The notes beneath the pieces were generated by a model, which was not told the DNA's origin, searched no databases, and saw only the letters and a program-made list of their open reading frames with translations. Source: Rhizobiales bacterium GAS188 (lineage in GTDB: Bacteria > Pseudomonadota > Alphaproteobacteria > Rhizobiales > Beijerinckiaceae). Taken from it: a stretch of 64,000 nt of DNA. Below, in pieces: positions 1 through 64,000 of this stretch. The position numbers were made by a program, and so were the translations under genes. The stretch covers positions 1,488,001 through 1,552,000 of the forward strand of contig FNSS01000001.1 of assembly GCA_900104855.1 (NCBI GenBank), in the 5' to 3' direction. Position 1 is the stretch's first letter. The number at the start of each line of letters is the position of its first letter.

Positions 1-189
1 GGCCGCGAACATGCCGGTACCGCGCGCGGTGATCGCAAAGAACGCAAAGACCAGCACGGCGCCCGCAAATGCCCCGAGCTCCGGCCGCGCCAGCAGCCGG
101 CGAAGGCCGGACTGCTGTTTCAACCGTTCATCAGGCGCCGCGCCGGTGATGGTCGCGGCGGTATCGGCGCCCGGGCTGTCAGCCATCAT
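1..189 (-). CDS. CUT2 sugar ABC transporter permease, N-terminal fragment
   Basis: A minus-strand reading frame starts at two adjacent ATG codons (184-189) and runs off the window edge. The 63 visible residues show a polar, Pro/Ala-rich cytoplasmic N-terminus of about 35 residues and then the first hydrophobic segment (LGAFAGAVLVFAFFAITARG), the usual start of a ribose/inositol-type inner-membrane permease. It lies 46 bp downstream of a periplasmic sugar-binding protein on the same strand, as in an rbs/ibp-type operon. The substrate is inferred from neighbours to be inositol or a related sugar. Most of the gene is outside the window. Confidence 0.8.
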   Translation of the reverse strand, partial: MMADSPGADTAATITGAAPDERLKQQSGLRRLLARPELGAFAGAVLVFAFFAITARGTGMFAA

Positions 190-235
190 CTCGGCTCCCG
201 GCGAAGCGGTTGCGCGGCGTTCGAGGGGACACCTC

Positions 236-1192
236 CTAGCGGTATTCGCCCGCGAGCTTCTCGACGAGCCCGATATTCTTCTTGGTCACGAAGCCCGGGC
301 CGGTATTGAGGTTGTTTGCCGGGATGACGCCGTAGCGCGCATATTCGGTCAGGAACACCACCGGCAGGTAACCCTGCAGATAGGGCTGCTGATCGATGGC
401 CGCCTCCATCGTGCCGTCCTTGATGGCCTTCGCGATGTCGCCGTCGAGGTCGAAGCTGATGAAGCTCTTGAACTTGCCGGCGCTCCCCATGTCGCGCAGC
501 AGCTTGATCGTCGGGTCGGCGGAATTCGGACCGAGCGTCAGGATGCCGTTGGTGTCGGGATGGGCCGCGAGGAAGGCCTTGGCCTTGTTGTAGACCTCGG
601 TCGGGTCGATGCCCGAATCCAGCATCTGATCGCCGAGCTTGACGCCGAGCCCATCGGCATAACCCTGGCAACGCTCGACCGAAACCGTATTGGTGATGAA
701 GTGGTTGACGCAGAGGAATTTGGTGACGCCTGCTGCCTTGGCGCGTTCGCCGGCGCCCTTGCCGGCATCATATTCAGGCTGACCGATGTGAAGCAGCGCG
801 CCAAGCTTCCTTGATTGCTCGGCCGTTCCCGAATTGACGGTGATGACGGGAATCCCCTTGGCGATCGCGCCCTTGATGGCCGGCTCCAGCACGTTGTAAT
901 CGGCGATCGTGCTGATGATGCCTGTCGGGTTCGAGGCGGAAGCCTGCTCGATGATCCGCGCCATGTCGGCGATGTCGCCGGTCGACGGATTGCGATACTC
1001 GACCTTAACGCCGAGATCGTGCTCGGCATTCTTCAGCGCATTCTTGATGGTGTTCCACCACGAGTCGGAATCCGGCGCGTGGCTTACGAAGACAAATCTC
1101 TCGCCGGCGGCGTGGGCGAGCCCCCCGACGCTGACGAGCGGCATGGCGAAGGCCGCCGCAAGCAAAGCTCTGCGAATGATGCGTGCTGCCAT
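236..1192 (-). CDS. Periplasmic sugar/inositol-binding protein of a CUT2 ABC importer
   Basis: A 318-residue type I periplasmic binding protein. The chosen ATG opens a clear Sec signal peptide (basic MAARIIRR, hydrophobic core, AHA cleavage box near residue 27). The frame stays open further upstream but that part lacks any protein character. The mature protein has the two-lobe pattern of ribose-binding-like proteins (FVFVSHAPDSDSWWNTI, then an IPVITVNSG strand and the SFDLDGDI segment). It probably captures a cyclitol or sugar for the permease just downstream. A divergent RpiR regulator and IolG/IolI-like enzymes nearby favour inositol or a related compound, but the substrate is not proven. 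Confidence 0.85.
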   Translation of the reverse strand: MAARIIRRALLAAAFAMPLVSVGGLAHAAGERFVFVSHAPDSDSWWNTIKNALKNAEHDLGVKVEYRNPSTGDIADMARIIEQASASNPTGIISTIADYNVLEPAIKGAIAKGIPVITVNSGTAEQSRKLGALLHIGQPEYDAGKGAGERAKAAGVTKFLCVNHFITNTVSVERCQGYADGLGVKLGDQMLDSGIDPTEVYNKAKAFLAAHPDTNGILTLGPNSADPTIKLLRDMGSAGKFKSFISFDLDGDIAKAIKDGTMEAAIDQQPYLQGYLPVVFLTEYARYGVIPANNLNTGPGFVTKKNIGLVEKLAGEYR

Positions 1193-1361
1193 TTTATTGT
1201 CCCTCCCTGTTGTGACGATCAACCGGCGTCGGCGAGCCCAAGATCGTCGTTTTTTTCGATGTGCGGCATTCCCGGCGACTGCCGATGGATGCCACTCGAT
1301 CCGCGCGAGAACTTCGCCACGGCCGGCCCGACTCCCATCGCAAGCTCGGATCACTTGAATG

Positions 1362-1403
1362 GAATGAATGAACCATCGATTGCTTGACTGGAATATTCAT
1401 TCT
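1362..1403. promoter_or_regulatory. Candidate RpiR operator in the divergent promoter region
   Basis: Between the sugar-binding protein and the divergent RpiR gene, GAATGAA (1362-1368, also 1366-1372) is matched by TTCATTC (1396-1402) as an inverted repeat. Inside this, GGAA-N6-TTCT (1390-1403) is one base from the GGAA-N6-TTCC half-site pattern I recall for the inositol repressor IolR of rhizobia. GAATATTC (1391-1398) is itself a palindrome. Binding is an inference. Confidence 0.4.
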
Positions 1404-1435
1404 ATCATTGTCCTTGTCAAGCGGCAGATCAGGGC

Positions 1436-2314
1436 ATGAACGACGCTCCACGCATTCCACCTCGTGACTTCGACGGGCTGAAGACGCTCCTCGTCGATGC
1501 GCATGACGATCTGCCCAAGCGCCTGCGGCAAGTCGCGGCCTTCGTGGTCGACCACCCCGACGAGGTGGCCTTCGGCTCGGCGGCGAGCATCGCGGAGCGT
1601 GCCAAGGTCCAGCCATCGACGCTCGTGCGCTTTGCTCAGACGATCGGCTATGCGGGCTTCTCCGATCTTCAGCGTGTGTTCCGGTCGCGGCTCAGGCATC
1701 GCCGGCCGGACTACGCCGATCGCATCGCCTCGATCCATGCCGACGACGAAGTCTCGAACGATCCGAGGCGCCTTCTCCTCGGCTTTGCCGAATCGGCAAT
1801 GCGGTCGCTCGACAGATTGCGGGACACGGTCGCGGCCGAACGCCTCGCTGCGGCGATCGACCGTCTCGCGGCCGCGACCACCATCTATGTGCTGGGGCAG
1901 CGCCGGTCCTTCCCGGTCGCCCTCTACCTTGCATATGCATTGCCGAAGCTCGGAATCCGCTCGGTGCTGATCGATAACCTCGGGAGCCTCGGCCCCGAGC
2001 AGGCGGCCGATGCCACGCCGCAGGATGCGGTCCTCGCGATCAGCTTCGCGCCCTACACGCCGCTGACGGTCGACATGATGGGCAGCCTGTCCTCCGGCGG
2101 CGTTCCGATCATTGCCATCACCGATAGCGCCTTCAGCCCGCTCACTCGCCACGCTTCGATCTGGTTCGAGGTGGTCGAATCCGATTTCGGCGACTTCCGA
2201 TCCTTGTCGGCAACGCTTTGCCTGGTCATGGCCCTCGCGGTCGGCGTCGCCGAGCGCCGGCAAGACCGAGGCGCTGTTCCGAACGCGTTGAATCCTGAGC
2301 CAGACTCGCCATGA
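1436..2314 (+). CDS. RpiR/MurR-family transcriptional regulator (HTH + SIS)
   Basis: 292 residues. The N-terminal third is the RpiR winged-helix domain (the ASIAERAKVQPSTLVRFAQT stretch near residues 50-70 is the recognition helix region). Residues about 130-260 form a SIS sugar-phosphate-binding domain (IYVLGQRRSF, then AISFAPYTPLT). It is transcribed away from the sugar-binding protein, the usual position of a local repressor. Family members sense phosphorylated sugars or inositol intermediates. It is probably an IolR-like repressor of the transporter and of iolG/iolI, inferred from context. Confidence 0.85.
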   Translation: MNDAPRIPPRDFDGLKTLLVDAHDDLPKRLRQVAAFVVDHPDEVAFGSAASIAERAKVQPSTLVRFAQTIGYAGFSDLQRVFRSRLRHRRPDYADRIASIHADDEVSNDPRRLLLGFAESAMRSLDRLRDTVAAERLAAAIDRLAAATTIYVLGQRRSFPVALYLAYALPKLGIRSVLIDNLGSLGPEQAADATPQDAVLAISFAPYTPLTVDMMGSLSSGGVPIIAITDSAFSPLTRHASIWFEVVESDFGDFRSLSATLCLVMALAVGVAERRQDRGAVPNALNPEPDSP

Positions 2315-2464
2315 CGGAGCCGCGAATGCAGGCTGCGCGGTGGTCGGCGCGGGGCATCGGCCCAGACGAACGAGGGCCAATCCATAGCGGAATCGCTCTC
2401 TCGCGGACCCCTTCCTTTCATACCATATTTGGTCTATATTCTGGTCGAAAGGGGTCAGTTTCAA

Positions 2465-2737
2465 ATGAAGCTATCGGAGCAGGTGAAGCCCATCAGCTAT
2501 CTCAAGGCGCACGCGCCTGAGATGATCCGCGGTCTGGCCGAGGGCCAAGAGCCGGTGATCATAACCTTGCGGGGTGAGGCCAAGGCCGTTCTGCAGGATG
2601 TCCGGCGTTACGAAGAAACGCAGGAAACGCTTGCCCTTCTGAAGGTGCTGGCGCTGACAAACCAGCAAGTCGGCGAGGGCAAGGTCAAGCCCGTTTCAGA
2701 GGCCTTCAAGCGGATACGCGCGCGCGTCAAAAGTTGA
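2465..2737 (+). CDS. Phd/YefM-type antitoxin
   Basis: 90 residues starting MKLSEQVKPISYLKAHAPEM, with the Phd/YefM N-terminal fold signature (set-up for strand-helix DNA binding, then PVIITLRGEAKAVLQ). The ATG at 2465 has an AAAGGGG ribosome site about 12 nt upstream; the frame is open 12 codons further but that start has no such site. The C-terminal half is charged and helical, as expected for a toxin-neutralising tail. It is followed after 7 bp by a RelE/ParE toxin. It would repress its own operon together with the toxin. Confidence 0.85.
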   Translation: MKLSEQVKPISYLKAHAPEMIRGLAEGQEPVIITLRGEAKAVLQDVRRYEETQETLALLKVLALTNQQVGEGKVKPVSEAFKRIRARVKS

Positions 2738-2744
2738 GTCTTAG

Positions 2745-3068
2745 ATGCGCTATCGCGTGCTGTTAGCCGAGGATGCCGAGCGTGATATCGAGGACATCTA
2801 TCGTTACATTGCGCACCATGACTCGGTCGCGGGCGCCGATCGCGTTCTTGAAGCCCTGGACGAATGCTGTGCAAGGCTGACGGATATGCCCGAACGGGGC
2901 AACATACCCAAGGAGTTCATGACTCTGGGCATCACTGACTATCGCGAAGCCCATTACAAGCCATACAGGATTATCTATCGCATTATCCGCACCGACGTCG
3001 TTGTCTACTGCGTGGTCGACGGCCGCCGTGACATGCCGAGCTTCCTCGAACGCCGGCTGCTTCGGTGA
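2745..3068 (+). CDS. RelE/ParE-family toxin
   Basis: 107 residues with the ParE/RelE plasmid-stabilisation fold: YRVLLAEDAERDIEDIYRYI helix start, the conserved LTDMPERGNIP segment, and the C-terminal strands YKPYRIIYRIIRTDVVVYCVVDG-type pattern ending in an RRD motif and basic tail. Partner of the antitoxin 7 bp upstream, forming a complete type II module. Whether it is an mRNA interferase (RelE) or gyrase inhibitor (ParE) cannot be told from sequence alone. The module sits between the RpiR regulator and iolG-like gene, so it may have inserted into an inositol locus. Confidence 0.87.
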   Translation: MRYRVLLAEDAERDIEDIYRYIAHHDSVAGADRVLEALDECCARLTDMPERGNIPKEFMTLGITDYREAHYKPYRIIYRIIRTDVVVYCVVDGRRDMPSFLERRLLR

Positions 3069-3136
3069 CACTCTTTGCGCGCGGCGCGCTCACGATGCAT
3101 CACAACGAAAATCGAGCGTCATTCAGGGAGGACATC

Positions 3137-4132
3137 ATGATTCGCATCGGGCTCGTCGGAGCCGGCCGCATCGGCCAGATCCATGGCCGCAACGCCGCCG
3201 CCCATCCGGGCGCAAGGCTCGTCGCCGTCGCCGATGCGATCGCCGAAGCAGCAGCTTCCCTCGCCAAGGCGACGGGCGCCGTGGCCCGCAGCGTCGATGA
3301 GGTGATCGCCGCCAAGGATATCGACGCGGTGATGATCTGCACCTCGACCGACACCCATGCGGATCTGATAGAGCGCGCCGCCAAGGCCGGCAAGGCGATC
3401 TTCTGCGAGAAGCCGGTCGACCTTTCGGCGAAGCGCATCGCCCGCACCCTGAGCAAGGTGGAGGCGGCCGGCGTCAAGCTGATGATCGGCTTCAACCGCC
3501 GCTTCGACCCGAATTTCGCAGCGCTGCGCAAGCGTCTGACGGCCGGCGCCATCGGCGAGGTCGAGATCGTCACCATCCTGTCGCGCGACCCCTCCCCGCC
3601 GCCGGTCGACTACGTCAAGCGCTCGGGCGGGCTGTTCCGCGACATGATGATCCATGATCTGGACATGGCGCGCTTCCTGCTCGGCGAGGATCCGGTGGAG
3701 CTGCAGGCCTTCGGCTCGAGCCTCGTCGACAAGGCGATCGGCGAGGCGGGCGATGTCGACACCGCCGTGGTGCAGATGCGCACGAGGTCCGGCAAGCTCT
3801 GCCAGATCTCCAATTCGCGCCGCGCCACCTATGGTTATGACCAGCGCGTCGAGGTGCATGGCTCGAAGGGCCTGCTGCGCGCCGGCAATATCCATGAGAC
3901 GACCATCGAGCAGGCGGGCCACAAGGGCTTCGTCTCGGATCCGATCCAGAATTTCTTCCTGGAGCGCTACGCCGCCGCCTATCGCCATGAGCTCGATGCC
4001 TTCCTCGCGATCGTCAAATCGGCGCGCGCGCCCTCCCCTTCCGGTCATGACGGGCTCAAGGCGCAGTTGCTGGCCGATGCCGCGACCTTGTCGTCACAGA
4101 GCGGCAAGGCCGTTCGCGTGAAGCTCGATTAG
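3137..4132 (+). CDS. iolG: Gfo/Idh/MocA oxidoreductase, inositol 2-dehydrogenase-like
   Basis: 331 residues. The ATG at 3137 follows AGGGAGGA and gives the Rossmann start IRIGLVGAGRIGQIHGRN. The EKPVDLS motif carries the catalytic Lys (residue 92), and the pair Asp169/His173 (in FRDMMIHDLD) matches the catalytic Asp and His of inositol dehydrogenases. The family oxidises a cyclitol or sugar hydroxyl with NAD(P). It lies 21 bp upstream of an IolI-like isomerase, so the likely reaction is myo-inositol to scyllo-inosose. Sugar-specific homologues (scyllo-inositol, galactose) are possible. Confidence 0.8.
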   Translation: MIRIGLVGAGRIGQIHGRNAAAHPGARLVAVADAIAEAAASLAKATGAVARSVDEVIAAKDIDAVMICTSTDTHADLIERAAKAGKAIFCEKPVDLSAKRIARTLSKVEAAGVKLMIGFNRRFDPNFAALRKRLTAGAIGEVEIVTILSRDPSPPPVDYVKRSGGLFRDMMIHDLDMARFLLGEDPVELQAFGSSLVDKAIGEAGDVDTAVVQMRTRSGKLCQISNSRRATYGYDQRVEVHGSKGLLRAGNIHETTIEQAGHKGFVSDPIQNFFLERYAAAYRHELDAFLAIVKSARAPSPSGHDGLKAQLLADAATLSSQSGKAVRVKLD

Positions 4133-4153
4133 CGATCGGCGGGGCACACCACC

Positions 4154-4984
4154 ATGACTGCAGCGATCACCTTCGCGCTCAACCATATCGCGGCGCCGAG
4201 CCTCGACATCGGCGAGTTCTTCGCGCTGGCCCGCAAGCTCGGCCTCGACGAGGTCGAGATCCGCAACGATCTCACGGGCGTGCCGATCTTCGACGGCACG
4301 CCGGCCGAGACGGTGCGGCGCGAAGCGCAGCCCAAGGGCGTGCGCATCCTCACCATCAACGCGCTGCAACGCTTCAACGAATGGACCGAGCGGCGTGCCG
4401 CCGAGGCGCGTGAGCTCGCAAGCTATGCGCACGATTGCGGCGCGCGGGCGCTCGTGCTCGTGCCTGTCAACGATGAAGCCTTCCGGCCAGGTGACGAGAT
4501 GCGGCTCGCCGGATTGCGCGAGGCGCTCACGGCCCTCAAGCCGATCCTCACGGAGGCGGGGCTGTCCGGTTTCGTCGAACCTTTGGGCTTTGCCATCTCG
4601 TCGCTGCGCTCGAAGCGCGAGGCGACGGCTGCGATCGACGCGGTGGGAGGGGCCGACATTTTCCGCCTGGTGCATGACAGCTTCCACCATCACCTGGCGG
4701 GGGAGGCGGAGATCTTTCCCTTGCGCACCGGGCTCGTGCATATCTCGGGCGTCGATGATCACCGGCTTGCGGTTGCCGACATGCGCGATGCCCATCGCGT
4801 GCTGGTGGGTGAGGCGGATAGGCTCGGCAATCTGGCGCAGATCGCGGCCTTGCGGATCGGAGGCTATCGCGGGCCTTTCTCCTTCGAGCCCTTCGCCGAG
4901 AGCGTGCAGCGTTCCCCCGATATCGGCGCCGATCTCGCCGCCAGCATGCGGTTTATTGGGGAGCGAGTGGTGAGTAGTGAGTAG
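4154..4984 (+). CDS. iolI: TIM-barrel sugar isomerase, inosose isomerase (IolI)-like
   Basis: 276 residues of the xylose-isomerase-like TIM-barrel family. It shares several landmarks with Bacillus IolI: TINALQRFNE (family LNALxxFN), LVHDSFHHHLAGE (DSFHFHAMG) and LVHISGVDD followed by DAHRV (IYHIDD ... DEDRV). IolI interconverts 2-keto-myo-inositol and 1-keto-D-chiro-inositol. It follows iolG by 21 bp in one operon. The last codons (VVSSE, TAG) are read out of a heptanucleotide tandem repeat, so the extreme C-terminus may vary between strains. Confidence 0.72.
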   Translation: MTAAITFALNHIAAPSLDIGEFFALARKLGLDEVEIRNDLTGVPIFDGTPAETVRREAQPKGVRILTINALQRFNEWTERRAAEARELASYAHDCGARALVLVPVNDEAFRPGDEMRLAGLREALTALKPILTEAGLSGFVEPLGFAISSLRSKREATAAIDAVGGADIFRLVHDSFHHHLAGEAEIFPLRTGLVHISGVDDHRLAVADMRDAHRVLVGEADRLGNLAQIAALRIGGYRGPFSFEPFAESVQRSPDIGADLAASMRFIGERVVSSE

Positions 4985-5047
4985 TGAGTAGTGAGTAGTG
5001 AGAAGTGAGAAGTGAGCAGTGAGCAGTGAGCAGTGAGCAGTGAGCAG
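4971..5047. repeat. Heptanucleotide tandem array, left arm (11 x TGAGNAG)
   Basis: Eleven exact 7-bp units: four TGAGTAG, two TGAGAAG, then five TGAGCAG. The array begins within the last codons of the iolI-like gene and supplies its TAG stop. It faces a complementary array at 5088-5129. Confidence 0.95.
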
Positions 5048-5087
5048 GAATATCGCTCATCATTATTATTACAATACTATTTCCGTT

Positions 5088-5129
5088 CACTATTCACTAT
5101 TCACTATTCACTACTCACTATTCACTCTC
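5088..5129. repeat. Heptanucleotide tandem array, right arm (CACTATT units)
   Basis: Six 7-bp units, CACTATT x3, CACTACT, CACTATT, CACTCTC. The reverse complement (AATAGTG) pairs with the left array at most positions, so a transcript could form a long imperfect hairpin with a 40-nt loop. The array contains the stop codon of the formyl-THF cyclo-ligase on the minus strand. It may act as a bidirectional terminator between the convergent genes. Confidence 0.9.
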
Positions 5130-5779
5130 ACCACAATCAACTCATGTTCCGTGAGGATGGCGTCGAGCCGCTGGTCATGCGCTGCCATCGGGATTGCGGG
5201 CGCCTCCTGGCAGGCGAAGGCGAGGCCGAGCTTGAGCGGCCTTGCGCCTGATGCCGCGAGCCGCGCGATCGCCCCGTCATAATAGCCTTTGCCGTAGCCG
5301 ATGCGGCCGCCCTTGCGGTCGAAGGCGGCGAGCGGCACCAGCATCAGATCGGGACAGACGGCCTCGGCTTCCGGCGGCGGCTGCGAGAGCCCGAAACCTA
5401 CGCTCCGCAATCGGTCCCCGAAGGCGAAGCGGCGGAAGACAAGCGCACCCGCTTCGATGCAGGGCAAGGCCAAGAGCGCGCCCTCCGCGGCGAGCTCGCG
5501 CATCAGCGGGCGCGGGTCGAGCTCGGAGCGGATAGGCCAGAAGCCGCTCGCCGTCGCGCCGCCGAGATGTGCGACGCCGAGAGGCGCCAGCACCGCTGAG
5601 AGACCTGCGGCGATCAGCCTCGAAGCTGCGAGACGCGCCTCAGCATCAAGCCCATCGCGGCGTGCCAGCGCAGCTTTGCGGATCGCGGCCTTCGCGTCTC
5701 GGAGTGCGGCGTCTTCGGCTTGCAAGGCTGGCCTTTGTGCGGAGGGGCGCGGGGCCGTCGGCGGCGACCAAGCCCGCAA
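5111..5779 (-). CDS. 5-formyltetrahydrofolate cyclo-ligase
   Basis: 222 residues. The C-terminal family signature GGRIGYGKGYYD is intact, with the upstream LMLVPLAAFD strand and the final DAILTEHELIVV strand. The enzyme uses ATP to convert 5-formyl-THF to 5,10-methenyl-THF in the cytoplasm. The first 20 or so residues (Pro/Ala-rich) are not conserved in the family, so the true start may be a few codons inside, near the AALRDAKAAIRKAAL helix. The last residues (VNSE then TAG) come from the heptamer array. Confidence 0.9.
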   Translation of the reverse strand: MRAWSPPTAPRPSAQRPALQAEDAALRDAKAAIRKAALARRDGLDAEARLAASRLIAAGLSAVLAPLGVAHLGGATASGFWPIRSELDPRPLMRELAAEGALLALPCIEAGALVFRRFAFGDRLRSVGFGLSQPPPEAEAVCPDLMLVPLAAFDRKGGRIGYGKGYYDGAIARLAASGARPLKLGLAFACQEAPAIPMAAHDQRLDAILTEHELIVVRVNSE

Positions 5780-5848
5780 AGCCTGCTAGGCCAAAGCCCG
5801 ATCGCCGAGATCGAGAGAATAGCGCGGAGCCGCCTCGGCCGTCGGACC

Positions 5849-5935
5849 ATCGATCCCGGGACACCTACAACGTAGGTGGGCGCCGTGTGTCCAGGTCCAG
5901 GGACCTGGTCAGGGACAGCTCCCGTTTGGATCGAT
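5849..5935. other. 87-bp compact palindromic element (possible structured RNA or MITE)
   Basis: Closed by a perfect 8-bp terminal inverted repeat, ATCGATCC (5849-5856) and GGATCGAT (5928-5935). Inside are three further stems: CACCTAC/GTAGGTG (5862-5878), CCAGGTCC/GGACCTGG (5891-5908) and GGGA/TCCC (5912-5923). It lies upstream of the formyl-THF cyclo-ligase gene, the position where 6S RNA is often found in proteobacteria, but I could not match it to 6S RNA. A small non-autonomous palindromic repeat is an equally good reading. Confidence 0.45.
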
Positions 5936-6030
5936 AAGGGCCCGGGGATACATGTCCTAACGCACCACGCAGCTCCGCTTGCGGAATGTAGGCGAAGGCT
6001 TGCCGAAACGCCAGTGCCGACTGCGCAGCC

Positions 6031-6205
6031 TTGGGATCGCGACCGTCCCGGTCGCCCTTCTTCCGGGCGGCTGGCTTCGACGGCCACAAGGGCGGGCGAG
6101 ATGCAAGTGGTCCCATTGCTTTGGGATCGCGACCCGTCCCATTCTTCCGGCAGGACGCCAGCTGCACCGTCTCAAGAGCAGGCGAGACGCCCGCGGTCCC
6201 AGCGC
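6031..6205. repeat. Two tandem copies of a GGGAtCGCGACC...GCGGTCCC dispersed repeat
   Basis: Two head-to-tail units of about 88 bp (6031-6120 and 6121-6205). Each starts near TTGGGATCGCGACC and ends with GGGCGGGCGAGA/CGAGACGCC...GGTCCCA, so the ends are imperfect inverted repeats. A third, better conserved copy lies at 44048-44139. The interval 5780-6364 contains only this repeat and the 87-bp palindromic element; the small frames through it look like repeat translations. Confidence 0.75.
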
Positions 6206-6364
6206 GGACCGACATAAATAACCGTGCATTATCAATACGTTGCGCAAAATAATGTCCGACTGACGGACACCATTTCCTCGTGCCGAGGCACTAGCGCGCT
6301 CACGAAGAGTTGATTAACCTGGTGCACAATCAAGAAGACCACTCATATGAGGGGAAGACGTACC

Positions 6365-7993
6365 ATGAATGGTGAACGCGATCCGGCCAACGGTGATCAG
6401 GCCAGGGGTGATCAGGCCATGAGCCGCCGCCGCCTGCTGGGGATGATCGGCACGGCAACCTCGAGCGCGGTGATGTATCAGGCGATGGCGAGCCTCGGCC
6501 ATGCGACTGATTCGGGCTATACGGGGCCGATCAAGCTCGCCGGCGATCCCAAGGGGGCCTCGATCCTGATCCTGGGCGCAGGGCTTGCCGGAATGGTGGC
6601 GGCGCTCGAGCTGCGCAAGGCTGGCTACAAGGTCAAGGTCCTCGAATACCAGAAGCGCGCCGGCGGCCGGAACTGGTCGCTGCGCGGCGGCGACAGCTAT
6701 ACCGAGCTCGGCGGCGCGCGCCAGGATTGCGGCTTCGACAAGGGGCTCTACATCAATCCCGGCCCCTGGCGCATTCCCTATCATCACCACGCGCTGCTCG
6801 ATTACTGCAAGCGGCTCGGCGTCAAGCTCGAGCCCTTCATGCAGCTCAATTTCAACAGCTATCTGCACGCGACCAATGCCTTCGGCGGCAAGCCGCAGCG
6901 CTTCCGCCACATCATGTCGGATTATAACGGCTATGTGTCCGAGCTGCTCGCCAAGGCCGCCAATGACGACAAGCTCGACGACAGCGTCAGCAAGGAGGAC
7001 AAGGAGATCCTCCTGCAATCGCTGCGCAGCTGGGGCGCGCTCGACAAGAACTATGCCTACAAGGCCGGCGAGATCTCGAGCGAGTTCAGGGGTTATGACA
7101 AGGAGCCGGGCGGCGGCATCGACGGCGAGCCCGTGCCCTCGACGCCGATCGGGCGCAGCGACATCCTGCGTTCGCGGCTGTGGCGCCAGCTCAGCCAGGG
7201 TCTGCAGCACGAGTTCCAGCACACCATGTTCCAGGCGGTCGGCGGCATGGACATGATCGGCAAGGCCTTCCTCAAGGAGGTGCGCGAGCTGATCGAGTTC
7301 AATGCCAAGGTCACGACGATCCATCAGAGCGACAAGGGCGTCACCGTCACCTATGAGGACGCGACCAAAGGCGGCGGCGTCAGGCAGGCGAGCGCCGATT
7401 GGTGCTTATGCACCATCCCGCTCTCGGTGCTGAGCCAGATCGACATCAATGTCGGCGCCCCGATGCAGGATGCGATCAACGCCGTGCCCTATGCGGGCTC
7501 GATCAAGATCGGCCTGCAGTTCAAGCGCCGCTTCTGGGAAGAGGACGACGCGATCTATGGCGGGATCTCCTTCACCGACCTGCCGATCGCCCAGATCTCC
7601 TATCCGAGCACCGATTATCAGAGCTCCGGCAAGGGGGTGCTGCTCGGCGCCTACAGCTTCGGCGTGTCGGGGGCCGAGTTCACCGCGATGACGCCGGCCC
7701 AGCGCATCGCGCTCGCGCTCGAGAATGGCGCCAAGATCCATCCGCAATACAAGGCGGAGTTCGAGAACGGCATCTCGGTCGGTTGGCACCGCGTGCCTTG
7801 GACGCTCGGCTGCTTCGGCTTGTGGAATGCGGCAACGCGCAAGGCGCATTACCAGAATCTGTGCGCCATCGACGGACGCATCGTGCTGGCCGGCGAGCAC
7901 GCCTCCTATGTCAATGCCTGGCAGGAGGGCGCGCTGCTCTCATCGCTCGACGCCATTACGCGGCTGCACAAGCGCGTCGTCGGCGCGGCTTGA
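6365..7993 (+). CDS. Exported FAD-dependent amine oxidase/dehydrogenase
   Basis: 542 residues. The ATG at 6365 is preceded by GAGGGGA; an in-frame ATG 18 nt upstream lacks one. The N-terminus carries a Tat-like signal (MSRRRLLGMIG, hydrophobic stretch, SLGHA cleavage region). The FAD-binding motif ILGAGLAGMVAALELRKAGY follows at about residue 65, with the RAGGRNW arginine motif and the C-terminal flavin contact LAGEHASYVNAWQEGAL. It belongs to the flavin monoamine oxidase/L-amino-acid oxidase family and should oxidise a primary or secondary amine. The cytochrome c gene 17 bp downstream suggests electrons go to cytochrome c rather than oxygen. The amine substrate is unknown. Confidence 0.85.
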   Translation: MNGERDPANGDQARGDQAMSRRRLLGMIGTATSSAVMYQAMASLGHATDSGYTGPIKLAGDPKGASILILGAGLAGMVAALELRKAGYKVKVLEYQKRAGGRNWSLRGGDSYTELGGARQDCGFDKGLYINPGPWRIPYHHHALLDYCKRLGVKLEPFMQLNFNSYLHATNAFGGKPQRFRHIMSDYNGYVSELLAKAANDDKLDDSVSKEDKEILLQSLRSWGALDKNYAYKAGEISSEFRGYDKEPGGGIDGEPVPSTPIGRSDILRSRLWRQLSQGLQHEFQHTMFQAVGGMDMIGKAFLKEVRELIEFNAKVTTIHQSDKGVTVTYEDATKGGGVRQASADWCLCTIPLSVLSQIDINVGAPMQDAINAVPYAGSIKIGLQFKRRFWEEDDAIYGGISFTDLPIAQISYPSTDYQSSGKGVLLGAYSFGVSGAEFTAMTPAQRIALALENGAKIHPQYKAEFENGISVGWHRVPWTLGCFGLWNAATRKAHYQNLCAIDGRIVLAGEHASYVNAWQEGALLSSLDAITRLHKRVVGAA

Positions 7994-8010
7994 GCAGAGG
8001 GGACGCTGAG

Positions 8011-8445
8011 ATGTCACAGTCGATTTTGTCCATGAAGGGTGCTGGCATGCGGGCTTTGATCCTGGGATTGATGGCCGGGCTTACGATCGGTGGCGGCGCC
8101 GGCGCCGCACGGGCGCAGAGCACCAATTTCCTCTCCACCATGCCGCGCTTTCCCGAGCAGTCGGGCGAGGAACTCTATAAGGGGATCTGCCAGGGCTGCC
8201 ATATGCCGGACGCCAAGGGCGCGAAAGGTGCCGGCGCCTATCCGGCACTTGCCGGCGACACCAAGCTCGAAGCCGGCGGTTATCCGGTCACTGTCGTGGT
8301 GCGCGGCCAGAAGGCGATGCCGTCCTTCGGCTACTCCTTGAGCGACGATCAGGTGGCGGCCGTCGTGAACTATGTGCGCGGCCATTTCGGCAATGCCTAT
8401 AAGGACGAGGTCACGGCCGCCGATGTGAAGGCCGCGAGACCATAA
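8011..8445 (+). CDS. Small exported class I cytochrome c
   Basis: 144 residues with a Sec signal peptide ending ARAQ near residue 36 and one haem site CQGCH (Cys60, Cys63, His64). Met103 in GQKAMPSFGY is the likely sixth ligand. RBS AGAGGGGA precedes the ATG at 8011. It follows the amine oxidase by 17 bp in the same operon. It is therefore a plausible dedicated periplasmic electron acceptor, as known for the nicotine oxidoreductase NicA2 and its cytochrome partner. The role is inferred; the haem protein itself is clear. Confidence 0.9.
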   Translation: MSQSILSMKGAGMRALILGLMAGLTIGGGAGAARAQSTNFLSTMPRFPEQSGEELYKGICQGCHMPDAKGAKGAGAYPALAGDTKLEAGGYPVTVVVRGQKAMPSFGYSLSDDQVAAVVNYVRGHFGNAYKDEVTAADVKAARP

Positions 8446-8814
8446 AGCTCCTTTTAGAAATTCGGACGGCCGCGCCGACGCCGATTTCGGCTCTCCCGGC
8501 GGCCGATCCGCGTTGAAACGGGTGCTCCCGAAACGGCGGGGGCTCAAGCTCGTCCGGGCCGCAGGCGTTGAGTGGCAAATATCGCTTTCATCGCAATTCT
8601 CGGGAAGATTCCGCGGGTTTTCCCCTGAATCGGTGACTCTCAGCGGTGAGTCTTGGCGAGTTCGCGCCACAGAGCAGGCAGGAATTACCCGCCTGACCGC
8701 TCCATTTCCGTCCTTGGCGAAACCTCCGCGGCTGTCATCAAGGGATCACTCTCATGCCACATTCACAGTGCTTTCGAATACCTGGCATTGGGGCCGCGGA
8801 GCTGGGGCACAGCT
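8446..8814. other. Intergenic region without recognisable gene
   Basis: 369 bp between the cytochrome c and SPOR genes. Frames here have no family resemblance or codon bias. One short inverted repeat (GACTC...GAGTC near 8635-8652) is present. It probably holds the promoter of the SPOR gene; no convincing -35/-10 pair was picked out. Confidence 0.5.
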
Positions 8815-10410
8815 ATGAGGGCCGAAATGACCGCGTCCAAAAGATTGGTGCACACCGCCGACCTTGATGAGTTCGAGCAGGAGCTGCGTTCGGTAGCCGC
8901 CGCCGCGCTCCAAGAGAGAGGCAAAGATCCCGAGAGAAGCGACGATCCTGAGAGAAGCGATGATGATGTGCTCGCAGAGCTTGCAAGGAAAGTCGGTCGA
9001 GACACCTCGTCACCCAGGGCGGATGCCCAAGGATCGCCCACATCCCCTGATCGAATGACAGCGGAACGAGGAGCAGTCGTGAAATTTCGGCCTCGGACGC
9101 CAAATGCAACGACAGTGGATGCAACGCCGGCGGAGTTCGACCTCGAGGCTGAGATCAAGAAGGCTGTACGGACGGATTATTCACACGCCAATTGGGGGAA
9201 CGGCACGGGATCGTCCCATTCCGAAGCTTGGGACGGTCGGCTCGACGAGCATGGCACTGCATTTGCCGAAGATGGCGAGGCTAGCTGGCATGACGCGGCC
9301 GACGAGCGCGCCTCTGCGTCGGATGCGAGCACGATGCAAAGCGCTTCCGCGGCGCGCAGCATCGTGTTGCCGCTCGCGCTGGCGCTCACACTGTCGACGA
9401 TCCTGGTCGCACTCGGTGTCGGTGCCGTCGCCCTGATCCGGGGTGGCTCGACGAGTTCGATTTCCGACGCGAGTCCGGCGGTCAAGGTCGAGGACGTGAC
9501 CGCGCCCCAGCAGCCGGCCGCTGTGGCCGAGGCGAAAGCCGGCGAGCCCATCGAGGCCTCGCTGCCTGCCGCGGCCCAGCCCGGCGCGGGGATCGCATCT
9601 TCACCTGCGTCATCGCAGTTGACGCCGGCCGGCGGTGGCGCGCCCGCCTCGGCTACGCCCGGCCCGGCGAGGGCTCAAGATGTATCGCCTATGCCGGCAG
9701 CGAGCCCGAATTTGCCGCCGCTCGGGACAGCCCAGCCGTCGGGCCAAAGCCCTGACCTCGGCACCCCGCATCGCGTGTCGACCGTATCGGTCAAAGCCGA
9801 CGGAAGCATCGCGCCGGCGAACAGGCCGAAGGCGGATCCTCAGGCGCCTTCTCCATCCATGGCAGCTTCGTCCGCCGATGCGCCCTCGGCGGACGCTTCG
9901 CCTCCGGTTGAAAACGTCGCACAACCGCCGAAGAGGCCCGCCGAAGCAGCGCTTGCAAGACCCTCGGCCGCGGCCGTTGCGAATGCCACGCGGAACAAGA
10001 AGACGGAACCGGCGGCAAGCCCTGCAGTGGTCGCAAACAATCAGCAACAGCCCGAAGCGGCGCCGCCGGCGACCGTCGCGAGCGTCTTGCGCAAGGTCAT
10101 CGAAGGCGGCAACGCGCAGAATGCCCAGCCGGCCGCGCCGCCAGCCGATGCAAAGACCAAGGTTGCCGGTCCTGCGGTATCGCTCAAGCTCGCCTCGAGC
10201 ACCACGGAGCCCGATGCGCAAGCCACCTTGGCCCGGCTGCAGAAGCAGTTTCCCGGCGCGCTCACCGAGGCTGCGGTGCATCGAGAGGATATGGGCAAGG
10301 ACGGCGTGTTCTATCGCGTCAGGGTCGGCCCCTTATCGCGCGAAGCCGCAAACAAGATTTGCGCCCAGTTAAAGGCCGGCGGCGCAAGCTGCTCCATGTC
10401 GGGCGGCTGA
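8815..10410 (+). CDS. SPOR-domain inner-membrane protein
   Basis: 531 residues. Layout: an acidic cytoplasmic N-terminus (1-180) containing a 6-residue duplication DPERSD-DPERSD (near 38-50); one transmembrane helix (about 183-207); a long Ala/Pro/Ser-rich periplasmic linker (210-450); and a C-terminal SPOR domain (about 455-531) with FYRVRVGPLSREAANKIC. SPOR domains bind denuded septal peptidoglycan, so a role at the division site is likely. The frame extends upstream of 8815 but that part is not protein-like. It is monocistronic here and not next to the usual argS or nagZ genes. Confidence 0.82.
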   Translation: MRAEMTASKRLVHTADLDEFEQELRSVAAAALQERGKDPERSDDPERSDDDVLAELARKVGRDTSSPRADAQGSPTSPDRMTAERGAVVKFRPRTPNATTVDATPAEFDLEAEIKKAVRTDYSHANWGNGTGSSHSEAWDGRLDEHGTAFAEDGEASWHDAADERASASDASTMQSASAARSIVLPLALALTLSTILVALGVGAVALIRGGSTSSISDASPAVKVEDVTAPQQPAAVAEAKAGEPIEASLPAAAQPGAGIASSPASSQLTPAGGGAPASATPGPARAQDVSPMPAASPNLPPLGTAQPSGQSPDLGTPHRVSTVSVKADGSIAPANRPKADPQAPSPSMAASSADAPSADASPPVENVAQPPKRPAEAALARPSAAAVANATRNKKTEPAASPAVVANNQQQPEAAPPATVASVLRKVIEGGNAQNAQPAAPPADAKTKVAGPAVSLKLASSTTEPDAQATLARLQKQFPGALTEAAVHREDMGKDGVFYRVRVGPLSREAANKICAQLKAGGASCSMSGG

Positions 10411-10488
10411 GGACGCAAGCGCCGGCGATTGGCGCCCCCCAATGCGCCAATCGCGGCAGGATTGCTGCCCAGCTTCCGAAAGAGGAGC

Positions 10489-10566
10489 TGCCCCCTCACC
10501 CGGAGCCCTCCCCTCGGAACAAGTCCGAGGGTCAGGCTCCGACCTCTCCCGCAAGGGGAGAGGTGA
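10489..10566. repeat. REP-like intergenic repeat (CCCTCACCC ... CTCTCCC type)
   Basis: Contains CCCTCACCCGGAGCC, GGCTCCGACCTCTCCC and CCCGCAAGGGGAGAGG, which form nested stems. The same building blocks recur at 26420-26600, 32141-32342, 56670-56830, 62704-62815 and 63823-64000. It sits between the convergent SPOR and sugar-binding-protein genes and may terminate both. Confidence 0.75.
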
Positions 10567-10589
10567 GAGTTGCGCCGGCGCCAATCGCC

Positions 10590-11561
10590 TTACAGAAGCC
10601 CGTTCTTCTTGAGGATCTCGGGGGCGTTCTCCTTGGTGATCGTCATGGTGGGCAGGATGATGCTCTTCTCGAGCTTCTCGCCTTTCAACAGCTTGATCGC
10701 CTGCCTCACGCCTTCGGCTCCGGGCGTCGGATAGAGGAAGGTTGCGGTCAACTCGCCCTTGTTGACCCAGACCACGCCTTCATTCGGCAGGCCGTCAATG
10801 CCCATGAACTTGATTTGCTTCTCGCGCCCGGCATCCTTCGCGGCGAGATAGGCACCATAGGCCATCGGGTCGTTGTGGCCATAGACGAGATCGATCTTCT
10901 CGTTGTTGCGCAAGGCCGTCGTCATCACGTCATAGGCCTTGTCCTGCTTCCAATCGGCGGATTGCTGATCGAGCAGGTTCTTGATGCCCGGCTCCTTGTC
11001 GGTGAAGGCATGGAAGCCGTCATGGCGATCATGGGCCGGCTGGGTGCCCAAGCCGCCCCAGATCTCGACCACATTGCCCTTGGCCTTGCCGGCGCCGCCG
11101 AGGACGCTGACGGCGTATTCGCCGGCCGCGCGGCCGATCACGGCATTGTCGCCGCCGATGAATTGCGTGAAGCGTTTCGTGTCGACATTGCGGTCGAGCA
11201 CGATCACCGGGATTTTCGCGTCGATCGCCTTCTCGACGACGCCGGTGAGGCCGGCCGATTCCTTGGGCGAGATGAGGAGCACCGCGATCTCCTGCCGGAT
11301 CAGGTTCTCCACATCGGCCACCTGCTTCTCGGTCCGGTCCTCGCCATCGGTGACGATGAGATCGACTTCCGGATGCAGCCCGGCCTCGGCCTTCATGTCC
11401 TTGTTGAACTGCACGCGCCAGGGCTCGACCGTGGTGACCTGGCTGAAGCCGAGCTTCCATTTGGCCGCGGCTCGCGCCGGCGCAAATCCTTGGGGCAGAT
11501 AGACGGTCATCGAGGCGCCGGCGACGCCCGCTGAATATGTCAGAAAATCACGCCGTTTCAT
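10590..11561 (-). CDS. Periplasmic sugar-binding protein of second CUT2 importer
   Basis: 323 residues. The start at 11561 has GGGAG about 8 nt upstream; the in-frame ATG two codons earlier is too close to it. The N-terminus MKRRDFLTYSAGVAGASM is Tat-like. Mature features of ribose/galactofuranose-type binders: KLGFSQVTTVEPWR, LLISPKESAG, IPVIVLDRNV, FIGGDNAVIGRAAGEY, YGHNDPMAYGA and FMGIDGLPNEG. It is the last gene of an ATPase-permease-binding protein operon and overlaps the permease end by 14 bp. Similarity to YtfQ-like binders is only general; substrate unknown. Confidence 0.85.
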   Translation of the reverse strand: MKRRDFLTYSAGVAGASMTVYLPQGFAPARAAAKWKLGFSQVTTVEPWRVQFNKDMKAEAGLHPEVDLIVTDGEDRTEKQVADVENLIRQEIAVLLISPKESAGLTGVVEKAIDAKIPVIVLDRNVDTKRFTQFIGGDNAVIGRAAGEYAVSVLGGAGKAKGNVVEIWGGLGTQPAHDRHDGFHAFTDKEPGIKNLLDQQSADWKQDKAYDVMTTALRNNEKIDLVYGHNDPMAYGAYLAAKDAGREKQIKFMGIDGLPNEGVVWVNKGELTATFLYPTPGAEGVRQAIKLLKGEKLEKSIILPTMTITKENAPEILKKNGLL

Positions 11562-12936
11562 GAGCATTCTCCCTTTTGGTTTGTGGTGTCGCACTTGGTG
11601 AAGCGAGACTTGGTGAAGCGGGACTTGGTGAAGCGGGACTTGGTGAAGCGGGACTTGGCCGCTCGTCGACGGCCGATCTCGGCTCCTCGGTCCTTGGCGC
11701 GCTGAGGCTCAGCCGCCAGCGGCCGATGAGATGGCCGAGATTGCGCTCCTGCACGAGCACCGTGCCGACGATGATCATGCCCTTCAGCACGAGCTGAAGA
11801 TTGGAGTTGATGTTGTGAAGCTGCAGGATGTCGGAGAGGAGACCGAAGATCAGCACACCGACGAGGGTGCCCGCGAGGCCGCCGCGCCCGCCCATCAGGC
11901 TCGTGCCGCCGATGACGACGGCCGCGATGGCGTCGAGCTCGAGGCCGGTGCCCGCATCCGGCTTGCCCTGACGGTATTGCGCCACGAACAGCACGCCCGC
12001 TATGCCGGCGAGCATCCCGGAGAACAGATAGGCCGCCATCTTCACGCGCGCGACGCGGATGCCCGAGAGGATCGCGGCCTCCTCATTGCCGCCGATGGCA
12101 TAGATGTAGCGGCCGAAGGAGGTGAAGCGTAAAAGCGCCCCGAAGATGCAGATGGCGGCCAGGAAGAAGACACCTGGGACCGGGATGACGCCGCCGATCA
12201 TCGAGCGCAGCACCTCGAAATTCTCGGTGGCGTTGGTGCCGGTGTAGACCGGCAGGACCGCGCTGTCCTGGCCGGCAGTGAGGCGCGCTGCGCCCAGCAC
12301 GCCGACCATCATCGCGAGCGTCACGATAAAGGGCTGCAGCCGCCCGGCGACGATGATGAGCCCATTCAGCGAGCCGAGCAGCAGGCCGGCGCAGGCCGTC
12401 ACCAGGATGACCCCGACTACGCCGAACTTCGAGGACACTTGAGGGACGAGGAAGATGAGGACCAGGGCTGCCGCGACAAGGCCGAAAAGCAACGGCAACC
12501 AGCGCCCGCGCCAGGCATCGAGGGTCTCGCTGGAGCGACGCCCGATCTCGGCCTGCGCTCCGCGCGCCAAGCCTTTGACGATGAAGTGGGCCAGGCTTGC
12601 GACCGCCACGAAGGCGATGATCGCCGTCGCCGGCACGCCCATGACCGCCGCCGCCGTCCAGCCGGCCTTGGTGAGCAGCATGGCGCAGACGACCGTCGAG
12701 AAGGCCATGACCGAGCCGACCGAGAGATCGATGCCGCCGACCAGGATGACGAGCGTCATGCCGGTCGCGACGAGCCCCGTGATCGAAACCTGGCGCAGCA
12801 CATCGGTCAGGTTGCCGTAGGAGAGGAAGATGTTGCGCCCTGAAGACGTCACCGGAGAGAACACGGCGCCGAGCGCGAAGATCAGGAGCAGGCCCCAATA
12901 GAGCTTGGTGCGCGAGATGAGGTTGAGCGCGCTCAC
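11548..12936 (-). CDS. CUT2 ABC transporter permease with Ser/Pro repeat tail
   Basis: 462 residues, longer than the usual 320-350. The start is GTG at 12936, overlapping the ATPase stop as GTGA. The core is a RbsC/XylH-type permease (GLVATGMTLVILVGGIDLSV, GGRLQPFIVTLAMM-type and GGTSLMGGRGGLAGTLVG motifs). Extra length has two sources: an inserted region after the fourth membrane segment (about residues 105-160, including another hydrophobic stretch), and a hydrophilic tail with repeated SPASP units coded by a 15-bp tandem repeat. The tail overlaps the start of the binding-protein gene. The frame remains open far upstream, but that part is antisense to nothing and is the wrong frame of the ATPase gene. 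Confidence 0.85.
   Translation of the reverse strand: MSALNLISRTKLYWGLLLIFALGAVFSPVTSSGRNIFLSYGNLTDVLRQVSITGLVATGMTLVILVGGIDLSVGSVMAFSTVVCAMLLTKAGWTAAAVMGVPATAIIAFVAVASLAHFIVKGLARGAQAEIGRRSSETLDAWRGRWLPLLFGLVAAALVLIFLVPQVSSKFGVVGVILVTACAGLLLGSLNGLIIVAGRLQPFIVTLAMMVGVLGAARLTAGQDSAVLPVYTGTNATENFEVLRSMIGGVIPVPGVFFLAAICIFGALLRFTSFGRYIYAIGGNEEAAILSGIRVARVKMAAYLFSGMLAGIAGVLFVAQYRQGKPDAGTGLELDAIAAVVIGGTSLMGGRGGLAGTLVGVLIFGLLSDILQLHNINSNLQLVLKGMIIVGTVLVQERNLGHLIGRWRLSLSAPRTEEPRSAVDERPSPASPSPASPSPASPSLASPSATPQTKRENAHETA
11593..11658. repeat. 15-bp tandem repeat (ACTTGGTGAAGCGGG x4 plus partial)
   Basis: Four units at 11593-11607, 11608-11622, 11623-11637 and 11638-11652, then ACTTGG. On the minus strand it codes for the (SPASP)n tail of the permease. 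Unit length is a multiple of three, so copy number can change without breaking the frame. Confidence 0.95.
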
Positions 12937-14561
12937 GCGGCTGCCCTTCCGGTTGCGCCACTTGCGTCCCTTGCGCCTGGCGCCGCGAGCCGCATCACCG
13001 CCTCCTGCGTCGCTTCGGCTCTCGTCAGCATGCCGGTCATGCGGCCTTCGCACATGACGAGGATACGGTCGGCGAGCAGCAGGAGCTCCGGCAGCTCCGA
13101 GGTGACGACCACGATGCCCAGGCCCTGCGCCGCGAGGTTGAAGATCAGCTCGTAGATATCGCGCTTGGCGCCGACATCGATGCCGCGCGTCGGCTCGTCG
13201 AGCAGGAGGATGCGCGGCTTGGTCGCGAGCCATTTGCCGATCACAACCTTCTGCTGGTTGCCCCCCGAGAGGCTGGCGACCGTCTGCTCGAGGCCGGCGC
13301 AGCGAATCCCCAGCGTATCGACCATGCGGCGCGCCAGCGCCGTCTCGGCGTCGAAAGCGCGAAGCCCGAAGCGCGACATCATGCCGAGCGAGGCGAGCGC
13401 GATATTGTCCTTGATCGAGGAGCGCAGATGCAACCCATTGCCCTTGCGGTCCTCGGTGATCAGGGCGATGCCGTGGCGGTGAGCGTCGGCGGGCGAAGCG
13501 ATGGCGGTCTCCACGCCCTCGACGAAGATGCGCCCGCCCCTCAGGCCTCGATCGACGCCGAAAATGCTTTCGAGGATCTCCGTCCGCCCCGAGCCAAGCA
13601 GCCCGCCGATGCCGAGGATCTCGCCACGGCGCAGCTCGAAGGACACATCGCCGAGCGCGCGCTTCCAGCCGCGCGGTGTCGGCAGGTTCAAGGACAAGCC
13701 TTCGACAGCAAGCATCACCGGCCGATCGCCGGCGGCGCTCTCCCTGCCGCTTTCGGTCAGCTCCCGTCCGACCATGGCTTTGATCACGGCTTCGCGCGAT
13801 GTGTCTCGCATCGGGGCCGTCAGCACATGGCGGCCGTCGCGCAGCACGGTGACGCGATCGGCGAGCTCCGTCACCTCGTCGAGGCGATGCGTGATGTAGA
13901 TGATGGCGACGCCCGCCGCCGCGAGCTGCCTCACGACCCGAAACAGCGCTTGGCATTCCGTGGTCGAGAGCGCCGAGGTCGGCTCGTCCATGATCAGGAT
14001 GCGCGCCTCGAGCGACAGCGCCTTGGCGATCTCGACGAGTTGTTGCTCGCCGACCCTCAACCGCCCGACGCGTATCTCGGGATCGATGGCGATGCCGAGC
14101 CGGGCGAGCAAAGTGCGCGCCGCCTTCAGCATCCGCCGCCGATCGATCACCAGCCCGCCGATCAACGGCTCGCGACCAAGGAAAATATTCTCCGCGACAT
14201 TGAGCTCCGGCACCAGGTTGAGCTCCTGGTGGATCATGGCGATGCCGGCGCGCTCGGCGTCGCGCACGTCGAAGAACCGGGTCTCGGCGCCGTCGATGAA
14301 GATCTTGCCCTGGTAGTCCGCATGCACGCCGGAGAGAATCTTGACCAGCGTGGATTTGCCCGCGCCGTTCTCGCCCATCAGGGCGTGGACTTCCCCGCGC
14401 CTCAGATCAAACGAGACATCGCGCAGGACGACGACGCCGGAGAACGCCTTCGAAATATTGTCGGCCGCGAGAATCGTCGACGATCCCTCATGCGGCGGAA
14501 GCGCCCGGCCGGGTGGCGTCGGCTGGTCGAGCCGCGCGGACGTGGACCGTCGCATCGCCAA
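12933..14561 (-). CDS. CUT2 sugar ABC transporter ATP-binding protein (two NBDs)
   Basis: 542 residues with two fused nucleotide-binding domains, as in RbsA/MglA/XylG. First domain: Walker A GENGAGKST (about residue 70), signature LRVGEQQLVEIAKAL, Walker B ILIMDEPTSAL. Second domain: degenerate Walker A GLLGSGRTE and signature LSGGNQQKVVIGKWL with Walker B ILLLDEPTRGID, the normal asymmetry of this class. It is first in the operon and reads away from a GntR regulator. The first 20 or so residues are extra, so the start could be slightly inside. Confidence 0.9.
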   Translation of the reverse strand: MAMRRSTSARLDQPTPPGRALPPHEGSSTILAADNISKAFSGVVVLRDVSFDLRRGEVHALMGENGAGKSTLVKILSGVHADYQGKIFIDGAETRFFDVRDAERAGIAMIHQELNLVPELNVAENIFLGREPLIGGLVIDRRRMLKAARTLLARLGIAIDPEIRVGRLRVGEQQLVEIAKALSLEARILIMDEPTSALSTTECQALFRVVRQLAAAGVAIIYITHRLDEVTELADRVTVLRDGRHVLTAPMRDTSREAVIKAMVGRELTESGRESAAGDRPVMLAVEGLSLNLPTPRGWKRALGDVSFELRRGEILGIGGLLGSGRTEILESIFGVDRGLRGGRIFVEGVETAIASPADAHRHGIALITEDRKGNGLHLRSSIKDNIALASLGMMSRFGLRAFDAETALARRMVDTLGIRCAGLEQTVASLSGGNQQKVVIGKWLATKPRILLLDEPTRGIDVGAKRDIYELIFNLAAQGLGIVVVTSELPELLLLADRILVMCEGRMTGMLTRAEATQEAVMRLAAPGARDASGATGRAAA

Positions 14562-14617
14562 CCTGTCCTCCCCAATCGGCCAGCTTCTGCTCGGCCATAT
14601 TCTTTTTCCGCACTGAC

Positions 14618-14647
14618 ATGCTAGTTTGGTAAGAGAATTTCTGTCAA
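14618..14647 (-). promoter_or_regulatory. Candidate promoter of the CUT2 transporter operon
   Basis: On the minus strand TTGACA (14647-14642) is followed after 18 bp by TAGCAT (14623-14618). The spacer holds an imperfect palindrome AGAGAATTTCT (14632-14642), and TGGTAA occurs both here and at 14671 or so. These could be the binding site of the divergent GntR regulator. Confidence 0.4.
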
Positions 14648-14708
14648 GCTGTGCCGCGGCGATCGGTCCTGGTAAATCTCTCGAGAATCAGAGAAAGGGC
14701 GGGCCAGC

Positions 14709-15428
14709 GTGAACACCGGGTTGGATGTCGGGCGGCGCTCATCCGCGGGCCTGCGCTTGACGCCGGAAGGCGGGCGCAAGTCGAAGGCCAATTTCGTCCA
14801 TGCCACGCTGAGGCAAGCGATCCTCTCGGGCAGTCTGTCGCCCGAGACGCCGATCGACAAGGTGGCGCTGTGCGACCGCTTCGGGGTGTCCCGGCTCACG
14901 GTGACGAACGCCATCGAGCGCCTCGCCTATGAGGGTCTCGTCGAGATCGAACCGCAGCGCGGCTCCTATGTCACCCGGATCAGCCTCGGCGATGTCAGGC
15001 AATGGATGCTCGTGCGGCGCATCCTGGAATGCGAGGTCGTGGCGCAGGCGGCCGAGAATCTCTCGAAGGACTGGACCGAGCATCTCGCCCGCAACCTCAG
15101 CTATCAGCGCGCCGCGATGAAGAATGGCGATCTCGACGGGTTCTACCAGCTCGATCTCGCTTTCCACGGTTTGCTGATCGAGGGTCTCGCTTTGCATCGG
15201 GTCGGCGAGGTGCTGGACTCGGTCCGCACCCATATCGACCGCACGCGCCGCATGCTGCTGCCGGAGCCCGGCCGGCCGCTCGCGACCTTCAAGGAGCATC
15301 AGTCGATCTTCGGCTTGATCGCGGCGCATGACCGGGCAGGAGCCGTAGAGGCCATGGCGAAGCATCTCGATAGAGTCATGAGCGAGCTCGAAGCCTTCGA
15401 AGCACGTCACCCCAATTTCTTCTCGTGA
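14709..15428 (+). CDS. GntR-family regulator, FadR/FCD subgroup
   Basis: 239 residues from a GTG start preceded by AGAAAGGG. The winged helix covers about residues 30-95 (ETPIDKVALCDRFGVSRLTV, then GLVEIEPQRGSYVT). The C-terminal all-helical FCD ligand domain includes the metal-site segments DLAFHGLLIEG and the late EHQSIFGLIAAHD and MAKHLDRVM histidines. It diverges from the CUT2 transporter operon and most likely controls it in response to a carboxylate or sugar acid. Confidence 0.87.
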   Translation: MNTGLDVGRRSSAGLRLTPEGGRKSKANFVHATLRQAILSGSLSPETPIDKVALCDRFGVSRLTVTNAIERLAYEGLVEIEPQRGSYVTRISLGDVRQWMLVRRILECEVVAQAAENLSKDWTEHLARNLSYQRAAMKNGDLDGFYQLDLAFHGLLIEGLALHRVGEVLDSVRTHIDRTRRMLLPEPGRPLATFKEHQSIFGLIAAHDRAGAVEAMAKHLDRVMSELEAFEARHPNFFS

Positions 15429-15470
15429 GGCAATGTCTTCCCGTGTAGATTTCGCCGCGGAGTTCGGCTC

Positions 15471-16076
15471 TTAGGCGTTCGGCCTGAAGAGGCCTTCGAG
15501 GACTTGCCTGACGAACTTCCTGTCCAGCGGAGCGTGCCCGAGGAGAAGGCGATACCAGATCGCGCCGAATGCGAAGTCGAGTACGGTCTCGATGTTGGTC
15601 TGCGGCGGGAGCTCTCCCGATCGGATCGCGGCCCGGAGAATATGTCGGCCGACCTCGCGACGGGGTTCGACGACCCTCTCGATCATGGTCGCGCGCAGCG
15701 CCGCATCCGTTTGCGCTTCGGCCACTATGCTGCGCAGCATATTGGCCCAGGCGACATCCTGCAGGCGCTGAACCGACTGGCTGAGATAGGCTTGAAAGTC
15801 GGCCATCAGGCCGCGTGCGGGAACGCCGACGGCACCATCCTCGTCCATCCCTTGAATATAGATGTCGAGGAGAAGCGCACCCTTCGAGGGCCAGCGGCGA
15901 TAGATGCTCTGCTTGGCCACGCCGGCGCGCGCCGCGACTCCCTCCATGGAAAACGCCCCATAGCCTGATTGCCGCAGGACATCGGTGGCCGCAGCCATGA
16001 TCGCGCGGTCCACCGCCTCGTCGCGCGGACGGCCCATGCGGCTCGTCGACTGTTTTCTCCCGGGGCTCGCCGCCAT
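15471..16076 (-). CDS. TetR-family transcriptional repressor
   Basis: 201 residues. The N-terminal HTH is clear (AIMAAATDVLRQSGYGAFSM, then ARAGVAKQSIYRRWPSKGAL, residues about 25-70). The C-terminal part is an effector-binding helical domain of the TetR_C type (IWYRLLLGHAPLDRKFVRQVL). It diverges from a binding-protein/amidohydrolase/CoA-ligase operon, with a perfect 20-bp palindrome in between. It is therefore the likely repressor of that operon and of itself. Confidence 0.88.
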   Translation of the reverse strand: MAASPGRKQSTSRMGRPRDEAVDRAIMAAATDVLRQSGYGAFSMEGVAARAGVAKQSIYRRWPSKGALLLDIYIQGMDEDGAVGVPARGLMADFQAYLSQSVQRLQDVAWANMLRSIVAEAQTDAALRATMIERVVEPRREVGRHILRAAIRSGELPPQTNIETVLDFAFGAIWYRLLLGHAPLDRKFVRQVLEGLFRPNA

Positions 16077-16101
16077 GCCGATCGCACTCCCGCATTCGCA
16101 G

Positions 16102-16131
16102 TTGACATACGCAACGTTGCGTATGCTAAAT
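16102..16131 (+). promoter_or_regulatory. Promoter with perfect 20-bp palindromic operator
   Basis: CATACGCAACGTTGCGTATG (16106-16125) is a perfect inverted repeat. It overlaps the 3' end of a TTGACA -35 hexamer (16102-16107) and fills the spacer to an AT-rich -10 candidate (CTAAAT, 16126-16131). This geometry suits steric repression by the adjacent TetR protein. Confidence 0.7.
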
Positions 16132-16245
16132 AGATAGGTCCGCAGCTTGAGGCTGAGGCTTTCTGGGCGCGTGTCAAGGATGGGTACGCCAACTGCCCCT
16201 CATCGCGCTGCTTTCGGGCTTTCGGCCGTCGGAAGGAGGATAAGC

Positions 16246-17823
16246 ATGTCGAAAATGAAGCTCGCGATTGCAGCTTGCCTCGCGCTCGCTGTCAGCATGG
16301 GTGCCCCCGCGCACGCCAAGTCCATCCGCTGGGCATCACAAGACGATGCGGCGACGATGGACCCGCATGCCTTCAACCACGGCATGACGACGACCGTGCT
16401 CCAACATATCTATGAAGGGCTCGTCCGCCGGGATCGCGACATGAAGATCGAGCCGGCGCTGGCGATCTCGTGGACCCAACCCGATCCGAAGACATGGCGT
16501 TTCAGGCTTCGCCCGGATGCGACATTTCAAGACGGTACGCCATTCTCCGCCGAAGATGTCGTGTTCTCGATCAAGCGCATCCTGTCGGACACTTCCGACA
16601 TGAAGGTGTTTGCCGCCTCGATTGCCGATGTGAAGGCAATCGATCCGTCGACGGTCGATGTGATAACCACCTTCCCGAACGCCGCGCTCATCCAGTCCCT
16701 TCCGGAAGTGCGGATCATGTCGAAGCTTTGGTGCGAGACCAACAAGGCCGCCAATCCGGCCGACATCAAGCAGAGCAAAGACAATTTCGCCACCTTGCAT
16801 GCGAATGGCACCGGGCCATTCAGGCTCGTCATGCGCGAGCCCGGGATCAGGACCGTTCTCGCGGCAAACGATAGCTGGTGGGATCACACCAGACCCGATG
16901 TCAGCGAGGCCGAGCTCGTCATCGTGCCGACACCCGCGACTCGGGTCGCGGCGCTGCTCTCGGGCGAGGTCGACTTCGCCTATCCGATACCGATCCAGGA
17001 CATCGGCCGCGTGAACGGTGACGCCAATCTGAAGGTGCTGCAGGGGCCAGAGATCAGGACGATGTTCCTCGCCATGGATGTCGCGCGCGACGAGCTTCTC
17101 TATTCAAACGTCAAAGGCAAGAACCCGTTCAAGAATCAACGCGTGCGGCAGGCGATCTATCAAGCGATCGATGTCGACGCGATCAACACCCGCATCATGC
17201 GCGGATCCGTGACACCGACCGGGAGCATGATCGCTCCCGGCATCAACGGCGTCGACGCTTCGCTACAGCCTCGCGCCTATCCCTATGATGTCGAGGCCGC
17301 CAGGCAGCTCCTGGCCGATGCCGGCTACAAGCAAGGTTTCGAGACGACCCTCGACTGCCCGAATGATCGCTATGTCAGCGATGAGCGCGTGTGCCAGGCG
17401 ATCGTCGGCATGCTTGCCAAGCTCGACATCAAGGTCACCTTGAATGCGCTGACCTCGACGCATTTCTTTCCGAAGATCGGTGGCCGCGACACGAGCTTTG
17501 CCTTCTTCGGCTACTCCCCGCTCAATATGGATGCCTACAACACCTTGAGCGTCGTCATGCATTCGCCGAAGGCCGGCAATGGGCAATGGAATGTCGGCAA
17601 CTACTCCAATCCGGACTTGGATGGCGCAATCGACGCTTCCTTGAGCGAAATGGATCCGCTTCGCCGTACAGCCTGGGTCACCAAGGCGTTGAGCATGCAT
17701 CGCAAGGACGTCGCGCAGATCCCGCTCTACCAGCAAGGTCTCGCCTGGGGCATGCGCAAATCGATCGATACGCCACTCAGGACCGACAACAACGTCAACC
17801 TCGCCTTGTTCAAGATCCGTTGA
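16246..17823 (+). CDS. Dipeptide-type (SBP family 5) ABC solute-binding protein
   Basis: 525 residues. The ATG at 16246 follows GGAAGGAGGA; longer upstream frames lack an RBS. A Sec signal peptide ends AHAK near residue 22. Domain order is the normal one for DppA/OppA proteins: N-terminal strand and IYEGLVRRD, WRFRLRPDATFQDGTPFSAEDVVFS at about 75-100, GTGPFRL, VRQAIYQAID, and the C-terminal EAARQLLADAGY followed by the NYSNPDLD and DPLRRTAWV segments. It probably captures a peptide-like or amide-linked compound. No permease or ATPase is encoded next to it. The next gene, an M20 amidohydrolase, may act on its ligand. Confidence 0.87.
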   Translation: MSKMKLAIAACLALAVSMGAPAHAKSIRWASQDDAATMDPHAFNHGMTTTVLQHIYEGLVRRDRDMKIEPALAISWTQPDPKTWRFRLRPDATFQDGTPFSAEDVVFSIKRILSDTSDMKVFAASIADVKAIDPSTVDVITTFPNAALIQSLPEVRIMSKLWCETNKAANPADIKQSKDNFATLHANGTGPFRLVMREPGIRTVLAANDSWWDHTRPDVSEAELVIVPTPATRVAALLSGEVDFAYPIPIQDIGRVNGDANLKVLQGPEIRTMFLAMDVARDELLYSNVKGKNPFKNQRVRQAIYQAIDVDAINTRIMRGSVTPTGSMIAPGINGVDASLQPRAYPYDVEAARQLLADAGYKQGFETTLDCPNDRYVSDERVCQAIVGMLAKLDIKVTLNALTSTHFFPKIGGRDTSFAFFGYSPLNMDAYNTLSVVMHSPKAGNGQWNVGNYSNPDLDGAIDASLSEMDPLRRTAWVTKALSMHRKDVAQIPLYQQGLAWGMRKSIDTPLRTDNNVNLALFKIR

Positions 17824-17878
17824 GTAACGATGCCTTCGCTTTCTTCTGGGGCCGTCAGTTGACTTTCGGAGACCGACC

Positions 17879-19087
17879 GTGACCGCAGCCAACACGATCG
17901 TTCCGCCGAATGATCTCGTCGCCTTCATTGGGCGGTATCAGCCGGAGCTCGTCACGATCCGTCGCGATCTGCATGCGAACCCGGAACTCGGCTTCGAGGA
18001 GGTCCGGACCGCCAATCTCATCGAATCGCAGCTGAAGAGCTACGGCGTCGACGAAGTCCATCGCGGCCTCGGCAAAACCGGAGTGGTCGGCCTCCTCCGA
18101 GGCCGTCGCAGCGACAGCGGCCGCTCGGTCGGCCTGAGAGCCGATATGGATGCGGTGCCTATTCAGGAGGACAGCGAGCTCCCTTACCGGTCCAGGACCG
18201 ACGGCACGATGCACGCATGCGGTCATGACGGGCACATCGCCATGCTCCTGGGTGCAGCCCGCTATCTCGCCGAGACGCGAAATTTCAACGGGATCGTCTA
18301 TTTCTATTTTCAGCCTGGCGAGGAGGGGCACGCCGGCGCGCGAGCAATGATCCGCGACGGGCTGTTCGAACGGTTCCCGGCCGACTCGGTCTATGCGCTG
18401 CACAACTGGCCCTCTTTGCCCGCGGGCGCCGTGGGTCTCAATGCCGGGCCGATGATGGCCGGGATCGATGTCTTCAAGATCAGGATCAAAGGCGTCGGTA
18501 GTCACGGTGGCCACCCGCATCAAGGCATCGACCCCATCATCGCCTCCGCGCATATGCTGTCGGCAATCCAGTCCATCATCAGCCGCAGCATCGACCCGCT
18601 GGAAAGCGCGGTCATCAGCTTCCATTATCTGCATGCCGGGGCGCCGACGGCGTTGAGCGTGATCCCGGATACGGTGGAATGCGCCGGCATGGTGAAGTGG
18701 TACTCGTCGTCCGTGCAGGCGATCGCCGAGCGCCGCCTGCGCGAGGTCGTGGCGCAGTCTGCGGCGCTGTTCGGCGCAAGTGCGGAAATAGACTATGACG
18801 CGCTCTATCCCCCGACCATCAACACGGCCGAGAATGCCGAGCAGGTGATACGCGTGGCGACGCGTCTCCTCGGCGCCGACAACGTCGAGCGGGACATGAA
18901 GCCGAGCATGGGTTCGGAGGATTTCGCATTCATGCTCGAGGCGCGGCCGGGCGCCTATTTCCGGCTCGGAACCGGCGGGCAGCCCGATCGCTTCCTCCAT
19001 AGCCCGCACTACGACTTCAACGACGATGTCATCCCGATCGGCGCCGCCGTCTTCGGCGGCATCGCCGAGGATGCATTGCCGCTGTGA
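17879..19087 (+). CDS. M20-family amidohydrolase (hippurate hydrolase-like)
   Basis: 402 residues from a GTG start. It has the metal-binding motifs of the IAA-amino acid/hippurate hydrolase group: RRDLHANPELGFEE, LRADMDAVPI, MHACGHDGHIAMLLG (Cys/His pair), QPGEEG, GSHGGHPHQGIDP and the C-terminal GSEDFAFMLE. Such enzymes hydrolyse N-acyl amino acids to a carboxylic acid and an amino acid in the cytoplasm. Position between a solute-binding protein and an acyl-CoA synthetase fits release of an acid that is then activated to a CoA ester. The acyl group is not known. Confidence 0.87.
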   Translation: MTAANTIVPPNDLVAFIGRYQPELVTIRRDLHANPELGFEEVRTANLIESQLKSYGVDEVHRGLGKTGVVGLLRGRRSDSGRSVGLRADMDAVPIQEDSELPYRSRTDGTMHACGHDGHIAMLLGAARYLAETRNFNGIVYFYFQPGEEGHAGARAMIRDGLFERFPADSVYALHNWPSLPAGAVGLNAGPMMAGIDVFKIRIKGVGSHGGHPHQGIDPIIASAHMLSAIQSIISRSIDPLESAVISFHYLHAGAPTALSVIPDTVECAGMVKWYSSSVQAIAERRLREVVAQSAALFGASAEIDYDALYPPTINTAENAEQVIRVATRLLGADNVERDMKPSMGSEDFAFMLEARPGAYFRLGTGGQPDRFLHSPHYDFNDDVIPIGAAVFGGIAEDALPL

Positions 19088-19101
19088 TGGGAGGACGCCA
19101 C

Positions 19102-19911
19102 ATGGACGATGTTCTGGTTCAAGACGACGGCAAGATCCTCGTCGTGACGATCAATCGTCCCGAGCGGATGAACGCCTTCCGCCAGCGGACGATCGACGAG
19201 CTCATCGACGTTTTTCGGCATGCCGGCGGGCGTGCCGATATCGGAGCGATCATCCTCACGGGGGCCGGCGAGCGTTCCTTCTGCACCGGCGGCGACATGA
19301 AAGAGTTCCAGGTCGGCTCGGGTTATGCGGGTGCGTCATGGACGGGGATTGGCCTTGCCGTCGAGACGCTGCATCGCCTGATGCGGGCTGTCCCACAACC
19401 GGTGATCGCCGCCGTCAACGGCTACGCCATCGGTGGAGGCAATGTGCTTCAGGTGATCTGCGACCTGTCGATTGCCGCCGAGCATGCGAAATTCGGGCAA
19501 GTCGGCCCTCGCTTCGGCAGTTTCGATGCAGGCTTTGGGACCGCTTATCTGGCGCGCCTGATCGGGGAGCGGAAGGCGCGCGAATTCTGGATGCGCTGCA
19601 AGACCTTCACGGCGCGCGAAGCGCTCGAGATGGGGCTCATCAATGCGGTCGTGCCCGGCGACAAGCTCATGGCCGAAGCCAGGATCTGGGCGCAGGACGT
19701 GCTGGCGCTCAGCCCGACTGCGCTCAAGATGATCAAATATTCCTTCAACGCTGACAGCGAACACATTGCCGGCACCACGCAGCTCGCCTTTGGCGCGCTG
19801 CGCCTGTTCTATCAGGGAGCGGAGGCGGCCGAGGGGCACGCGGCCTTCCATGAGAAGCGCGCGCCCGACTATGACGGGTTTCGGAGTTATGGTCATGTCG
19901 ACGACGCATGA
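19102..19911 (+). CDS. Crotonase-fold hydrolase, BadI/MenB-like
   Basis: 269 residues; GGGAGGA lies 6 nt before the ATG at 19102. The crotonase fold is clear (INRPERMNAF, oxyanion segments SFCTGGD and GYAIGGGNVL). It is closer in pattern to BadI (2-ketocyclohexanecarboxyl-CoA hydrolase) and MenB than to ordinary enoyl-CoA hydratases: FGQVGPRFGSFDAGFGTAYL with Asp142, and the late ALRLFYQGAEAAEG and FHEKRAPDY segments. BadI opens an alicyclic ring by water addition; MenB closes one. In a catabolic operon ring opening or C-C hydrolysis of a beta-keto CoA ester is the better guess. Confidence 0.75.
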   Translation: MDDVLVQDDGKILVVTINRPERMNAFRQRTIDELIDVFRHAGGRADIGAIILTGAGERSFCTGGDMKEFQVGSGYAGASWTGIGLAVETLHRLMRAVPQPVIAAVNGYAIGGGNVLQVICDLSIAAEHAKFGQVGPRFGSFDAGFGTAYLARLIGERKAREFWMRCKTFTAREALEMGLINAVVPGDKLMAEARIWAQDVLALSPTALKMIKYSFNADSEHIAGTTQLAFGALRLFYQGAEAAEGHAAFHEKRAPDYDGFRSYGHVDDA

Positions 19912-21859
19912 GCCCATCTGGCGGCCGAGCCCGGAACGGGTCGCGCGTTCGGCCTTGACGCGCCTGGCAAAGAGATGCGGGGTCGATGGCTTCGATGGCC
20001 TGTGCGAGCTCGCCCGGGCGGATCTCGATACCTATTGGCGCGCCGTCATCGCCGATCTGGGAGTCGAATTTCGCCGGGATTTCGCGCGCGTGCTCGACAC
20101 CTCGCAAGGTATCGAATGGCCGCGCTGGTTCACCGGCGGCCAGTTGAACTTCACCGACGCCGCGCTGTCGGGCGGTACAGCGCGGCCGAACGATCCGGCA
20201 TTGATCTGCCTGTCGGAGGCCCGGCCTCACCGGCAATGGACCCGCGCCGAGCTTCGATCCGAGGTCGAGGGCGCGATGGCCCGGCTTTGCCATCTCGGTG
20301 TCGGCAAGGGCGATCGCGTGGCGCTCCTGCTCCCGAATATCGCCGAGGCCGCATTCACGATGCTGGCCATCGCCCGGCTCGGCGCCATCGTGGTGCCGCT
20401 CTATTCCGGCTTCGGCCCGGAGCCGATCTCGACGCGCATCAGCGCCTGCGATGCGAAGCTGTTGATCACTTGCGATGGCTATGTCCGCAATGGCCAGGCA
20501 CGCGAGCTGAAGCCGGTCGTCGATGTCGCGCTCGCCCTATGCCCCTCGGTGACGCATGTGATCATGATCCGCAACCTCCACGGCTGTCGCACCACGATGG
20601 CCCCGTCCCGTGACCTCTGGTGGGACGACCTGCCGACGAAAGCTGGCGACGCGTCCCGAACGCTCGACCCGAACGATCCGTGGATGATCATCTTCACGTC
20701 GGGAACGACCGGACGCCCGAAGGGAACAGTCCATGTGCATGGAGGCTTTCCTCTCCGGGTGGCCCATGACGTCGCCTATCATTTCGACTTCCATCCGGGC
20801 GATCGCTTCTTCTGGTACAGCGACATGGGATGGATGATCGGGCCGATGGCGGTCTGCGCACCCCTGATGCTCGGCGGCGCGCTCGTTCTTTTCGACGGAG
20901 GCCCCAATCCGAACAACCCTACGCAGCTGTTGCGGGTCGCGGCGGATGCGGGCGTCACCCATTACGGGTCTTCGCCGACGATGCTGCGCATGATGGCAAG
21001 CGCCTTCCCGAGCCTTCCACACGAGCTTGCGCCGAGCGTCAAGGTGCTCATGACGGCCGGCGAAGTGATCGACGAAGAGACATTCCGCTGGTACGCGCGC
21101 GAGATCGGAGGCGGGACGGCGCCGATCATCAATTACACGGGCGGAACCGAAGTTTCGGGCGGCATCCTCTCGAACGTCGTGGTGCGGCCGATCGTTCCGG
21201 GGACATTCAACGCGGCCGTGACGGATGTCATCGCCGATGTGACGGATGAGGACGGCCGAAGTTTGCGCGGCACGATCGGCGAGCTCGTCTTGCGGCGCCC
21301 CATGCTGGGCATGACCAAGGGCTTCTGGAACGAACCCGAACGCTATGTCGAAGCCTATTGGGCCAAACGACCGGGCCTGTGGTCGCATGGCGACCTCGCC
21401 ATCGCGCATGAGGACGGTCATTGGGAGTTGAGGGGACGGGCCGACGATGTCCTCAAGATATCCGGCCGCCGCGTGGGACCCTCCGAGATCGAAGAGGCGG
21501 CGATTTCCGGCGGCGAGGTCGTCGCAGCTGCGGCAATCGGCGTTCCAGATCCGAAATCGGGGCAGGCAGTCATGCTCTTCGTCGTGCCGCGCGATGCGCG
21601 CGCACACGACGACGTCGAATTCGGTGAGTGCCTGCGTCGCCGCATCGGCGCGGAACTTGGCGCCGGCTTGCGGCCAAAACACGTCGTCGTGGTGACTGAG
21701 CTTCCTCGCACGCGCAACGCCAAAATCCTGCGGCGGGTGGTGCGGAGCTTCGTGCTCGGTGAACCTCTCGGGGATCTGAGCTCACTCGAGAATCCATCCT
21801 CGATAGATGCCGTGAGGCTTTCGCTCACGGCACGCGGGCTGATCCCCTCTGAGAGTTAG
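19895..21859 (+). CDS. AMP-forming acyl-CoA synthetase (ACS/ACAS-like)
   Basis: 654 residues, start overlapping the previous gene by 17 bp. An acetyl-CoA-synthetase-type N-terminal region (TYWRAVIADLGVEFRRDF, WFTGGQLNFTD) precedes the ATP motif IIFTSGTTGRPKGTVHVHGG, INYTGGTEVSGG, the hinge LWSHGDLAIAHEDGHW, ELRGRADDVLKISGRRVGPSEIE, and a late catalytic Lys region (TRNAKILRR). It activates a carboxylic acid to a CoA thioester. Context suggests the acid freed by the M20 hydrolase. Confidence 0.87.
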   Translation: MSTTHEPIWRPSPERVARSALTRLAKRCGVDGFDGLCELARADLDTYWRAVIADLGVEFRRDFARVLDTSQGIEWPRWFTGGQLNFTDAALSGGTARPNDPALICLSEARPHRQWTRAELRSEVEGAMARLCHLGVGKGDRVALLLPNIAEAAFTMLAIARLGAIVVPLYSGFGPEPISTRISACDAKLLITCDGYVRNGQARELKPVVDVALALCPSVTHVIMIRNLHGCRTTMAPSRDLWWDDLPTKAGDASRTLDPNDPWMIIFTSGTTGRPKGTVHVHGGFPLRVAHDVAYHFDFHPGDRFFWYSDMGWMIGPMAVCAPLMLGGALVLFDGGPNPNNPTQLLRVAADAGVTHYGSSPTMLRMMASAFPSLPHELAPSVKVLMTAGEVIDEETFRWYAREIGGGTAPIINYTGGTEVSGGILSNVVVRPIVPGTFNAAVTDVIADVTDEDGRSLRGTIGELVLRRPMLGMTKGFWNEPERYVEAYWAKRPGLWSHGDLAIAHEDGHWELRGRADDVLKISGRRVGPSEIEEAAISGGEVVAAAAIGVPDPKSGQAVMLFVVPRDARAHDDVEFGECLRRRIGAELGAGLRPKHVVVVTELPRTRNAKILRRVVRSFVLGEPLGDLSSLENPSSIDAVRLSLTARGLIPSES

Positions 21860-21877
21860 CTGCACGGAGCACCCATC

Positions 21878-23227
21878 ATGGATCTGCAAGTTCACGGCAC
21901 TTACAGCGCCGATATCGCTCCCGCTTTCCGTCGCGTCCTCGTGCCCTGGTCGGTCCAGGGACAGTTGAACCCGCCCGTCATCGTGCGAGGCGAAGGAAGC
22001 TTTTTCTTCGACAGCCAGGGAAAGCGCTACCTCGACCTGACGAGCGGATATGTTGCGGTTTCCCTGGGGCACGGGCATCCGAAAGTGACCGAGGCGATCA
22101 AGCACCAGGCGGAACGCCTGTGCTGGGCGCCATCGAGCTATTTCAACGATATACGCGCCGCATATGCGGATGCGCTGTCGCGCATCTCGCCATGGCCCGA
22201 AGAAGGTGCGCGCACGCATTTCGCCAGCGGAGGCGCCGAGGCGAATGACGACGCCATCAAGATCGCGAAGCTCGTCACGCAACGCCCGAAGATCATGTCC
22301 GCCTATCGCTCCTATCATGGCAGCAGGATCGGCGGCAGCGCCCTGACCGGGGTCGATCGCTGGCGTGATCCCTTCCCCAATATCCCCGGCATCGTTCGCT
22401 TCTTCGCGCCCTATCCCTACCGCTCGCCTTTCTTCGCGGAGACGGCCGGGCAGGAGACAAGCCGCGCCCTCGATCACCTCGAACGTATCTTGTCGCATGA
22501 GGGGCCGCAGAATATCGCGGCGCTGATGATCGAGCCCGTGACGGGATCGAGCGGATTGGTCGTCTACCCCGACGGCTACCTCGAGGGGGTCCGGGACATC
22601 TGCAGCCGCCACGGCATTCTGCTCGTCTTCGACGAGGTCATGACGGGTTTCGGGCGGGTGGGCAAATCCTTCGCCGCACTCCGCCTGGGCGTCGAGCCCG
22701 ATCTCGTCTCTTTCGCCAAGGGGGCCAGCTCGTCCTATGTGCCGCTCGGAGGCGTCCTGCTCCGAGAGTCCCTGGCGCGGTTCTTCGACGATCATCTCTT
22801 CGACGTCGGACACACGCATGCGGGCCATGTGCTGGCGGCGGCAGCGGGCCTCGCTTCGCTCAAGGTGTATGAGGAAGAGGGGTTGTTCGAGCGGGCCATC
22901 GAGATCGAGGGCTGGCTGAGGCAGGGCCTACAGGAGCTTCAAGGCCGCCACGCCATTCTCGGCGACATACGCGGCCTTGGCGCACTCTTCGGCCTCGAGC
23001 TCGTCAAGGACAAAGGAACGAAGGAACCCCTCATCGGCTGGCATCAAGCGTCGGGATCGGCCCCGATGAAGCTCTTTTACGGCGAGTTGCTGCGCCGCGG
23101 CGTCCACGCTTATGGGCGCTACAATATCGTGCTTCTGGCTCCGCCCCTGACGATCAGCAAATCCGATCTCGAGCTCGGATTGGAGGCCGTCGATGCCGCG
23201 CTGCAATGCGTCGAGGACGGCTTGTGA
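21878..23227 (+). CDS. Class III PLP-dependent aminotransferase
   Basis: 449 residues of the omega-amino acid transaminase family. Motifs: SGYVAVSLGHGHPKV, ASGGAEANDDAIKIAK (phosphate cup), YRSYHGSRIGGSALTG, LVFDEVMTGFGRVG (PLP Asp) and SFAKGASSSYVPLGG with the Schiff-base Lys. It ends the TetR-linked operon 18 bp after the CoA synthetase. It could remove the amino group of an omega-amine released upstream. Taurine:pyruvate aminotransferase is in this family, so a role in feeding Xsc at 36 kb is possible, but nothing in the sequence proves it. Confidence 0.85.
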   Translation: MDLQVHGTYSADIAPAFRRVLVPWSVQGQLNPPVIVRGEGSFFFDSQGKRYLDLTSGYVAVSLGHGHPKVTEAIKHQAERLCWAPSSYFNDIRAAYADALSRISPWPEEGARTHFASGGAEANDDAIKIAKLVTQRPKIMSAYRSYHGSRIGGSALTGVDRWRDPFPNIPGIVRFFAPYPYRSPFFAETAGQETSRALDHLERILSHEGPQNIAALMIEPVTGSSGLVVYPDGYLEGVRDICSRHGILLVFDEVMTGFGRVGKSFAALRLGVEPDLVSFAKGASSSYVPLGGVLLRESLARFFDDHLFDVGHTHAGHVLAAAAGLASLKVYEEEGLFERAIEIEGWLRQGLQELQGRHAILGDIRGLGALFGLELVKDKGTKEPLIGWHQASGSAPMKLFYGELLRRGVHAYGRYNIVLLAPPLTISKSDLELGLEAVDAALQCVEDGL

Positions 23228-23288
23228 CCTGCTCGCTGCCGAGCCCCGCTGATCGGGAGGACCCAGCATTGCCGGGAGCGCTGGCGCC

Positions 23289-24641
23289 TCAGCGCCTCAC
23301 AGCCACCGGCAAGCCCTGCGGCGCCTCCGATCCCTGCCCTGTCGCCGGCAGCAATGTGCCGGCCTTCTGGCGTTGCTCGATCCACCAGGCGCTATAGGCG
23401 CTGACGAGCGCCGCGAACAGGATATAGGCGCAGATCAGCCAGGGCTTGCCGTCGTTCAGCGGCAGCAGCGCCGTGGCGATGATCGGAGTGAGCCCCGAGG
23501 CGAAGATACCTGAGAACTGGTAAACGAAGGAGATGCCCGTATAGCGCACCCGCGTGTCGAACAGGTCCGAGAACAAGGCGGCTTCCGGCCCGTAGCAGGC
23601 CGCATAGAAGATGCCGAACGGAATGACGATGGCGAGCCAGATCAGGGGCACATCGCCCGCGCTGTTCAAGATCAGCCACATGGCCGGGAAGGCGGCGAGA
23701 CCGGTGACCAGCGCCCCGATCCAGTAGACCCGCCCGCGGCCATAGCGATCCGACAGGCGCCCGAAGATCGGGATGAAGGCGCACATCACCAGCGCCGCGA
23801 GCATCACCCCGAGGAGCGCATCGGTCCGGGTGATCTTTATGGTGTTGACCAGATAGCCGATGATGAAGACGGCGAAGATGTTGAAGAACACCCCGTCGAT
23901 ATAGCGCGCGCCCATGCCGGCCAGGATATTCCTCGGATAATCCCTCAGCATGTCGAGGAAGGGCATCCTCGCCTCGCCCTGCTTCGCCTTGAGCGCCGCG
24001 AACTCCGGCGTCTCGAAGATGCGCAGCCTGATATAGATGCCGATGACGACGAGGACGACACTGAGCAGGAAGGCGACGCGCCAGCCCCATTCGAGGAATT
24101 GCGCATCGTTCAACAGGTAGGAGAAGAGCGCCACCACGCCCGAGGCGAGGCAGAGCCCTATCGACAAGCCGATCTGCGGCAGGCTCGCATAGAAGCCGCG
24201 CCGGCCGGGATCTGCATATTCATAGGTCATGAGCACGGCCCCGCCCCATTCGCCGCCGAGCCCGATGCCTTGCAGGATGCGCAGGACGAGCATCAGGATC
24301 GGCGCCGTGACGCCGATCGCCTGGTAAGTCGGCAGAAGCCCGATCAGGAAGGTCGCGACGCCCATGATCATGAGCGTCATCACCAGCATGTTCTTGCGCC
24401 CGAGCCGGTCGCCGAAATGGCCGAAGATCACGCCGCCGAGCGGCCGCGCCAGGAAGCCGACCGCGAAGGTCGCATAGGCGAGCAAGGTGGAGACCAACGG
24501 ATCGGCGGCCGGGAAGAACAGCTTGTTGAAGACGATGCCGGCGACCACGCCATAGAGGAAGAAATCATACCATTCGATGGTGGCGCCGATCATGCTCGCG
24601 ACCACCACCCGCCGCAATTGCAGGCGTGCCTGTGCGTCCAT
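23289..24641 (-). CDS. MFS transporter, metabolite:H+ symporter (MHS) family
   Basis: 450 residues; GGAGGGAG precedes the ATG at 24641 by about 8 nt. Twelve hydrophobic segments, starting RRVVVASMIGATIEWYDFFLYG, the MHS hallmark, then RPLGGVIFGHFGDRLGRKNML and GGEWGGAVLM. Family members carry dicarboxylates, betaine, shikimate and similar compounds with protons. It diverges from a GMC oxidoreductase, which may oxidise the transported compound. A 17-18 bp direct duplication (CAGCTCCGGCTTTTCTC) lies just upstream at 24656-24690. Confidence 0.85.
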   Translation of the reverse strand: MDAQARLQLRRVVVASMIGATIEWYDFFLYGVVAGIVFNKLFFPAADPLVSTLLAYATFAVGFLARPLGGVIFGHFGDRLGRKNMLVMTLMIMGVATFLIGLLPTYQAIGVTAPILMLVLRILQGIGLGGEWGGAVLMTYEYADPGRRGFYASLPQIGLSIGLCLASGVVALFSYLLNDAQFLEWGWRVAFLLSVVLVVIGIYIRLRIFETPEFAALKAKQGEARMPFLDMLRDYPRNILAGMGARYIDGVFFNIFAVFIIGYLVNTIKITRTDALLGVMLAALVMCAFIPIFGRLSDRYGRGRVYWIGALVTGLAAFPAMWLILNSAGDVPLIWLAIVIPFGIFYAACYGPEAALFSDLFDTRVRYTGISFVYQFSGIFASGLTPIIATALLPLNDGKPWLICAYILFAALVSAYSAWWIEQRQKAGTLLPATGQGSEAPQGLPVAVRR

Positions 24642-24820
24642 CGTCACGCTCCCTCCAGCTCCGGCTTTTCTCGCAGCTCCGGCTTTTCTCGTTGTGACGA
24701 GTGTGGACGCCCCGCTCGGGATCGACATGGCACCAGGAGCGTCGATTCTGTTGGGCCACCTCGCGTCTCCCGGGGAAACTCTGGCATCCTCCGCCGGATG
24801 GAACCGAGGATGGGCACCCG

Positions 24821-26419
24821 ATGGAGGAATTCGACTATGTGATCATCGGTGCGGGCTCGGCCGGCTGCGTGCTGGCGCGACGCCTCGTCGAGACCGGCCG
24901 CTATCGCGTCTGTCTCCTCGAGGCGGGCCCGCCCGACCGCTCGCTCTGGATCCACCTGCCGATCGGCTACGGCAAGACGATGTGGGACGGGCGGGTCAAT
25001 TGGAAATTCGAGACCGACCCCGATCCCGGCATGGATGGCAGGCGGATCTATTGGCCGCGCGGCAAGACGCTCGGCGGCTCGAGCGCCATCAACGGCCTCA
25101 TCTATATCCGCGGCCAGCGCCAGGACTATGATGGCTGGGCCGATGCCGGCAATCCCGGCTGGAGCTTCGCGGAAGTGCTGCCCTATTTCGTGAAGTCGGA
25201 GAGCAATGAGCGCGGCGCCGACAATCTACATGGCGAAAGCGGGCCGCTCGCCGTCTCCAATATCCGCGAGCCGAACGAGCTGATCGAGGCGCTGATCGCC
25301 GGCGCCGAGGAGATCGGCATTCCACGCAATCCCGATTTCAACGGCGCCGTGCAGGAAGGGGCCGGCTATTACCAGCTCAACACCCGCAACGGCCTGCGCT
25401 GCAGCACCGCCACCGGCTATCTCAAGCCGGTGCGCCGGCACAAGAATCTCTCGATCCGCACCTTGGCGCTGGCACAGCGCATCCGCTTCGAAGGCAAGCG
25501 CGCAAGCGGCGTCGTCTATGCCAAGGACGGCGCCCTGCACGAGGTTACGGCGAGGCGCGAAGTGCTGCTCGCCGCCGGTGCCATCCAGAGCCCGCAATTG
25601 CTGCAGCTCTCCGGCATCGGTGATCCTGAGCTCCTGGCCCGCCACGGCATTTCGGTCGTCGCGGCCCGCCCGCAGACCGGCGAGAACCTGCAGGACCATC
25701 TGCAGCTGCGCCTGATCTATCGCTGCTCGCGCCCGATCACCACCAATGACGAGCTGCGTTCGCTGCCGGGCCGTCTGCGCATGGCGCTCGCCTGGGTACT
25801 CAAACGCTCGGGCCCGCTCGCCATCGGCATCAACCAGGGCGGCATCTTCGCCCGCGCGCTTCCCGAAGCCGAGCGCCCGGATGTGCAGTTCCATTGCGCT
25901 ACGCTGTCGGCCGATATGGCGGGCGGCAAGGTGCATGAGTTCTCGGGCTTCACGCTCTCGGTGTGCCAGTTGCGCCCGACTTCACGTGGCCATGTGCGCA
26001 TCCGCTCGGCCGATGCGTCGACGCCGCCCTCGATGCAGCCCTATTACTTGTCGACCGAGCTCGATCGGCGCACCGCAATCGCGGGCATCAAGCTCACCCG
26101 CAGCCTGGCCGCGAGCGCGGCGGTGCGCCCTTATGTGGCGCAGGAGGTGAAGCCGGGTCCCGAGATCGCGAGCGATGACGAGATCCTGGGCTTTGCGCGC
26201 GAGACCGGCGCCACCATCTTCCATCCCTCCGGCACCTGCCGCATGGGCTCGGACGCCGGTGCCGTGGTCGATCCTCGACTCAAGGTGCGTGGCGTCGCGG
26301 GGCTTCGGGTCGTCGATGCCTCGATCATGCCGACGCTCGTCTCCGGCAACACCAATGCCGGCGTGGTGATGATCGCCGAGAAGGCAACCGACATGATCGT
26401 GGAGGATGCGGGGAGCTAA
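24821..26419 (+). CDS. GMC-family FAD oxidoreductase (choline/alcohol dehydrogenase-like)
   Basis: 532 residues. FAD motif DYVIIGAGSAGCVLARRL at the N-terminus, GMC signature 1 region (WPRGKTLGGSSAINGLIYIRG), signature 2 (REVLLAAGAIQSPQLLQLSGIG) and the C-terminal active-site segment TIFHPSGTCRMG with the conserved His, then VVDASIMPTLVSGNTNA. It oxidises a primary alcohol or polyol; BetA-like but the substrate is not identifiable. It was started at ATG 24821 because the first residues of the Rossmann fold follow at once. Confidence 0.88.
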   Translation: MEEFDYVIIGAGSAGCVLARRLVETGRYRVCLLEAGPPDRSLWIHLPIGYGKTMWDGRVNWKFETDPDPGMDGRRIYWPRGKTLGGSSAINGLIYIRGQRQDYDGWADAGNPGWSFAEVLPYFVKSESNERGADNLHGESGPLAVSNIREPNELIEALIAGAEEIGIPRNPDFNGAVQEGAGYYQLNTRNGLRCSTATGYLKPVRRHKNLSIRTLALAQRIRFEGKRASGVVYAKDGALHEVTARREVLLAAGAIQSPQLLQLSGIGDPELLARHGISVVAARPQTGENLQDHLQLRLIYRCSRPITTNDELRSLPGRLRMALAWVLKRSGPLAIGINQGGIFARALPEAERPDVQFHCATLSADMAGGKVHEFSGFTLSVCQLRPTSRGHVRIRSADASTPPSMQPYYLSTELDRRTAIAGIKLTRSLAASAAVRPYVAQEVKPGPEIASDDEILGFARETGATIFHPSGTCRMGSDAGAVVDPRLKVRGVAGLRVVDASIMPTLVSGNTNAGVVMIAEKATDMIVEDAGS

Positions 26420-26600
26420 CCCTCGCCCGCTCTTGCGGGAGAGGGTGCCGAGACCATAGCTCGCAGCACGCTGCGAGCGTTCGCTCACAGCTATGGTCGA
26501 GGCGGGTGAGGGAGGCCGGTGAAGCACTCAACCGTCCCTCATCCGACCCGGCTTCGCCGGGCCACCTTCTCCCGCCTCAAGGGGCGGGAGAAGGAAGAGA
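26420..26600. repeat. REP-like repeat with nested hairpin
   Basis: Outer blocks are CCCGCTCTTGCGGGAGAGGG and CACCTTCTCCCGCC...GGCGGGAGAAGG. Inside lies a separate inverted repeat ACCATAGCT (26453 or so) and AGCTATGGT (26490 or so) flanking a CGCAGCACGCTGCG palindrome. It fills the gap between the GMC and tauC-like genes, which converge here. Confidence 0.75.
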
Positions 26601-27413
26601 TCACCCCCTGCCCTTCCAGGGCACCAGCCAGCGCTCGAGATAGCGCATGCCGATCTCGAACGCGTAGGCGATGAGGCCGATCAGGATGATGCCGAGCACC
26701 ACCACATCGGTGCGCAGGAAATTCGAGGCGTTGAGCACCATCTGGCCGAGCCCGGCGGTCGCCGCCACCATCTCGGCCGCGACCAGCGTGGTCCAGCCGA
26801 CGCCCATGCCGATGCGCAGGCCGACGATGATGTCGGGAAGCGCCGACGGGATGATGACATGCAAGATGACCTGCAGCTTGCTTGCACCCATCGACAGGGC
26901 CGCCTGGATCTGCTCCTGGCTCGCCGAGCGCACGCCTGAGCGCGCCGCGAGCGCCACCGGCGCCAGGCAGGCGAGGAAGATCAGCAGGATCTTGGCGGTC
27001 TCCCCGATGCCGAACCAGATGATCATCAACGGCAGATAGGCGAGCGGCGGCAAGGGCCGGTAGAACTCGATCGGAGGATCGAAGATGCCGCGCGCGATGC
27101 GGCTCACCCCCATCAGGATGCCGATCGGAACCCCGATGATCACCGCGAGCACGAAGGCGGTCGCGACCCGGAACAAGCTCCAGCCGAAATGCACGAGGAG
27201 CGTCGCATTGTCGAGCTCGCCGCCGAGCGCCTGCTGGAAGGCGTGCCAGACCGCCGAAGGCTTGGGGATGAAGAGCGGCCGCACCAGGCCGAGCGCGGTG
27301 ACGAGCCACCAGACGAAGAGGAACACCGCCACCATGACGAGGTTGATGAGCAGGCTCGAGCCTTCGCCGAGCACGCGATAGCTGCTGGTCTTCTCGCGGG
27401 TGCTCTTGACCAT
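26601..27413 (-). CDS. tauC: Taurine ABC transporter permease
   Basis: 270 residues with six hydrophobic segments. It matches TauC in the segments LFIPKPSAVWHAF, EFYRPLPPLAYLPLMIIWFG-type loop, GIGETAKILLIFLACLAPVA and the EAA-like GASKLQVILHVIIPSALPDI. It is the last gene of tauA-tauB-tauC; its ATG overlaps the tauB stop. SsuC and other nitrate/sulfonate permeases are alternatives, but the TauA partner is specific. Confidence 0.85.
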   Translation of the reverse strand: MVKSTREKTSSYRVLGEGSSLLINLVMVAVFLFVWWLVTALGLVRPLFIPKPSAVWHAFQQALGGELDNATLLVHFGWSLFRVATAFVLAVIIGVPIGILMGVSRIARGIFDPPIEFYRPLPPLAYLPLMIIWFGIGETAKILLIFLACLAPVALAARSGVRSASQEQIQAALSMGASKLQVILHVIIPSALPDIIVGLRIGMGVGWTTLVAAEMVAATAGLGQMVLNASNFLRTDVVVLGIILIGLIAYAFEIGMRYLERWLVPWKGRG

Positions 27414-28207
27414 CAGGCCGCCGCCTCGCGGTGCTGGATGACGGACAGCACCTCCTCGCGCAGCGCGATGAATTGCGGATCGGATTTCACGGCGCGCGCA
27501 TCGCTGCCGGCGACGAAACGGCGCGAGAAATCGAGATCATAGCTCTTCTCGATCTTGCCGGGGCGCGGCGTCATGATCACGAGCTTGGTCGCCAGGAACA
27601 CCGCCTCCTCGACGCTATGGGTGATGAAGAACACCATTTTGCCGGTGCGGTGCCAGACATTCAAGATCAGCTCCTGCACCTGCTCGCGGGTCAGGGCATC
27701 GAGCGCGCCGAGCGGCTCATCCATCAGCAGCATGCGCGGATTGCTGGCGAGCGCCCTGGCGATGCCGACCCGCTGCTGCATGCCGCCCGACAACTCATAG
27801 ACCTTGCGCTGCGCGAAATCGGCGAGCCCCACGAGCGCGAGCTGTTCGGCGGCGATCTTGAGCCGAGCCTCGCGCGCCACGCCGCGCATCCGCAGCCCGA
27901 AGGCGACATTGTCGATGACGTTGAGCCAGGGCATCAGCGCATGGCGCTGAAAGACCACGCCGCGATCAGCGCCGGGACCCTGGACCGGCTTGCCGTCGAG
28001 GCGGATCTTGCCTTCGCTCGGCGCCAGGAAGCCGGCGATGGTCGACAACAGTGTGGTCTTGCCGCAGCCCGAGGCGCCGATGGCGACGACAAAATCGCCA
28101 TCCTTGATCTGCAGATCGACCTTGGACAGGGCAAGCAACGGCCCTTCGCGCGTCCCGTATCTCACCGTGAGGTCATGGATGTCGAGCACGGAGCGAATGT
28201 GCCTCAA
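27413..28207 (-). CDS. tauB: Taurine ABC transporter ATP-binding protein
   Basis: 264 residues. Walker [10 protein letters not shown] (about residue 43), Q-loop [13 protein letters not shown], signature [15 protein letters not shown], Walker [13 protein letters not shown], and H-loop [14 protein letters not shown]. The pattern is typical of TauB/SsuB importers. The start at 28207 leaves 54 bp to tauA. It energises uptake of taurine or other small sulfonates. Confidence 0.85.
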
Positions 28208-28261
28208 TCCCGCAGCCGACGCATCGACATCCAGCCTCCGCTCACTTCCAACCTTGCTTCT

Positions 28262-29287
28262 TCACTTCATGGCGGCTTCGACATAGTCGGACGTCACATA
28301 TTTCGTGTAGTCCGGCAGCACCTCGGTGATGCGCCCCTGTTCTTTCAGGAACTTCGAGGTGTCGGTGAGCGCCTTCACGGCGAGCGCGTCCTTGCCGCCG
28401 CCGAGCCAGGCCGGCGAGGCCTGCTGCTTGAGATCGGGGAAGGAGTATTCGGCCATCGCGGCCGGCACTTCCTTCGGATCGGCGCCGGCGACCTTGCCGA
28501 CCTGCTTGGCCTCCTGCGAATCCGCCGTCCATTTGGCCTTGTTCGCCGCGTATTCGGCATCCTTCTTGGCGATCAGCTTCAGCACGGTCGCGACGAAGTC
28601 CTTGTTCTTCTCGGCCCAGGAGCGCTGCACCATGATGGCGTCGAAAGTGGGCTTGCCGGTCTTGGCGATGTCACCCGAAGAGAGCAGCACCTTGCCGTTC
28701 TGCTTGACCCTGGCGAGCGCCGGATCCCAGACGAAGGTCGCGTCGATATCGCCGCGCTCCCAGGCGGCCGCGATCTCCGGCGGGCGCATATTGAGGACTT
28801 GCACATCCTTCTGGGTGAGGCCGGCATCGGCGAGCGCGGCCAGCAACTGGTAATGGGAGGTCGAGACGAAGGGTGTCGCCACCTTCTTGCCCTTGAGATC
28901 GGCAACCTTGCTCACGCCCGAGCCGTTGCGCGCCACGAGCTGCTCGCCATCGCCGATATCCTCGAGGATCCAGATCACCTGGACGTCCATGCCCTGCGAG
29001 GCCGCGGCCGCGGCCGGGCTCGAGCCCACCTCGCCGATCTGCACATCGCCCGACGCCATGGCGCGGATCACATCGCCGCCGCCATCGAATTTGCGCCAGT
29101 TGATCTTGTAGCCGGTCGCCTTCTCGATCTCGCCCTGGGCGATCACCACTCGAAAGGGGTTGATCATGTCCTGATGCGCGAAGGTCACTTCCTTGGTCTG
29201 CGCCATGGCGCCCGCGGCGCTCCACGCGAGCGCCAAAGATGCCAATCCGGAAAGCCAAGCCAATCTTGATTGCCGTGTCTTACGCAT
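28262..29287 (-). CDS. tauA: Taurine-binding periplasmic protein
   Basis: 341 residues; GAAGGAGAG precedes the ATG at 29287. Signal peptide ends GAMAQ near residue 29. It resembles E. coli TauA along its length: NWRKFDGGGDVIRAMASGDV, QIGEVGSSPAAAAASQ, VATPFVSTSHYQLLAALAD, RPPEIAAAWERGDID, VWDPALARVKQNGKVLLSS and the C-terminal TSKFLKEQGRITEVLPDY. It binds taurine or a close sulfonate in the periplasm. Repeated CTGGCCCAA boxes lie 20-60 bp upstream, suggesting control by the TauR-type regulator at 38-39.6 kb. Confidence 0.87.
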   Translation of the reverse strand: MRKTRQSRLAWLSGLASLALAWSAAGAMAQTKEVTFAHQDMINPFRVVIAQGEIEKATGYKINWRKFDGGGDVIRAMASGDVQIGEVGSSPAAAAASQGMDVQVIWILEDIGDGEQLVARNGSGVSKVADLKGKKVATPFVSTSHYQLLAALADAGLTQKDVQVLNMRPPEIAAAWERGDIDATFVWDPALARVKQNGKVLLSSGDIAKTGKPTFDAIMVQRSWAEKNKDFVATVLKLIAKKDAEYAANKAKWTADSQEAKQVGKVAGADPKEVPAAMAEYSFPDLKQQASPAWLGGGKDALAVKALTDTSKFLKEQGRITEVLPDYTKYVTSDYVEAAMK

Positions 29288-29307
29288 CGCGATCTCTCCT
29301 TCGTCAA

Positions 29308-29348
29308 AAGGGCCAGACGTCACTTGGGCCAGACGCCACTTGGGCCAG
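29308..29348 (-). promoter_or_regulatory. Three 16-bp-spaced CTGGCCCAA-like boxes upstream of tauA
   Basis: On the minus strand CTGGCCCAA occurs at 29348-29340 and 29332-29324, with CTGGCCCTT at 29316-29308, exactly 16 bp apart. They differ by one base from CTGGACCCAA found in the array at 29.6 kb and in the tauR/sauU region. Function as TauR boxes is an inference; they are very close to the tauA start codon. Confidence 0.4.
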
Positions 29349-29597
29349 AACCCGTCCGGCGCCCGCAATGGAAGCCGAGAGCTCGCCCGCTGCCGTCAGA
29401 AATCGAACCGCCGTCCGGCGAACCAGGCCGCCCAATAGTCGCGACGTAGTTCCTCAAGTCAACGGGAATTTTCTTTTAAGAATAACAGTTTCCAGGAAGG
29501 GAACGGCCTATGGCGAAGCCTTCCGCATGAGGAATTCTTCGCCGAACATTGAACAGCCTAATCGAGCGCAACAAAGCTGCGCAATCGCCAACCGCGT

Positions 29598-29673
29598 CTG
29601 GCGCAAGCTTTGCACTTGTCTGAACTCAACTTGTCTGGACCCAAATGTCTGGACTCAACTCGTCTGGATTCAA
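29598..29673 (+). promoter_or_regulatory. Array of five CTGGACYCAA-type direct repeats
   Basis: CTGGCGCAA (29598), CTGAACTCAA (29620), CTGGACCCAA (29635), CTGGACTCAA (29649) and CTGGATTCAA (29664), all on the plus strand, mostly 14-15 bp apart. The unit is one base from the CTGGACTTAA direct repeat that I recall as the TauR site of Rhodobacter. The array lies in the tauB/tauA upstream region, beyond tonB. The rest of 29288-29710 is AT-richer and holds no gene. Confidence 0.45.
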
Positions 29674-29710
29674 GCCGCAGGCACGGCGGATCGAACGCAG
29701 ACCGTTTGTC

Positions 29711-30652
29711 CTATTGCACGTTGAAGCGCACCGGCACGGTGAGGGTGATCCTCGCACCCGCGAGCTCGGCAGGCGGCGGCGGCAAGGGGCTCGCACGGTG
29801 CACCATGGCGAGCGCCTCCTCGTCGAGATCGGGGAAACCCGTGCCGCCGGCGAGGTGCGCCGCGACCACATTGCCGCTGCGATCGATGCTGAAGGAAAGC
29901 GAGGCCGTCCCTTGCGCGTGGCGGGCGCGCGCCGTCTCGGGATAGCGCTTGCTGCGATTCAAGCGACCCATGACCTCGCTCTTCCAGGCCGAGGCCGAGA
30001 GCCCGGAACCGCTGGAGAGCGCGGGCGCCGCGGCGGGTTGCGCCGCCATCCTCGGCGCCGCCATCGCCTGAGCTGGCGGCTGTGCGGCGAGCTGCGTCAC
30101 CTTGGGCTGCGCACGCGGCGGTGCCGGCTCAACGGGCTCGTGCTTCGGCACTGTCTTGGTCACCATCTTCGGCACAGGTCTCTTCGGTGGCGAAGGCGGC
30201 ATGGCCTGCGGCGTCAGGCGCGGCGCCGGCACGACGGCAGGCGTGGCGACGAAAGCTGCAAGCGGGGGCTCGGGCAGAGGCGGAGGGACCGTGGGGGGCT
30301 CAGGCGTCGCGGGTTCGGGTGGAGCAGGCTCAGGCTTGGCGGGCTGGGGAGTGGCAGGCTGGGAAGTGGCAACTTCGGGCGGGGTGTCCTGCTTCTCCTC
30401 AGGCTCGGTCTGCCGCCTTTGCGGCACTGGTATCTCGGCCGGGCTGTCGCGCGTCGAGGAGACGGCAAGCGGCGCGAGATCGATCATCATCGCCGGCGGC
30501 TCGCTCCGCTCCTGCTCCCAATCCCGGCGGGAGATCGCCCAAGCCGCGATCGCCCCATGCGCCAGGACGACGATGGCAGCAGCGGAGGTCCAGCGCCGCA
30601 GCGAGGCACGAGGCTCCGTTGCTGCCGGAAGGGCGGCCGCGGCGACACTCAC
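29711..30652 (-). CDS. tonB: TonB-family energy transducer
   Basis: 313 residues from GTG 30652, overlapping the exbD stop as GTGA. One N-terminal membrane anchor (residues about 20-40), a long Pro/Glu/Lys-rich periplasm-spanning region (90-190), and a C-terminal TonB domain (WKSEVMGRLNRSKRYPETAR, GTASLSFSIDRSGNVV, HRASPLPPPP). It carries proton-motive energy from ExbB/ExbD to outer-membrane receptors. No TonB-dependent receptor is encoded in the window. Confidence 0.9.
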   Translation of the reverse strand: MSVAAAALPAATEPRASLRRWTSAAAIVVLAHGAIAAWAISRRDWEQERSEPPAMMIDLAPLAVSSTRDSPAEIPVPQRRQTEPEEKQDTPPEVATSQPATPQPAKPEPAPPEPATPEPPTVPPPLPEPPLAAFVATPAVVPAPRLTPQAMPPSPPKRPVPKMVTKTVPKHEPVEPAPPRAQPKVTQLAAQPPAQAMAAPRMAAQPAAAPALSSGSGLSASAWKSEVMGRLNRSKRYPETARARHAQGTASLSFSIDRSGNVVAAHLAGGTGFPDLDEEALAMVHRASPLPPPPAELAGARITLTVPVRFNVQ

Positions 30653-31119
30653 GGCGTCGCCGTCGTCGGAGATGCATCCGCCGCCGATCCAGGCGGTCGC
30701 TCCGGGGCCGCTTCGAGCCCGACCAGGCCGATCTTCAGATAGCCTGTGGCGCGCAGCAGATTCATCACCTCCATGACCTCGCCATAACTGGCCGCCTTGT
30801 CGGCGCGCAGGAAGATGCGTTGCTCGCGATCTCCTTGGGTTCGCGCATCGAGCGCCGCGCCGAGTGCGTCCCGCCCGATCGCGTCATCGCCGAGCGCCAG
30901 CGACAGATCGGCCTTGAGCGTGAGGAAGACCGGCTTGTCCGGACGCGGCACGGGCTGCGCCGAGGCGGTCGGCAAGTCGACATGGACGTCGACGGTCGAG
31001 AGCGGCGCCGCCACCATGAAGATGATCAGCAGCACCAGGATGACGTCGATGAAAGGCGTGACGTTGATCTCGTGATGCTCGTCGAGCTCATCGTCGCTCG
31101 AAGTCAGGCGCGCCGCCAC
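30649..31119 (-). CDS. exbD: ExbD biopolymer transport protein
   Basis: 156 residues from GTG 31119. The hallmark HEINVTPFIDVILVLLIIFM contains the conserved membrane Asp of the proton pathway. The periplasmic part has LTLKADLSLALGDD and the IFLRADKAASYGEVMEVMN segment of ExbD/TolR. It sits between exbB and tonB, overlapping tonB by 4 bp. The ~20 C-terminal residues are a Pro/Ala-rich extension. Confidence 0.92.
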   Translation of the reverse strand: MAARLTSSDDELDEHHEINVTPFIDVILVLLIIFMVAAPLSTVDVHVDLPTASAQPVPRPDKPVFLTLKADLSLALGDDAIGRDALGAALDARTQGDREQRIFLRADKAASYGEVMEVMNLLRATGYLKIGLVGLEAAPERPPGSAADASPTTATP

Positions 31120-31125
31120 CGCGTT

Positions 31126-31872
31126 TCACTCCGCCTGGCGTCGCATGGCGACGACCCGGCCTTCCGTCTCGGCAGCGCCAAAGGCTTGCGGATCGAGGAC
31201 TTGTCGATCGAGGATTTGCCGATCGAGATCGCGCGAGACATGGCGCATGATCTCCGCGGCGGCATCCGCGAGCAGCGCCTTGTAGCCGGCGATGGCGCGC
31301 GCGAAGACATTGTAGATCATCACCGCCGGGATGGCGGCGACGAGGCCGAGCGCGGTCGCGAGCAGGGCTTCGGCGATGCCCGGCGCCACCACCGCGAGAT
31401 TGGTGGTGTTGCTCTTCGAGATGCCGATGAAGCTGTTCATAATGCCCCAGACGGTGCCGAACAAGCCGGCGAAGGGCGCCGTCGCACCGATGGTCGCCAG
31501 CACCCCGGTGCCGCGCATCATCGACCCCCCGGCACGCGCCTCGTTGCGCGACAGCGAGGTGGCGACACGCTCCTTGATGCCTTCGGCCGGCAAGCCGGCG
31601 GAGGCTTCGAGCTCGGCCAACGTGGCGCCCAGGAATTGCGCCACCGGCGCCTGCTCGCCCGGCGGGGACTGGGCCGCGATCTTCAGGCTCGAGGCGGAGA
31701 GGAGCGTGGCGAGGGCACGCCGCGCGGCACGCTTCGCCGCCACGAGCTCGAGGCTCTTGGCGAGCCACACGGTCCAGGTGACGAGGGACGCGAAGGCAAG
31801 GCCGAGCATGACCAGCTTCACCACGATATCGGCGCCGAGGAACATTCCCCAGGGCGTCAGGTCATGCGTCAT
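31126..31872 (-). CDS. exbB: ExbB proton channel protein
   Basis: 248 residues; GAGGACGAG precedes the ATG at 31872. Three membrane segments: ADIVVKLVMLGLAFASLVTW near the N-terminus, then GVLATIGATAPFAGLFGTVWG and the VAPGIAEALLATALGLVAAI segment, which are the MotA/TolQ/ExbB signature. First gene of exbB-exbD-tonB. Its upstream region carries an AT-rich palindrome that may be an iron-responsive operator. Confidence 0.92.
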   Translation of the reverse strand: MTHDLTPWGMFLGADIVVKLVMLGLAFASLVTWTVWLAKSLELVAAKRAARRALATLLSASSLKIAAQSPPGEQAPVAQFLGATLAELEASAGLPAEGIKERVATSLSRNEARAGGSMMRGTGVLATIGATAPFAGLFGTVWGIMNSFIGISKSNTTNLAVVAPGIAEALLATALGLVAAIPAVMIYNVFARAIAGYKALLADAAAEIMRHVSRDLDRQILDRQVLDPQAFGAAETEGRVVAMRRQAE

Positions 31873-32040
31873 CTCGTCCTCGCTTGCCGGCCAGCATCGG
31901 CGCTTTTCGCGCTGCCCCGACCGAATGATCTTATGGAACCGGCCTGCATGGAAAACGCCCGTGAGCCTGTTGATATCGAGGCCAAGACTGGAAATCAACT
32001 TGAATTCCGTTCATCATCTTTCAATACGCAAGTCAAAATT

Positions 32041-32059
32041 GGAATTAGACTAATTCAAA
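32041..32059. promoter_or_regulatory. Palindrome in the exbB-exbD-tonB promoter region
   Basis: GAATTAG-A-CTAATTC (32042-32056) is a perfect 7+7 inverted repeat; with flanks it reads TTGGAATTAGACTAATTCAAA with one mismatch. It is in an AT-rich stretch about 170 bp before exbB. An iron regulator (Irr, Fur/Mur or RirA type) would be expected to control a Ton system, but the site does not exactly match a consensus I know. Confidence 0.45.
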
Positions 32060-32140
32060 ACTACGGAGCGCCGAGCTTGTAATTAGAATAACTAGCAACA
32101 GAGCGAAAACGCGAGCGTGTCGTGGTGCAACGGCGCCGGT

Positions 32141-32342
32141 CCTTCACCTCTCCCCGCGCTTTGCGGGGAGAGGTCGATCCCGAGCGCAGCGAGGGAACGG
32201 GTGAGGGGCCGGGTGATTAGGGCCAACGCCGACTCACACCGGCCGAGCTCCTCCCTATTGGGTGCAGCTCATCACGGGGAAGCCAATCACCCGGCCCCTC
32301 ACCCCCGCCCTCTCCCCGCAAAGTGGCGGGGAGAGGGAGCCG
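32141..32342. repeat. Paired REP-like repeats with 20-bp perfect inverted repeat
   Basis: Two opposed copies of the CTCTCCCCGC...GGGGAGAG repeat. GGGTGAGGGGCCGGGTGATT (32199-32218) is exactly complementary to 32285-32304, with a 66-bp loop between. Each copy also has its own small hairpin (CTCTCCCCGC...GCGGGGAGAG). The remainder of 31873-32438 is the Ton promoter and the leader of the next gene. Confidence 0.85.
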
Positions 32343-32438
32343 CGACAAGCGCAAAGTACCTTGACCGAAGTTGCGTCGTTTCGCATCGGCGGCTAACCTT
32401 CGTCGATCCGCAGGTGCCGGCCGCCTCGAGGAGACGCC

Positions 32439-33017
32439 ATGAACGTCATCATCACGTCAATGCCGGAGAAGCTGCCCGAAAGCGTCCGGGGCCTGATCGA
32501 CGAGCACACCCCTCTCCCGGCAAATGTCGCCTTCTTCGAGGAGAGATTCACCACGGGCGGCGCTCTCTACAAGACGGCGATCGGAGTAGCGCTCATCGGA
32601 ATCGGGGTCTTGCTGGCCCTGTTCGGCATCTACGACCTGCTCCACTCCGCGGTCGGCATCGGCAAGCTCTCGACCGTAGACTACTGGCCCCTTATTGCAG
32701 GCGTCGTGTGCGTGTTCGGCGGCTATTTGCTGGTCGCTTCGCTGAAAGCCCGCATGAAGCTCGCCAGTGACCAGCAGGGCGGCCTCAAGACACGCTACGG
32801 GATCTTCCTCGTCGACGATCTGCTGGTCAGCCGCAGCTGGTTCGACATCACGGTCATTCCACGCCCCTTGTTCAAGGGCCTCGTCAATCACGCCATCCGT
32901 TACGAGCTCGAGGGCGCGGCGAAATCCTTCGATTTGCCGAAGCAGATCGTCGGGAGGGAAGCCGGCGAGATGGATCAGGCGATAGGGGAATGGGCAAAGC
33001 GCGGCAGCGGCAGCTGA
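32439..33017 (+). CDS. Hypothetical membrane protein with two TM segments
   Basis: 192 residues; no family recognised. Residues 1-42 are hydrophilic and may be cytoplasmic. Two hydrophobic segments follow (about 46-68, AIGVALIGIGVLLALFGIYDLL, shown here in part, and about 82-103). The C-terminal 85 residues are soluble, with the basic KARMK after the second segment. A second in-frame ATG at codon 8 is a possible start. It converges with citrate synthase, ending 3 bp from its stop. Codon use is normal for the region, so it is probably a real gene. Confidence 0.6.
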   Translation: MNVIITSMPEKLPESVRGLIDEHTPLPANVAFFEERFTTGGALYKTAIGVALIGIGVLLALFGIYDLLHSAVGIGKLSTVDYWPLIAGVVCVFGGYLLVASLKARMKLASDQQGGLKTRYGIFLVDDLLVSRSWFDITVIPRPLFKGLVNHAIRYELEGAAKSFDLPKQIVGREAGEMDQAIGEWAKRGSGS

Positions 33018-33019
33018 GC

Positions 33020-34162
33020 CTAGCGCTCCGCGATCGGCACATAGGCGCGCGGCGCCGGGCCGTGATAGAGGGTCAGCGGCCGGATCAGGATGTTGTTCGC
33101 CGCCTGCTCCAGGCATTGCACGGTCCAGCCGGGCACGCGTCCGATGGCGAAGATCGGCACGAACAGGTCCTGCGGGATGCCGTGCAGGTAGTAGATGACG
33201 CCGGAATAGAAATCGACATTGACGTTGACGCCATGGCGCGCATAGGGCGCCATCGCCTTGACGACACCTTGCAGGATCTCGAACCATTTCGGCTCGCCCA
33301 TCTCCTTCGACAGGCGCTCGACGCCGTCGCGCATATGGCGGGCGCGCGGATCCTCGGTGCGGTAGACGCGGTGGCCGAAGCCGGTGACCGCTTCCTTGGC
33401 GCGCCGCTTGCGCGCCACGTAGTCGGCGGCCTTGTCGGGCTCGCCGATCTCGGTCGCCATCTTCATCACATCCTCGGCGGCCCCGCCATGGGCCGGCCCC
33501 GAGAGCGTCGCGATCGCCGCCGTGACGGCGGCGTGCAGGTCAGCGTCCGTGCCGATCACCACCCGTGCCGCGAAAGAAGAGGCGTTGGAGCCGTGCTCGG
33601 CGTGCAGCACGAGGTCGGTATCCATCAGCCTTGCACTGTCGCGGCTCGGCCGCTCGCCCTTCAGCATGAACAGGAGATTGGCGGCGTGGCCGAGCTCGGC
33701 GTCCGGCGCGATCGGCGCGCGCCCGTTGCGGATATGGTGGTGGGCCGCAACGATCATCGGCACTTGCGAGGTGAGGCGCACGCCCTTGGCGATCATCGCC
33801 TCGCGCGACGCGTCGGCGGCCTGCGGATCGAAACCCGCGAGCGCCGATACCGCGGTGCGCAGCACCGCCATCGGATGCGCGTCCTTGATCTGCGCGATGA
33901 TGTCGGTGACCGCCTGCGGCAGATGGCGCGCCGCCTTCAGCTCGCCCTCGAATGCGGCGAGCTCGGCCGCCTTCGGCAGCTCGCCATGCAGGAGCAGGAA
34001 GGCGGTTTCCTCGAAGCTCGAATGGGCCGCGAGCTCATGGATCGAGTAGCCGCGATAGGAGAGCTCGCCGGCCTTGCCGTCGATGAGGCTCGTCCCCGAG
34101 CGTTCGAAATAGACATCCTTCAAGCCGCGATGGATCTTGATCGTCTGGTCCTGCTCGCTCAT
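33020..34162 (-). CDS. Citrate synthase
   Basis: 380 residues of the short bacterial citrate/2-methylcitrate synthase group. Catalytic residues are visible: His225 (SGPAHGGAAED), His264 (GFGHRVYRTEDPRA) and Asp317 (NVNVDFYSGVIYY), with His190 in AEHGSNASSF. It condenses acetyl-CoA and oxaloacetate. It diverges from pta, whose product is acetyl-CoA, so it may be a pathway-dedicated copy that draws Xsc-derived carbon into the TCA cycle. 2-Methylcitrate synthase activity cannot be excluded. Confidence 0.85.
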   Translation of the reverse strand: MSEQDQTIKIHRGLKDVYFERSGTSLIDGKAGELSYRGYSIHELAAHSSFEETAFLLLHGELPKAAELAAFEGELKAARHLPQAVTDIIAQIKDAHPMAVLRTAVSALAGFDPQAADASREAMIAKGVRLTSQVPMIVAAHHHIRNGRAPIAPDAELGHAANLLFMLKGERPSRDSARLMDTDLVLHAEHGSNASSFAARVVIGTDADLHAAVTAAIATLSGPAHGGAAEDVMKMATEIGEPDKAADYVARKRRAKEAVTGFGHRVYRTEDPRARHMRDGVERLSKEMGEPKWFEILQGVVKAMAPYARHGVNVNVDFYSGVIYYLHGIPQDLFVPIFAIGRVPGWTVQCLEQAANNILIRPLTLYHGPAPRAYVPIAER

Positions 34163-34263
34163 GGCGTCTGGCGCTTTCTCCCGATGGGGCTTGCGGCGAT
34201 AGATGGCGACGACCGGCGAGTTTCGGGCCGCCGGCCGACGGATGAAGGGAGCATCAAGGCCGC

Positions 34264-35277
34264 ATGGACATCCTCGAAGGCTTCAAGGCGCAAGCAAGGC
34301 GCAAGGCCGAGCGCATCGTGCTCCCCGAAGGCGAGGATGCGCGCATTCGCGCCGCCGCCGCCATCCTGGTCCGCGAGCGCCTGGCGCAGCCGGTGCTCAT
34401 CGGCGACCCCGCCGCCATCCTGGCTGCCGCCGCGGATGAGGGCGTGTCGCTCGACGGCGTCGAGATCCTCGATCCCGTGACGAGCCCACATGTGAACGCC
34501 TATGCGCACCGGCTCGCCGCCGCGAGGGAGCGTTTGAGCGAGGCAATGGCGGCGCGCCAGTTGCGCAAGCCCCTTTATTTCGGCGCCATGATGCTCGAAG
34601 CCGGCGATGCGGCGGCAATGGTCGCGGGCGTCGCCCATCCGACAAGACGGGTCATCGAGGCCGGGCTGATGACCGTCGGCCTCGCCGAGGGCATCGCCAA
34701 CCCGTCGAGCTTCATGCTGATGCTGGTGCAAGAACATAATCACGCACAGGGGCATGGTCCCTCCCGGCCCTTCATCTATGCGGATTGCGCCGTCACCGTC
34801 GACCCCTCCCCCGAGGAGCTTGCCGATATCGCCATCGCTTCGGCCCGCAACGCCAAGGTGCTCATCGGCGAGGAGCCCCGCGTCGCGCTCTTGTCCTTCT
34901 CGACCAAGGGCAGCGCCCAGCATCCCCATGTCGACAAGGTCAGGCGCGCGCTCGCTCTGGTGCGGTATCGCGAACCGTCGCTCGCCATCGACGGCGAATT
35001 GCAGGCGGATGCGGCGCTCTCGCCCGAGGTCGCGGCGCGCAAGCTGAAAGAGCCGAGCCCGGTCGCCGGCAAGGCCAATGTGCTCGTCTTCCCGGATCTC
35101 GACGCGGCCAATATCGCCTACAAGCTGACCCAATATATGGGTGGAGCGCGGGCGCTCGGCCCCTTCCTGCAAGGTTTCGCCAAGCCGCTCAGCGACCTGT
35201 CGCGCGGCGCGAGCGTCGACGACATCGTCTCGACGAGCGTAGTGGTGCTGGCGATGGCCGGCAGCGCCGACCGGTAA
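34264..35277 (+). CDS. pta: Phosphate acetyltransferase
   Basis: 337 residues, the single-domain Pta form. Segments typical of the family: [12 protein letters not shown] at the N-terminus, [22 protein letters not shown]-like [33 protein letters not shown] and [20 protein letters not shown]. It converts acetyl phosphate and CoA to acetyl-CoA. It is convergent with tauE/xsc and divergent from citrate synthase, consistent with handling the acetyl phosphate produced by Xsc. Confidence 0.92.
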
Positions 35278-35288
35278 GGCCTCCGTCA

Positions 35289-36107
35289 TCAGACGAGCCC
35301 CGACGCCCGCACCAAGCCGACCAGCGCCAGCCCGATCAAAAGGTAGAGCGTATGGCGGCGGAACTGCTCGGGGCTCGCCGAGAGGAAATGCCGGCCGCCG
35401 AGGACAAGGCCGATGACGAGGCCCGGCAGGCAGATGAGCGCGAGCGCCAGCGTGTCCCATCCGACCACGCCCTGGCGCACCATCAGCGAGATGGTGATGA
35501 TGTCGAGGGGGAAAAAATAGGCGATGAAGGTCGCCCGCATGACGGCAGGCGCGACGCCGCTCGCCGCAAGGAACAGCGCCACCGGCAAGCCGCCCATCGC
35601 GGTTGCGCCGTTGGCGAGGCCGGAGACGCCTCCGACCGCGATATCGCCCGGTGCGCCGAGCTGACGCTTCAACACATAGCCGGCGAGCAAGGCGCCGCAG
35701 CAGGCGAGCAGCAGCGCCGCGATCACGAGGCGCAGCAGATCGGGGCTCGCAATGCCCAGCACCGCGACGCCGAAAGGCGTGCCGATCACCGCGCCCGCCA
35801 GCAGCAGCCCGACGCGGCGCCAATCGACCTGTCGCCAGACGCTCGTCGCCTGCAGCAGGCTGGCGCTCAGCTCGAGCAGCATCGTGACCGCGACCGGCAC
35901 GGCCGGCGGTGCGACGAGGGACCAGGTCGCCACCAGCAGCGCCGAGAAGCCGAAGCCCGAATAGCCGCGCGCAAAGCCCGCGACGAGCAGGCCCACCGCC
36001 ATCACGGCGAGCGCCGGCCCCGTGGCCCAAGGTGCCGAAAGGATCGGCGCGGAAAAGATCGGCGCCGCGCAGATGCCGGCCGGCAGGAAAGACGAGCACG
36101 CCATCAT
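35289..36107 (-). CDS. tauE: TauE/SafE-family sulfite exporter
   Basis: 272 residues with eight hydrophobic segments. The family signature repeats are visible: VAGFARGYSGFGFSALLVA in the first half and AVGGVSGLANGATAMGG in the second, with GAVIGTPFGVAVL and GLVLGGRHF following each. It is 34 bp downstream of xsc on the same strand. The family exports sulfite or other small sulfur/organic anions, so here it likely removes the sulfite made by Xsc. Two adjacent ATGs are possible starts. Confidence 0.85.
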   Translation of the reverse strand: MMACSSFLPAGICAAPIFSAPILSAPWATGPALAVMAVGLLVAGFARGYSGFGFSALLVATWSLVAPPAVPVAVTMLLELSASLLQATSVWRQVDWRRVGLLLAGAVIGTPFGVAVLGIASPDLLRLVIAALLLACCGALLAGYVLKRQLGAPGDIAVGGVSGLANGATAMGGLPVALFLAASGVAPAVMRATFIAYFFPLDIITISLMVRQGVVGWDTLALALICLPGLVIGLVLGGRHFLSASPEQFRRHTLYLLIGLALVGLVRASGLV

Positions 36108-36141
36108 GCTGCCGGCGCGCCGCGGCGCCCTCCCCGAGATC

Positions 36142-37860
36142 TCAGTCGACGCTGAGCGCGGCGTATTTGTCGAGAAGCCGCTTCGGCTTCTTCAGGGCGT
36201 CGCGCCGGAAGGGGTCGCCGAGCTCCTCGGTGACCATCACCTCGACCACCGTGCAATGCTCATTGGCGACCGCCTGGCGCAGCGCATCGCCGAGCTTGTC
36301 GGGATGATCGACCTTGATGCCCTTGGCGCCCATCGACTGGGCGATGCCGGCAAAGCTCGGATTGTCGAGATTGGTGCCGATGAAGCGATCGGCATAATAG
36401 TCGATCTGGTTCTTCTTCTCGGCGCCCCATTGGCCGTTGTTGAAGACGACGGCGATGGCCGGGATCTTCTCGCGCACGCAGGTCAGGGTCTCCTGCAAGC
36501 TCATGCCCCAGGCGCCGTCGCCCACATAAGCGATGGCCGGCCGGTCGGGCGCCGCGACCTTGGCGCCGATCGCAGTCGGGAAGGCGTAGCCGCAATTGCC
36601 GAAGCTCATGGCGGCGAAGAAGCTGTTCGGCCGTTCGAAGCGCAGATAGCTGTTCGACACCGAGCAGATATTGCCGATATCGGTCGTCACCATGGCGTTC
36701 GACGGCATCGCCTTCTCGAGCTCGCGCAAGGCGCGGCGCGGGCTGATCGGCGTGCCGCCGCTCTGGCCCCATGTGTCGAGCTCGGCTTCCCAGGCATGCT
36801 TCTGCGCCTTGATCTCGGCGAGGCGCTGATCGCGATTGGCGCGCGCCGCCACCTCGACATTGCCGGTCTGCAGCCGGTTCATGATCTCGGCGGTCGCTGC
36901 CGGCGCATCGCCGCAGACCCCGACCGAGGCCTGCTTGACGAGGCCGATGCGGCGCGGATTGGCCTCGATCTGGATGAGCTTTGCGCCTTTCGGCCAATAA
37001 TCGAGCCCGTGCTGCGGCAAGGTGCCGAACGGACCAAGCCGGGTGCCGATCGCCAGGACGACATCGGCCTGCGCCAGGAGCTTCATGGCCGCCTTCGAGC
37101 CCTGATAGCCGATCGGCCCGCACCAGAGCGGGTGGCTCTTCGGGAAGGAATCATTATGCAGATAGGTGTTGATCACCGGCGCCGAGAGATATTCGGCGAG
37201 CTTGATCACCTCGCCCACGCCGTCGGCCATCACCACCCCGCCGCCGGAGAGGATCACCGGGAATTTCGCCGAAGCCAGCAGCTTCACGGCCGCGTCGAGG
37301 CTCTCCGGACCGCCGGCGCCGCGCTCGACCCGGATGGGCTTCGCGATCGTGGCGTCGAACTCGCCATAGAACAGGTCGCGCGGGATGTTGAACTGGGTCG
37401 GGCCGCGCTCGAGCATCGCGTAGTCGAAGCAGCGCGACAAAAGCTCGGGGATGCGCGCCTGATTGGCGCAATGCACCTGGTATTTGGTGATCTTCTCGAA
37501 GAAGGGGAGCTGCTCGGCCTCCTGGAAGCCGCCGAGCCCTTGCGTGTTCGTGCCGGTTTCGGGCGTGATCATCACCACTGGCGAATGGGCCCAATAGGCG
37601 GCAGCGATCGCGGTGACGAAATTGGTGATGCCCGGACCATTCTGGGCGATGCAGACGCCATGGCGACCGCTGGCACGGCTGAAGCCGTCCGCCATATGGC
37701 CGGCGCCTTGCTCATGGGCGACCGAGATGAAGCGGATGCCGGCTGCCTCGAACAGGTCGAGCGCATCCATATAGGCCGAGCCGACGATGCCGAACACATG
37801 CGAGACACCCTGCGCGGCGAGCGTTTCGACGAAGGCCTCGCTGGCAGACATCTTGGTCAT
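36142..37860 (-). CDS. xsc: Sulfoacetaldehyde acetyltransferase
   Basis: 572 residues, a thiamine-diphosphate enzyme. It shares the Xsc-specific features: SEAFVETLAAQGVSHVFGIV with catalytic Glu50, MADGFSRASG, IAQNGPGITNFVTAI-type loop, GGFQEAEQLPFFEKI, SHPLWCGPIGYQGSKAAM, YVGDGAWGMSLQETLT (ThDP/Mg site), NNGQWGAEKKNQIDYY and the C-terminal GDPFRRDALKKPKR. It converts sulfoacetaldehyde and phosphate to acetyl phosphate and sulfite. Pta, TauE and a TauR-type regulator flank it. Confidence 0.93.
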   Translation of the reverse strand: MTKMSASEAFVETLAAQGVSHVFGIVGSAYMDALDLFEAAGIRFISVAHEQGAGHMADGFSRASGRHGVCIAQNGPGITNFVTAIAAAYWAHSPVVMITPETGTNTQGLGGFQEAEQLPFFEKITKYQVHCANQARIPELLSRCFDYAMLERGPTQFNIPRDLFYGEFDATIAKPIRVERGAGGPESLDAAVKLLASAKFPVILSGGGVVMADGVGEVIKLAEYLSAPVINTYLHNDSFPKSHPLWCGPIGYQGSKAAMKLLAQADVVLAIGTRLGPFGTLPQHGLDYWPKGAKLIQIEANPRRIGLVKQASVGVCGDAPAATAEIMNRLQTGNVEVAARANRDQRLAEIKAQKHAWEAELDTWGQSGGTPISPRRALRELEKAMPSNAMVTTDIGNICSVSNSYLRFERPNSFFAAMSFGNCGYAFPTAIGAKVAAPDRPAIAYVGDGAWGMSLQETLTCVREKIPAIAVVFNNGQWGAEKKNQIDYYADRFIGTNLDNPSFAGIAQSMGAKGIKVDHPDKLGDALRQAVANEHCTVVEVMVTEELGDPFRRDALKKPKRLLDKYAALSVD

Positions 37861-37942
37861 GGCGTCAAATCTCCCGCATCGTTGTGGCACCACCGTAGCG
37901 GCGCGGCGTCACGCCACACTAGTGCCAACGCCCGATGATCGG

Positions 37943-37951
37943 TTGCGCCAG
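37943..37951 (-). promoter_or_regulatory. Single CTGGCGCAA box upstream of xsc
   Basis: On the minus strand CTGGCGCAA lies about 85-95 bp before the xsc start, resembling the first unit of the array at 29598. A TTGGCAC...TGGC pair (37924-37908 or so) has sigma-54-like GG/GC spacing but lacks the full -12 motif. Both are weak on their own. Confidence 0.25.
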
Positions 37952-37963
37952 CCCCGAGCTCAC

Positions 37964-38022
37964 GATGCCGGCTGGAAGCCGGCGGTCCGGCTGGCTTGGA
38001 CCGCCGGCTTCCAGCCGGCAAC
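37964..38022. repeat. GCCGGCTGGAAGCCGGC palindromic repeat
   Basis: GATGCCGGCTGGAAGCCGGC and its complement GCCGGCTTCCAGCCGGCAAC face each other around GGTCCGGCTGGCTTGGACC, making a strong hairpin between tauR and xsc. The same GCCGGCTTCCAGCCGGCAAC unit recurs at 45829-45848. Confidence 0.8.
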
Positions 38023-38027
38023 TGCTT

Positions 38028-39572
38028 TCACTCCCCGAGGCTGCGCATGGCCTGGCCGAGCGCCACGATGCCGGCCTCGATGCGCTCGCGCGAGATCGAG
38101 GCGAAGCCGAGGCGGAGATAATTGCGCGGCGGGTCGGCGCCCATGAAGAACACGTCGCCGGGCTCGATCAGCACGCCGCGTTTCTCGGCTTCCTGCGCCA
38201 GAGCGAAGCTGTCGAGGGAGGCCGGCCCTTCGAGCCAGTAGCTCGAGGCGCCGGGGCCACGCAGGCGGCGAAAGCGCGGCAGATGCCGCTCGAGCGCATC
38301 CTCGATGAGCTCGGCGCGCTCGTTCAAGGCATGGGTGACGCGGCGCAGATGCGATTTGTAGTGGCCGAGCCCCAAGAACAGGGCGGCGGCGCGCTGGTTG
38401 TTGGACGGGGGATGGCGCAGCATCAGCCGCCGCAGCGCCCTGAGCTCACGGGCGACGGGCGCCGGCGCAATCATGTAGCCCAGCCGCAATCCGGGCGCGA
38501 GGATTTTTGAGAAGCTGCCGACATAGATGACGCGGCCATCCGTATCGAGGCTGCGCAAGGCCGGCGCGCCATGGCTCTCGCCGGACAATTCGGATTCGTA
38601 GCCGTCCTCGATGATCACCACATCATGCTGGCGCGCGAGCTCGAGCAGGCGTTCGCGGCGCGGCAGCGGCATGGTCACCGTGGTCGGGCATTGATGCGCG
38701 GTGGTGACGTAGACATAGTCGCAACCGGCGACCTCCGGCGAGGGGATCAGCCCGTTGCGGTCGATGGCGAGCGGCGTCACCTTGTCGCTGATCATGCCGA
38801 ATATGTTGCGCGCATCCGGATAGCCCGGATTCTCGACACCGATGCGCGTCTCCTTGCGCAGCAGCAGCTGGGCCAGCATGAACAGCGCCTGCTGGGCTCC
38901 GACCGTGACGATGATCTCCTCGGGCGGCGCGAAAATGCCGGCCCGCGGCAGGACATGCACGCGCAACTGATCGATCAGCTCGGGGTCGTCGCCGTCGATC
39001 AGGTCGCGCGCCCAGTTCTGGATCTCGAGCACGCTCAAGGCGCCGCGCGCGCTTTCGCGCCAGTCATTGGTGGGAAACAGCGACGGATCGAACTGGCCGT
39101 AGAGGAAGGGGAAGGGGTAGCGCAGCCAATCGAGCTGCTTGACGATATTGCGCTGCTTGGAGGGGAGGAGCTCGAAGCGGCTGCCCCAATCTGGCCCCGC
39201 CGCCGTCAAGGCAGGCGGAGCCGCCCGGACATGGGAGGAGGTGTTCGCGAGATCGAGATCGGCGACGAAATAGCCGCTGCGCTCATGCGAAGCGAGGAAG
39301 CCCTCATCGACCAGCTGGCGATAGGCGAGGACGACGGTGTTGCGCGCCACGCCGAGCGCGGCGGCCAGCTCGCGGCTCGACGGCATGCGGGCATTGGCGA
39401 CGAGGCGACGCTCCTCGATCGCGGCGACGATCATCTGCCGGATCTGGACCTGCAGCGATCTCTGGCTTTGGGCGAAGTTGCGGAACAGCACGCCCCAATT
39501 GAAGCCGCTCTCGCCAGGTTCTTTCTGGCGGGCGGCCTCTTGTCGATCGGTGGCGGCGATCGCGTGATCCAA
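38028..39572 (-). CDS. tauR: MocR/GabR-type regulator, TauR-like
   Basis: 514 residues if read from TTG 39572, which has AGAGGAT 10 nt upstream. No ATG or GTG lies near the domain start, and the frame continues far upstream as an antisense artefact of sauU. A GntR winged helix covers about 40-95 (ANARMPSSRELAAALGVARN). An aminotransferase-like domain covers about 130-510, with PLP-binding Lys356 in GSFSKILAPGLRLGY and VTVGAQQALFMLAQLL. MocR proteins use PLP-amino compounds as signals; TauR activates taurine genes. It sits between xsc and the divergent sauU-like gene. Confidence 0.85.
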   Translation of the reverse strand: MDHAIAATDRQEAARQKEPGESGFNWGVLFRNFAQSQRSLQVQIRQMIVAAIEERRLVANARMPSSRELAAALGVARNTVVLAYRQLVDEGFLASHERSGYFVADLDLANTSSHVRAAPPALTAAGPDWGSRFELLPSKQRNIVKQLDWLRYPFPFLYGQFDPSLFPTNDWRESARGALSVLEIQNWARDLIDGDDPELIDQLRVHVLPRAGIFAPPEEIIVTVGAQQALFMLAQLLLRKETRIGVENPGYPDARNIFGMISDKVTPLAIDRNGLIPSPEVAGCDYVYVTTAHQCPTTVTMPLPRRERLLELARQHDVVIIEDGYESELSGESHGAPALRSLDTDGRVIYVGSFSKILAPGLRLGYMIAPAPVARELRALRRLMLRHPPSNNQRAAALFLGLGHYKSHLRRVTHALNERAELIEDALERHLPRFRRLRGPGASSYWLEGPASLDSFALAQEAEKRGVLIEPGDVFFMGADPPRNYLRLGFASISRERIEAGIVALGQAMRSLGE

Positions 39573-39597
39573 GCGAAAACGATCCTCTGGCTCTATA

Positions 39598-39663
39598 GCC
39601 GGTCCAAATCTGCGCCATATTGGGTCCAGTTCGTGGCTTTGCGCAAGCACAGTTTGCGTCCAC
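39598..39663 (-). promoter_or_regulatory. CTGGACYCAA-type direct repeats between tauR and sauU
   Basis: On the minus strand: GTGGACGCAA (39663-39654), CTGGACCCAA (39629-39620) and TTGGACCGGC (39607-39598). Spacings of 34 and about 22 bp put them on one helix face. The middle one is identical to a unit of the 29.6 kb array. This is the expected place for TauR autoregulation and for control of the sau genes. Confidence 0.45.
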
Positions 39664-39737
39664 GATAGAACGAACCCGCGAGGCAAGCAGCGCCTCGACA
39701 TGAGCGGGACGACAAACAGGCGTTGAGGGAGCGCGGC

Positions 39738-41048
39738 ATGGACGTTGCGACCGAAGCCGTCGGCTCGAGGCCGCGCACGGCCCCGCGCCCGAGATGGATG
39801 CGCGCCCGCTTCGCGGTGCTGCTGTCGCTCTCGCTGATGTATTTCATCGCCTATATCGACCGCACCAACATCTCGGTCGCCGCCCCCTTGATCGCCAAGG
39901 AGCTCGGCATCGACAAGACCCAGCTCGGCTTCATCTTCTCGATCTTCGCCTATCCCTACACGGTGATGCAGATCACCGGTGGCTGGCTCGCCGACCGCTA
40001 CGGGCCGCGGCTCGTGCTGTTCCTGCTCTGCGTCATCTGGTCGATCGCCACCTTGCTGACCGGCGCCGTCGCCGGCGCCCTCTCGCTCATCCTGGTGCGT
40101 ATCGTCGTCGGCATCGGCGAAGGCGGTGCCTTCCCGGCCGCAACCCGGGCCATGACCTTCTGGTTCCCGCCGCAGGAGCGCGGCTTGGCGCAAGGGGTGA
40201 CGCATAGTTTCGCGCGCCTCGGCGGGGCTGTGGCGCCGCCCCTGGTGATCGGCATCGTGACGCTGTGGGGATGGCGCGCCGCTTTCGTGACGCTTGGCCT
40301 GATGAGCGCCGCATGGGCCGTCTGGTGGTGGTTCTCGTTCCGGGACACGCCGCTGCAGAAGCGCAATGTCTCGCTGCAGGAGCTCGACGAGATCGGCATT
40401 CCGGCTGCGAAGGCCGCGAGCGAGAACACGCCCTGGCGCGCCATGATCTCGCGCATGTGGCTCGTGACCTTCGTCGATTTCTGCTATGGCTGGTCGCTGT
40501 GGGTGTTCCTGACCTGGCTGCCGACCTATCTCTACGAGGCACGCGGCTTCGATCTCGCCAAGATGGCGCTCTTCACTTCCTTGCCGCTCGCGGCCGGCGT
40601 CGTCGGCGACACGCTGGGCGGGGTGCTCTCGGACCGCCTCTATCGGGCGACGGGCAATCTGCGCCTGGCACGCTGCAGCCTGCTGGTGGTCGGGCTCGTC
40701 GGCGCGCTGGTCTTCCTGGTGCCTGCGATCCTGACGCAGGAGCCGGTCTATGCCGTCTATGGCCTGACCGCCTCCTTCTTCTGCCTCGAATTGACGAACG
40801 CGGTCTTGTGGTCGTTGCCGATCGACATCGCCGGGCGCTATGCCGGCACGGCGGGCGGCATGATGAATACCGGTTTCGGCGTCGCCGGCATGGTCTCTCC
40901 GCTGGTGTTCGGCTTCCTCATCACGCAGACCGGGAGCTATGTCGGCCCCTTCGCCATCACCGGAGGGCTCTTGGCGATCGGCGCGATCGCGGCCCTGTTC
41001 ATCGATCCGAACCGCAAGGTCGACGAGGCGATGACTGGTGCCCGATGA
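39738..41048 (+). CDS. sauU: MFS anion:cation symporter, probable sulfoacetate carrier (SauU-like)
   Basis: 436 residues with twelve hydrophobic segments; GAGGGAG lies 6 nt before ATG 39738. It has the ACS-family pattern (LMYFIAYIDRTNISVAAPLI, GGWLADRYGPRLVL, GIGEGGAFPAATRAM). The family carries organic anions. First gene of an MFS-SauS-SauT operon beside xsc/tauR, matching the sauSTU gene content of Cupriavidus. The substrate is inferred from that context. Confidence 0.75.
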   Translation: MDVATEAVGSRPRTAPRPRWMRARFAVLLSLSLMYFIAYIDRTNISVAAPLIAKELGIDKTQLGFIFSIFAYPYTVMQITGGWLADRYGPRLVLFLLCVIWSIATLLTGAVAGALSLILVRIVVGIGEGGAFPAATRAMTFWFPPQERGLAQGVTHSFARLGGAVAPPLVIGIVTLWGWRAAFVTLGLMSAAWAVWWWFSFRDTPLQKRNVSLQELDEIGIPAAKAASENTPWRAMISRMWLVTFVDFCYGWSLWVFLTWLPTYLYEARGFDLAKMALFTSLPLAAGVVGDTLGGVLSDRLYRATGNLRLARCSLLVVGLVGALVFLVPAILTQEPVYAVYGLTASFFCLELTNAVLWSLPIDIAGRYAGTAGGMMNTGFGVAGMVSPLVFGFLITQTGSYVGPFAITGGLLAIGAIAALFIDPNRKVDEAMTGAR

Positions 41049-41067
41049 ACGGAAAGGATCGCTGACG

Positions 41068-42489
41068 GTGTTGGATCGGAAGTCAGACAAGAGCGAGGTG
41101 GCGGCGCTGATCGCCGCCCTCATGGAGCGGGGGCGGCGCGCCCAGAAGATCGCCGCCGGCTACGACCAAGAGATGACGGATCTGCTGGTCGCGGCCGCCG
41201 GTTGGGCCATCATGGAGCCGTCGCGCAACCGCGAATTGGCCGAGCTCGCCATTGCCGAGACGGGGCTCGGCAATGTGCAGGACAAGATCGCCAAGAACCA
41301 TCGCAAGACGCTCGGCCTGTTGCGCGACCTTAAGGGCGCACGCTCGGTCGGCATCATCGCCGAGGCGCCCGAGACCGGCATCGTCGAGATCGCGCGGCCG
41401 GTCGGCGTGGTCGCCGCCATCACGCCCTCGACCAATCCGGGCGCGACGCCCGCAAACAAGATCATCAATGCGCTGAAGGGCCGCAATGCCGTGATCCTCG
41501 CGCCCTCCCCCAAGGGCTGGGGCGTCTGCGCCAGGCTCGCAGCCTTCATCCATGCCGAATTCGACAAGATCGGCGCGCCGCACGACCTGGTGCAGCTGCT
41601 GCCCGCCCCGGTCACCAAGGAGGCGACGCTGGAATTGATGCGCCGGGCGGATCTCGTGGTGGCGACCGGATCGCAGGCGAATATCCGGGCCGCCTATGCG
41701 AGCGGCACCCCGGCCTTCGGGGTCGGCGCCGGCAATGTGGCGGGCATCGTCGATGGCAGCGCCGATCTCGCGCTCGCGGCCGAGATGATCGCCCGCTCCA
41801 AGACCTTCGACAATGCGACGAGCTGCTCATCGGAGAACAGCCTCATCCTCGACGCCGCGATCCATGAGCCCATGCTGGCGGCGCTCGCCCGCCAAGGCGG
41901 CGTGCTGCTCGACGCGAGTGAGCGCGAGCGTCTGCAAGCCGCGCTCTTCGCCGGCGGCAAGCTCGCGCCCGGACTGATCGCCAAGGACGCGCCCTTCATC
42001 GCCGCGAGCGCCGGGCTCGATCATCCGCGCCTGCGCGACGCCCGTTTCCTGATGGTGACGGAGAGCGGCTTTGGGCCCGAGCATCCCTTCTCGGGCGAGA
42101 AGCTGTCGACCGTGCTCGCTCTCTACCGCGCCGAGAGCTTCGAGGACGCGATGCGCATCGTCGAGGGCATCTATGCGTATCAGGGCGCGGGGCATTCGGT
42201 CGGCTTGCATAGCCGGAACGAGGCGCAGGCGGTCGAGCTCGGCTTGCGGCTTCCGGTGGCGCGCGTGATCGTCAACCAGGCCCATTGCATCGCGACCGGC
42301 GGCAGTTTCGATAACGGCCTGCCCTTCTCTCTCTCGATGGGCTGCGGCAGCTGGGGCCGCAACAGCTCGACCGACAATCTGAATTTCCGCCATTTCCTCA
42401 ACATCACCCGCATCTCGCGCCGCATCCCGGAACGCATTCCCGACGAGGCTGAGATCTTCAGCGCCTATTTCGCGCGGGCGGGCCGATGA
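41068..42489 (+). CDS. sauS: CoA-acylating aldehyde dehydrogenase, SauS-like
   Basis: 473 residues from GTG 41068, preceded by GAAAGGA; an earlier in-frame GTG (41038) overlaps the previous gene. Domain pattern of acylating aldehyde dehydrogenases: PVGVVAAITPSTNP, NAVILAPSPKGWG, VVATGSQANIRAAYASG, GVGAGNVAG and catalytic Cys253 in FDNATSCSSEN. Sulfoacetaldehyde dehydrogenase (SauS) would reduce sulfoacetyl-CoA to sulfoacetaldehyde for Xsc. Other acylating dehydrogenases (EutE, PduP) share the fold, but the operon favours SauS. Confidence 0.8.
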   Translation: MLDRKSDKSEVAALIAALMERGRRAQKIAAGYDQEMTDLLVAAAGWAIMEPSRNRELAELAIAETGLGNVQDKIAKNHRKTLGLLRDLKGARSVGIIAEAPETGIVEIARPVGVVAAITPSTNPGATPANKIINALKGRNAVILAPSPKGWGVCARLAAFIHAEFDKIGAPHDLVQLLPAPVTKEATLELMRRADLVVATGSQANIRAAYASGTPAFGVGAGNVAGIVDGSADLALAAEMIARSKTFDNATSCSSENSLILDAAIHEPMLAALARQGGVLLDASERERLQAALFAGGKLAPGLIAKDAPFIAASAGLDHPRLRDARFLMVTESGFGPEHPFSGEKLSTVLALYRAESFEDAMRIVEGIYAYQGAGHSVGLHSRNEAQAVELGLRLPVARVIVNQAHCIATGGSFDNGLPFSLSMGCGSWGRNSSTDNLNFRHFLNITRISRRIPERIPDEAEIFSAYFARAGR

Positions 42490-44042
42490 GCCGAAACGAG
42501 TTTCGAACGCTGCGGGACGTGGCCGTGGCGCATGCCGAGCGCGCGCCCGATGCGACCTTGCTGATCGCGCCCGACAACGCCCATCAGCCGGGGCGCAGGC
42601 TGAGCTATGGCGAGATGCTGCGCCAAGCACGGCGCCTGGCAAGCCATCTCGCGGCGCGCGGCCTGGAGCCTGGCGACAAGATCGCGCTCTTGATGCAGAA
42701 CGGCTATCAGACGACCTCGCTCTTTCTCGGCGCGATGATCGCCGGCCATGTGGTGACGCCGCTCAACCTGCGCACCTCGCGGGCCGGCCTCGCCTATGCG
42801 ATCGATCACAGCGACTGTAAGCTCCTCTTCGTCTCGCAGGAACAATCGGCCTTGCTCGCGGAGGCGCTGCCGCTCTGCCGGCGCGAGATCGCGGTCGAGA
42901 CGATCGACGTCGATGCTGCTTGTCTCTTCCCGGAGGCTTCGCCGGACATGGCCCTGGCGCCGCTCGGCGCCGCCGATCCGACCCTCCTGATGTACACCTC
43001 GGGCACCACCGGCACGCCCAAGGGCGTGATGCTGACTCATGCCAATTTGCTGGCCGCGGCGGGAAGCGCCGCCGAATGGCATCGGCTCGGGGAGGCGGAC
43101 CGCGTGCTCAGCTCGCTGCCGCTCTATCATATCAACGGCCAGGTGATCGGCACGCTGACGCCGTTCCTGTCGGGCGGCAGCATCGTCGCGCCGCATGGCT
43201 TCTCGGTGTCGAGCTGGTGGCGCGACGTCGAGGCCTATCGCTGCACCTGGATCAACATCGTGCCGACCATAATCGCATATCTGTTGAACGCCGCCGGAAC
43301 CGGGCCGGGACGCCGCTTCCCGCTTCTGCGCTTCGGGCGTTCGGCCTCGGCACCGCTCCCGCCCGAGCAGCACCGGGCCTTCGAGACGATGTTCGGCGTG
43401 CCCGTGATCGAGGGCATGGGCATGACGGAAGCGGCCTCGGTGGTCTTCTGCAACCCGACGCTGCCCGAGGCGCGCCGCTATGGCAGCGTCGGCCTTCCCT
43501 GCGGCGTCGAGGCCCGCATCGTCGATCCGCAAGGGCAGGAGCTGCCGAGTGGCGAGATCGGTGAGATCCGGCTGCGCGGCGGCAATGTGATGAGCGGCTA
43601 TTACAAATCGTCGGAGCACAGCGTCGAGACCTTCGACAACCAAGGTTATTTGCGCAGCGGCGATCTCGGCTATCGGGACGAGGACGGCTATTTCTTCGTC
43701 ACCGGGCGCTCGAAGGAGCTGGTCATCAAGGGCGGCGAGAATATCGCGCCGCGCGAGATCGACGAGGTGCTGCTCATGCACCCCGCCATCCTCGAGGCCG
43801 CCGCCGTCGGCGTTCCCGACCCGGATTACGGGCAGGAGATCCTGGCCGGCATCGTGCTGAAATCCGACGCCGATCTGAGCGAGGCGGAGCTGCGCGCCCA
43901 TTGCGTCGCCCATCTCGGGCGCTACAAGACCCCGAAATTCTTCGCCTTCCTCGACGAGCTGCCGAAGGGCGCCTCCGGCAAGGTGCAGCGCCTCGCCATC
44001 GCCGACGCCTGGTCCGGCCAGCGGGAAACGCTACGCGGATAG
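42486..44042 (+). CDS. sauT: AMP-forming CoA ligase, SauT-like
   Basis: 518 residues; the ATG overlaps the sauS stop (ATGA). ANL-superfamily motifs: LLMYTSGTTGTPKGVMLTH, SLPLYHINGQVIG, GMGMTEAASVVF, YLRSGDLGYRDEDGYFFVTG, SKELVIKGGENIAPREIDE and the C-terminal PKGASGKVQR lysine. It would activate sulfoacetate to sulfoacetyl-CoA for the preceding dehydrogenase. Malonyl/oxalyl-CoA synthetase-type activities are alternatives judged only from family resemblance. Confidence 0.78.
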   Translation: MSRNEFRTLRDVAVAHAERAPDATLLIAPDNAHQPGRRLSYGEMLRQARRLASHLAARGLEPGDKIALLMQNGYQTTSLFLGAMIAGHVVTPLNLRTSRAGLAYAIDHSDCKLLFVSQEQSALLAEALPLCRREIAVETIDVDAACLFPEASPDMALAPLGAADPTLLMYTSGTTGTPKGVMLTHANLLAAAGSAAEWHRLGEADRVLSSLPLYHINGQVIGTLTPFLSGGSIVAPHGFSVSSWWRDVEAYRCTWINIVPTIIAYLLNAAGTGPGRRFPLLRFGRSASAPLPPEQHRAFETMFGVPVIEGMGMTEAASVVFCNPTLPEARRYGSVGLPCGVEARIVDPQGQELPSGEIGEIRLRGGNVMSGYYKSSEHSVETFDNQGYLRSGDLGYRDEDGYFFVTGRSKELVIKGGENIAPREIDEVLLMHPAILEAAAVGVPDPDYGQEILAGIVLKSDADLSEAELRAHCVAHLGRYKTPKFFAFLDELPKGASGKVQRLAIADAWSGQRETLRG

Positions 44043-44047
44043 GCACC

Positions 44048-44139
44048 CCTGGGACCGCGACCGTCTCGGTCGCCCTTCCTCCCAGCGGCGCAGCAGCCTC
44101 GCCGTCTCAAGGGCGGGCGGGACGCCCGCGGTCCCAATG
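44048..44139. repeat. GGGACCGCGACC...GCGGTCCC dispersed repeat, third copy
   Basis: Starts GGGACCGCGACCGTCTCGGT and ends GGGACGCCCGCGGTCCCA, the best preserved copy of the repeat seen twice at 6031-6205. The ends GGGACCGCG and CGCGGTCCC form a 9-bp inverted repeat. It separates the convergent sauT and dgoA genes. Confidence 0.85.
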
Positions 44140-44149
44140 GAGCCGCGCC

Positions 44150-44779
44150 TCAACTCGCGGACGCGCCCTTCACCACCCCTGCGAAGCGCGCTGCCGCATG
44201 GGCCACATCGGCGACGGACATGCCCGGCTTGAACAGCGCCGAGCCGATGCCGAAGCCCGTCGCCCCCGCCTGCCGATAGGCCGGGATGTTGTCCGGCGTG
44301 ATGCCACCGACCGGAATGAGCTTCGCGTCCTGCGGCAGCACGGCGCGCATGGAGCGCAGAACGGCCGGCGCGATCATCTCGGCGGGAAACAGCTTGATGG
44401 CGTCGGCTCCGGCGGCGAGCGCCGCGAAAGCCTCGCTCGGCGTGGCGACGCCCGGGATCGAGACGAGGCCGCGTTGCTTGGTGGCCTCGACCACCGCGGC
44501 CTCGAAATTCGGCGAGACGATCAGTTGCCCTCCCGCCGACGCCACGGCGGCGACGGCATCGCGATCGAGCACCGTGCCGGCGCCGACCAGCATCTCGTCG
44601 CCGAAGCGCCTGACGATGGTTTCGATGCTGGCGAGCGGCGACGGCGAGTTGAGCGGCACTTCGAGGATGCGAAAGCCTGCATCGCGCAGCACGCTCGCCA
44701 CATCGAGCGCCTCCTGCGGCCGCAAGCCGCGCAGGATGGCGATCAGCGGCAGGGCGGCGAGCGCCTCATCGAGCGTCAC
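44150..44779 (-). CDS. dgoA: 2-dehydro-3-deoxy-6-phosphogalactonate aldolase
   Basis: 209 residues from GTG 44779, overlapping dgoK as GTGA. KDPG/KDPGal aldolase fold: LIAILRGLRPQEAL, ILEVPLNSP with catalytic Glu40, VGAGTVLD, IVSPNF, IPGVATPSEAFAAL and the Schiff-base Lys129 in AIKLFPAE. With the adjacent DgoK it cleaves 2-keto-3-deoxy-6-phosphogalactonate to pyruvate and glyceraldehyde 3-phosphate. EVPLNSP, rather than EVTLRT, favours the galactonate over the gluconate enzyme. Confidence 0.9.
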   Translation of the reverse strand: MTLDEALAALPLIAILRGLRPQEALDVASVLRDAGFRILEVPLNSPSPLASIETIVRRFGDEMLVGAGTVLDRDAVAAVASAGGQLIVSPNFEAAVVEATKQRGLVSIPGVATPSEAFAALAAGADAIKLFPAEMIAPAVLRSMRAVLPQDAKLIPVGGITPDNIPAYRQAGATGFGIGSALFKPGMSVADVAHAAARFAGVVKGASAS

Positions 44780-45750
44780 GAGGTGACTCCCGCGGCTGGT
44801 TTGGCCTTGGCCTGCCGCCCGCTGCTCTCGGCGACCTTGGCGATGGCGAGGCAGCCGCGCATCGCCGCATCGGTCGGACCAAGACGGGGCTTGAGCCCGA
44901 AGGCTTCGGCGGCGCGACGATAGACCTCGGCCATCAGCTCCGCACCGATGATGCCGACCTCCTGCCCCTCCTTGAACCAGCCGAGCTCGCGCGCCTCGCG
45001 GAACTCCGAGCCGACCACGAGACCCGACAAGTAATCCGTCATCTCGCCCGCATCGAGCTCGCCTGCGAGCCATCCGGTGCGCACCGAGAACAGCCGCGAC
45101 AACAGGCCGGATGCCGCCTTGGGATCGCGGGCCGTGTCGAGGCCCCGCGCGAAGGCGGTCCAATCCGGCAGGGCCTGCGGCTTCGCCACTTGCGACAGGA
45201 AGGAATGGCGCGACACGATGCCGAAGATCTCGCCGGTCACGAAAGTGCGGAAGCTCGCGATCCGTCCCTGCGCGATGCGCGCCCATTTCGAATGCGTGCC
45301 CGGCAGCACGACCGTCGCGTCTCGATCGAGGCCGAAGCCGACGAGCTGTGTCTCCTCGCCGCGCATCACATCCGCGAATGGCTTCACGGCGGTGTCGGTC
45401 AGGCCCGGGATGAAGAGGATGCTGCCGCCATCGCGGAGCGCGACGCGCCGCACCGCCTTGGCAAAATCCTCGATGCCGGCCGGTGCCGCCACATAGGGCA
45501 TCTCGACCCAGCCATTGCGGCTGCCGATCATGCCGGAAGCGTAGATCGGCAAGAGTCCATAAGCGGCCCGCCAGGGCGCGATGCGCTCCGCCAGCGCGGC
45601 CTCGAAACCCGATTTCGGCACCGACTGGATGCCGTCCTGCGTCTCGATGCGATCGAGGATCGTCGCCGAAGCGTCGACCAGGACGGCGCGGAAGTTGGTC
45701 GTGCCCCAATCGAGCACGATGCAATGGGGCGAGGGCGTAGGTTCGGGCAT
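44776..45750 (-). CDS. dgoK: 2-dehydro-3-deoxygalactonokinase
   Basis: 324 residues. DgoK hallmarks: CIVLDWGTTNFRAVLVD at the N-terminus (phosphate-1 motif), YASGMIGSRNGWVEMPYV, FIPGLTD, VVLPGTHSKWARI and SFRTFVTGEIFG. It phosphorylates 2-keto-3-deoxygalactonate. ATG 45750 was chosen over an in-frame ATG 11 codons earlier because the conserved part starts at once. No galactonate dehydratase is present here, so the pathway is partial in this window. Confidence 0.9.
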   Translation of the reverse strand: MPEPTPSPHCIVLDWGTTNFRAVLVDASATILDRIETQDGIQSVPKSGFEAALAERIAPWRAAYGLLPIYASGMIGSRNGWVEMPYVAAPAGIEDFAKAVRRVALRDGGSILFIPGLTDTAVKPFADVMRGEETQLVGFGLDRDATVVLPGTHSKWARIAQGRIASFRTFVTGEIFGIVSRHSFLSQVAKPQALPDWTAFARGLDTARDPKAASGLLSRLFSVRTGWLAGELDAGEMTDYLSGLVVGSEFREARELGWFKEGQEVGIIGAELMAEVYRRAAEAFGLKPRLGPTDAAMRGCLAIAKVAESSGRQAKAKPAAGVTS

Positions 45751-45828
45751 CAGGGCAATCCTGGTGAGATGCCGGGCTAGCACGTCATCCGGTCAAGTGG
45801 AAACGGGGGCCGGGACCGGGATTGGATC

Positions 45829-45893
45829 GCCGGCTTCCAGCCGGCAACACAACCGGAATATGGCACGCCTACCCCCCCACGATGCCGGCTGGA
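45829..45893. repeat. GCCGGCTTCCAGCCGGCAAC repeat unit
   Basis: A perfect match (45829-45848) to the palindromic unit near 38003-38022, with a partial inverted partner GATGCCGGCTGGA at 45881-45893. It lies between dgoK and hyuA. Confidence 0.75.
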
Positions 45894-45900
45894 CCCAGAC

Positions 45901-47946
45901 TCAATCGCGCCGCAGCAGCATGGCGCCCGTCGCATGCACCTCGCCATTCCAGCCGGGCGGCACCAGCGTCGTGGCGTCGAGCTGAGTGACGATGGCGGGA
46001 CCTTGGAAGCGGGCGCCGGCCCCGAGCTCCTCGCGATCGATGACCGGCACCTCGCGCTTGCCCGTGGCGAAATGCACCTGACGCATCTCCTTCGTCGCCG
46101 CGGTCCTGCGCTCGGCGAGCTTCGGACGCACCGGTTCCGGCATGCGGCCGCTCGCCTCGACCCTGACGGTGACGAGCTCGATCGGCGCCTCGAGGTTGAA
46201 GCCGTAGAGGGCCGAATGCGCCTCAAGGAAAGCCGCCTCGGTCGCCGCGGCATCCGCGCCCCAGGGCACGGTCAGCTCGCCGCCCTGGCCGTGATAGCGC
46301 AGCATCGCCACGCGCGCCTGACGGCGGTCCGGTGCCGCGACGTCCTCCTCGTCGAACCAGGCCTGTGCCTCGCATTCGAGCTCGGCATAGACCGGCTCGA
46401 CGCTCGCGACCTCGATCCTGCCGGCCTTCGGCATGGTGCGGTTGAACTCGGCCTTCAGATCTGCGGCCAGCAGGCCTTCGGCGCACAACACGCCCGGCGC
46501 CGGCGGGATCAGCACGCGGCTGATGCCGAGGAGCTCGGCGAGCGCGCAGCCATGCAGGGGGCCCGCGCCGCCGAAGGCGACGAGCGTGAAATCGCGCGGA
46601 TCATGGCCGCGCTCGACCGAGACCACCCGGATGGCGCCGACCATATTGCTGTCGATGATCGCCAGCATGCCGCGCGCCGCAGCTTCGAGCGACAGGCCGA
46701 GCGGGCGAGCGACGCCCTCACGCACCGCCGTCTCGGCGAGGGCGCGATCGAGCGCCATGCGCCCGCCGAGCAGCCGTTCCGGCAATTGGCCGAGCACCAC
46801 ATGGGCATCCGTGACGGTCGCCTCCGTGCCGCCGCGCCCGTAGCAGGCGGGACCGGGCTCGGCGCCGGCGCTCTTCGGGCCGACTGTCAGCGTCGAGTCC
46901 TCGACGCGCGCGATCGAGCCACCGCCCGCCCCGATGGTCACCATGTCGACCATGGGCAGCGATAGCGGCCATTCCCCGACCTGGCCGCGCTGGGTGAGGC
47001 CGATCTTGCCGCCCTTGATCAGAGCGATGTCGGCGCTGGTGCCGCCGATATCGACCGTGATGATGTCGGCGATGCCGCAAGAAGCGGCGACGTCGCGCGC
47101 GCCGACCACTCCGGCGGCCGGCCCTGAAAGCACCGTCAGCGCCGGCGCGCGGCGGATGCTGCTGGCGCCCGCGACCCCGCCATTCGACTGCATCAGCAGG
47201 AGCGGCGCCTTGATGCCGGCGGCCTCGAGGCGCTGCTCGAGGCGCTGCACATAGGTCGCGACGCCCGGCATCACCGAGGCGTTGAGGATGGTCGCGAGCG
47301 AGCGCTCATATTCGCGCACCACCGGCAGCACATCGGTCGAGGCGGTGACCGCGGCGCCCGGCAGCGCGGCGCGCAAGACCTCGGCGACGCGCCGCTCATG
47401 GGCCGGGTTGGCGAAAGCATGCAGCAGGCAGATCGCCACCGCGTCGACCGCAAGGCGGCGCAAGGCTTCGGCAGCCTCGTGGACGCTCGCCTCGTCGAGC
47501 GCCTGCAGCACCACGCCGCCCGCCCCGATGCGCTCGCGCACCTCGAGGATGCGCGAGGCCGGCACCGGCCGCTTCGGCTTGATCCAGGCATAGAGATTGA
47601 CGCTGCGCGGAATGTCCTGCCGGCCGATCTCCAGCACATGCCGGAAGCCGGCCGTCGTGACGAGCGCCGTGCGGGCGCCCTTGCCCTCGAGGATCATGTT
47701 GGTCGCGACCGTCGTGCCGTGCAGCACCCGCACCACCTCGCCCGCCTCGCGCCCCGCTTCCGCCAAAGCGAGCTCGACCCCGGTGAGGAAGGCCTGCGAG
47801 GGGTCGGCCGGGATGCTCGGCGTCTTGGCGCGCCAGGCGCGGCCGCTCGCCGGATCTTGCAAGGTGACGTCCGTGAAAGTGCCGCCGATATCGACGGCGA
47901 CCGCGAGGGCGGCAGATTTTTCAGACGAGGGCATCGACATATCCAT
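45901..47946 (-). CDS. hyuA: Hydantoinase/oxoprolinase subunit A (HyuA)
   Basis: 681 residues. The acetate-kinase-like fold shows two phosphate motifs, VDIGGTFTDVTL near the start and ITVDIGGTSADIALI in the middle, with LHGTTVATNMILEGKGA, LTVLSGPAAGVVGA and AEPGPACYGRGG. It forms a complex with HyuB to open hydantoin, 5-oxoproline or related cyclic amides at the cost of ATP. It overlaps the hyuB end by about 25 bp; three closely spaced ATGs (47934-47946) are possible starts. Specificity cannot be told from sequence. Confidence 0.88.
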   Translation of the reverse strand: MDMSMPSSEKSAALAVAVDIGGTFTDVTLQDPASGRAWRAKTPSIPADPSQAFLTGVELALAEAGREAGEVVRVLHGTTVATNMILEGKGARTALVTTAGFRHVLEIGRQDIPRSVNLYAWIKPKRPVPASRILEVRERIGAGGVVLQALDEASVHEAAEALRRLAVDAVAICLLHAFANPAHERRVAEVLRAALPGAAVTASTDVLPVVREYERSLATILNASVMPGVATYVQRLEQRLEAAGIKAPLLLMQSNGGVAGASSIRRAPALTVLSGPAAGVVGARDVAASCGIADIITVDIGGTSADIALIKGGKIGLTQRGQVGEWPLSLPMVDMVTIGAGGGSIARVEDSTLTVGPKSAGAEPGPACYGRGGTEATVTDAHVVLGQLPERLLGGRMALDRALAETAVREGVARPLGLSLEAAARGMLAIIDSNMVGAIRVVSVERGHDPRDFTLVAFGGAGPLHGCALAELLGISRVLIPPAPGVLCAEGLLAADLKAEFNRTMPKAGRIEVASVEPVYAELECEAQAWFDEEDVAAPDRRQARVAMLRYHGQGGELTVPWGADAAATEAAFLEAHSALYGFNLEAPIELVTVRVEASGRMPEPVRPKLAERRTAATKEMRQVHFATGKREVPVIDREELGAGARFQGPAIVTQLDATTLVPPGWNGEVHATGAMLLRRD

Positions 47947-49768
47947 TGCGATGGAAGGCCTTGACCGGCGTGCGGTTCCGGCGCCGAGACGCGGTGGCCG
48001 CGGCATCCGCGGCTTCGCCGACGATCACGACGCCGTAATGGGAAGCCGCTGCCTCGACGCTGACGAACCCGCCGAGCACATCCTCCAAAACCTCGGCTTG
48101 CGGCCGGTCGAAGGGGTGGCCGTGACCCCCCCCGCCGCCGGTCTCCATGCGCAGGATGTCGCCGCGCTTCAAGAGATTGCCGTCCGAGAGCGGCGCCAGC
48201 ACACGCTCCTGCGGGGTGCCGGGGTTGACCACGGCGCGGCCCGAGCCGCCCGACATGCCCCCTGCAATGCCCCAGGGCGGGTTCTTGACGCTGTCGATGC
48301 GCACGGCGAGCACGGCTTCCTCGGCCAGAATCTCATATTCGCGCACGATGCCGCAGCCGCCGCGATAGCGCCCCGGCCCGCCGCTGTCGCGAGCAATGGC
48401 GTAAGTGCGCAGCCGCACCGGATAGCCGAGCTCCAGGAACTCGACCGGATAATTCTCCTGCGCCACGAAATAGACGGCGTCGATGCCGTCCGCATAAGGG
48501 CGCGCCCCATAGCCGACGCCGATGCCGTCGGCGAGCAGGAAGGGCTGCGTCTCGCCTTTCTCGTCCTTGAAGGTGCCGCGCATCAGACTGATGACATAGG
48601 CCGAATGCGCGGCCGGCCCCTTGCCGCCGGCGACGCTGACGAGGCCCATCAGGGTCGCCAGCACCCGCATCATGGTGAGGCCGCGCATGCCGAGCGGCGC
48701 CGGAAAGCGCGGGGCGAGCAGCGAGCCCTGGCGCAAGCGCACCTCGTCGAGCGCCAGCGGGCCGCCGGCATTGCAGACCTGGCCGGCATCGCCGCCGAGA
48801 TAATAGAGGCCGAGCGCCATGCCGGGCACGCCGGGATTCATCAGGAAATTCACCGGGCCCGGCGATTGGTCGTCCGTCTCGGTGGCATCGAACACGAAGC
48901 GGTCCTCGCCATCCTCGCCCCGCTCGCGCGTCAAGGCGAAGCGGATGCGGAAGGGGCCGTTGCCGTGGCCATCGGAATCGATGGCATCGGTGAAGCGGTG
49001 CGTGCCATAGGGGAAGGTCTCGGCCAGGCGCTCGCGCACGATGCGCCTGGTGCGCGCCAGCAATTGCGCCAGCCCATCCTCAACCACCTCAGGCCCGAAG
49101 CGCGAGAGAATCTCCTCGACCCGCTTCACGCCGAGCTCGACGCTCGCCATCAGGGCCCGCATGTCGCCGCGGCTCTGGTCGGGATAGCGCGAATTGCGGT
49201 GGAAGATCTCGAGCACCGCCTGGTTGGTGCGCCCCTGGTCGATCAGCTTGGTGGCCGGAACGATGATGCCTTCCTGGAAGATGTCGGTGGTGTCGGGGCT
49301 GATCGAGCCGGCGCGGATGCCGCCGATATCGGCGAAATGCGCCCAGCTCATCACGAAGGCGCAACGCCGTCCCGCATGGAACACCGGCGCGATCAGCACC
49401 TGGTCGTTGGAATGGGAGACCGCGCCCGTCGATTCATAGCAGTCGCTGTACCAATAGAGGTCGCCCGGCCGCATGCTGTCGGGCGGGAAGCGCTTGAATA
49501 CCGACCCGCTCATATCGCCGAAGACCGGCATGTTGGAGCCGACCGCCATCACCCCGTCGGCATCGAAGAGCGAGGTGTAGAAATCCTTCTTCTCGCGGAT
49601 GAAGGCCGAGATGGCGGTGCGCTCGATCAGCGCCTCCATCTCAGCCTGCGTGGCGCGGATGGCGCCGCGCACGATCTCCAGCGTCACCGGATCGCAGGCC
49701 CGGGCCGGGACTGGCGCGCCGGCAGCCTCGGTGGCCGAAGACCCGTCCGTGTCAGTCAAGCGGAGCAT
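47921..49768 (-). CDS. hyuB: Hydantoinase/oxoprolinase subunit B (HyuB)
   Basis: 615 residues. Family pattern: CDPVTLEIVRGAIRATQAEM, MPVFGDMSGSV-type segment near residue 95, DLYWYSDCYESTGAVSHSND, the late PGGxGxYRGGCG-type GGPGRYRGGCGIVREYE, and METGGGGGHGHP close to the C-terminus. Partner of HyuA downstream. Start 49768 overlaps the end of an MFS gene by 17 bp, so MFS-hyuB-hyuA are one operon. Likely hydrolyses a cyclic amide or lactam using ATP. Confidence 0.88.
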   Translation of the reverse strand: MLRLTDTDGSSATEAAGAPVPARACDPVTLEIVRGAIRATQAEMEALIERTAISAFIREKKDFYTSLFDADGVMAVGSNMPVFGDMSGSVFKRFPPDSMRPGDLYWYSDCYESTGAVSHSNDQVLIAPVFHAGRRCAFVMSWAHFADIGGIRAGSISPDTTDIFQEGIIVPATKLIDQGRTNQAVLEIFHRNSRYPDQSRGDMRALMASVELGVKRVEEILSRFGPEVVEDGLAQLLARTRRIVRERLAETFPYGTHRFTDAIDSDGHGNGPFRIRFALTRERGEDGEDRFVFDATETDDQSPGPVNFLMNPGVPGMALGLYYLGGDAGQVCNAGGPLALDEVRLRQGSLLAPRFPAPLGMRGLTMMRVLATLMGLVSVAGGKGPAAHSAYVISLMRGTFKDEKGETQPFLLADGIGVGYGARPYADGIDAVYFVAQENYPVEFLELGYPVRLRTYAIARDSGGPGRYRGGCGIVREYEILAEEAVLAVRIDSVKNPPWGIAGGMSGGSGRAVVNPGTPQERVLAPLSDGNLLKRGDILRMETGGGGGHGHPFDRPQAEVLEDVLGGFVSVEAAASHYGVVIVGEAADAAATASRRRNRTPVKAFHRNGYVDALV

Positions 49769-51068
49769 TGGTCGGATCCTTGATGGCGATGAGCGTCGCG
49801 GCACTGATGACGGCTCCGAAGACGACGAAGGCCGCGGGCGCGATCTCGCTGCCAGTTCGCTGGATCAGGAAGGTCGCGATCAGGGGCGCGAAGCCGCCGA
49901 ATATGGTGACGGCGAGACTATAGCCGATCGACAGCGCCGTGAAGCGCACCTTGGTCGGGAAGAGCTCGCTCAGTATGGCGCAGAGCGGACCCGCATACAT
50001 GGCGAGCAGCACGGCCGAGATGCCTTGGGTGAGCATCAGCCCGGTCCCGTTGCGCATGCCGGTGACCAGCATGAACAGCGGGAAGGCGATGACCACATAG
50101 CCGAGCGCCGAAACCAGCAGCACGGGCTTGCGTCCCACCTTGTCGGAGAGCCAGCCCATCACCGGAGTGAGCACGGTCAGGATCACGGCCGCGAGCGTCG
50201 CCGAATAATAGGCCGTGCCGGCCGGGATGCCGAGCTGGCTCGAGGCAAAGCTCGGCAGGAAGATGTTGTAGATGTAGTTGCCGATCGTGCCGACGATCGA
50301 CAGGCCGAAGGCTGCGAGCACCGGCCGCAGATAGGTGGTGAGGCTGTCGAGCACTGGCGCCGAGGCGACGGTGTGCTGCGCCACATTGCGGTCGAAGGCC
50401 GGCGATTCCGCGACCCGGGCGCGCAGATAGAGGCCGATCGGCGCCAGCAGGAAGCCGAGGATGAAGGGGATGCGCCAGCCCCAGGCGATCATCTGCTCCT
50501 TGTCGAGCGTGGAGTTGAGGATGGCGGCACATAGAGTGCCCATGATCAGGCCGAGCCCGACGCTGAATTGCTGCATCGAGCCGATGAAGCCGCGCCTTCC
50601 GGGCGGGGCGAACTCGACCAGGAAGGTCGCAGCCCCGCCCCATTCGCCCCCTGTCGAGAAGCCCTGCACCAGGCGGCAGAGGACGAGCAGGATGGGCGCC
50701 AGGATGCCGATCGACGCATAAGGCGGTATGAGGCCGGTGAACGCGGTCGCGGTCGCCATCAAGCCGACCGTGAGCACGAGCGCGATCTTGCGCCCCTTGC
50801 GGTCGCCGAGCGCCCCGATGACGATGGCGCCGACCGGACGCATGACGAAGCCGACGCCATAGGTCGCAAAGCTCGCGAGCAGCGAGGCCACAGGATCGGT
50901 ATTGGGAAAGAAATTCGCGCCGATCTGGGCCGCGAACAATCCGAAGATCACGAAGTCGAACAATTCGACGAAATTGCCGACCGCGCAGGAGAGGATGGCG
51001 CGCCGGCGGATGCGCTGCATATCCGGCGTGTCGAGCGCCTGGTCGAGATAGGCCGTGGCTTGCGACAT
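49752..51068 (-). CDS. MFS transporter, MHS family
   Basis: 438 residues, twelve hydrophobic segments. MHS features: RRAILSCAVGNFVELFDFVI, FVMRPVGAIVIGALGDRKGRK and GGEWGGAATFLVEFAP. It belongs to the same operon as hyuB/hyuA and probably imports their substrate or a breakdown product. It is paralogous to the MHS carrier at 23.3-24.6 kb. Confidence 0.87.
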   Translation of the reverse strand: MSQATAYLDQALDTPDMQRIRRRAILSCAVGNFVELFDFVIFGLFAAQIGANFFPNTDPVASLLASFATYGVGFVMRPVGAIVIGALGDRKGRKIALVLTVGLMATATAFTGLIPPYASIGILAPILLVLCRLVQGFSTGGEWGGAATFLVEFAPPGRRGFIGSMQQFSVGLGLIMGTLCAAILNSTLDKEQMIAWGWRIPFILGFLLAPIGLYLRARVAESPAFDRNVAQHTVASAPVLDSLTTYLRPVLAAFGLSIVGTIGNYIYNIFLPSFASSQLGIPAGTAYYSATLAAVILTVLTPVMGWLSDKVGRKPVLLVSALGYVVIAFPLFMLVTGMRNGTGLMLTQGISAVLLAMYAGPLCAILSELFPTKVRFTALSIGYSLAVTIFGGFAPLIATFLIQRTGSEIAPAAFVVFGAVISAATLIAIKDPTNAPLD

Positions 51069-51130
51069 TGGTTCTTGCCCCTTAGTTGTCCCCGCCCCCC
51101 CGACTTTGTCTTCCCCCCTTGGTCGCCGGC

Positions 51131-52825
51131 CTAGGCCGCTAATGCCGCATCGAGCGCCTTCGTGGCCCGGCGCAAGGCGCAGAGGAGACGGTTGCGCGCC
51201 CGCCTCGCGCCGACGCGCAGGAGGAGCTGTGCGTCGGAGCCGGGCTCCGCCTCGGCGAGGTCGCGCAGCTTCTGCAGCGCCGGCCAGGCCGGCTGCGGCA
51301 AGGCCGGGTCATGGCTGAAACGGTCTCCCTCGGTGTAATCGAGCGGCATCAGGGCGCGCGAGACTTGCATCAGGGCAGCGTTGATGCGCGTGAGCCTTGC
51401 GGCATCGTCGCCGGGGTCGCGGGCGGCGAGCGCCTCGGCCTTCACGCGCAAGCTCTCGGTCGAAGCCACCAGGTTGTCGATGCCGAGCGCCGCGCGCAAC
51501 CGCGGAGCGAGCCCGTTCAGCTCGCCGAGGAGCGCCGCCGCGTGAGCCGCATGGTCGAGCGGCAACACCTTGTCGGTCAACAGACGCCACAGGCTCGCGA
51601 CCACGACACGCGTGTCGCGCGCCAGGAACTGCTCGTCGACCTTGTCGAGGAGATCGTGAGGCGTATGCCACCACCAGCCGAGCGGATTGCGCATCTTCAC
51701 CGGGCTCGGCGGCTGATGGCTGATGCTGCCGTACATGGACGGAATGCCGACGCCCCAGAAAGACTGGTCGCTGGAGCGCGACGGACGCTTGCCCTCGTGG
51801 CGCTGCCCGGTCTCGGCGAGCGTCACCGTCCGGGCGAGACCGACGAGCTCAGCGACGACCCCGTTCTCGGTGAGCACGGTGGCGCCGATGCCGCCCGTGG
51901 AATCGACATTCACATGCGCGACGCAGCGCCGGTCGAGCTCCTCGAAATTCTCGTCCACATACCAGGCCGAGCCCGAATAGCGCCCATGCGAATGGCCGGA
52001 CCAGAAGCAGATGCGCAAGCCGCGCTGCCACTCGCCGCGGCGGGAAGCGAGCAGGCGCGCGGCTTCCAGCATGGTGGCGTTAGCGCTGCCATTATCCATG
52101 ACGCCGAAATACCAGGTGTCGTGGTGCCCGGAGAACAGCACGAAGGGCGCCTCTTCGCCACCTCCGGCGTCGAGCTCGCCGACCAATAGCGGCGTCTTGC
52201 GCCAGCCCGTATCCACTTGCGCATGCAGCGTCACGGAAAGCGCGGCGCCCGCCCGCAGCTTGGCGCGCAGGGCTTGCCCATCGGCTTGCGAGATCGTGCA
52301 GGCGACCGTCGACGGCAGCTCGGCGAGAGTCTCGTCCGACGGATTGCCCCAGACCGGCGAGATGCACATCTCGTGCAGATGCTCATGCGGCGAGACGTGC
52401 AATTGCCCGGCGGCGCCGGCCGCCTTGGCACGCGCCGCGACCGCCGGGCTCGCTATGCCGTCGACGAGCACGATCTTGCCGCGGCAATCGGCGCTCGCGA
52501 AATCGGCCTGAATCCCCTCGCCGAGATCGACGAGCACTCCCGTCAGGCCGCCTGTCGGGGAGGGGCGCGAGAAGGAATGGGTGATGCTTTCGAGCACGCG
52601 CCCATCGGCCTCGACCCGCGAGGCTCCCGGCAGGCTGATATAGGCATCATGCGAGATGAGCTCGGTGCGATAGCCGTAAGCGTCGAGGCAGGCCTTCAGA
52701 TAGCGGAAGCTCTCGAGCTCCTCCGGCGTGCCGGAGAGTTTCACGCGCTTGGCGAATTCAGCGCAATGGCGCATCAGCTCCTGGCCGCTGACCGCGGCGC
52801 CGATCTCTGACGCTAGCTCGCTCAT
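51131..52825 (-). CDS. M28-family protein with GHS in place of the GEE motif (copy 1)
   Basis: 564 residues, an M28B (carboxypeptidase II-like) layout with a PA-type insert at about 95-205. Metal ligands appear as His234/Asp236 (SGHHDTW), Asp244 (MDNGSANAT), Asp308 (HVNVDSTGG) and His387 (WWHTPHD). The segment that normally carries the catalytic Glu and a metal-ligand Glu reads FWSGHSHGRYSGSAWY, with His278-Ser279 instead. No signal peptide. It overlaps its paralogue by 4 bp. It may be an amidohydrolase with an altered centre, or a non-peptidase homologue. Confidence 0.82.
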   Translation of the reverse strand: MSELASEIGAAVSGQELMRHCAEFAKRVKLSGTPEELESFRYLKACLDAYGYRTELISHDAYISLPGASRVEADGRVLESITHSFSRPSPTGGLTGVLVDLGEGIQADFASADCRGKIVLVDGIASPAVAARAKAAGAAGQLHVSPHEHLHEMCISPVWGNPSDETLAELPSTVACTISQADGQALRAKLRAGAALSVTLHAQVDTGWRKTPLLVGELDAGGGEEAPFVLFSGHHDTWYFGVMDNGSANATMLEAARLLASRRGEWQRGLRICFWSGHSHGRYSGSAWYVDENFEELDRRCVAHVNVDSTGGIGATVLTENGVVAELVGLARTVTLAETGQRHEGKRPSRSSDQSFWGVGIPSMYGSISHQPPSPVKMRNPLGWWWHTPHDLLDKVDEQFLARDTRVVVASLWRLLTDKVLPLDHAAHAAALLGELNGLAPRLRAALGIDNLVASTESLRVKAEALAARDPGDDAARLTRINAALMQVSRALMPLDYTEGDRFSHDPALPQPAWPALQKLRDLAEAEPGSDAQLLLRVGARRARNRLLCALRRATKALDAALAA

Positions 52826-54564
52826 GTGCAGGCTCCCATGACCAATCGCGTCGCCGCGCGCAGCGCTGCCACATAGCGGTTCTGGCCGCGCATCAGCTCG
52901 ACTTCGCCGACCGGCCGCAATTCGGCGGAAAGCTGCGGCAGCTCGGCGGCGATAGCGAGCGTCGGCAGCGGCGGCACCGTATAGGCCGGGTCGTGGCGGA
53001 AGCGCGGCTCGCGCGTGTAGTTGATCGGCACCAGGAGGCGCGACAGCCCGAAGATCGCGGCATTGCGCGAGGCGGCCGGGGCCTTCGAGGTCGAAAGCTG
53101 CTCGAGGGCCGTCTTCAGCTCCTGCGTCGCCCGCCGCGCCGCGCTGAGATCGGCGAGGCCGTTCGACTGCTTCTCGTAAGCCTCGATCGTGGCCAGGAAT
53201 TCATCGCAGGTCGCAACCCAGTCGAAGGGCAGGATTTCCGGATTGGCGACCCGCAGGACGCCGAGCAGATAGATGCGGATATCCTTGAGCAGGATGTCGC
53301 GATCGGCGATCTCAAGCGTGTCGTTCTCGGTGTGCCAGGCGATGTTGGCGCCGCAGCCCGAGACGTCATAGTAGTTCTTCTGCGCCCGCAGCGCCTCCGG
53401 CATGGTGGAGGACAGCATGAGGAAGCTCGGCAGCCCGATATTGTTGAAGCTGTAATCGCCGGCTTGCGGGGGCCGCATCGTCCTCACTTCGGCATCCGGC
53501 ACGATATCGCGGATCGCCTGCGTGGCGAGCGCCGCGCTCTCGCTGAAGGCGCGCGTCTCGTGATAGCTCGTGGCCCAGCGGCAGCCTGGGCTGTCGCAAT
53601 TGATCTGGGCGACGCAGTTCTCGTCCAGCTCGATGGCGAAGCGGTCGGTGAACCAGGTCGATCCGGCATAGCGGCCGGTCGAATGCCCGGGCCACCAGGC
53701 GAGCTTGACCGAGCGGCGTAAGGATTGCCGGTTGGCGAAAAGCACACGCGCCAGCTCCATCAGGGTCGCGTCGCCCGTGGCATTGTCGCCGACCCCGACA
53801 TCCCAGCTGTCGTAATGGCCGTGCACCAGCACGAAGGCATCGGGTTCCTTGGCGCCGCGAATGGTGGCGACCGGGATCTTCTGGGGAAACCAACCTTCCT
53901 GCATTTCGGTGCGGATGGTCGCCTCACCGCCCGCTTCGGCGAGCGCCATGAGCTTTTGCCCGTCGGGATTGTTGACGGCCACCACCGGGATCTTGGGCTT
54001 CCTCGGCAGGTCGGCAAGATCGGGCGAGCCCCATATGGTGGTGCAAGTGCCCCAGTGGATGTCGATGCCCGGATTGACCGCGATCAGGCCGATGCCGCCC
54101 CATTCCTCGATCAGCGATGTGAGCGCGGGATTGCCAAAACCCGACATGACCACGATCTTGCCGCCGACCTTGGCCTTGAGCTCATCGAGCGAGCGGATGC
54201 TGCCGCCGAACAAGGTGGCGATGTCGCGGTTGTAGCTCCTCAACGCCTTGGGGTTCGCGGTCAGCTTGACGAGCTTGGCGGTGCGGCCCCCGGACACCGA
54301 AAGCGCCGAGGAGGGGGGCTTTGCCCGATAGGTGACACCGCCGGCCGTGACCGAAGCCGATAGCGGGATCGACAGATAGAGGCTCGGCTCATGCACCTCG
54401 ACCGGCACGCCGGCGCCGCGCAGCCTCTGCACGATCACATCGGCCGAGCGATTGACGTCCTCCGGGCGCCAGCGCGGCAGGGTGGAGAAGCTTTCCACCA
54501 GCTCCCAGGGCAGATCGAGGCTCGCGGCATCGAGGAAACGGCGTTCGATATCGCTGATCGGCAC
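52822..54564 (-). CDS. M28-family protein with GHS in place of the GEE motif (copy 2)
   Basis: 580 residues, paralogue of the next gene with the same layout: PA-type insert about 90-230, then His250/Asp252 (HGHYDSW), Asp260 (GDNATGD), His294-Ser295 in WWPGHSTGRYAGSTWF, Asp324 (NCDSPG) and His411 (WHTENDT). The canonical Glu-Glu pair is again replaced. No signal peptide, so a cytoplasmic enzyme. First gene of the minus-strand operon, diverging from the permuted solute-binding protein. The two copies may form a heteromer. Confidence 0.82.
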   Translation of the reverse strand: MPISDIERRFLDAASLDLPWELVESFSTLPRWRPEDVNRSADVIVQRLRGAGVPVEVHEPSLYLSIPLSASVTAGGVTYRAKPPSSALSVSGGRTAKLVKLTANPKALRSYNRDIATLFGGSIRSLDELKAKVGGKIVVMSGFGNPALTSLIEEWGGIGLIAVNPGIDIHWGTCTTIWGSPDLADLPRKPKIPVVAVNNPDGQKLMALAEAGGEATIRTEMQEGWFPQKIPVATIRGAKEPDAFVLVHGHYDSWDVGVGDNATGDATLMELARVLFANRQSLRRSVKLAWWPGHSTGRYAGSTWFTDRFAIELDENCVAQINCDSPGCRWATSYHETRAFSESAALATQAIRDIVPDAEVRTMRPPQAGDYSFNNIGLPSFLMLSSTMPEALRAQKNYYDVSGCGANIAWHTENDTLEIADRDILLKDIRIYLLGVLRVANPEILPFDWVATCDEFLATIEAYEKQSNGLADLSAARRATQELKTALEQLSTSKAPAASRNAAIFGLSRLLVPINYTREPRFRHDPAYTVPPLPTLAIAAELPQLSAELRPVGEVELMRGQNRYVAALRAATRLVMGACT

Positions 54565-54957
54565 GAGAAGCTCCCCTTGGGCAGTGATTGGCTCTGAACC
54601 GCATCATCTTTTGCCTGGTTCGAACGGCGAACCGATGTTTCACTGAGTTTCGTTTGCCGTCAACCCGATTTCTGCGGCGCTCAGCGTTGCCGCAAGCAGA
54701 GCAGCTATGAGCCAAGCAATTGTGCAACGCCTGTCGATTTCCGCGCCACCGACAGATGGTTCGCCGTTCGCCATCCACCATGCCAGGGCATGCGGAGCGT
54801 CGTTTTCGCAATTCTGCTTGTGGGCAGGCGAAACATCGTTTTAGATGGCCGCAATAGTTGCGTGGAGGACGGCTTCATCGTCGTGATGTCCACGCGGAGA
54901 GGCTCGCGGTTTGCCCGCAGCTCTCGAAGGCATGGGGGATGCAAGGGGATGAAAGCC
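54565..54957. promoter_or_regulatory. Divergent promoter region with candidate operators
   Basis: 393 bp without a gene. GGTTCG-AACGG-CGAACC (54617-54633) is a perfect 6+6 inverted repeat. A related GGTTCGCCGTTCGCC, inside GATGG...CCATC, lies at about 54756-54776. These are candidates for the IclR-type regulator encoded at 60.7 kb, which would coordinate both operons. Confidence 0.35.
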
Positions 54958-56622
54958 ATGATGCTGTCTCGCCGCACGCTTCTCGCCTCGGTCTGTCTCG
55001 CCGCGCTGCGGCTGCCCGCCTTCGCCGCCACCGCCGGCGACCAGATCCGCAAGCTCGTCATCGTCAGCGCCGCCCAGGCCTCGGACCCGCAGGAGTTCCA
55101 GGCGGCGCAGCTCCTGGCTCAGGCCTGGCGGCAGCTCGGTCTCGACATCGAGGTGCGCGGCATGCCGCGTCCCCAGCTCGCCGACCTCGTCTGGAACACG
55201 CGCGAGAAATGGGACATGACGATGTGGCGCATGGTCGGCCGGCCTGAGCGCAGCGATCCGGACGAGTTCGCCTATAACCTCTTCAATCCAGCGACCGCCG
55301 CCACCGGCTATGATTTCGTGGGCTACGACAACCCGAACTACATGAAGATCGCCGAGGCGCAGCGCTCCGAGCTCGACCCGAAGAAGCGCAAGAAGCTGAT
55401 CTTCGAGGCGCAAGACGCCATCAACAAGGACCAGCCCTACATCTTCCTGGTCTATCCCAAGAACGTGCTCGCCTTCGACAAGAGCGTCTGGAAGCCGGAG
55501 AGCGTCGTCGAGCAGAGCGGCATCGGCATCCGCTCATTCTGGACCTTCCTGCGCGCCGAGCCGGTCGGCGCCCAGAAGGACATGATCTGCAACGCGGCCG
55601 AGGCGATGCTGGCGCTCAACCCGCTCTATATCAGCGGCGCCATCGATTCCTGGCTGACCGAGATCGTCTGGGATCGGCTGATGCGCATGGGCCCGGACGG
55701 CCTGCCGATCCCCTGGGCGGCGCAGACGGTGACTCAGGTCGATCCGACCACGGTCGATTGCGTGCTGCGGCCGGGCCAGAAATGGCATGACGGCAAGCCC
55801 ATGACCGTCGATGACGTGGTATTCTCCTTCAAGGCGCCGGCCATGGGCGACAAATCGCCGATGTACAAGCCCTTCGTGGCGAGCATCGCCGATGTCGCCG
55901 CGACCGATGAGCAAACGGTGCGCTTCAAGCTCAAGACGCCGAGCGCCGCCTTCGCAGCCTCGACGCTCGCCAAGATCAACCTCATTCCCAAACATGTCTG
56001 GGAACCGATCCTCGCCGATCTGATGACCAAGCCGCAGAATGTCGAGACCTATCAGGAAGAGCATCCGATCGGCTCCGGCCCGTTCAAGGTGGCGCGCTTC
56101 AAATTCACCGAGGAGGTCGTGCTCGAGGCTAACAAAGACTATTGGGAACCACCCCGCATGGCGCGCTGCATCTTCCGCGTCATCACCAACACGGGCGCTG
56201 CGCTCGGCATGCTGCCCAGGGGCGAGGTCAACTTCCTCACCGATTATCGCGGCGACCCGAAGCTGCTCACCGATCTCGCCAAGCAGAATCCGAATATCGA
56301 GGTGGTCTCGACCATCGATATGGGCTTCCGCTTCGTGGCGCCGAACCAGCGCCGCCCGCCCTTCAACGACCCGGCCTTCCGCCGCGCCTTGTCCTACGCC
56401 ACCAACCGCCAGCTGATGGCGGCCGCCGCCTGGAACGGCTTCGCGGTGCCGGCGAACTCGATCATCTCGCCGGCCCTCAAATTCTGGAGCAAGCCCGGCA
56501 TCGACGACCTCAAGGTCGATATGTCGACCGCCAAGAAGATGCTGGAGGATGCGGGCTATGCGCTGGTCGGCGGCAAGCTGCACTATCCGGACGGCGTGAA
56601 GGAGACGCTCGCGGCAAACTGA
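54958..56622 (+). CDS. Circularly permuted dipeptide-type (SBP family 5) solute-binding protein
   Basis: 554 residues; AAGGGG lies 9 nt before ATG 54958. A signal peptide (RRTLLASVCLAALRLPAFA) spans residues 5-23. Residues about 31-200 match the C-terminal segment of DppA-like proteins (QLLAQAWRQLGLDIEV, MTMWRMVGRPERSDPDEF, VGYDNPNYMKIAEAQ, DPKKRKKLIFEAQDAI). Residues about 205-530 then give the normal N-terminal part (ALNPLYISGAIDSW, VLRPGQKWHDGKPMTVDDVV, GSGPFKVARF, FRRALSYATNRQL). The chain ends at the KKMLEDAGY helix that normally precedes the C-terminal segment. It is followed by DppBCDF genes and should be their binding protein. Confidence 0.85.
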   Translation: MMLSRRTLLASVCLAALRLPAFAATAGDQIRKLVIVSAAQASDPQEFQAAQLLAQAWRQLGLDIEVRGMPRPQLADLVWNTREKWDMTMWRMVGRPERSDPDEFAYNLFNPATAATGYDFVGYDNPNYMKIAEAQRSELDPKKRKKLIFEAQDAINKDQPYIFLVYPKNVLAFDKSVWKPESVVEQSGIGIRSFWTFLRAEPVGAQKDMICNAAEAMLALNPLYISGAIDSWLTEIVWDRLMRMGPDGLPIPWAAQTVTQVDPTTVDCVLRPGQKWHDGKPMTVDDVVFSFKAPAMGDKSPMYKPFVASIADVAATDEQTVRFKLKTPSAAFAASTLAKINLIPKHVWEPILADLMTKPQNVETYQEEHPIGSGPFKVARFKFTEEVVLEANKDYWEPPRMARCIFRVITNTGAALGMLPRGEVNFLTDYRGDPKLLTDLAKQNPNIEVVSTIDMGFRFVAPNQRRPPFNDPAFRRALSYATNRQLMAAAAWNGFAVPANSIISPALKFWSKPGIDDLKVDMSTAKKMLEDAGYALVGGKLHYPDGVKETLAAN

Positions 56623-56669
56623 TGCGCATGATCAGTGGACAGGGATTCGAGGCGCAACGCTCGTGCGCA

Positions 56670-56830
56670 TTCCTTCTCCCGCTCTTTTGCGGGAGAAGGT
56701 GCCGAGGCGAAGCCGAGGCGGATGAGGGCGGTCGAGCGCTTCACCGGCGTCCCTCATCCGCCTTCACTACTCAGAGTCTTTCTATTCAAGACTTGCACCT
56801 TCTCCCGCCTCAAGTGGCGGGAGAAGGAAG
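56670..56830. repeat. REP-like repeat pair between binding protein and dppB
   Basis: CCTTCTCCCGC...GCGGGAGAAGG hairpins occur at both ends (about 56672-56698 and 56800-56828). GGATGAGGGC and its complement CCCTCATCC lie inside. Being within an operon it may lower dppBCDF expression relative to the binding protein. Confidence 0.8.
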
Positions 56831-56851
56831 GCGCGCGGGAGCTGATCCCGC

Positions 56852-57826
56852 ATGAGCTTTGTCGGCAGGCGGTTCCTGCACATGCTCTTCGTGCTGTGGG
56901 CGATCGCGACCATCATGTTCCTGATGTTTCGCCTGATGCCGGGCGATCCGAGCACCGCCTATATCGACCCGAACTTCACGGGCGAGCAGCGTCAGCTGGT
57001 GCTGCAGCAATTCGGCCTCGATAAGCCGCTCTCCGAGCAATATCTCATCTTCCTCAAGAACCTCGCCCAGGGCGAGTTCGGCCTGTCCTTCCGCTACCGC
57101 CAGCCGGTGCTCGGCCTGATCCTGTCGGTCCTGCCGAACACGCTGCTGTTGACGATGACGGCGCTGTTCTCGGCCTATATCTTCGGTGGCCTGTTCGGAG
57201 CGCTGCTCGCCTGGAAGCGCGGCTCCACATTCGAGGCCGTGTCGATCCCGATCGTGCTGACGACGCGCGCCATGCCGGATTTCTGGCTCGGCATGCTGGT
57301 GCTCGCCGTGCTCGCCTTCGGGCTCGGCTGGTTTCCGTCGGGCGGCGCCAATGTGGCGGGCGCGACCTACGCGTCCGAATGGGGCCGCATCTTCTCGATC
57401 GATTATCTGCGCCATCTGGCGCTGCCAGTGCTCACGCTCGCGATCTTCCTGCAGGGCCTGCCGGTGCTGCTGATGCGCTCCAACATGCTCGAGGTGATGC
57501 GCGAGGAGTTCGTCACCATGGCGCGCATGAAGGGACTGCCGGAGCGCAGCATCATGCTGCGCCATGCCGCGCGGAACGCGCTCCTGCCCCTCGTCACCGC
57601 CTTCGCCATCACCTTCGGCCAGCTCATCGGCAACAATGTCGTGGTCGAGACCGTGTTCTCCTGGCCGGGCCTCGGCCGCATGCTCGTCGATGCGGTCGCG
57701 AACAGCGATTATCCGCTGGCGCAGGGCGCCTTCCTGGTGATCGCCTTTGTGCTGGTGTTCATGAACTTCGTCGCCGATCTCGTCTACGGCCTGCTCGATC
57801 CGCGGGTGGCGCACGCACATGGCTGA
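56852..57826 (+). CDS. dppB: Dipeptide-type ABC transporter permease
   Basis: 324 residues, six hydrophobic segments. DppB/OppB features: MLFVLWAIATIMFLMFRLMP, GDPSTAYID, the LAQGEFGLSFRYRQPV loop and the EAA motif region (EFVTMARMKGLPERSIMLRH), then VVVETVFSWPGLGRMLVDAV. It pairs with DppC to form the membrane channel. The next gene starts 8 bp before its end. Confidence 0.88.
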   Translation: MSFVGRRFLHMLFVLWAIATIMFLMFRLMPGDPSTAYIDPNFTGEQRQLVLQQFGLDKPLSEQYLIFLKNLAQGEFGLSFRYRQPVLGLILSVLPNTLLLTMTALFSAYIFGGLFGALLAWKRGSTFEAVSIPIVLTTRAMPDFWLGMLVLAVLAFGLGWFPSGGANVAGATYASEWGRIFSIDYLRHLALPVLTLAIFLQGLPVLLMRSNMLEVMREEFVTMARMKGLPERSIMLRHAARNALLPLVTAFAITFGQLIGNNVVVETVFSWPGLGRMLVDAVANSDYPLAQGAFLVIAFVLVFMNFVADLVYGLLDPRVAHAHG

Positions 57827-58736
57827 GCCGCTCGCTCTTCCCCTCGCGCCGACCGAAGACGACAGGCGCCCGCGCCGCAAGGCAGCGGCGCTCCTCGCCC
57901 AGCTGCGCGACCCTTATGCGCTGATCGGCGTCTCGATCTACCTCGCCTTCCTCCTGGTCGCGATCTTCGCCGACGCGCTCGCTCCCTACAGCCCGACCGA
58001 CATCCTGTTCACCGATGACGGCCAGCTCGCTTCGGCCTTGCCGCCGAGCGCGGCGCATCTCCTCGGCACCACCAATCTCGGCCGTGACGTGTTCTCGCAG
58101 CTGGTGCTCGGCGCCAGGCCCTCGCTCTTCGTCGGCCTGACCGCCGCCACGGCGGTCGCGACGCTCGGCACCATCGCGGGCCTCGTAGCGGGCTATCTCG
58201 GCGGCTTCATCGACAGGGCGTTGATGCGGCTCGCGGACGTCATTCTCGGCCTGCCCTTCCTGCCCTTCGTCATCGTGACGATCGCCCTCACCGGACCCAG
58301 CCTGACGCATATCGTGCTCGCCGTGGCGCTGCTGCTCTGGCCCAACGCCGCGCGCGTCATCCGCAGCCAGGTGCTGACATTGTCGCAGCGCCAATTCGTC
58401 GAGGCGGCGCGGGTCACGGGCGCGAGCCCATGGCGCATCATCTTCGTGCATGTCGCACCGAATGTGCTCCCCCTCTCCTTCCTCTACGGCACCATCGCGG
58501 TCGGCTGGGCGATCCTGACGCAGGCGAGCGTCAGCTTCCTCGGCTTCGGCGATGCCGACGTCATCTCCTGGGGCACGATGCTCCAGGACGCCTATGCGTC
58601 GCAGGCGCTCGATCGCGGCCAATATACCTGGTTCGTGCCGCCCGGCATCTGCATCGTTCTCGTGGTGCTGGCCGGCTTCTTCATCAGCCGCGGCTATGAG
58701 GAGCTGCTCTTCCCCAAATTGAGGGACGATCGATGA
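57819..58736 (+). CDS. dppC: Dipeptide-type ABC transporter permease
   Basis: 305 residues with six hydrophobic segments. DppC features: LIGVSIYLAFLLVAIFADAL, HLLGTTNLGRDVFSQLVLGA, GLVAGYLGGFIDRALMRLAD and the EAA loop QFVEAARVTGASPWRIIFVH. It overlaps dppB and dppD by 8 and 4 bp, showing tight coupling. Confidence 0.88.
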   Translation: MAEPLALPLAPTEDDRRPRRKAAALLAQLRDPYALIGVSIYLAFLLVAIFADALAPYSPTDILFTDDGQLASALPPSAAHLLGTTNLGRDVFSQLVLGARPSLFVGLTAATAVATLGTIAGLVAGYLGGFIDRALMRLADVILGLPFLPFVIVTIALTGPSLTHIVLAVALLLWPNAARVIRSQVLTLSQRQFVEAARVTGASPWRIIFVHVAPNVLPLSFLYGTIAVGWAILTQASVSFLGFGDADVISWGTMLQDAYASQALDRGQYTWFVPPGICIVLVVLAGFFISRGYEELLFPKLRDDR

Positions 58737-59740
58737 CTGAGCTTCTCAGCGTCGAGGACTTTGCCGTGGCTTATCGCCTGGGCGAGACGAGCGTGCATGC
58801 CGTCGACGGCGTCGATTTCGCCGTGCCGACCGGCGCCATGCTCGGCCTCGTCGGCGAATCCGGATGCGGCAAGACGACCTTGGCGCGCGCCCTCATGGGG
58901 GTCCTGCCGGGCAATGCGCGCATCACGCGCGGCAAGGTGCGCCTCGAGGGCATCGACCTGACGGCACTGCCGCCGGGAGAATTGCGGGCGAGGCTCTGGC
59001 GCGACATCTCCTTCGTGCCGCAGACGGCGATGAACGCGCTTGATCCGGTCTATCGCCTGCGCGACCAGATGCGCGAGGTGCTGTGCCGGCGCGGCGGGCT
59101 CTCCAAGGGGGAAGCGGATGAGCGCGCCGCGAGCCTGTTCCGCGCCGTCGGCCTCGATCCGAGCCGGCTGATGGACTACCCGCACCAGTTCTCCGGCGGG
59201 ATGCGCCAGCGCGCCGCCATCGCCATGGCGCTGGCGCTGCGGCCGAAGCTGGTGATCGCCGATGAGCCGGTGACGGCGCTCGACGTAATCGTGCAGCGGC
59301 AGGTGCTCGACACGATCCGCGGCTTGAGCCTGGAGCTTGGCCTGTCGGCGATCGTGGTGACGCATGACATCAGCGTCGTCGCCTATCTCTGCTCGGTGGT
59401 CGCAGTGATGTATGCAGGCCAGATCGTCGAATTCGGCCCGACCGACAAGGTGATGCGCGAGCCGGCGCACCCTTACACCATGGGCCTGATGAATGCCTCC
59501 CCCGATCTCGAACGTGCCGACGCAGAACTGGTGCCGATCGAAGGGTCGCCGCCGAGCCTCGTGCAACCGCCGGCCGGATGCCGTTTCGCGGCGCGCTGTC
59601 CCTTCGCGCTGCCGGCCTGCTCGCAGGAGCGGCCGCGCATGATCGATGTCGGGGCCGAGCACCGGGCGGCCTGCATCCGCAGCGGCGAAGCCACGACGTT
59701 GCGCGCACAGGCGAGGGAGGCAGCGACATGGCGGCGATGA
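58733..59740 (+). CDS. dppD: Dipeptide-type ABC transporter ATP-binding protein
   Basis: 335 residues. Walker [15 protein letters not shown] (about residue 41), Q-loop FVPQTAMNALDPV, signature FSGGMRQRAAIAMAL, Walker B LVIADEPVTALD and switch His in VVTHDISVV. The C-terminal oligopeptide-transporter extension with a Cys cluster (CRFAARCPFALPAC) is present. It overlaps dppF by 13 bp. Confidence 0.9.
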   Translation: MTELLSVEDFAVAYRLGETSVHAVDGVDFAVPTGAMLGLVGESGCGKTTLARALMGVLPGNARITRGKVRLEGIDLTALPPGELRARLWRDISFVPQTAMNALDPVYRLRDQMREVLCRRGGLSKGEADERAASLFRAVGLDPSRLMDYPHQFSGGMRQRAAIAMALALRPKLVIADEPVTALDVIVQRQVLDTIRGLSLELGLSAIVVTHDISVVAYLCSVVAVMYAGQIVEFGPTDKVMREPAHPYTMGLMNASPDLERADAELVPIEGSPPSLVQPPAGCRFAARCPFALPACSQERPRMIDVGAEHRAACIRSGEATTLRAQAREAATWRR

Positions 59741-60717
59741 TCGAAGCCTCAGGCCTCACCAAGCTTTTTCCCGCGGCGCGCAGCCTGCGCCAGGCGCTGC
59801 GCGGCGAGTATCGCAACGTGCGCGCCGTGGACGGCATCGATCTGCGGCTGCAACGGGGCGAGAGCGTCGGCCTCGTGGGTGAGTCCGGCAGCGGCAAGAC
59901 CACGGTCGGCCGGCTGCTCCTGAAGCTCACGCCGCCATCGGCCGGCCAGCTCGCCTTCGAAGGCGAATCCCTCGATCATATGGACCGGGCGCGCACCTTG
60001 CGCTTCCGGCAGCAGGCGCAGCTCGTCTTCCAGAACCCGTATGACGCGCTCAATCCGCGCTTCAGCGTCCGCCGCTCGCTCACGGAGCCGCTGCGCAACA
60101 CCAAGGTCGATCGGGCGGAGCACGAGCCGCGAATCGCTGCGGCATTGCGCCTCGTTCAGCTCGACGATGCCGGGCGCTATCTCGACAGCCTGCCGCACCA
60201 ATTGTCGGGCGGCCAGCTGCAACGCGTGGTGCTGGCGCGCGCCCTTGTCGTCAAGCCGGTCTTCCTCGTCGCCGACGAGCCGGTCTCGATGCTCGATGTG
60301 AGCGTCCGGGCCGGGATCTTGAACCTGTTGCGCGATTTGAAGCAGAGGCTCGGTCTCACCGCCTTCTATATTTCCCATGACCTCACGCTCGTCCGCTATG
60401 TCTGCGAGCGCACGCTCGTCATGTATCTCGGCAAGGTGATCGAGGACGGGCCGACCGCCGAGGTCATCCAACGTCCCGCCCATCCCTACACCCAGGCCCT
60501 GATCAAGGCCGTACCGCGTCCGGATGTCGATCAGCCGCGCGACAACTTGCCGATCTCGGGGGCGATCGGGGATGCCGCCAATCCCCTCTCGGGATGCCGC
60601 TTGCGGGACCGCTGCCCGCATGCTTTCGCGCGTTGCGCCGAGGAGGAGCCTGCGCTCGTCGAAGTCTCACCCGGACACCGCGCCGCCTGCCATCTGCATA
60701 CGCAAGGGAGAGCCTGA
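59728..60717 (+). CDS. dppF: Dipeptide-type ABC transporter ATP-binding protein
   Basis: 329 residues; GAGGGAGG precedes ATG 59728 (longer frames upstream are the wrong frame of dppD). Walker A GESGSGKTTVGRLL, Q-loop LVFQNPYDALNPRF, signature LSGGQLQRVVLARAL, Walker B FLVADEPVSMLD, and the Cys-rich C-terminal extension CRLRDRCPHAFARC. Second ATPase of the importer and last of its membrane/ATPase genes before the IclR regulator. Confidence 0.9.
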   Translation: MAAMIEASGLTKLFPAARSLRQALRGEYRNVRAVDGIDLRLQRGESVGLVGESGSGKTTVGRLLLKLTPPSAGQLAFEGESLDHMDRARTLRFRQQAQLVFQNPYDALNPRFSVRRSLTEPLRNTKVDRAEHEPRIAAALRLVQLDDAGRYLDSLPHQLSGGQLQRVVLARALVVKPVFLVADEPVSMLDVSVRAGILNLLRDLKQRLGLTAFYISHDLTLVRYVCERTLVMYLGKVIEDGPTAEVIQRPAHPYTQALIKAVPRPDVDQPRDNLPISGAIGDAANPLSGCRLRDRCPHAFARCAEEEPALVEVSPGHRAACHLHTQGRA

Positions 60718-60741
60718 ACCGGCTCCATTCGAGGAACGCCC

Positions 60742-61524
60742 ATGGACTACACGGTCGCTGCCGTCGATCGCGCCCTCAAGCTGCTCGAGGTCGTCGCCGA
60801 AAACCCCAATATCGGATTGACCGAGCTTGCCCGCCTCACCGGGGCCACCAAGACTCTCGCCTTCCGCATGGCCTCGACGCTCGAGGCGCAGGGCTATCTG
60901 CTCAAGGACCCGACGACGCGCAGCTACACGCTCGGCTACAAGCCGCTCTATCTCAGCGAGCGGATGCAGCACGAATCGCCGCTGCTGCGCGTCGCCCAGC
61001 CTTTTCTCGACGATGTGTCGGCGCGCACGCGCGAGAATGTCAGCCTCCTGGTGCGCGAGGGCCATCACATGGTGTGCATCGCCATCCGCCAGTCGCCGCA
61101 GCCGATCCGCCTTTATGCCGAGCTCGGCCGGCAAGGGCCCTTGCATGTCGGCGGCGGCCCGAAGCTCTTGCTCGCCTACGCGCCCGACGACGTGCAGGCA
61201 GCGGTGATCGAGGCCAAGCTCGACGTCTTCACGCCCGAGACCATTGTCGAGCCCAAGCGGCTGCGTGCTTTGCTCAAGCGCATTCGCGACCAGGGCTACA
61301 ATATCAGCCATGGCGATCTCGATTCCGGCGCCTTCTCGGTGGCAGCGCCCGTGCACGACCATGCCGGACGGGTCATCGCCTCGATCAGCGTAGCGGGCCC
61401 GCAAGCGCGCCTGACCAAGGATCTCGAGAAGCTCTATGTGCGCATGCTGCTCGATGCTGCCGACGAGATCTCGACCCGGCTCGGCTGGCGCGCGCGCCCC
61501 GATCGGCTTGCGATTAGTGCCTGA
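60742..61524 (+). CDS. IclR-family transcriptional regulator
   Basis: 260 residues. N-terminal winged helix (AVDRALKLLEVVAENPNIGL, then LARLTGATKTLAFRMASTLE, residues 5-55). The IclR effector domain follows (PFLDDVSARTRENVSLLVRE, GPLHVGGGPKLLLAY, DQGYNISHGDLDSGAFSVAA). It lies inside the operon between dppF and an M20 peptidase and likely controls this cluster and the divergent M28/Hyu operon. Confidence 0.88.
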   Translation: MDYTVAAVDRALKLLEVVAENPNIGLTELARLTGATKTLAFRMASTLEAQGYLLKDPTTRSYTLGYKPLYLSERMQHESPLLRVAQPFLDDVSARTRENVSLLVREGHHMVCIAIRQSPQPIRLYAELGRQGPLHVGGGPKLLLAYAPDDVQAAVIEAKLDVFTPETIVEPKRLRALLKRIRDQGYNISHGDLDSGAFSVAAPVHDHAGRVIASISVAGPQARLTKDLEKLYVRMLLDAADEISTRLGWRARPDRLAISA

Positions 61525-61546
61525 CAAGAAAAGAATGGAGAGGAAG

Positions 61547-62689
61547 ATGACCGAAGCTCGCGTGAATGCCGAGCCCTTCGAGGGCCACAAGCTGCTCGAG
61601 GAGATCCGTGCCTGGGTCGAGATCGAGAGCCCGACCACCGACGCCGAGGCGGTGAACCGCATGGTCGACAAGGTGCAGGCGGATGCCGGCGCCGCCGGCG
61701 CCCCGACCTGCCGCATACCGGGCCGCGACGGCTTCGGCGACCATCTCATGGTCTCTTCGCCCTGGGGCCGCGACGAGGACGGCATCCTCATCCTCAGCCA
61801 TCTCGACACGGTGCACGAGATCGGCACGCTGGCCGGCCCCCTGCCATTCCGAGTGGAGGACGACATCGCCTATGGGCCGGGCATCTACGACATGAAGGGC
61901 GGGGCCCTGATCGCGCTCGCGGCCTTGCGCCACCTGATCGGCACGGGGCGGCGCAGCAAGCTGCCGATCCGCCATCTCTTCGTCTCGGAGGAAGAAGTCG
62001 GCAGCCCGACCTCGCGCCAGTACATCGAACGCGAGGCGGAGCGGGCCCGCTATGTGCTGGTGACGGAGCCGGCGCGCGAAGGCGGCAAGGTGGTCACGGC
62101 CCGCAAGGGCACGGCGCGCTTCGACATCCGCGTCACCGGCTGCTCGGCCCATTCCGGCTCCCGCCATGAGGATGGCCGCAGCGCCATCAAGGAGCTCGCC
62201 CGCCAGATCCTCGATCTCGAGGCGATGACCGATTATGCCTCGGGCGTCACCGTCAATGTCGGCGTGATCCGGGGCGGCACGCGCGCCAATGTGGTGGCGC
62301 AGCACGCCTCGGCCGAGATCGACATGCGCGTGCCGAACCCGGAGATCGGCGCAAAGGCGATCGCGCGCGTGCTCGCCATCAAGCCCTATGACAAGGATGT
62401 CGTGGTCGAGGTCAGCGGCGGGCTCAACCGGCCGGGCTATGAGAAATCGCCTCGGATCTCCGAGCTCTTCGAGCATGCGCGCGGCCTCGCCTCGGAGATC
62501 GGCTTCGAGCTTCAGGACCTGGCGACAGGCGGCGGCTCGGACGGCAATTTCACCGCCGCGCGCGTGCCGACCCTCGACGGCCTCGGCGTCGACGGCAAGG
62601 GCGGCCATACCCATCACGAGCAGATCTACATTTCCTCGCTCGTGCCGCGCGCCACCTTGATGCTGCGCCTGATGGAGACGCTGGGGTGA
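61547..62689 (+). CDS. M20-family metallopeptidase (glutamate carboxypeptidase-like)
   Basis: 380 residues; GGAGAGGAAG precedes ATG 61547. Two-zinc centre of M20A/CPG2-type enzymes: His85 and Asp87 in LSHLDTVH, Asp115 in YDMKGG, Glu148/Glu149 in FVSEEEVGS, and the final His in GKGGHTHHEQIYI. The dimerisation insert spans about 185-295 (TGCSAHSGSRHEDGRSAI). It probably cleaves a peptide or N-acyl amino acid imported by DppBCDF in the cytoplasm. Confidence 0.88.
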   Translation: MTEARVNAEPFEGHKLLEEIRAWVEIESPTTDAEAVNRMVDKVQADAGAAGAPTCRIPGRDGFGDHLMVSSPWGRDEDGILILSHLDTVHEIGTLAGPLPFRVEDDIAYGPGIYDMKGGALIALAALRHLIGTGRRSKLPIRHLFVSEEEVGSPTSRQYIEREAERARYVLVTEPAREGGKVVTARKGTARFDIRVTGCSAHSGSRHEDGRSAIKELARQILDLEAMTDYASGVTVNVGVIRGGTRANVVAQHASAEIDMRVPNPEIGAKAIARVLAIKPYDKDVVVEVSGGLNRPGYEKSPRISELFEHARGLASEIGFELQDLATGGGSDGNFTAARVPTLDGLGVDGKGGHTHHEQIYISSLVPRATLMLRLMETLG

Positions 62690-62703
62690 GATGGGCGGCG
62701 CGT

Positions 62704-62815
62704 CTCCTTCTCCCGCTCTTGGGCGGGAGAAGGTGCCCGAACGAAGTGAGGGCGGATGAGGGACGCCGGTGAAGCGCTCGACCGTCCCTCATCCGCCTCG
62801 GTTGCGCCCGCCTCA
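62704..62815. repeat. REP-like repeat
   Basis: CTCCTTCTCCCGC...GGCGGGAGAAGG hairpin at the left, GCGGATGAGGGAC (62752) and its complement GTCCCTCATCCGC at the right. Convergent genes end on both sides, so it may terminate both. Confidence 0.8.
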
Positions 62816-63781
62816 CACGATCTGGTTATGGAGCTGCGTCTCGCCGCGCCAGAGCCGGTCGAGATTGTCGATGAGATAATCGAGGATGGTATCCTCGTAG
62901 CGCCGCGTCTCGCCCGCCGTGTGCGGCGTGATCAGGACGTTCGGCAGGTCCCAGAGCGGTGATGCGGCCGCCAGCGGCTCCTCCTCGGTGACGTCGATGC
63001 CGGCGCCTGCGATGCGCCCTTCGGCGAGGGCCCGGATCAGGGCTGGCTCGTCGACGCAGCGGCCTCGCGCCACGTTGATGAGATATGCGGAGGGCTTCAT
63101 CGCGGCGAGCACCGCCGCGTCGATCAGCCCTTCCGTTTCCTTGGTGAGCGGACAGGTGAGCGCCACGAAATCGACGCGCGGCAGCAGCGATTTCAGATCC
63201 GCCATGGCATGCACTTCGTCGGCGGCGCCAGGCCCCGAAGCGATGTCGCGCCTGACGCCGACGACCCGCATGTCGAAGGCCTTGGCGAGCTGCGCCAGGC
63301 GTCCGCCTATGGTGCCGAGCCCGATGATCGCCAGCGTCTTGCCGCCGAGCTCGTCCTCGCGCTGAGTCAGATCGCCGATCATGCCGCGCCAGACATGCTT
63401 CGCCTGATTGTCGCGCGCCTCGGGGATCCGGCGCATCAGGGCCAGCATCAGCGCCATGGCATGCTCGGAGACGGCGCGTGCATTCACGCCTTGCGCATTG
63501 GCGAGGCGCACCCCTCTCGCACGCAGCAGATTTTGCGAGAATTTGTCGACGCCCGAGCTGACCGCCTGGATGAAGCGCAGCTTCGGCGCCTTGTCGAGAA
63601 GCGCGTCGCTCCACATCCCCGAGATGACCAGCACATCGGCCTCCGCCGCCCTGCGCTCGAGCTCGTCGGCCTTACGCACCTCGAAGCTCTTCAGCCCGGT
63701 GCGTCGCGCCGCGAAACGCGCTCCGAACTGATAGGCGACATGGGCAAAGCAGATGGTGAGATCGTCTCGGGAGGGAAGCAT
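62813..63781 (-). CDS. D-2-hydroxyacid dehydrogenase family protein
   Basis: 322 residues starting MLPSRDDLTICFAHVAYQFG; the frame is open 61 codons further upstream but that part is REP-like repeat sequence. NAD motif GLGTIGGRLAQLAKAF (about residue 150), active-site Arg in NVARGRCVDEPALIRAL, Glu in IDVTEEEPLAAASPLWDLPN and His in VLITPHTAGETRRYED. It reduces a 2-oxoacid or oxidises a D-2-hydroxyacid with NAD(P). Substrate unknown; no operon partner visible. Confidence 0.87.
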   Translation of the reverse strand: MLPSRDDLTICFAHVAYQFGARFAARRTGLKSFEVRKADELERRAAEADVLVISGMWSDALLDKAPKLRFIQAVSSGVDKFSQNLLRARGVRLANAQGVNARAVSEHAMALMLALMRRIPEARDNQAKHVWRGMIGDLTQREDELGGKTLAIIGLGTIGGRLAQLAKAFDMRVVGVRRDIASGPGAADEVHAMADLKSLLPRVDFVALTCPLTKETEGLIDAAVLAAMKPSAYLINVARGRCVDEPALIRALAEGRIAGAGIDVTEEEPLAAASPLWDLPNVLITPHTAGETRRYEDTILDYLIDNLDRLWRGETQLHNQIV

Positions 63782-64000
63782 GCCGGCACTTCGCAGGAAC
63801 TTGCCGAGGAGGTCAAGGCAGGGGGCGCTCCTCACCTCTCCCCTTGTGGGAGAGGTCGATCCGAGCCGCCAGGCGAGGATCGGGTGAGGGGGGCAGCTAC
63901 GACCTTTGCGAGTCAGGTTAGGGCAATCATTCCAATCCTCCGAGGCCGGCGCTGCCCCCCTCACCCGGAGCCTTCGCTTCGCTCAGGCTCCGACCTCTCC
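63782..64000. repeat. REP-like repeats up to the window edge
   Basis: Opposed copies: CTCACCTCTCCCC...GGGAGAGGTCGATC (63833-63860 or so) and CCCCCCTCACCCGGAGCC...GGCTCCGACCTCTCC (63955-64000). GGGTGAGGGGGGCAG and CTGCCCCCCTCACCC form a 15-bp inverted repeat around about 60 bp. No gene is recognised in these 219 bp. Confidence 0.75.

Follow-up and report, generated by a model that had tools for sequence, protein, structure and literature searches.

The window analysed here is a stretch of 64,000 nucleotides from Rhizobiales bacterium GAS188, and its positions are counted from its first letter. On the + strand, one open frame (54958-56622) encodes a complete solute-binding protein (SBP) of 554 residues whose two sequence pieces appear in circularly permuted order. 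An AGGGG motif is seen by eye about 9 bases 5′ of the ATG at 54958, and a second in-frame ATG occurs at 54949. Residues 1-23 (54958-55026, +) resemble a signal peptide with a twin-arginine-like SRRTLL motif, its limits and cleavage site being estimated by eye; residues 1-22 are also the sole stretch of at least three residues with a pLDDT below 50 in the AlphaFold2 model computed from alignment A3. An earlier sequence-only reading of this DNA had pointed to an uninterrupted frame, a ribosome-binding site and a signal peptide, and all three are found again, the latter two by eye.

The gene stands in a locus rich in transport and peptidase functions. Downstream on the + strand follow a DppB/OppB-type permease (56852-57826; PF00528 and PF19300), a DppC/OppC-type permease (57819-58736; PF00528), a DppD/OppD-type ATPase (58733-59740; PF00005 and PF08352) and a DppF/OppF-type ATPase (59728-60717; PF00005 and PF08352), the last in a frame that opens at 59578 and with a start chosen by eye. 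By Pfam, the window therefore holds the two permeases and two oligo_HPY ATPases that define a DppA/OppA-type operon. These are followed by an IclR-type regulator (60742-61524, +; PF01614 and PF09339) and an M20-type peptidase of uncertain start (61436-62689, +; PF01546 and PF07687). The divergent neighbour on the − strand is an M28-type peptidase (52822-54564; PF04389), recurrent in the close group of relatives, and a second M28-type peptidase (51131-52825, −; PF04389) lies beside it. Beyond these peptidases, upstream and on the other strand, are genes for an MFS-like transporter (by eye) and for hydantoinases B and A. The gap between the SBP and permease genes (56623-56851) contains a palindromic intergenic repeat with perfect 14-nt arms GCGGGAGAAGGTGC and 92 nt between them. 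Genome-wide, the 15-mer GCGGGAGAAGGTGCC occurs 104 + 99 times, whereas its reversed control is absent (0); many of the first sites listed are facing pairs with a spacing of 86-88 nt, and the repeat is called a REP/BIME-like element by resemblance. An Rfam scan of the locus returned nothing at the gathering threshold.

The inverted domain order proposed by the sequence-only reading is borne out by matches to a canonical profile and to the sequence of a solved structure. On a profile of 516 columns built from 14 canonical proteins, nine of them from the window's genome, residues 36-184 (55063-55509, +), hereafter the moved piece, match the C-terminal third of canonical SBP_bac_5 (columns 358-503, i-E 7e-19), while residues 205-551 (55570-56610, +), the main piece, match the N-terminal two thirds (columns 29-355, i-E 2e-68). 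This agrees with the expectation of a C-terminal-type segment in front and a canonical start near residue 205. By phmmer against PDB sequences, residues 255-539 fall on 70-349 of AppA (1xoc) and residues 56-176 on 383-498. The Pfam family SBP_bac_5 (PF00496), which had been suggested as a check, does not align as a single collinear match but in two stretches of inverted order, the best covering residues 251-541 on positions 3-285 of 368. The whole-protein score is 240.9 bits against a curated cut-off of 32.4; the NCBIfam DppA equivalog gives 78.4 bits, below its cut-off of 1005. The protein encoded at 16246-17823, put forward as a comparison of normal order, serves as such: it spans PF00496 positions 1-366 in one stretch and is collinear with the canonical profile, of which it is itself one of the 14 building proteins. 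One detail did not hold, as the chain continues for 20 residues beyond KKMLEDAGY. In terms of the family fold, the moved piece would supply the latter half of domain III together with the final segment of domain I, and the main piece domain I, domain II and the first half of domain III.

A search for homologues sharing this order, likewise suggested earlier, yielded 47 permuted proteins with a common breakpoint. In the first order test, two inverted pieces were present in 33/33 full-length members; this count left out L003, L017 and L022, which are complete or incomplete canonical proteins, and L048, truncated where its contig ends, and neither L015 (cut) nor L024 and L026 (duplicates of L011 and L014) were entered. 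Addition of eight and then six further plasmid loci gave a larger set from Alphaproteobacteria and haloarchaea, in which exactly two inverted pieces were found in 47/47 permuted proteins, against one collinear match in 44/44 canonical proteins. Since the same profile set both labels and was itself made from 14 of these 44 canonical proteins, the content of this comparison is the shared breakpoint: the main piece ends at column 347-356 and the moved piece starts at column 344-371. In the 47 members, 20-25 columns of the canonical ends are absent at the junction on the profile, and are read as the lost inner signal peptide; the old C-terminus and the old mature N-terminus would be joined with little or no linker. 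The alignments place the new termini in a loop immediately ahead of the strand with which the last third of canonical chains begins. Judged by these comparisons, the window protein is confirmed as belonging to a genuine subfamily of SBP_bac_5 in which the circular permutation is conserved.

Members of this subfamily are scattered. Among 12 loci found, four relatives (L011-L014) match almost the entire query and L015 is cut by a contig end, the remaining loci being canonical or partial. At E ≤ 1e-60, one of four genomes of the genus matched, the window's own, and the three sampled congeners gave no match at this threshold. The same search matched at least 11 of 298 genomes in the family, at least 11 of 397 in the order and at least 13 of 385 in the class, counts which include the window's genome, come from partly overlapping samples and are based on three or four candidates scored per genome. 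Five rows of the order and class searches show one or two stops inside the match, and in the extracted ORFs these stand at the chain end. A phylum scan with the family profile at E ≤ 1e-90, a strict threshold with at most four candidates scored per genome, returned the window's own genome alone among 299, which does not imply absence elsewhere. Relatives from sampled genomes (28-67% identity) and from named plasmids (25-77%) are collinear with nearly the whole window protein. In PLSDB, the window protein matched 21 records at 1e-30, 19 of them over at least 80% of the query, and one of the 21, from Deinococcus peraridilitoris, has canonical order; for a haloarchaeal member, 43 records matched at 1e-25, and in 37 the match covers at least 80% of the query. 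Profile matches verified the permuted order at 14 loci on 13 plasmids, both alphaproteobacterial (Roseomonas marmotae, Ketogulonicigenium vulgare, Nitratireductor with two loci, Maritalea) and haloarchaeal (Halalkalicoccus, two species of Haladaptatus, Natrononativus, Halobaculum, Haloprofundus, Natrialba, Halarchaeum, Haloarcula), while for Neorhizobium, Microvirga and other plasmid rows it is read from collinear coverage alone. Among the annotated records of permuted proteins collected here, nearly all are named simply 'ABC transporter substrate-binding protein'. The window's genome itself has a large repertoire of SBPs: counting the window protein, the SBP family profile gives 65 matches in it at E ≤ 1e-20.

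Phylogenetic trees were computed after canonical ORFs shorter than 480 residues, one duplicate locus and the partial rows mentioned above had been dropped. In a first sample of 41 permuted and 35 canonical proteins, the permuted ones form one side of a branch, with support of 1.0 for the main piece, 0.93 for the moved piece and 1.0 for both pieces together. In a wider sample (47 and 44 proteins), they again lie on one side with the main piece (FastTree 0.86, SH-aLRT 88.7) and with both pieces (FastTree 0.77, SH-aLRT 74.1, or 71 with a mixture model), where one change of state is needed. The moved piece alone (129 columns) places 12 canonical proteins inside the permuted group, at a node support of 0.66. 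As to whether the permuted proteins form a clade, the main piece and both pieces together point that way, with moderate support in the wider sample, and the moved piece alone does not in that sample.

A single permutation, in one ancient event, is the favoured though not proven origin suggested by these alignments and trees. Several independent permutations at the same loop would be compatible with the moderate support of the one-origin branch in the wider sample (SH-aLRT 71-89) and with the failure of the moved piece alone to recover one group. The best trees, from the main piece and from both pieces, nevertheless keep the permuted proteins on one side with one state change, and the breakpoint is common to them, so that repeated invention seems unlikely. 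It is still less likely that the gene arose by domain accretion, with the C-terminal fragment of a different SBP put before a truncated one and hence two ancestors within the superfamily. The incomplete concordance between the trees of the two pieces, as seen in the 12 canonical proteins placed inside the group at 0.66, could be taken in this sense; it is opposed by the presence of each part once only, with breakpoints that agree, by the same grouping from both pieces in the first sample and by one confident predicted fold, and the topology would be permuted in either case. As to the route followed by a single permutation, no duplication intermediate was noticed among the loci collected. In L012, the canonical SBP gene that immediately precedes the permuted one was considered as a trace of tandem duplication and rejected, its product having canonical order and 23-28% identity to permuted proteins in the main piece. 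Direct repeats in 54500-57000 are short, the longest pair being 32 nt long and 72% identical. Of its two copies, that at 55016-55047 overlaps the new N-terminus and that at 55946-55977 is inside the main piece, away from the breakpoints, so that a repeat-mediated origin is unsupported.

The locus probably moves between lineages. Among the 91 tree rows, the protein closest to that of the window comes from Roseomonas marmotae, listed under Rhodospirillales, with 76-77% identity. Its plasmid locus (L074:4211-17575) carries two M28 peptidases, the SBP, the importer, an IclR regulator, an M20 peptidase and hydantoinases B and A, as at the window locus. It is this nearest relative with a similar gene set on a plasmid, together with the congeners that lack a match, that argues for transfer.

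Most of the permuted genes examined lie near importer genes. Importer genes of relatives were identified by tblastn or annotation, and 24 stretches were compared (L011-L014 and L054-L073, the window's own included). Dpp/Opp-type importer genes were detected in 23 of them by tblastn with the window's genes, and in 20 the B-C-D-F order follows 3′ of the SBP gene as far as the contig reaches. Three arrangements differ, with importer genes in another order in L061 and on the opposite strand in L062 and L071, at a distance of 3.3 kb in the latter. The exception is an alphaproteobacterial member, L068, with housekeeping neighbours and no importer genes in its stretch. M28-type homologues occur in 15/24 stretches, and the SBPs of all 15 are at least 49% identical to the window's. 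Haloarchaeal loci show the SBP, two permeases and then ATPase genes, some with M28, M20, M81 or creatininase-family neighbours. In two haloarchaeal plasmid loci, L116:3941-6567 (Haladaptatus halobius) and L117:4001-6633 (Haloarcula), no importer genes were found in the 4-kb flanks, and a PAP2-family gene stands 3′ of the permuted SBP gene. The canonical-order SBP of D. peraridilitoris (L103:1-3921), directly preceded by an M28 peptidase gene and accompanied by permease genes, lies in a neighbourhood of the same theme.

Given this operon, the protein most likely serves an importer as ordinary SBPs do, despite the unusual order of its chain. In E. coli, DppA and its translocator work as a binding protein feeding an importer (PMC12136057, in part). 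The ligand would be bound between the lobes and then passed to the adjacent DppBCDF-type translocator. A main role as ligand sensor or periplasmic scaffold, without delivery to an importer, has in its favour the three members that lack importer genes in their stretch, the two haloarchaeal ones being followed by the PAP2-family gene, as well as the upstream canonical SBP of L012, which could serve the importer instead. Such a role is very improbable when importer genes accompany 23/24 permuted genes and when no canonical SBP ORF of at least 380 residues is present in 19 of the 20 stretches L054-L073, the one in L059 lying about 4 kb away.

The nature of the ligand can be addressed with low confidence. 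DppA and OppA proteins bind peptides with a free amine through an aspartate of domain III. In AliD, the amine-binding residue is D501 of that domain (PMC11192437, in part). The equivalent loop of the window protein reads E-R-S-D-P in the alignment, and arginine is present at column 416 in 41/47 permuted proteins versus 4/44 canonical ones. This arginine at the amine-binding loop, the M28 and M20 peptidase and hydantoinase neighbours, and the racemase, creatininase or aminoacylase genes found beside relatives together hint at a small N-blocked peptide, an amino-acid amide or a similar modified amino-acid compound, and not an ordinary peptide.

In 5/5 pairs of relatives, both pieces are under purifying selection: the dN/dS ratio is 0.07-0.24 over the full chain, 0.05-0.17 within the moved piece and 0.08-0.28 within the main piece (simple NG86 counts, dS exceeding 1 in two pairs). 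The joining of two neighbouring SBP fragments by misassembly, pseudogene fusion or a frame accident, for which the 65 SBP-family matches (E ≤ 1e-20) would be raw material, is ruled out for practical purposes by these ratios and by the same profile-verified order on 13 independent plasmid records and in sampled genomes, the window's own genome being assembled in three contigs. As a whole, it is highly probable that the gene encodes a secreted, permuted SBP of the SBP_bac_5/cluster C type that would keep the usual fly-trap, feed a DppBCDF-type translocator and probably descend from one ancient event.

The claim that the permuted chain closes one fold finds support in structure prediction. A first AlphaFold2 run with five permuted sequences was poor (pLDDT 48.6, pTM 0.38). 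Alignment A3, of 26 rows, was enlarged by a truncated member of the family and by canonical relatives, their translations unaltered but split into the two pieces; it gave one confident model (pLDDT 87.6, pTM 0.86), and a two-lobed fly-trap of the usual kind is most likely on this prediction. The cluster C fold has, besides its two lobes, an additional domain and a hinge of two strands. Foldseek against the PDB ranked cluster C SBPs first, with 1xoc on top (1.8e-19); the best 50 matches align 345-399 columns with a TM-score by query length of at most 0.51, which is taken as a sequential aligner following one piece only. A profile of 22 members matched 111 PDB sequences at 1e-10. For the best 60 of these 111, the strongest stretch of the match lies in the main piece, and none among these 60 is a solved relative with permuted order.

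Where the chain has been reopened bears on the topology of the lobes. In AliD, domain I comprises residues 29-63, 191-296 and 583-617, with domain III (297-582) forming lobe 2 (PMC11192437, in part); in EppA, domain III spans 303-530 and the last piece 531-563 (PMC7312458, in part). By these published limits, the canonical termini lie together in lobe 1 (PMC11192437 and PMC7312458, both in part). The break, some 160 columns short of the canonical C-terminus on the profile, would consequently fall inside domain III. Canonical chains have lobe 2 inserted into lobe 1; in the permuted chain, a continuous lobe 1 would be nested in lobe 2, which by analogy with AliD and EppA would carry the signal peptide or lipid anchor. 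A lipobox-like Gly-Cys was seen by eye near the start of 8/9 haloarchaeal members (outside the residues displayed for the ninth, L112), and in these the anchor would sit on lobe 2.

AppA, DppA, OppA and NikA are the closest known systems, since they share the sequence family in both pieces and the operon partners, and are the first Foldseek matches of the predicted model. The permuted proteins differ from these canonical cluster C SBPs in their inverted piece order and in new termini that would lie inside domain III. Strand order has also altered in SBP evolution through the strand dislocation that led from type I to type II folds, but that ancient change separates fold types and is not a permutation inside one sequence family. 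Natural circular permutation has been described for another SBP, the glucose-binding TpMglB-2 (Tp0684) of Treponema pallidum, a cluster B protein assigned to a proposed 'type Ic / cluster Bc'; spirochaetes and Gram-positive bacteria have relatives of it, and tethering was considered as a reason for the permutation (PMC4990184, in part). It differs from the present protein in cluster, in sugar binding and in family; the 22 members of A2 all match PF00496 at E ≤ 0.001 and TAT_signal (2/22) is the sole other Pfam family, which places them outside cluster Bc. No natural permuted SBP of cluster C was found among the matches listed in openly licensed PubMed Central papers, a weak negative, and the parts searched of PMC2588589, PMC12667903 and PMC9602780 contain no such case. 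The permuted cluster C version is perhaps undescribed, and an earlier description may exist elsewhere.

Peptide-type SBPs form a very large transporter family in which the two-lobe topology is usually treated as fixed. The permuted version looks like a real and working protein, present in many bacteria and salt-loving archaea, usually beside a complete import pump, and it goes unflagged by collinear profiles, being annotated simply as a substrate-binding protein. A bolder proposal, to be regarded as speculative and rather doubtful, is that reversal of the continuous, anchor-bearing lobe has changed the mechanics of delivery: tethering and the start of folding would occur through lobe 2, docking and opening would differ, and a selected advantage would have maintained the permutation in bacteria and archaea. 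If true, these proteins would stand apart as a topological class of their own among peptide-type importers, 'cluster Cc'. Having persisted in archaea as well as bacteria, the natural permutation offers a ready-made test of how chain connections matter for closing, docking and folding.
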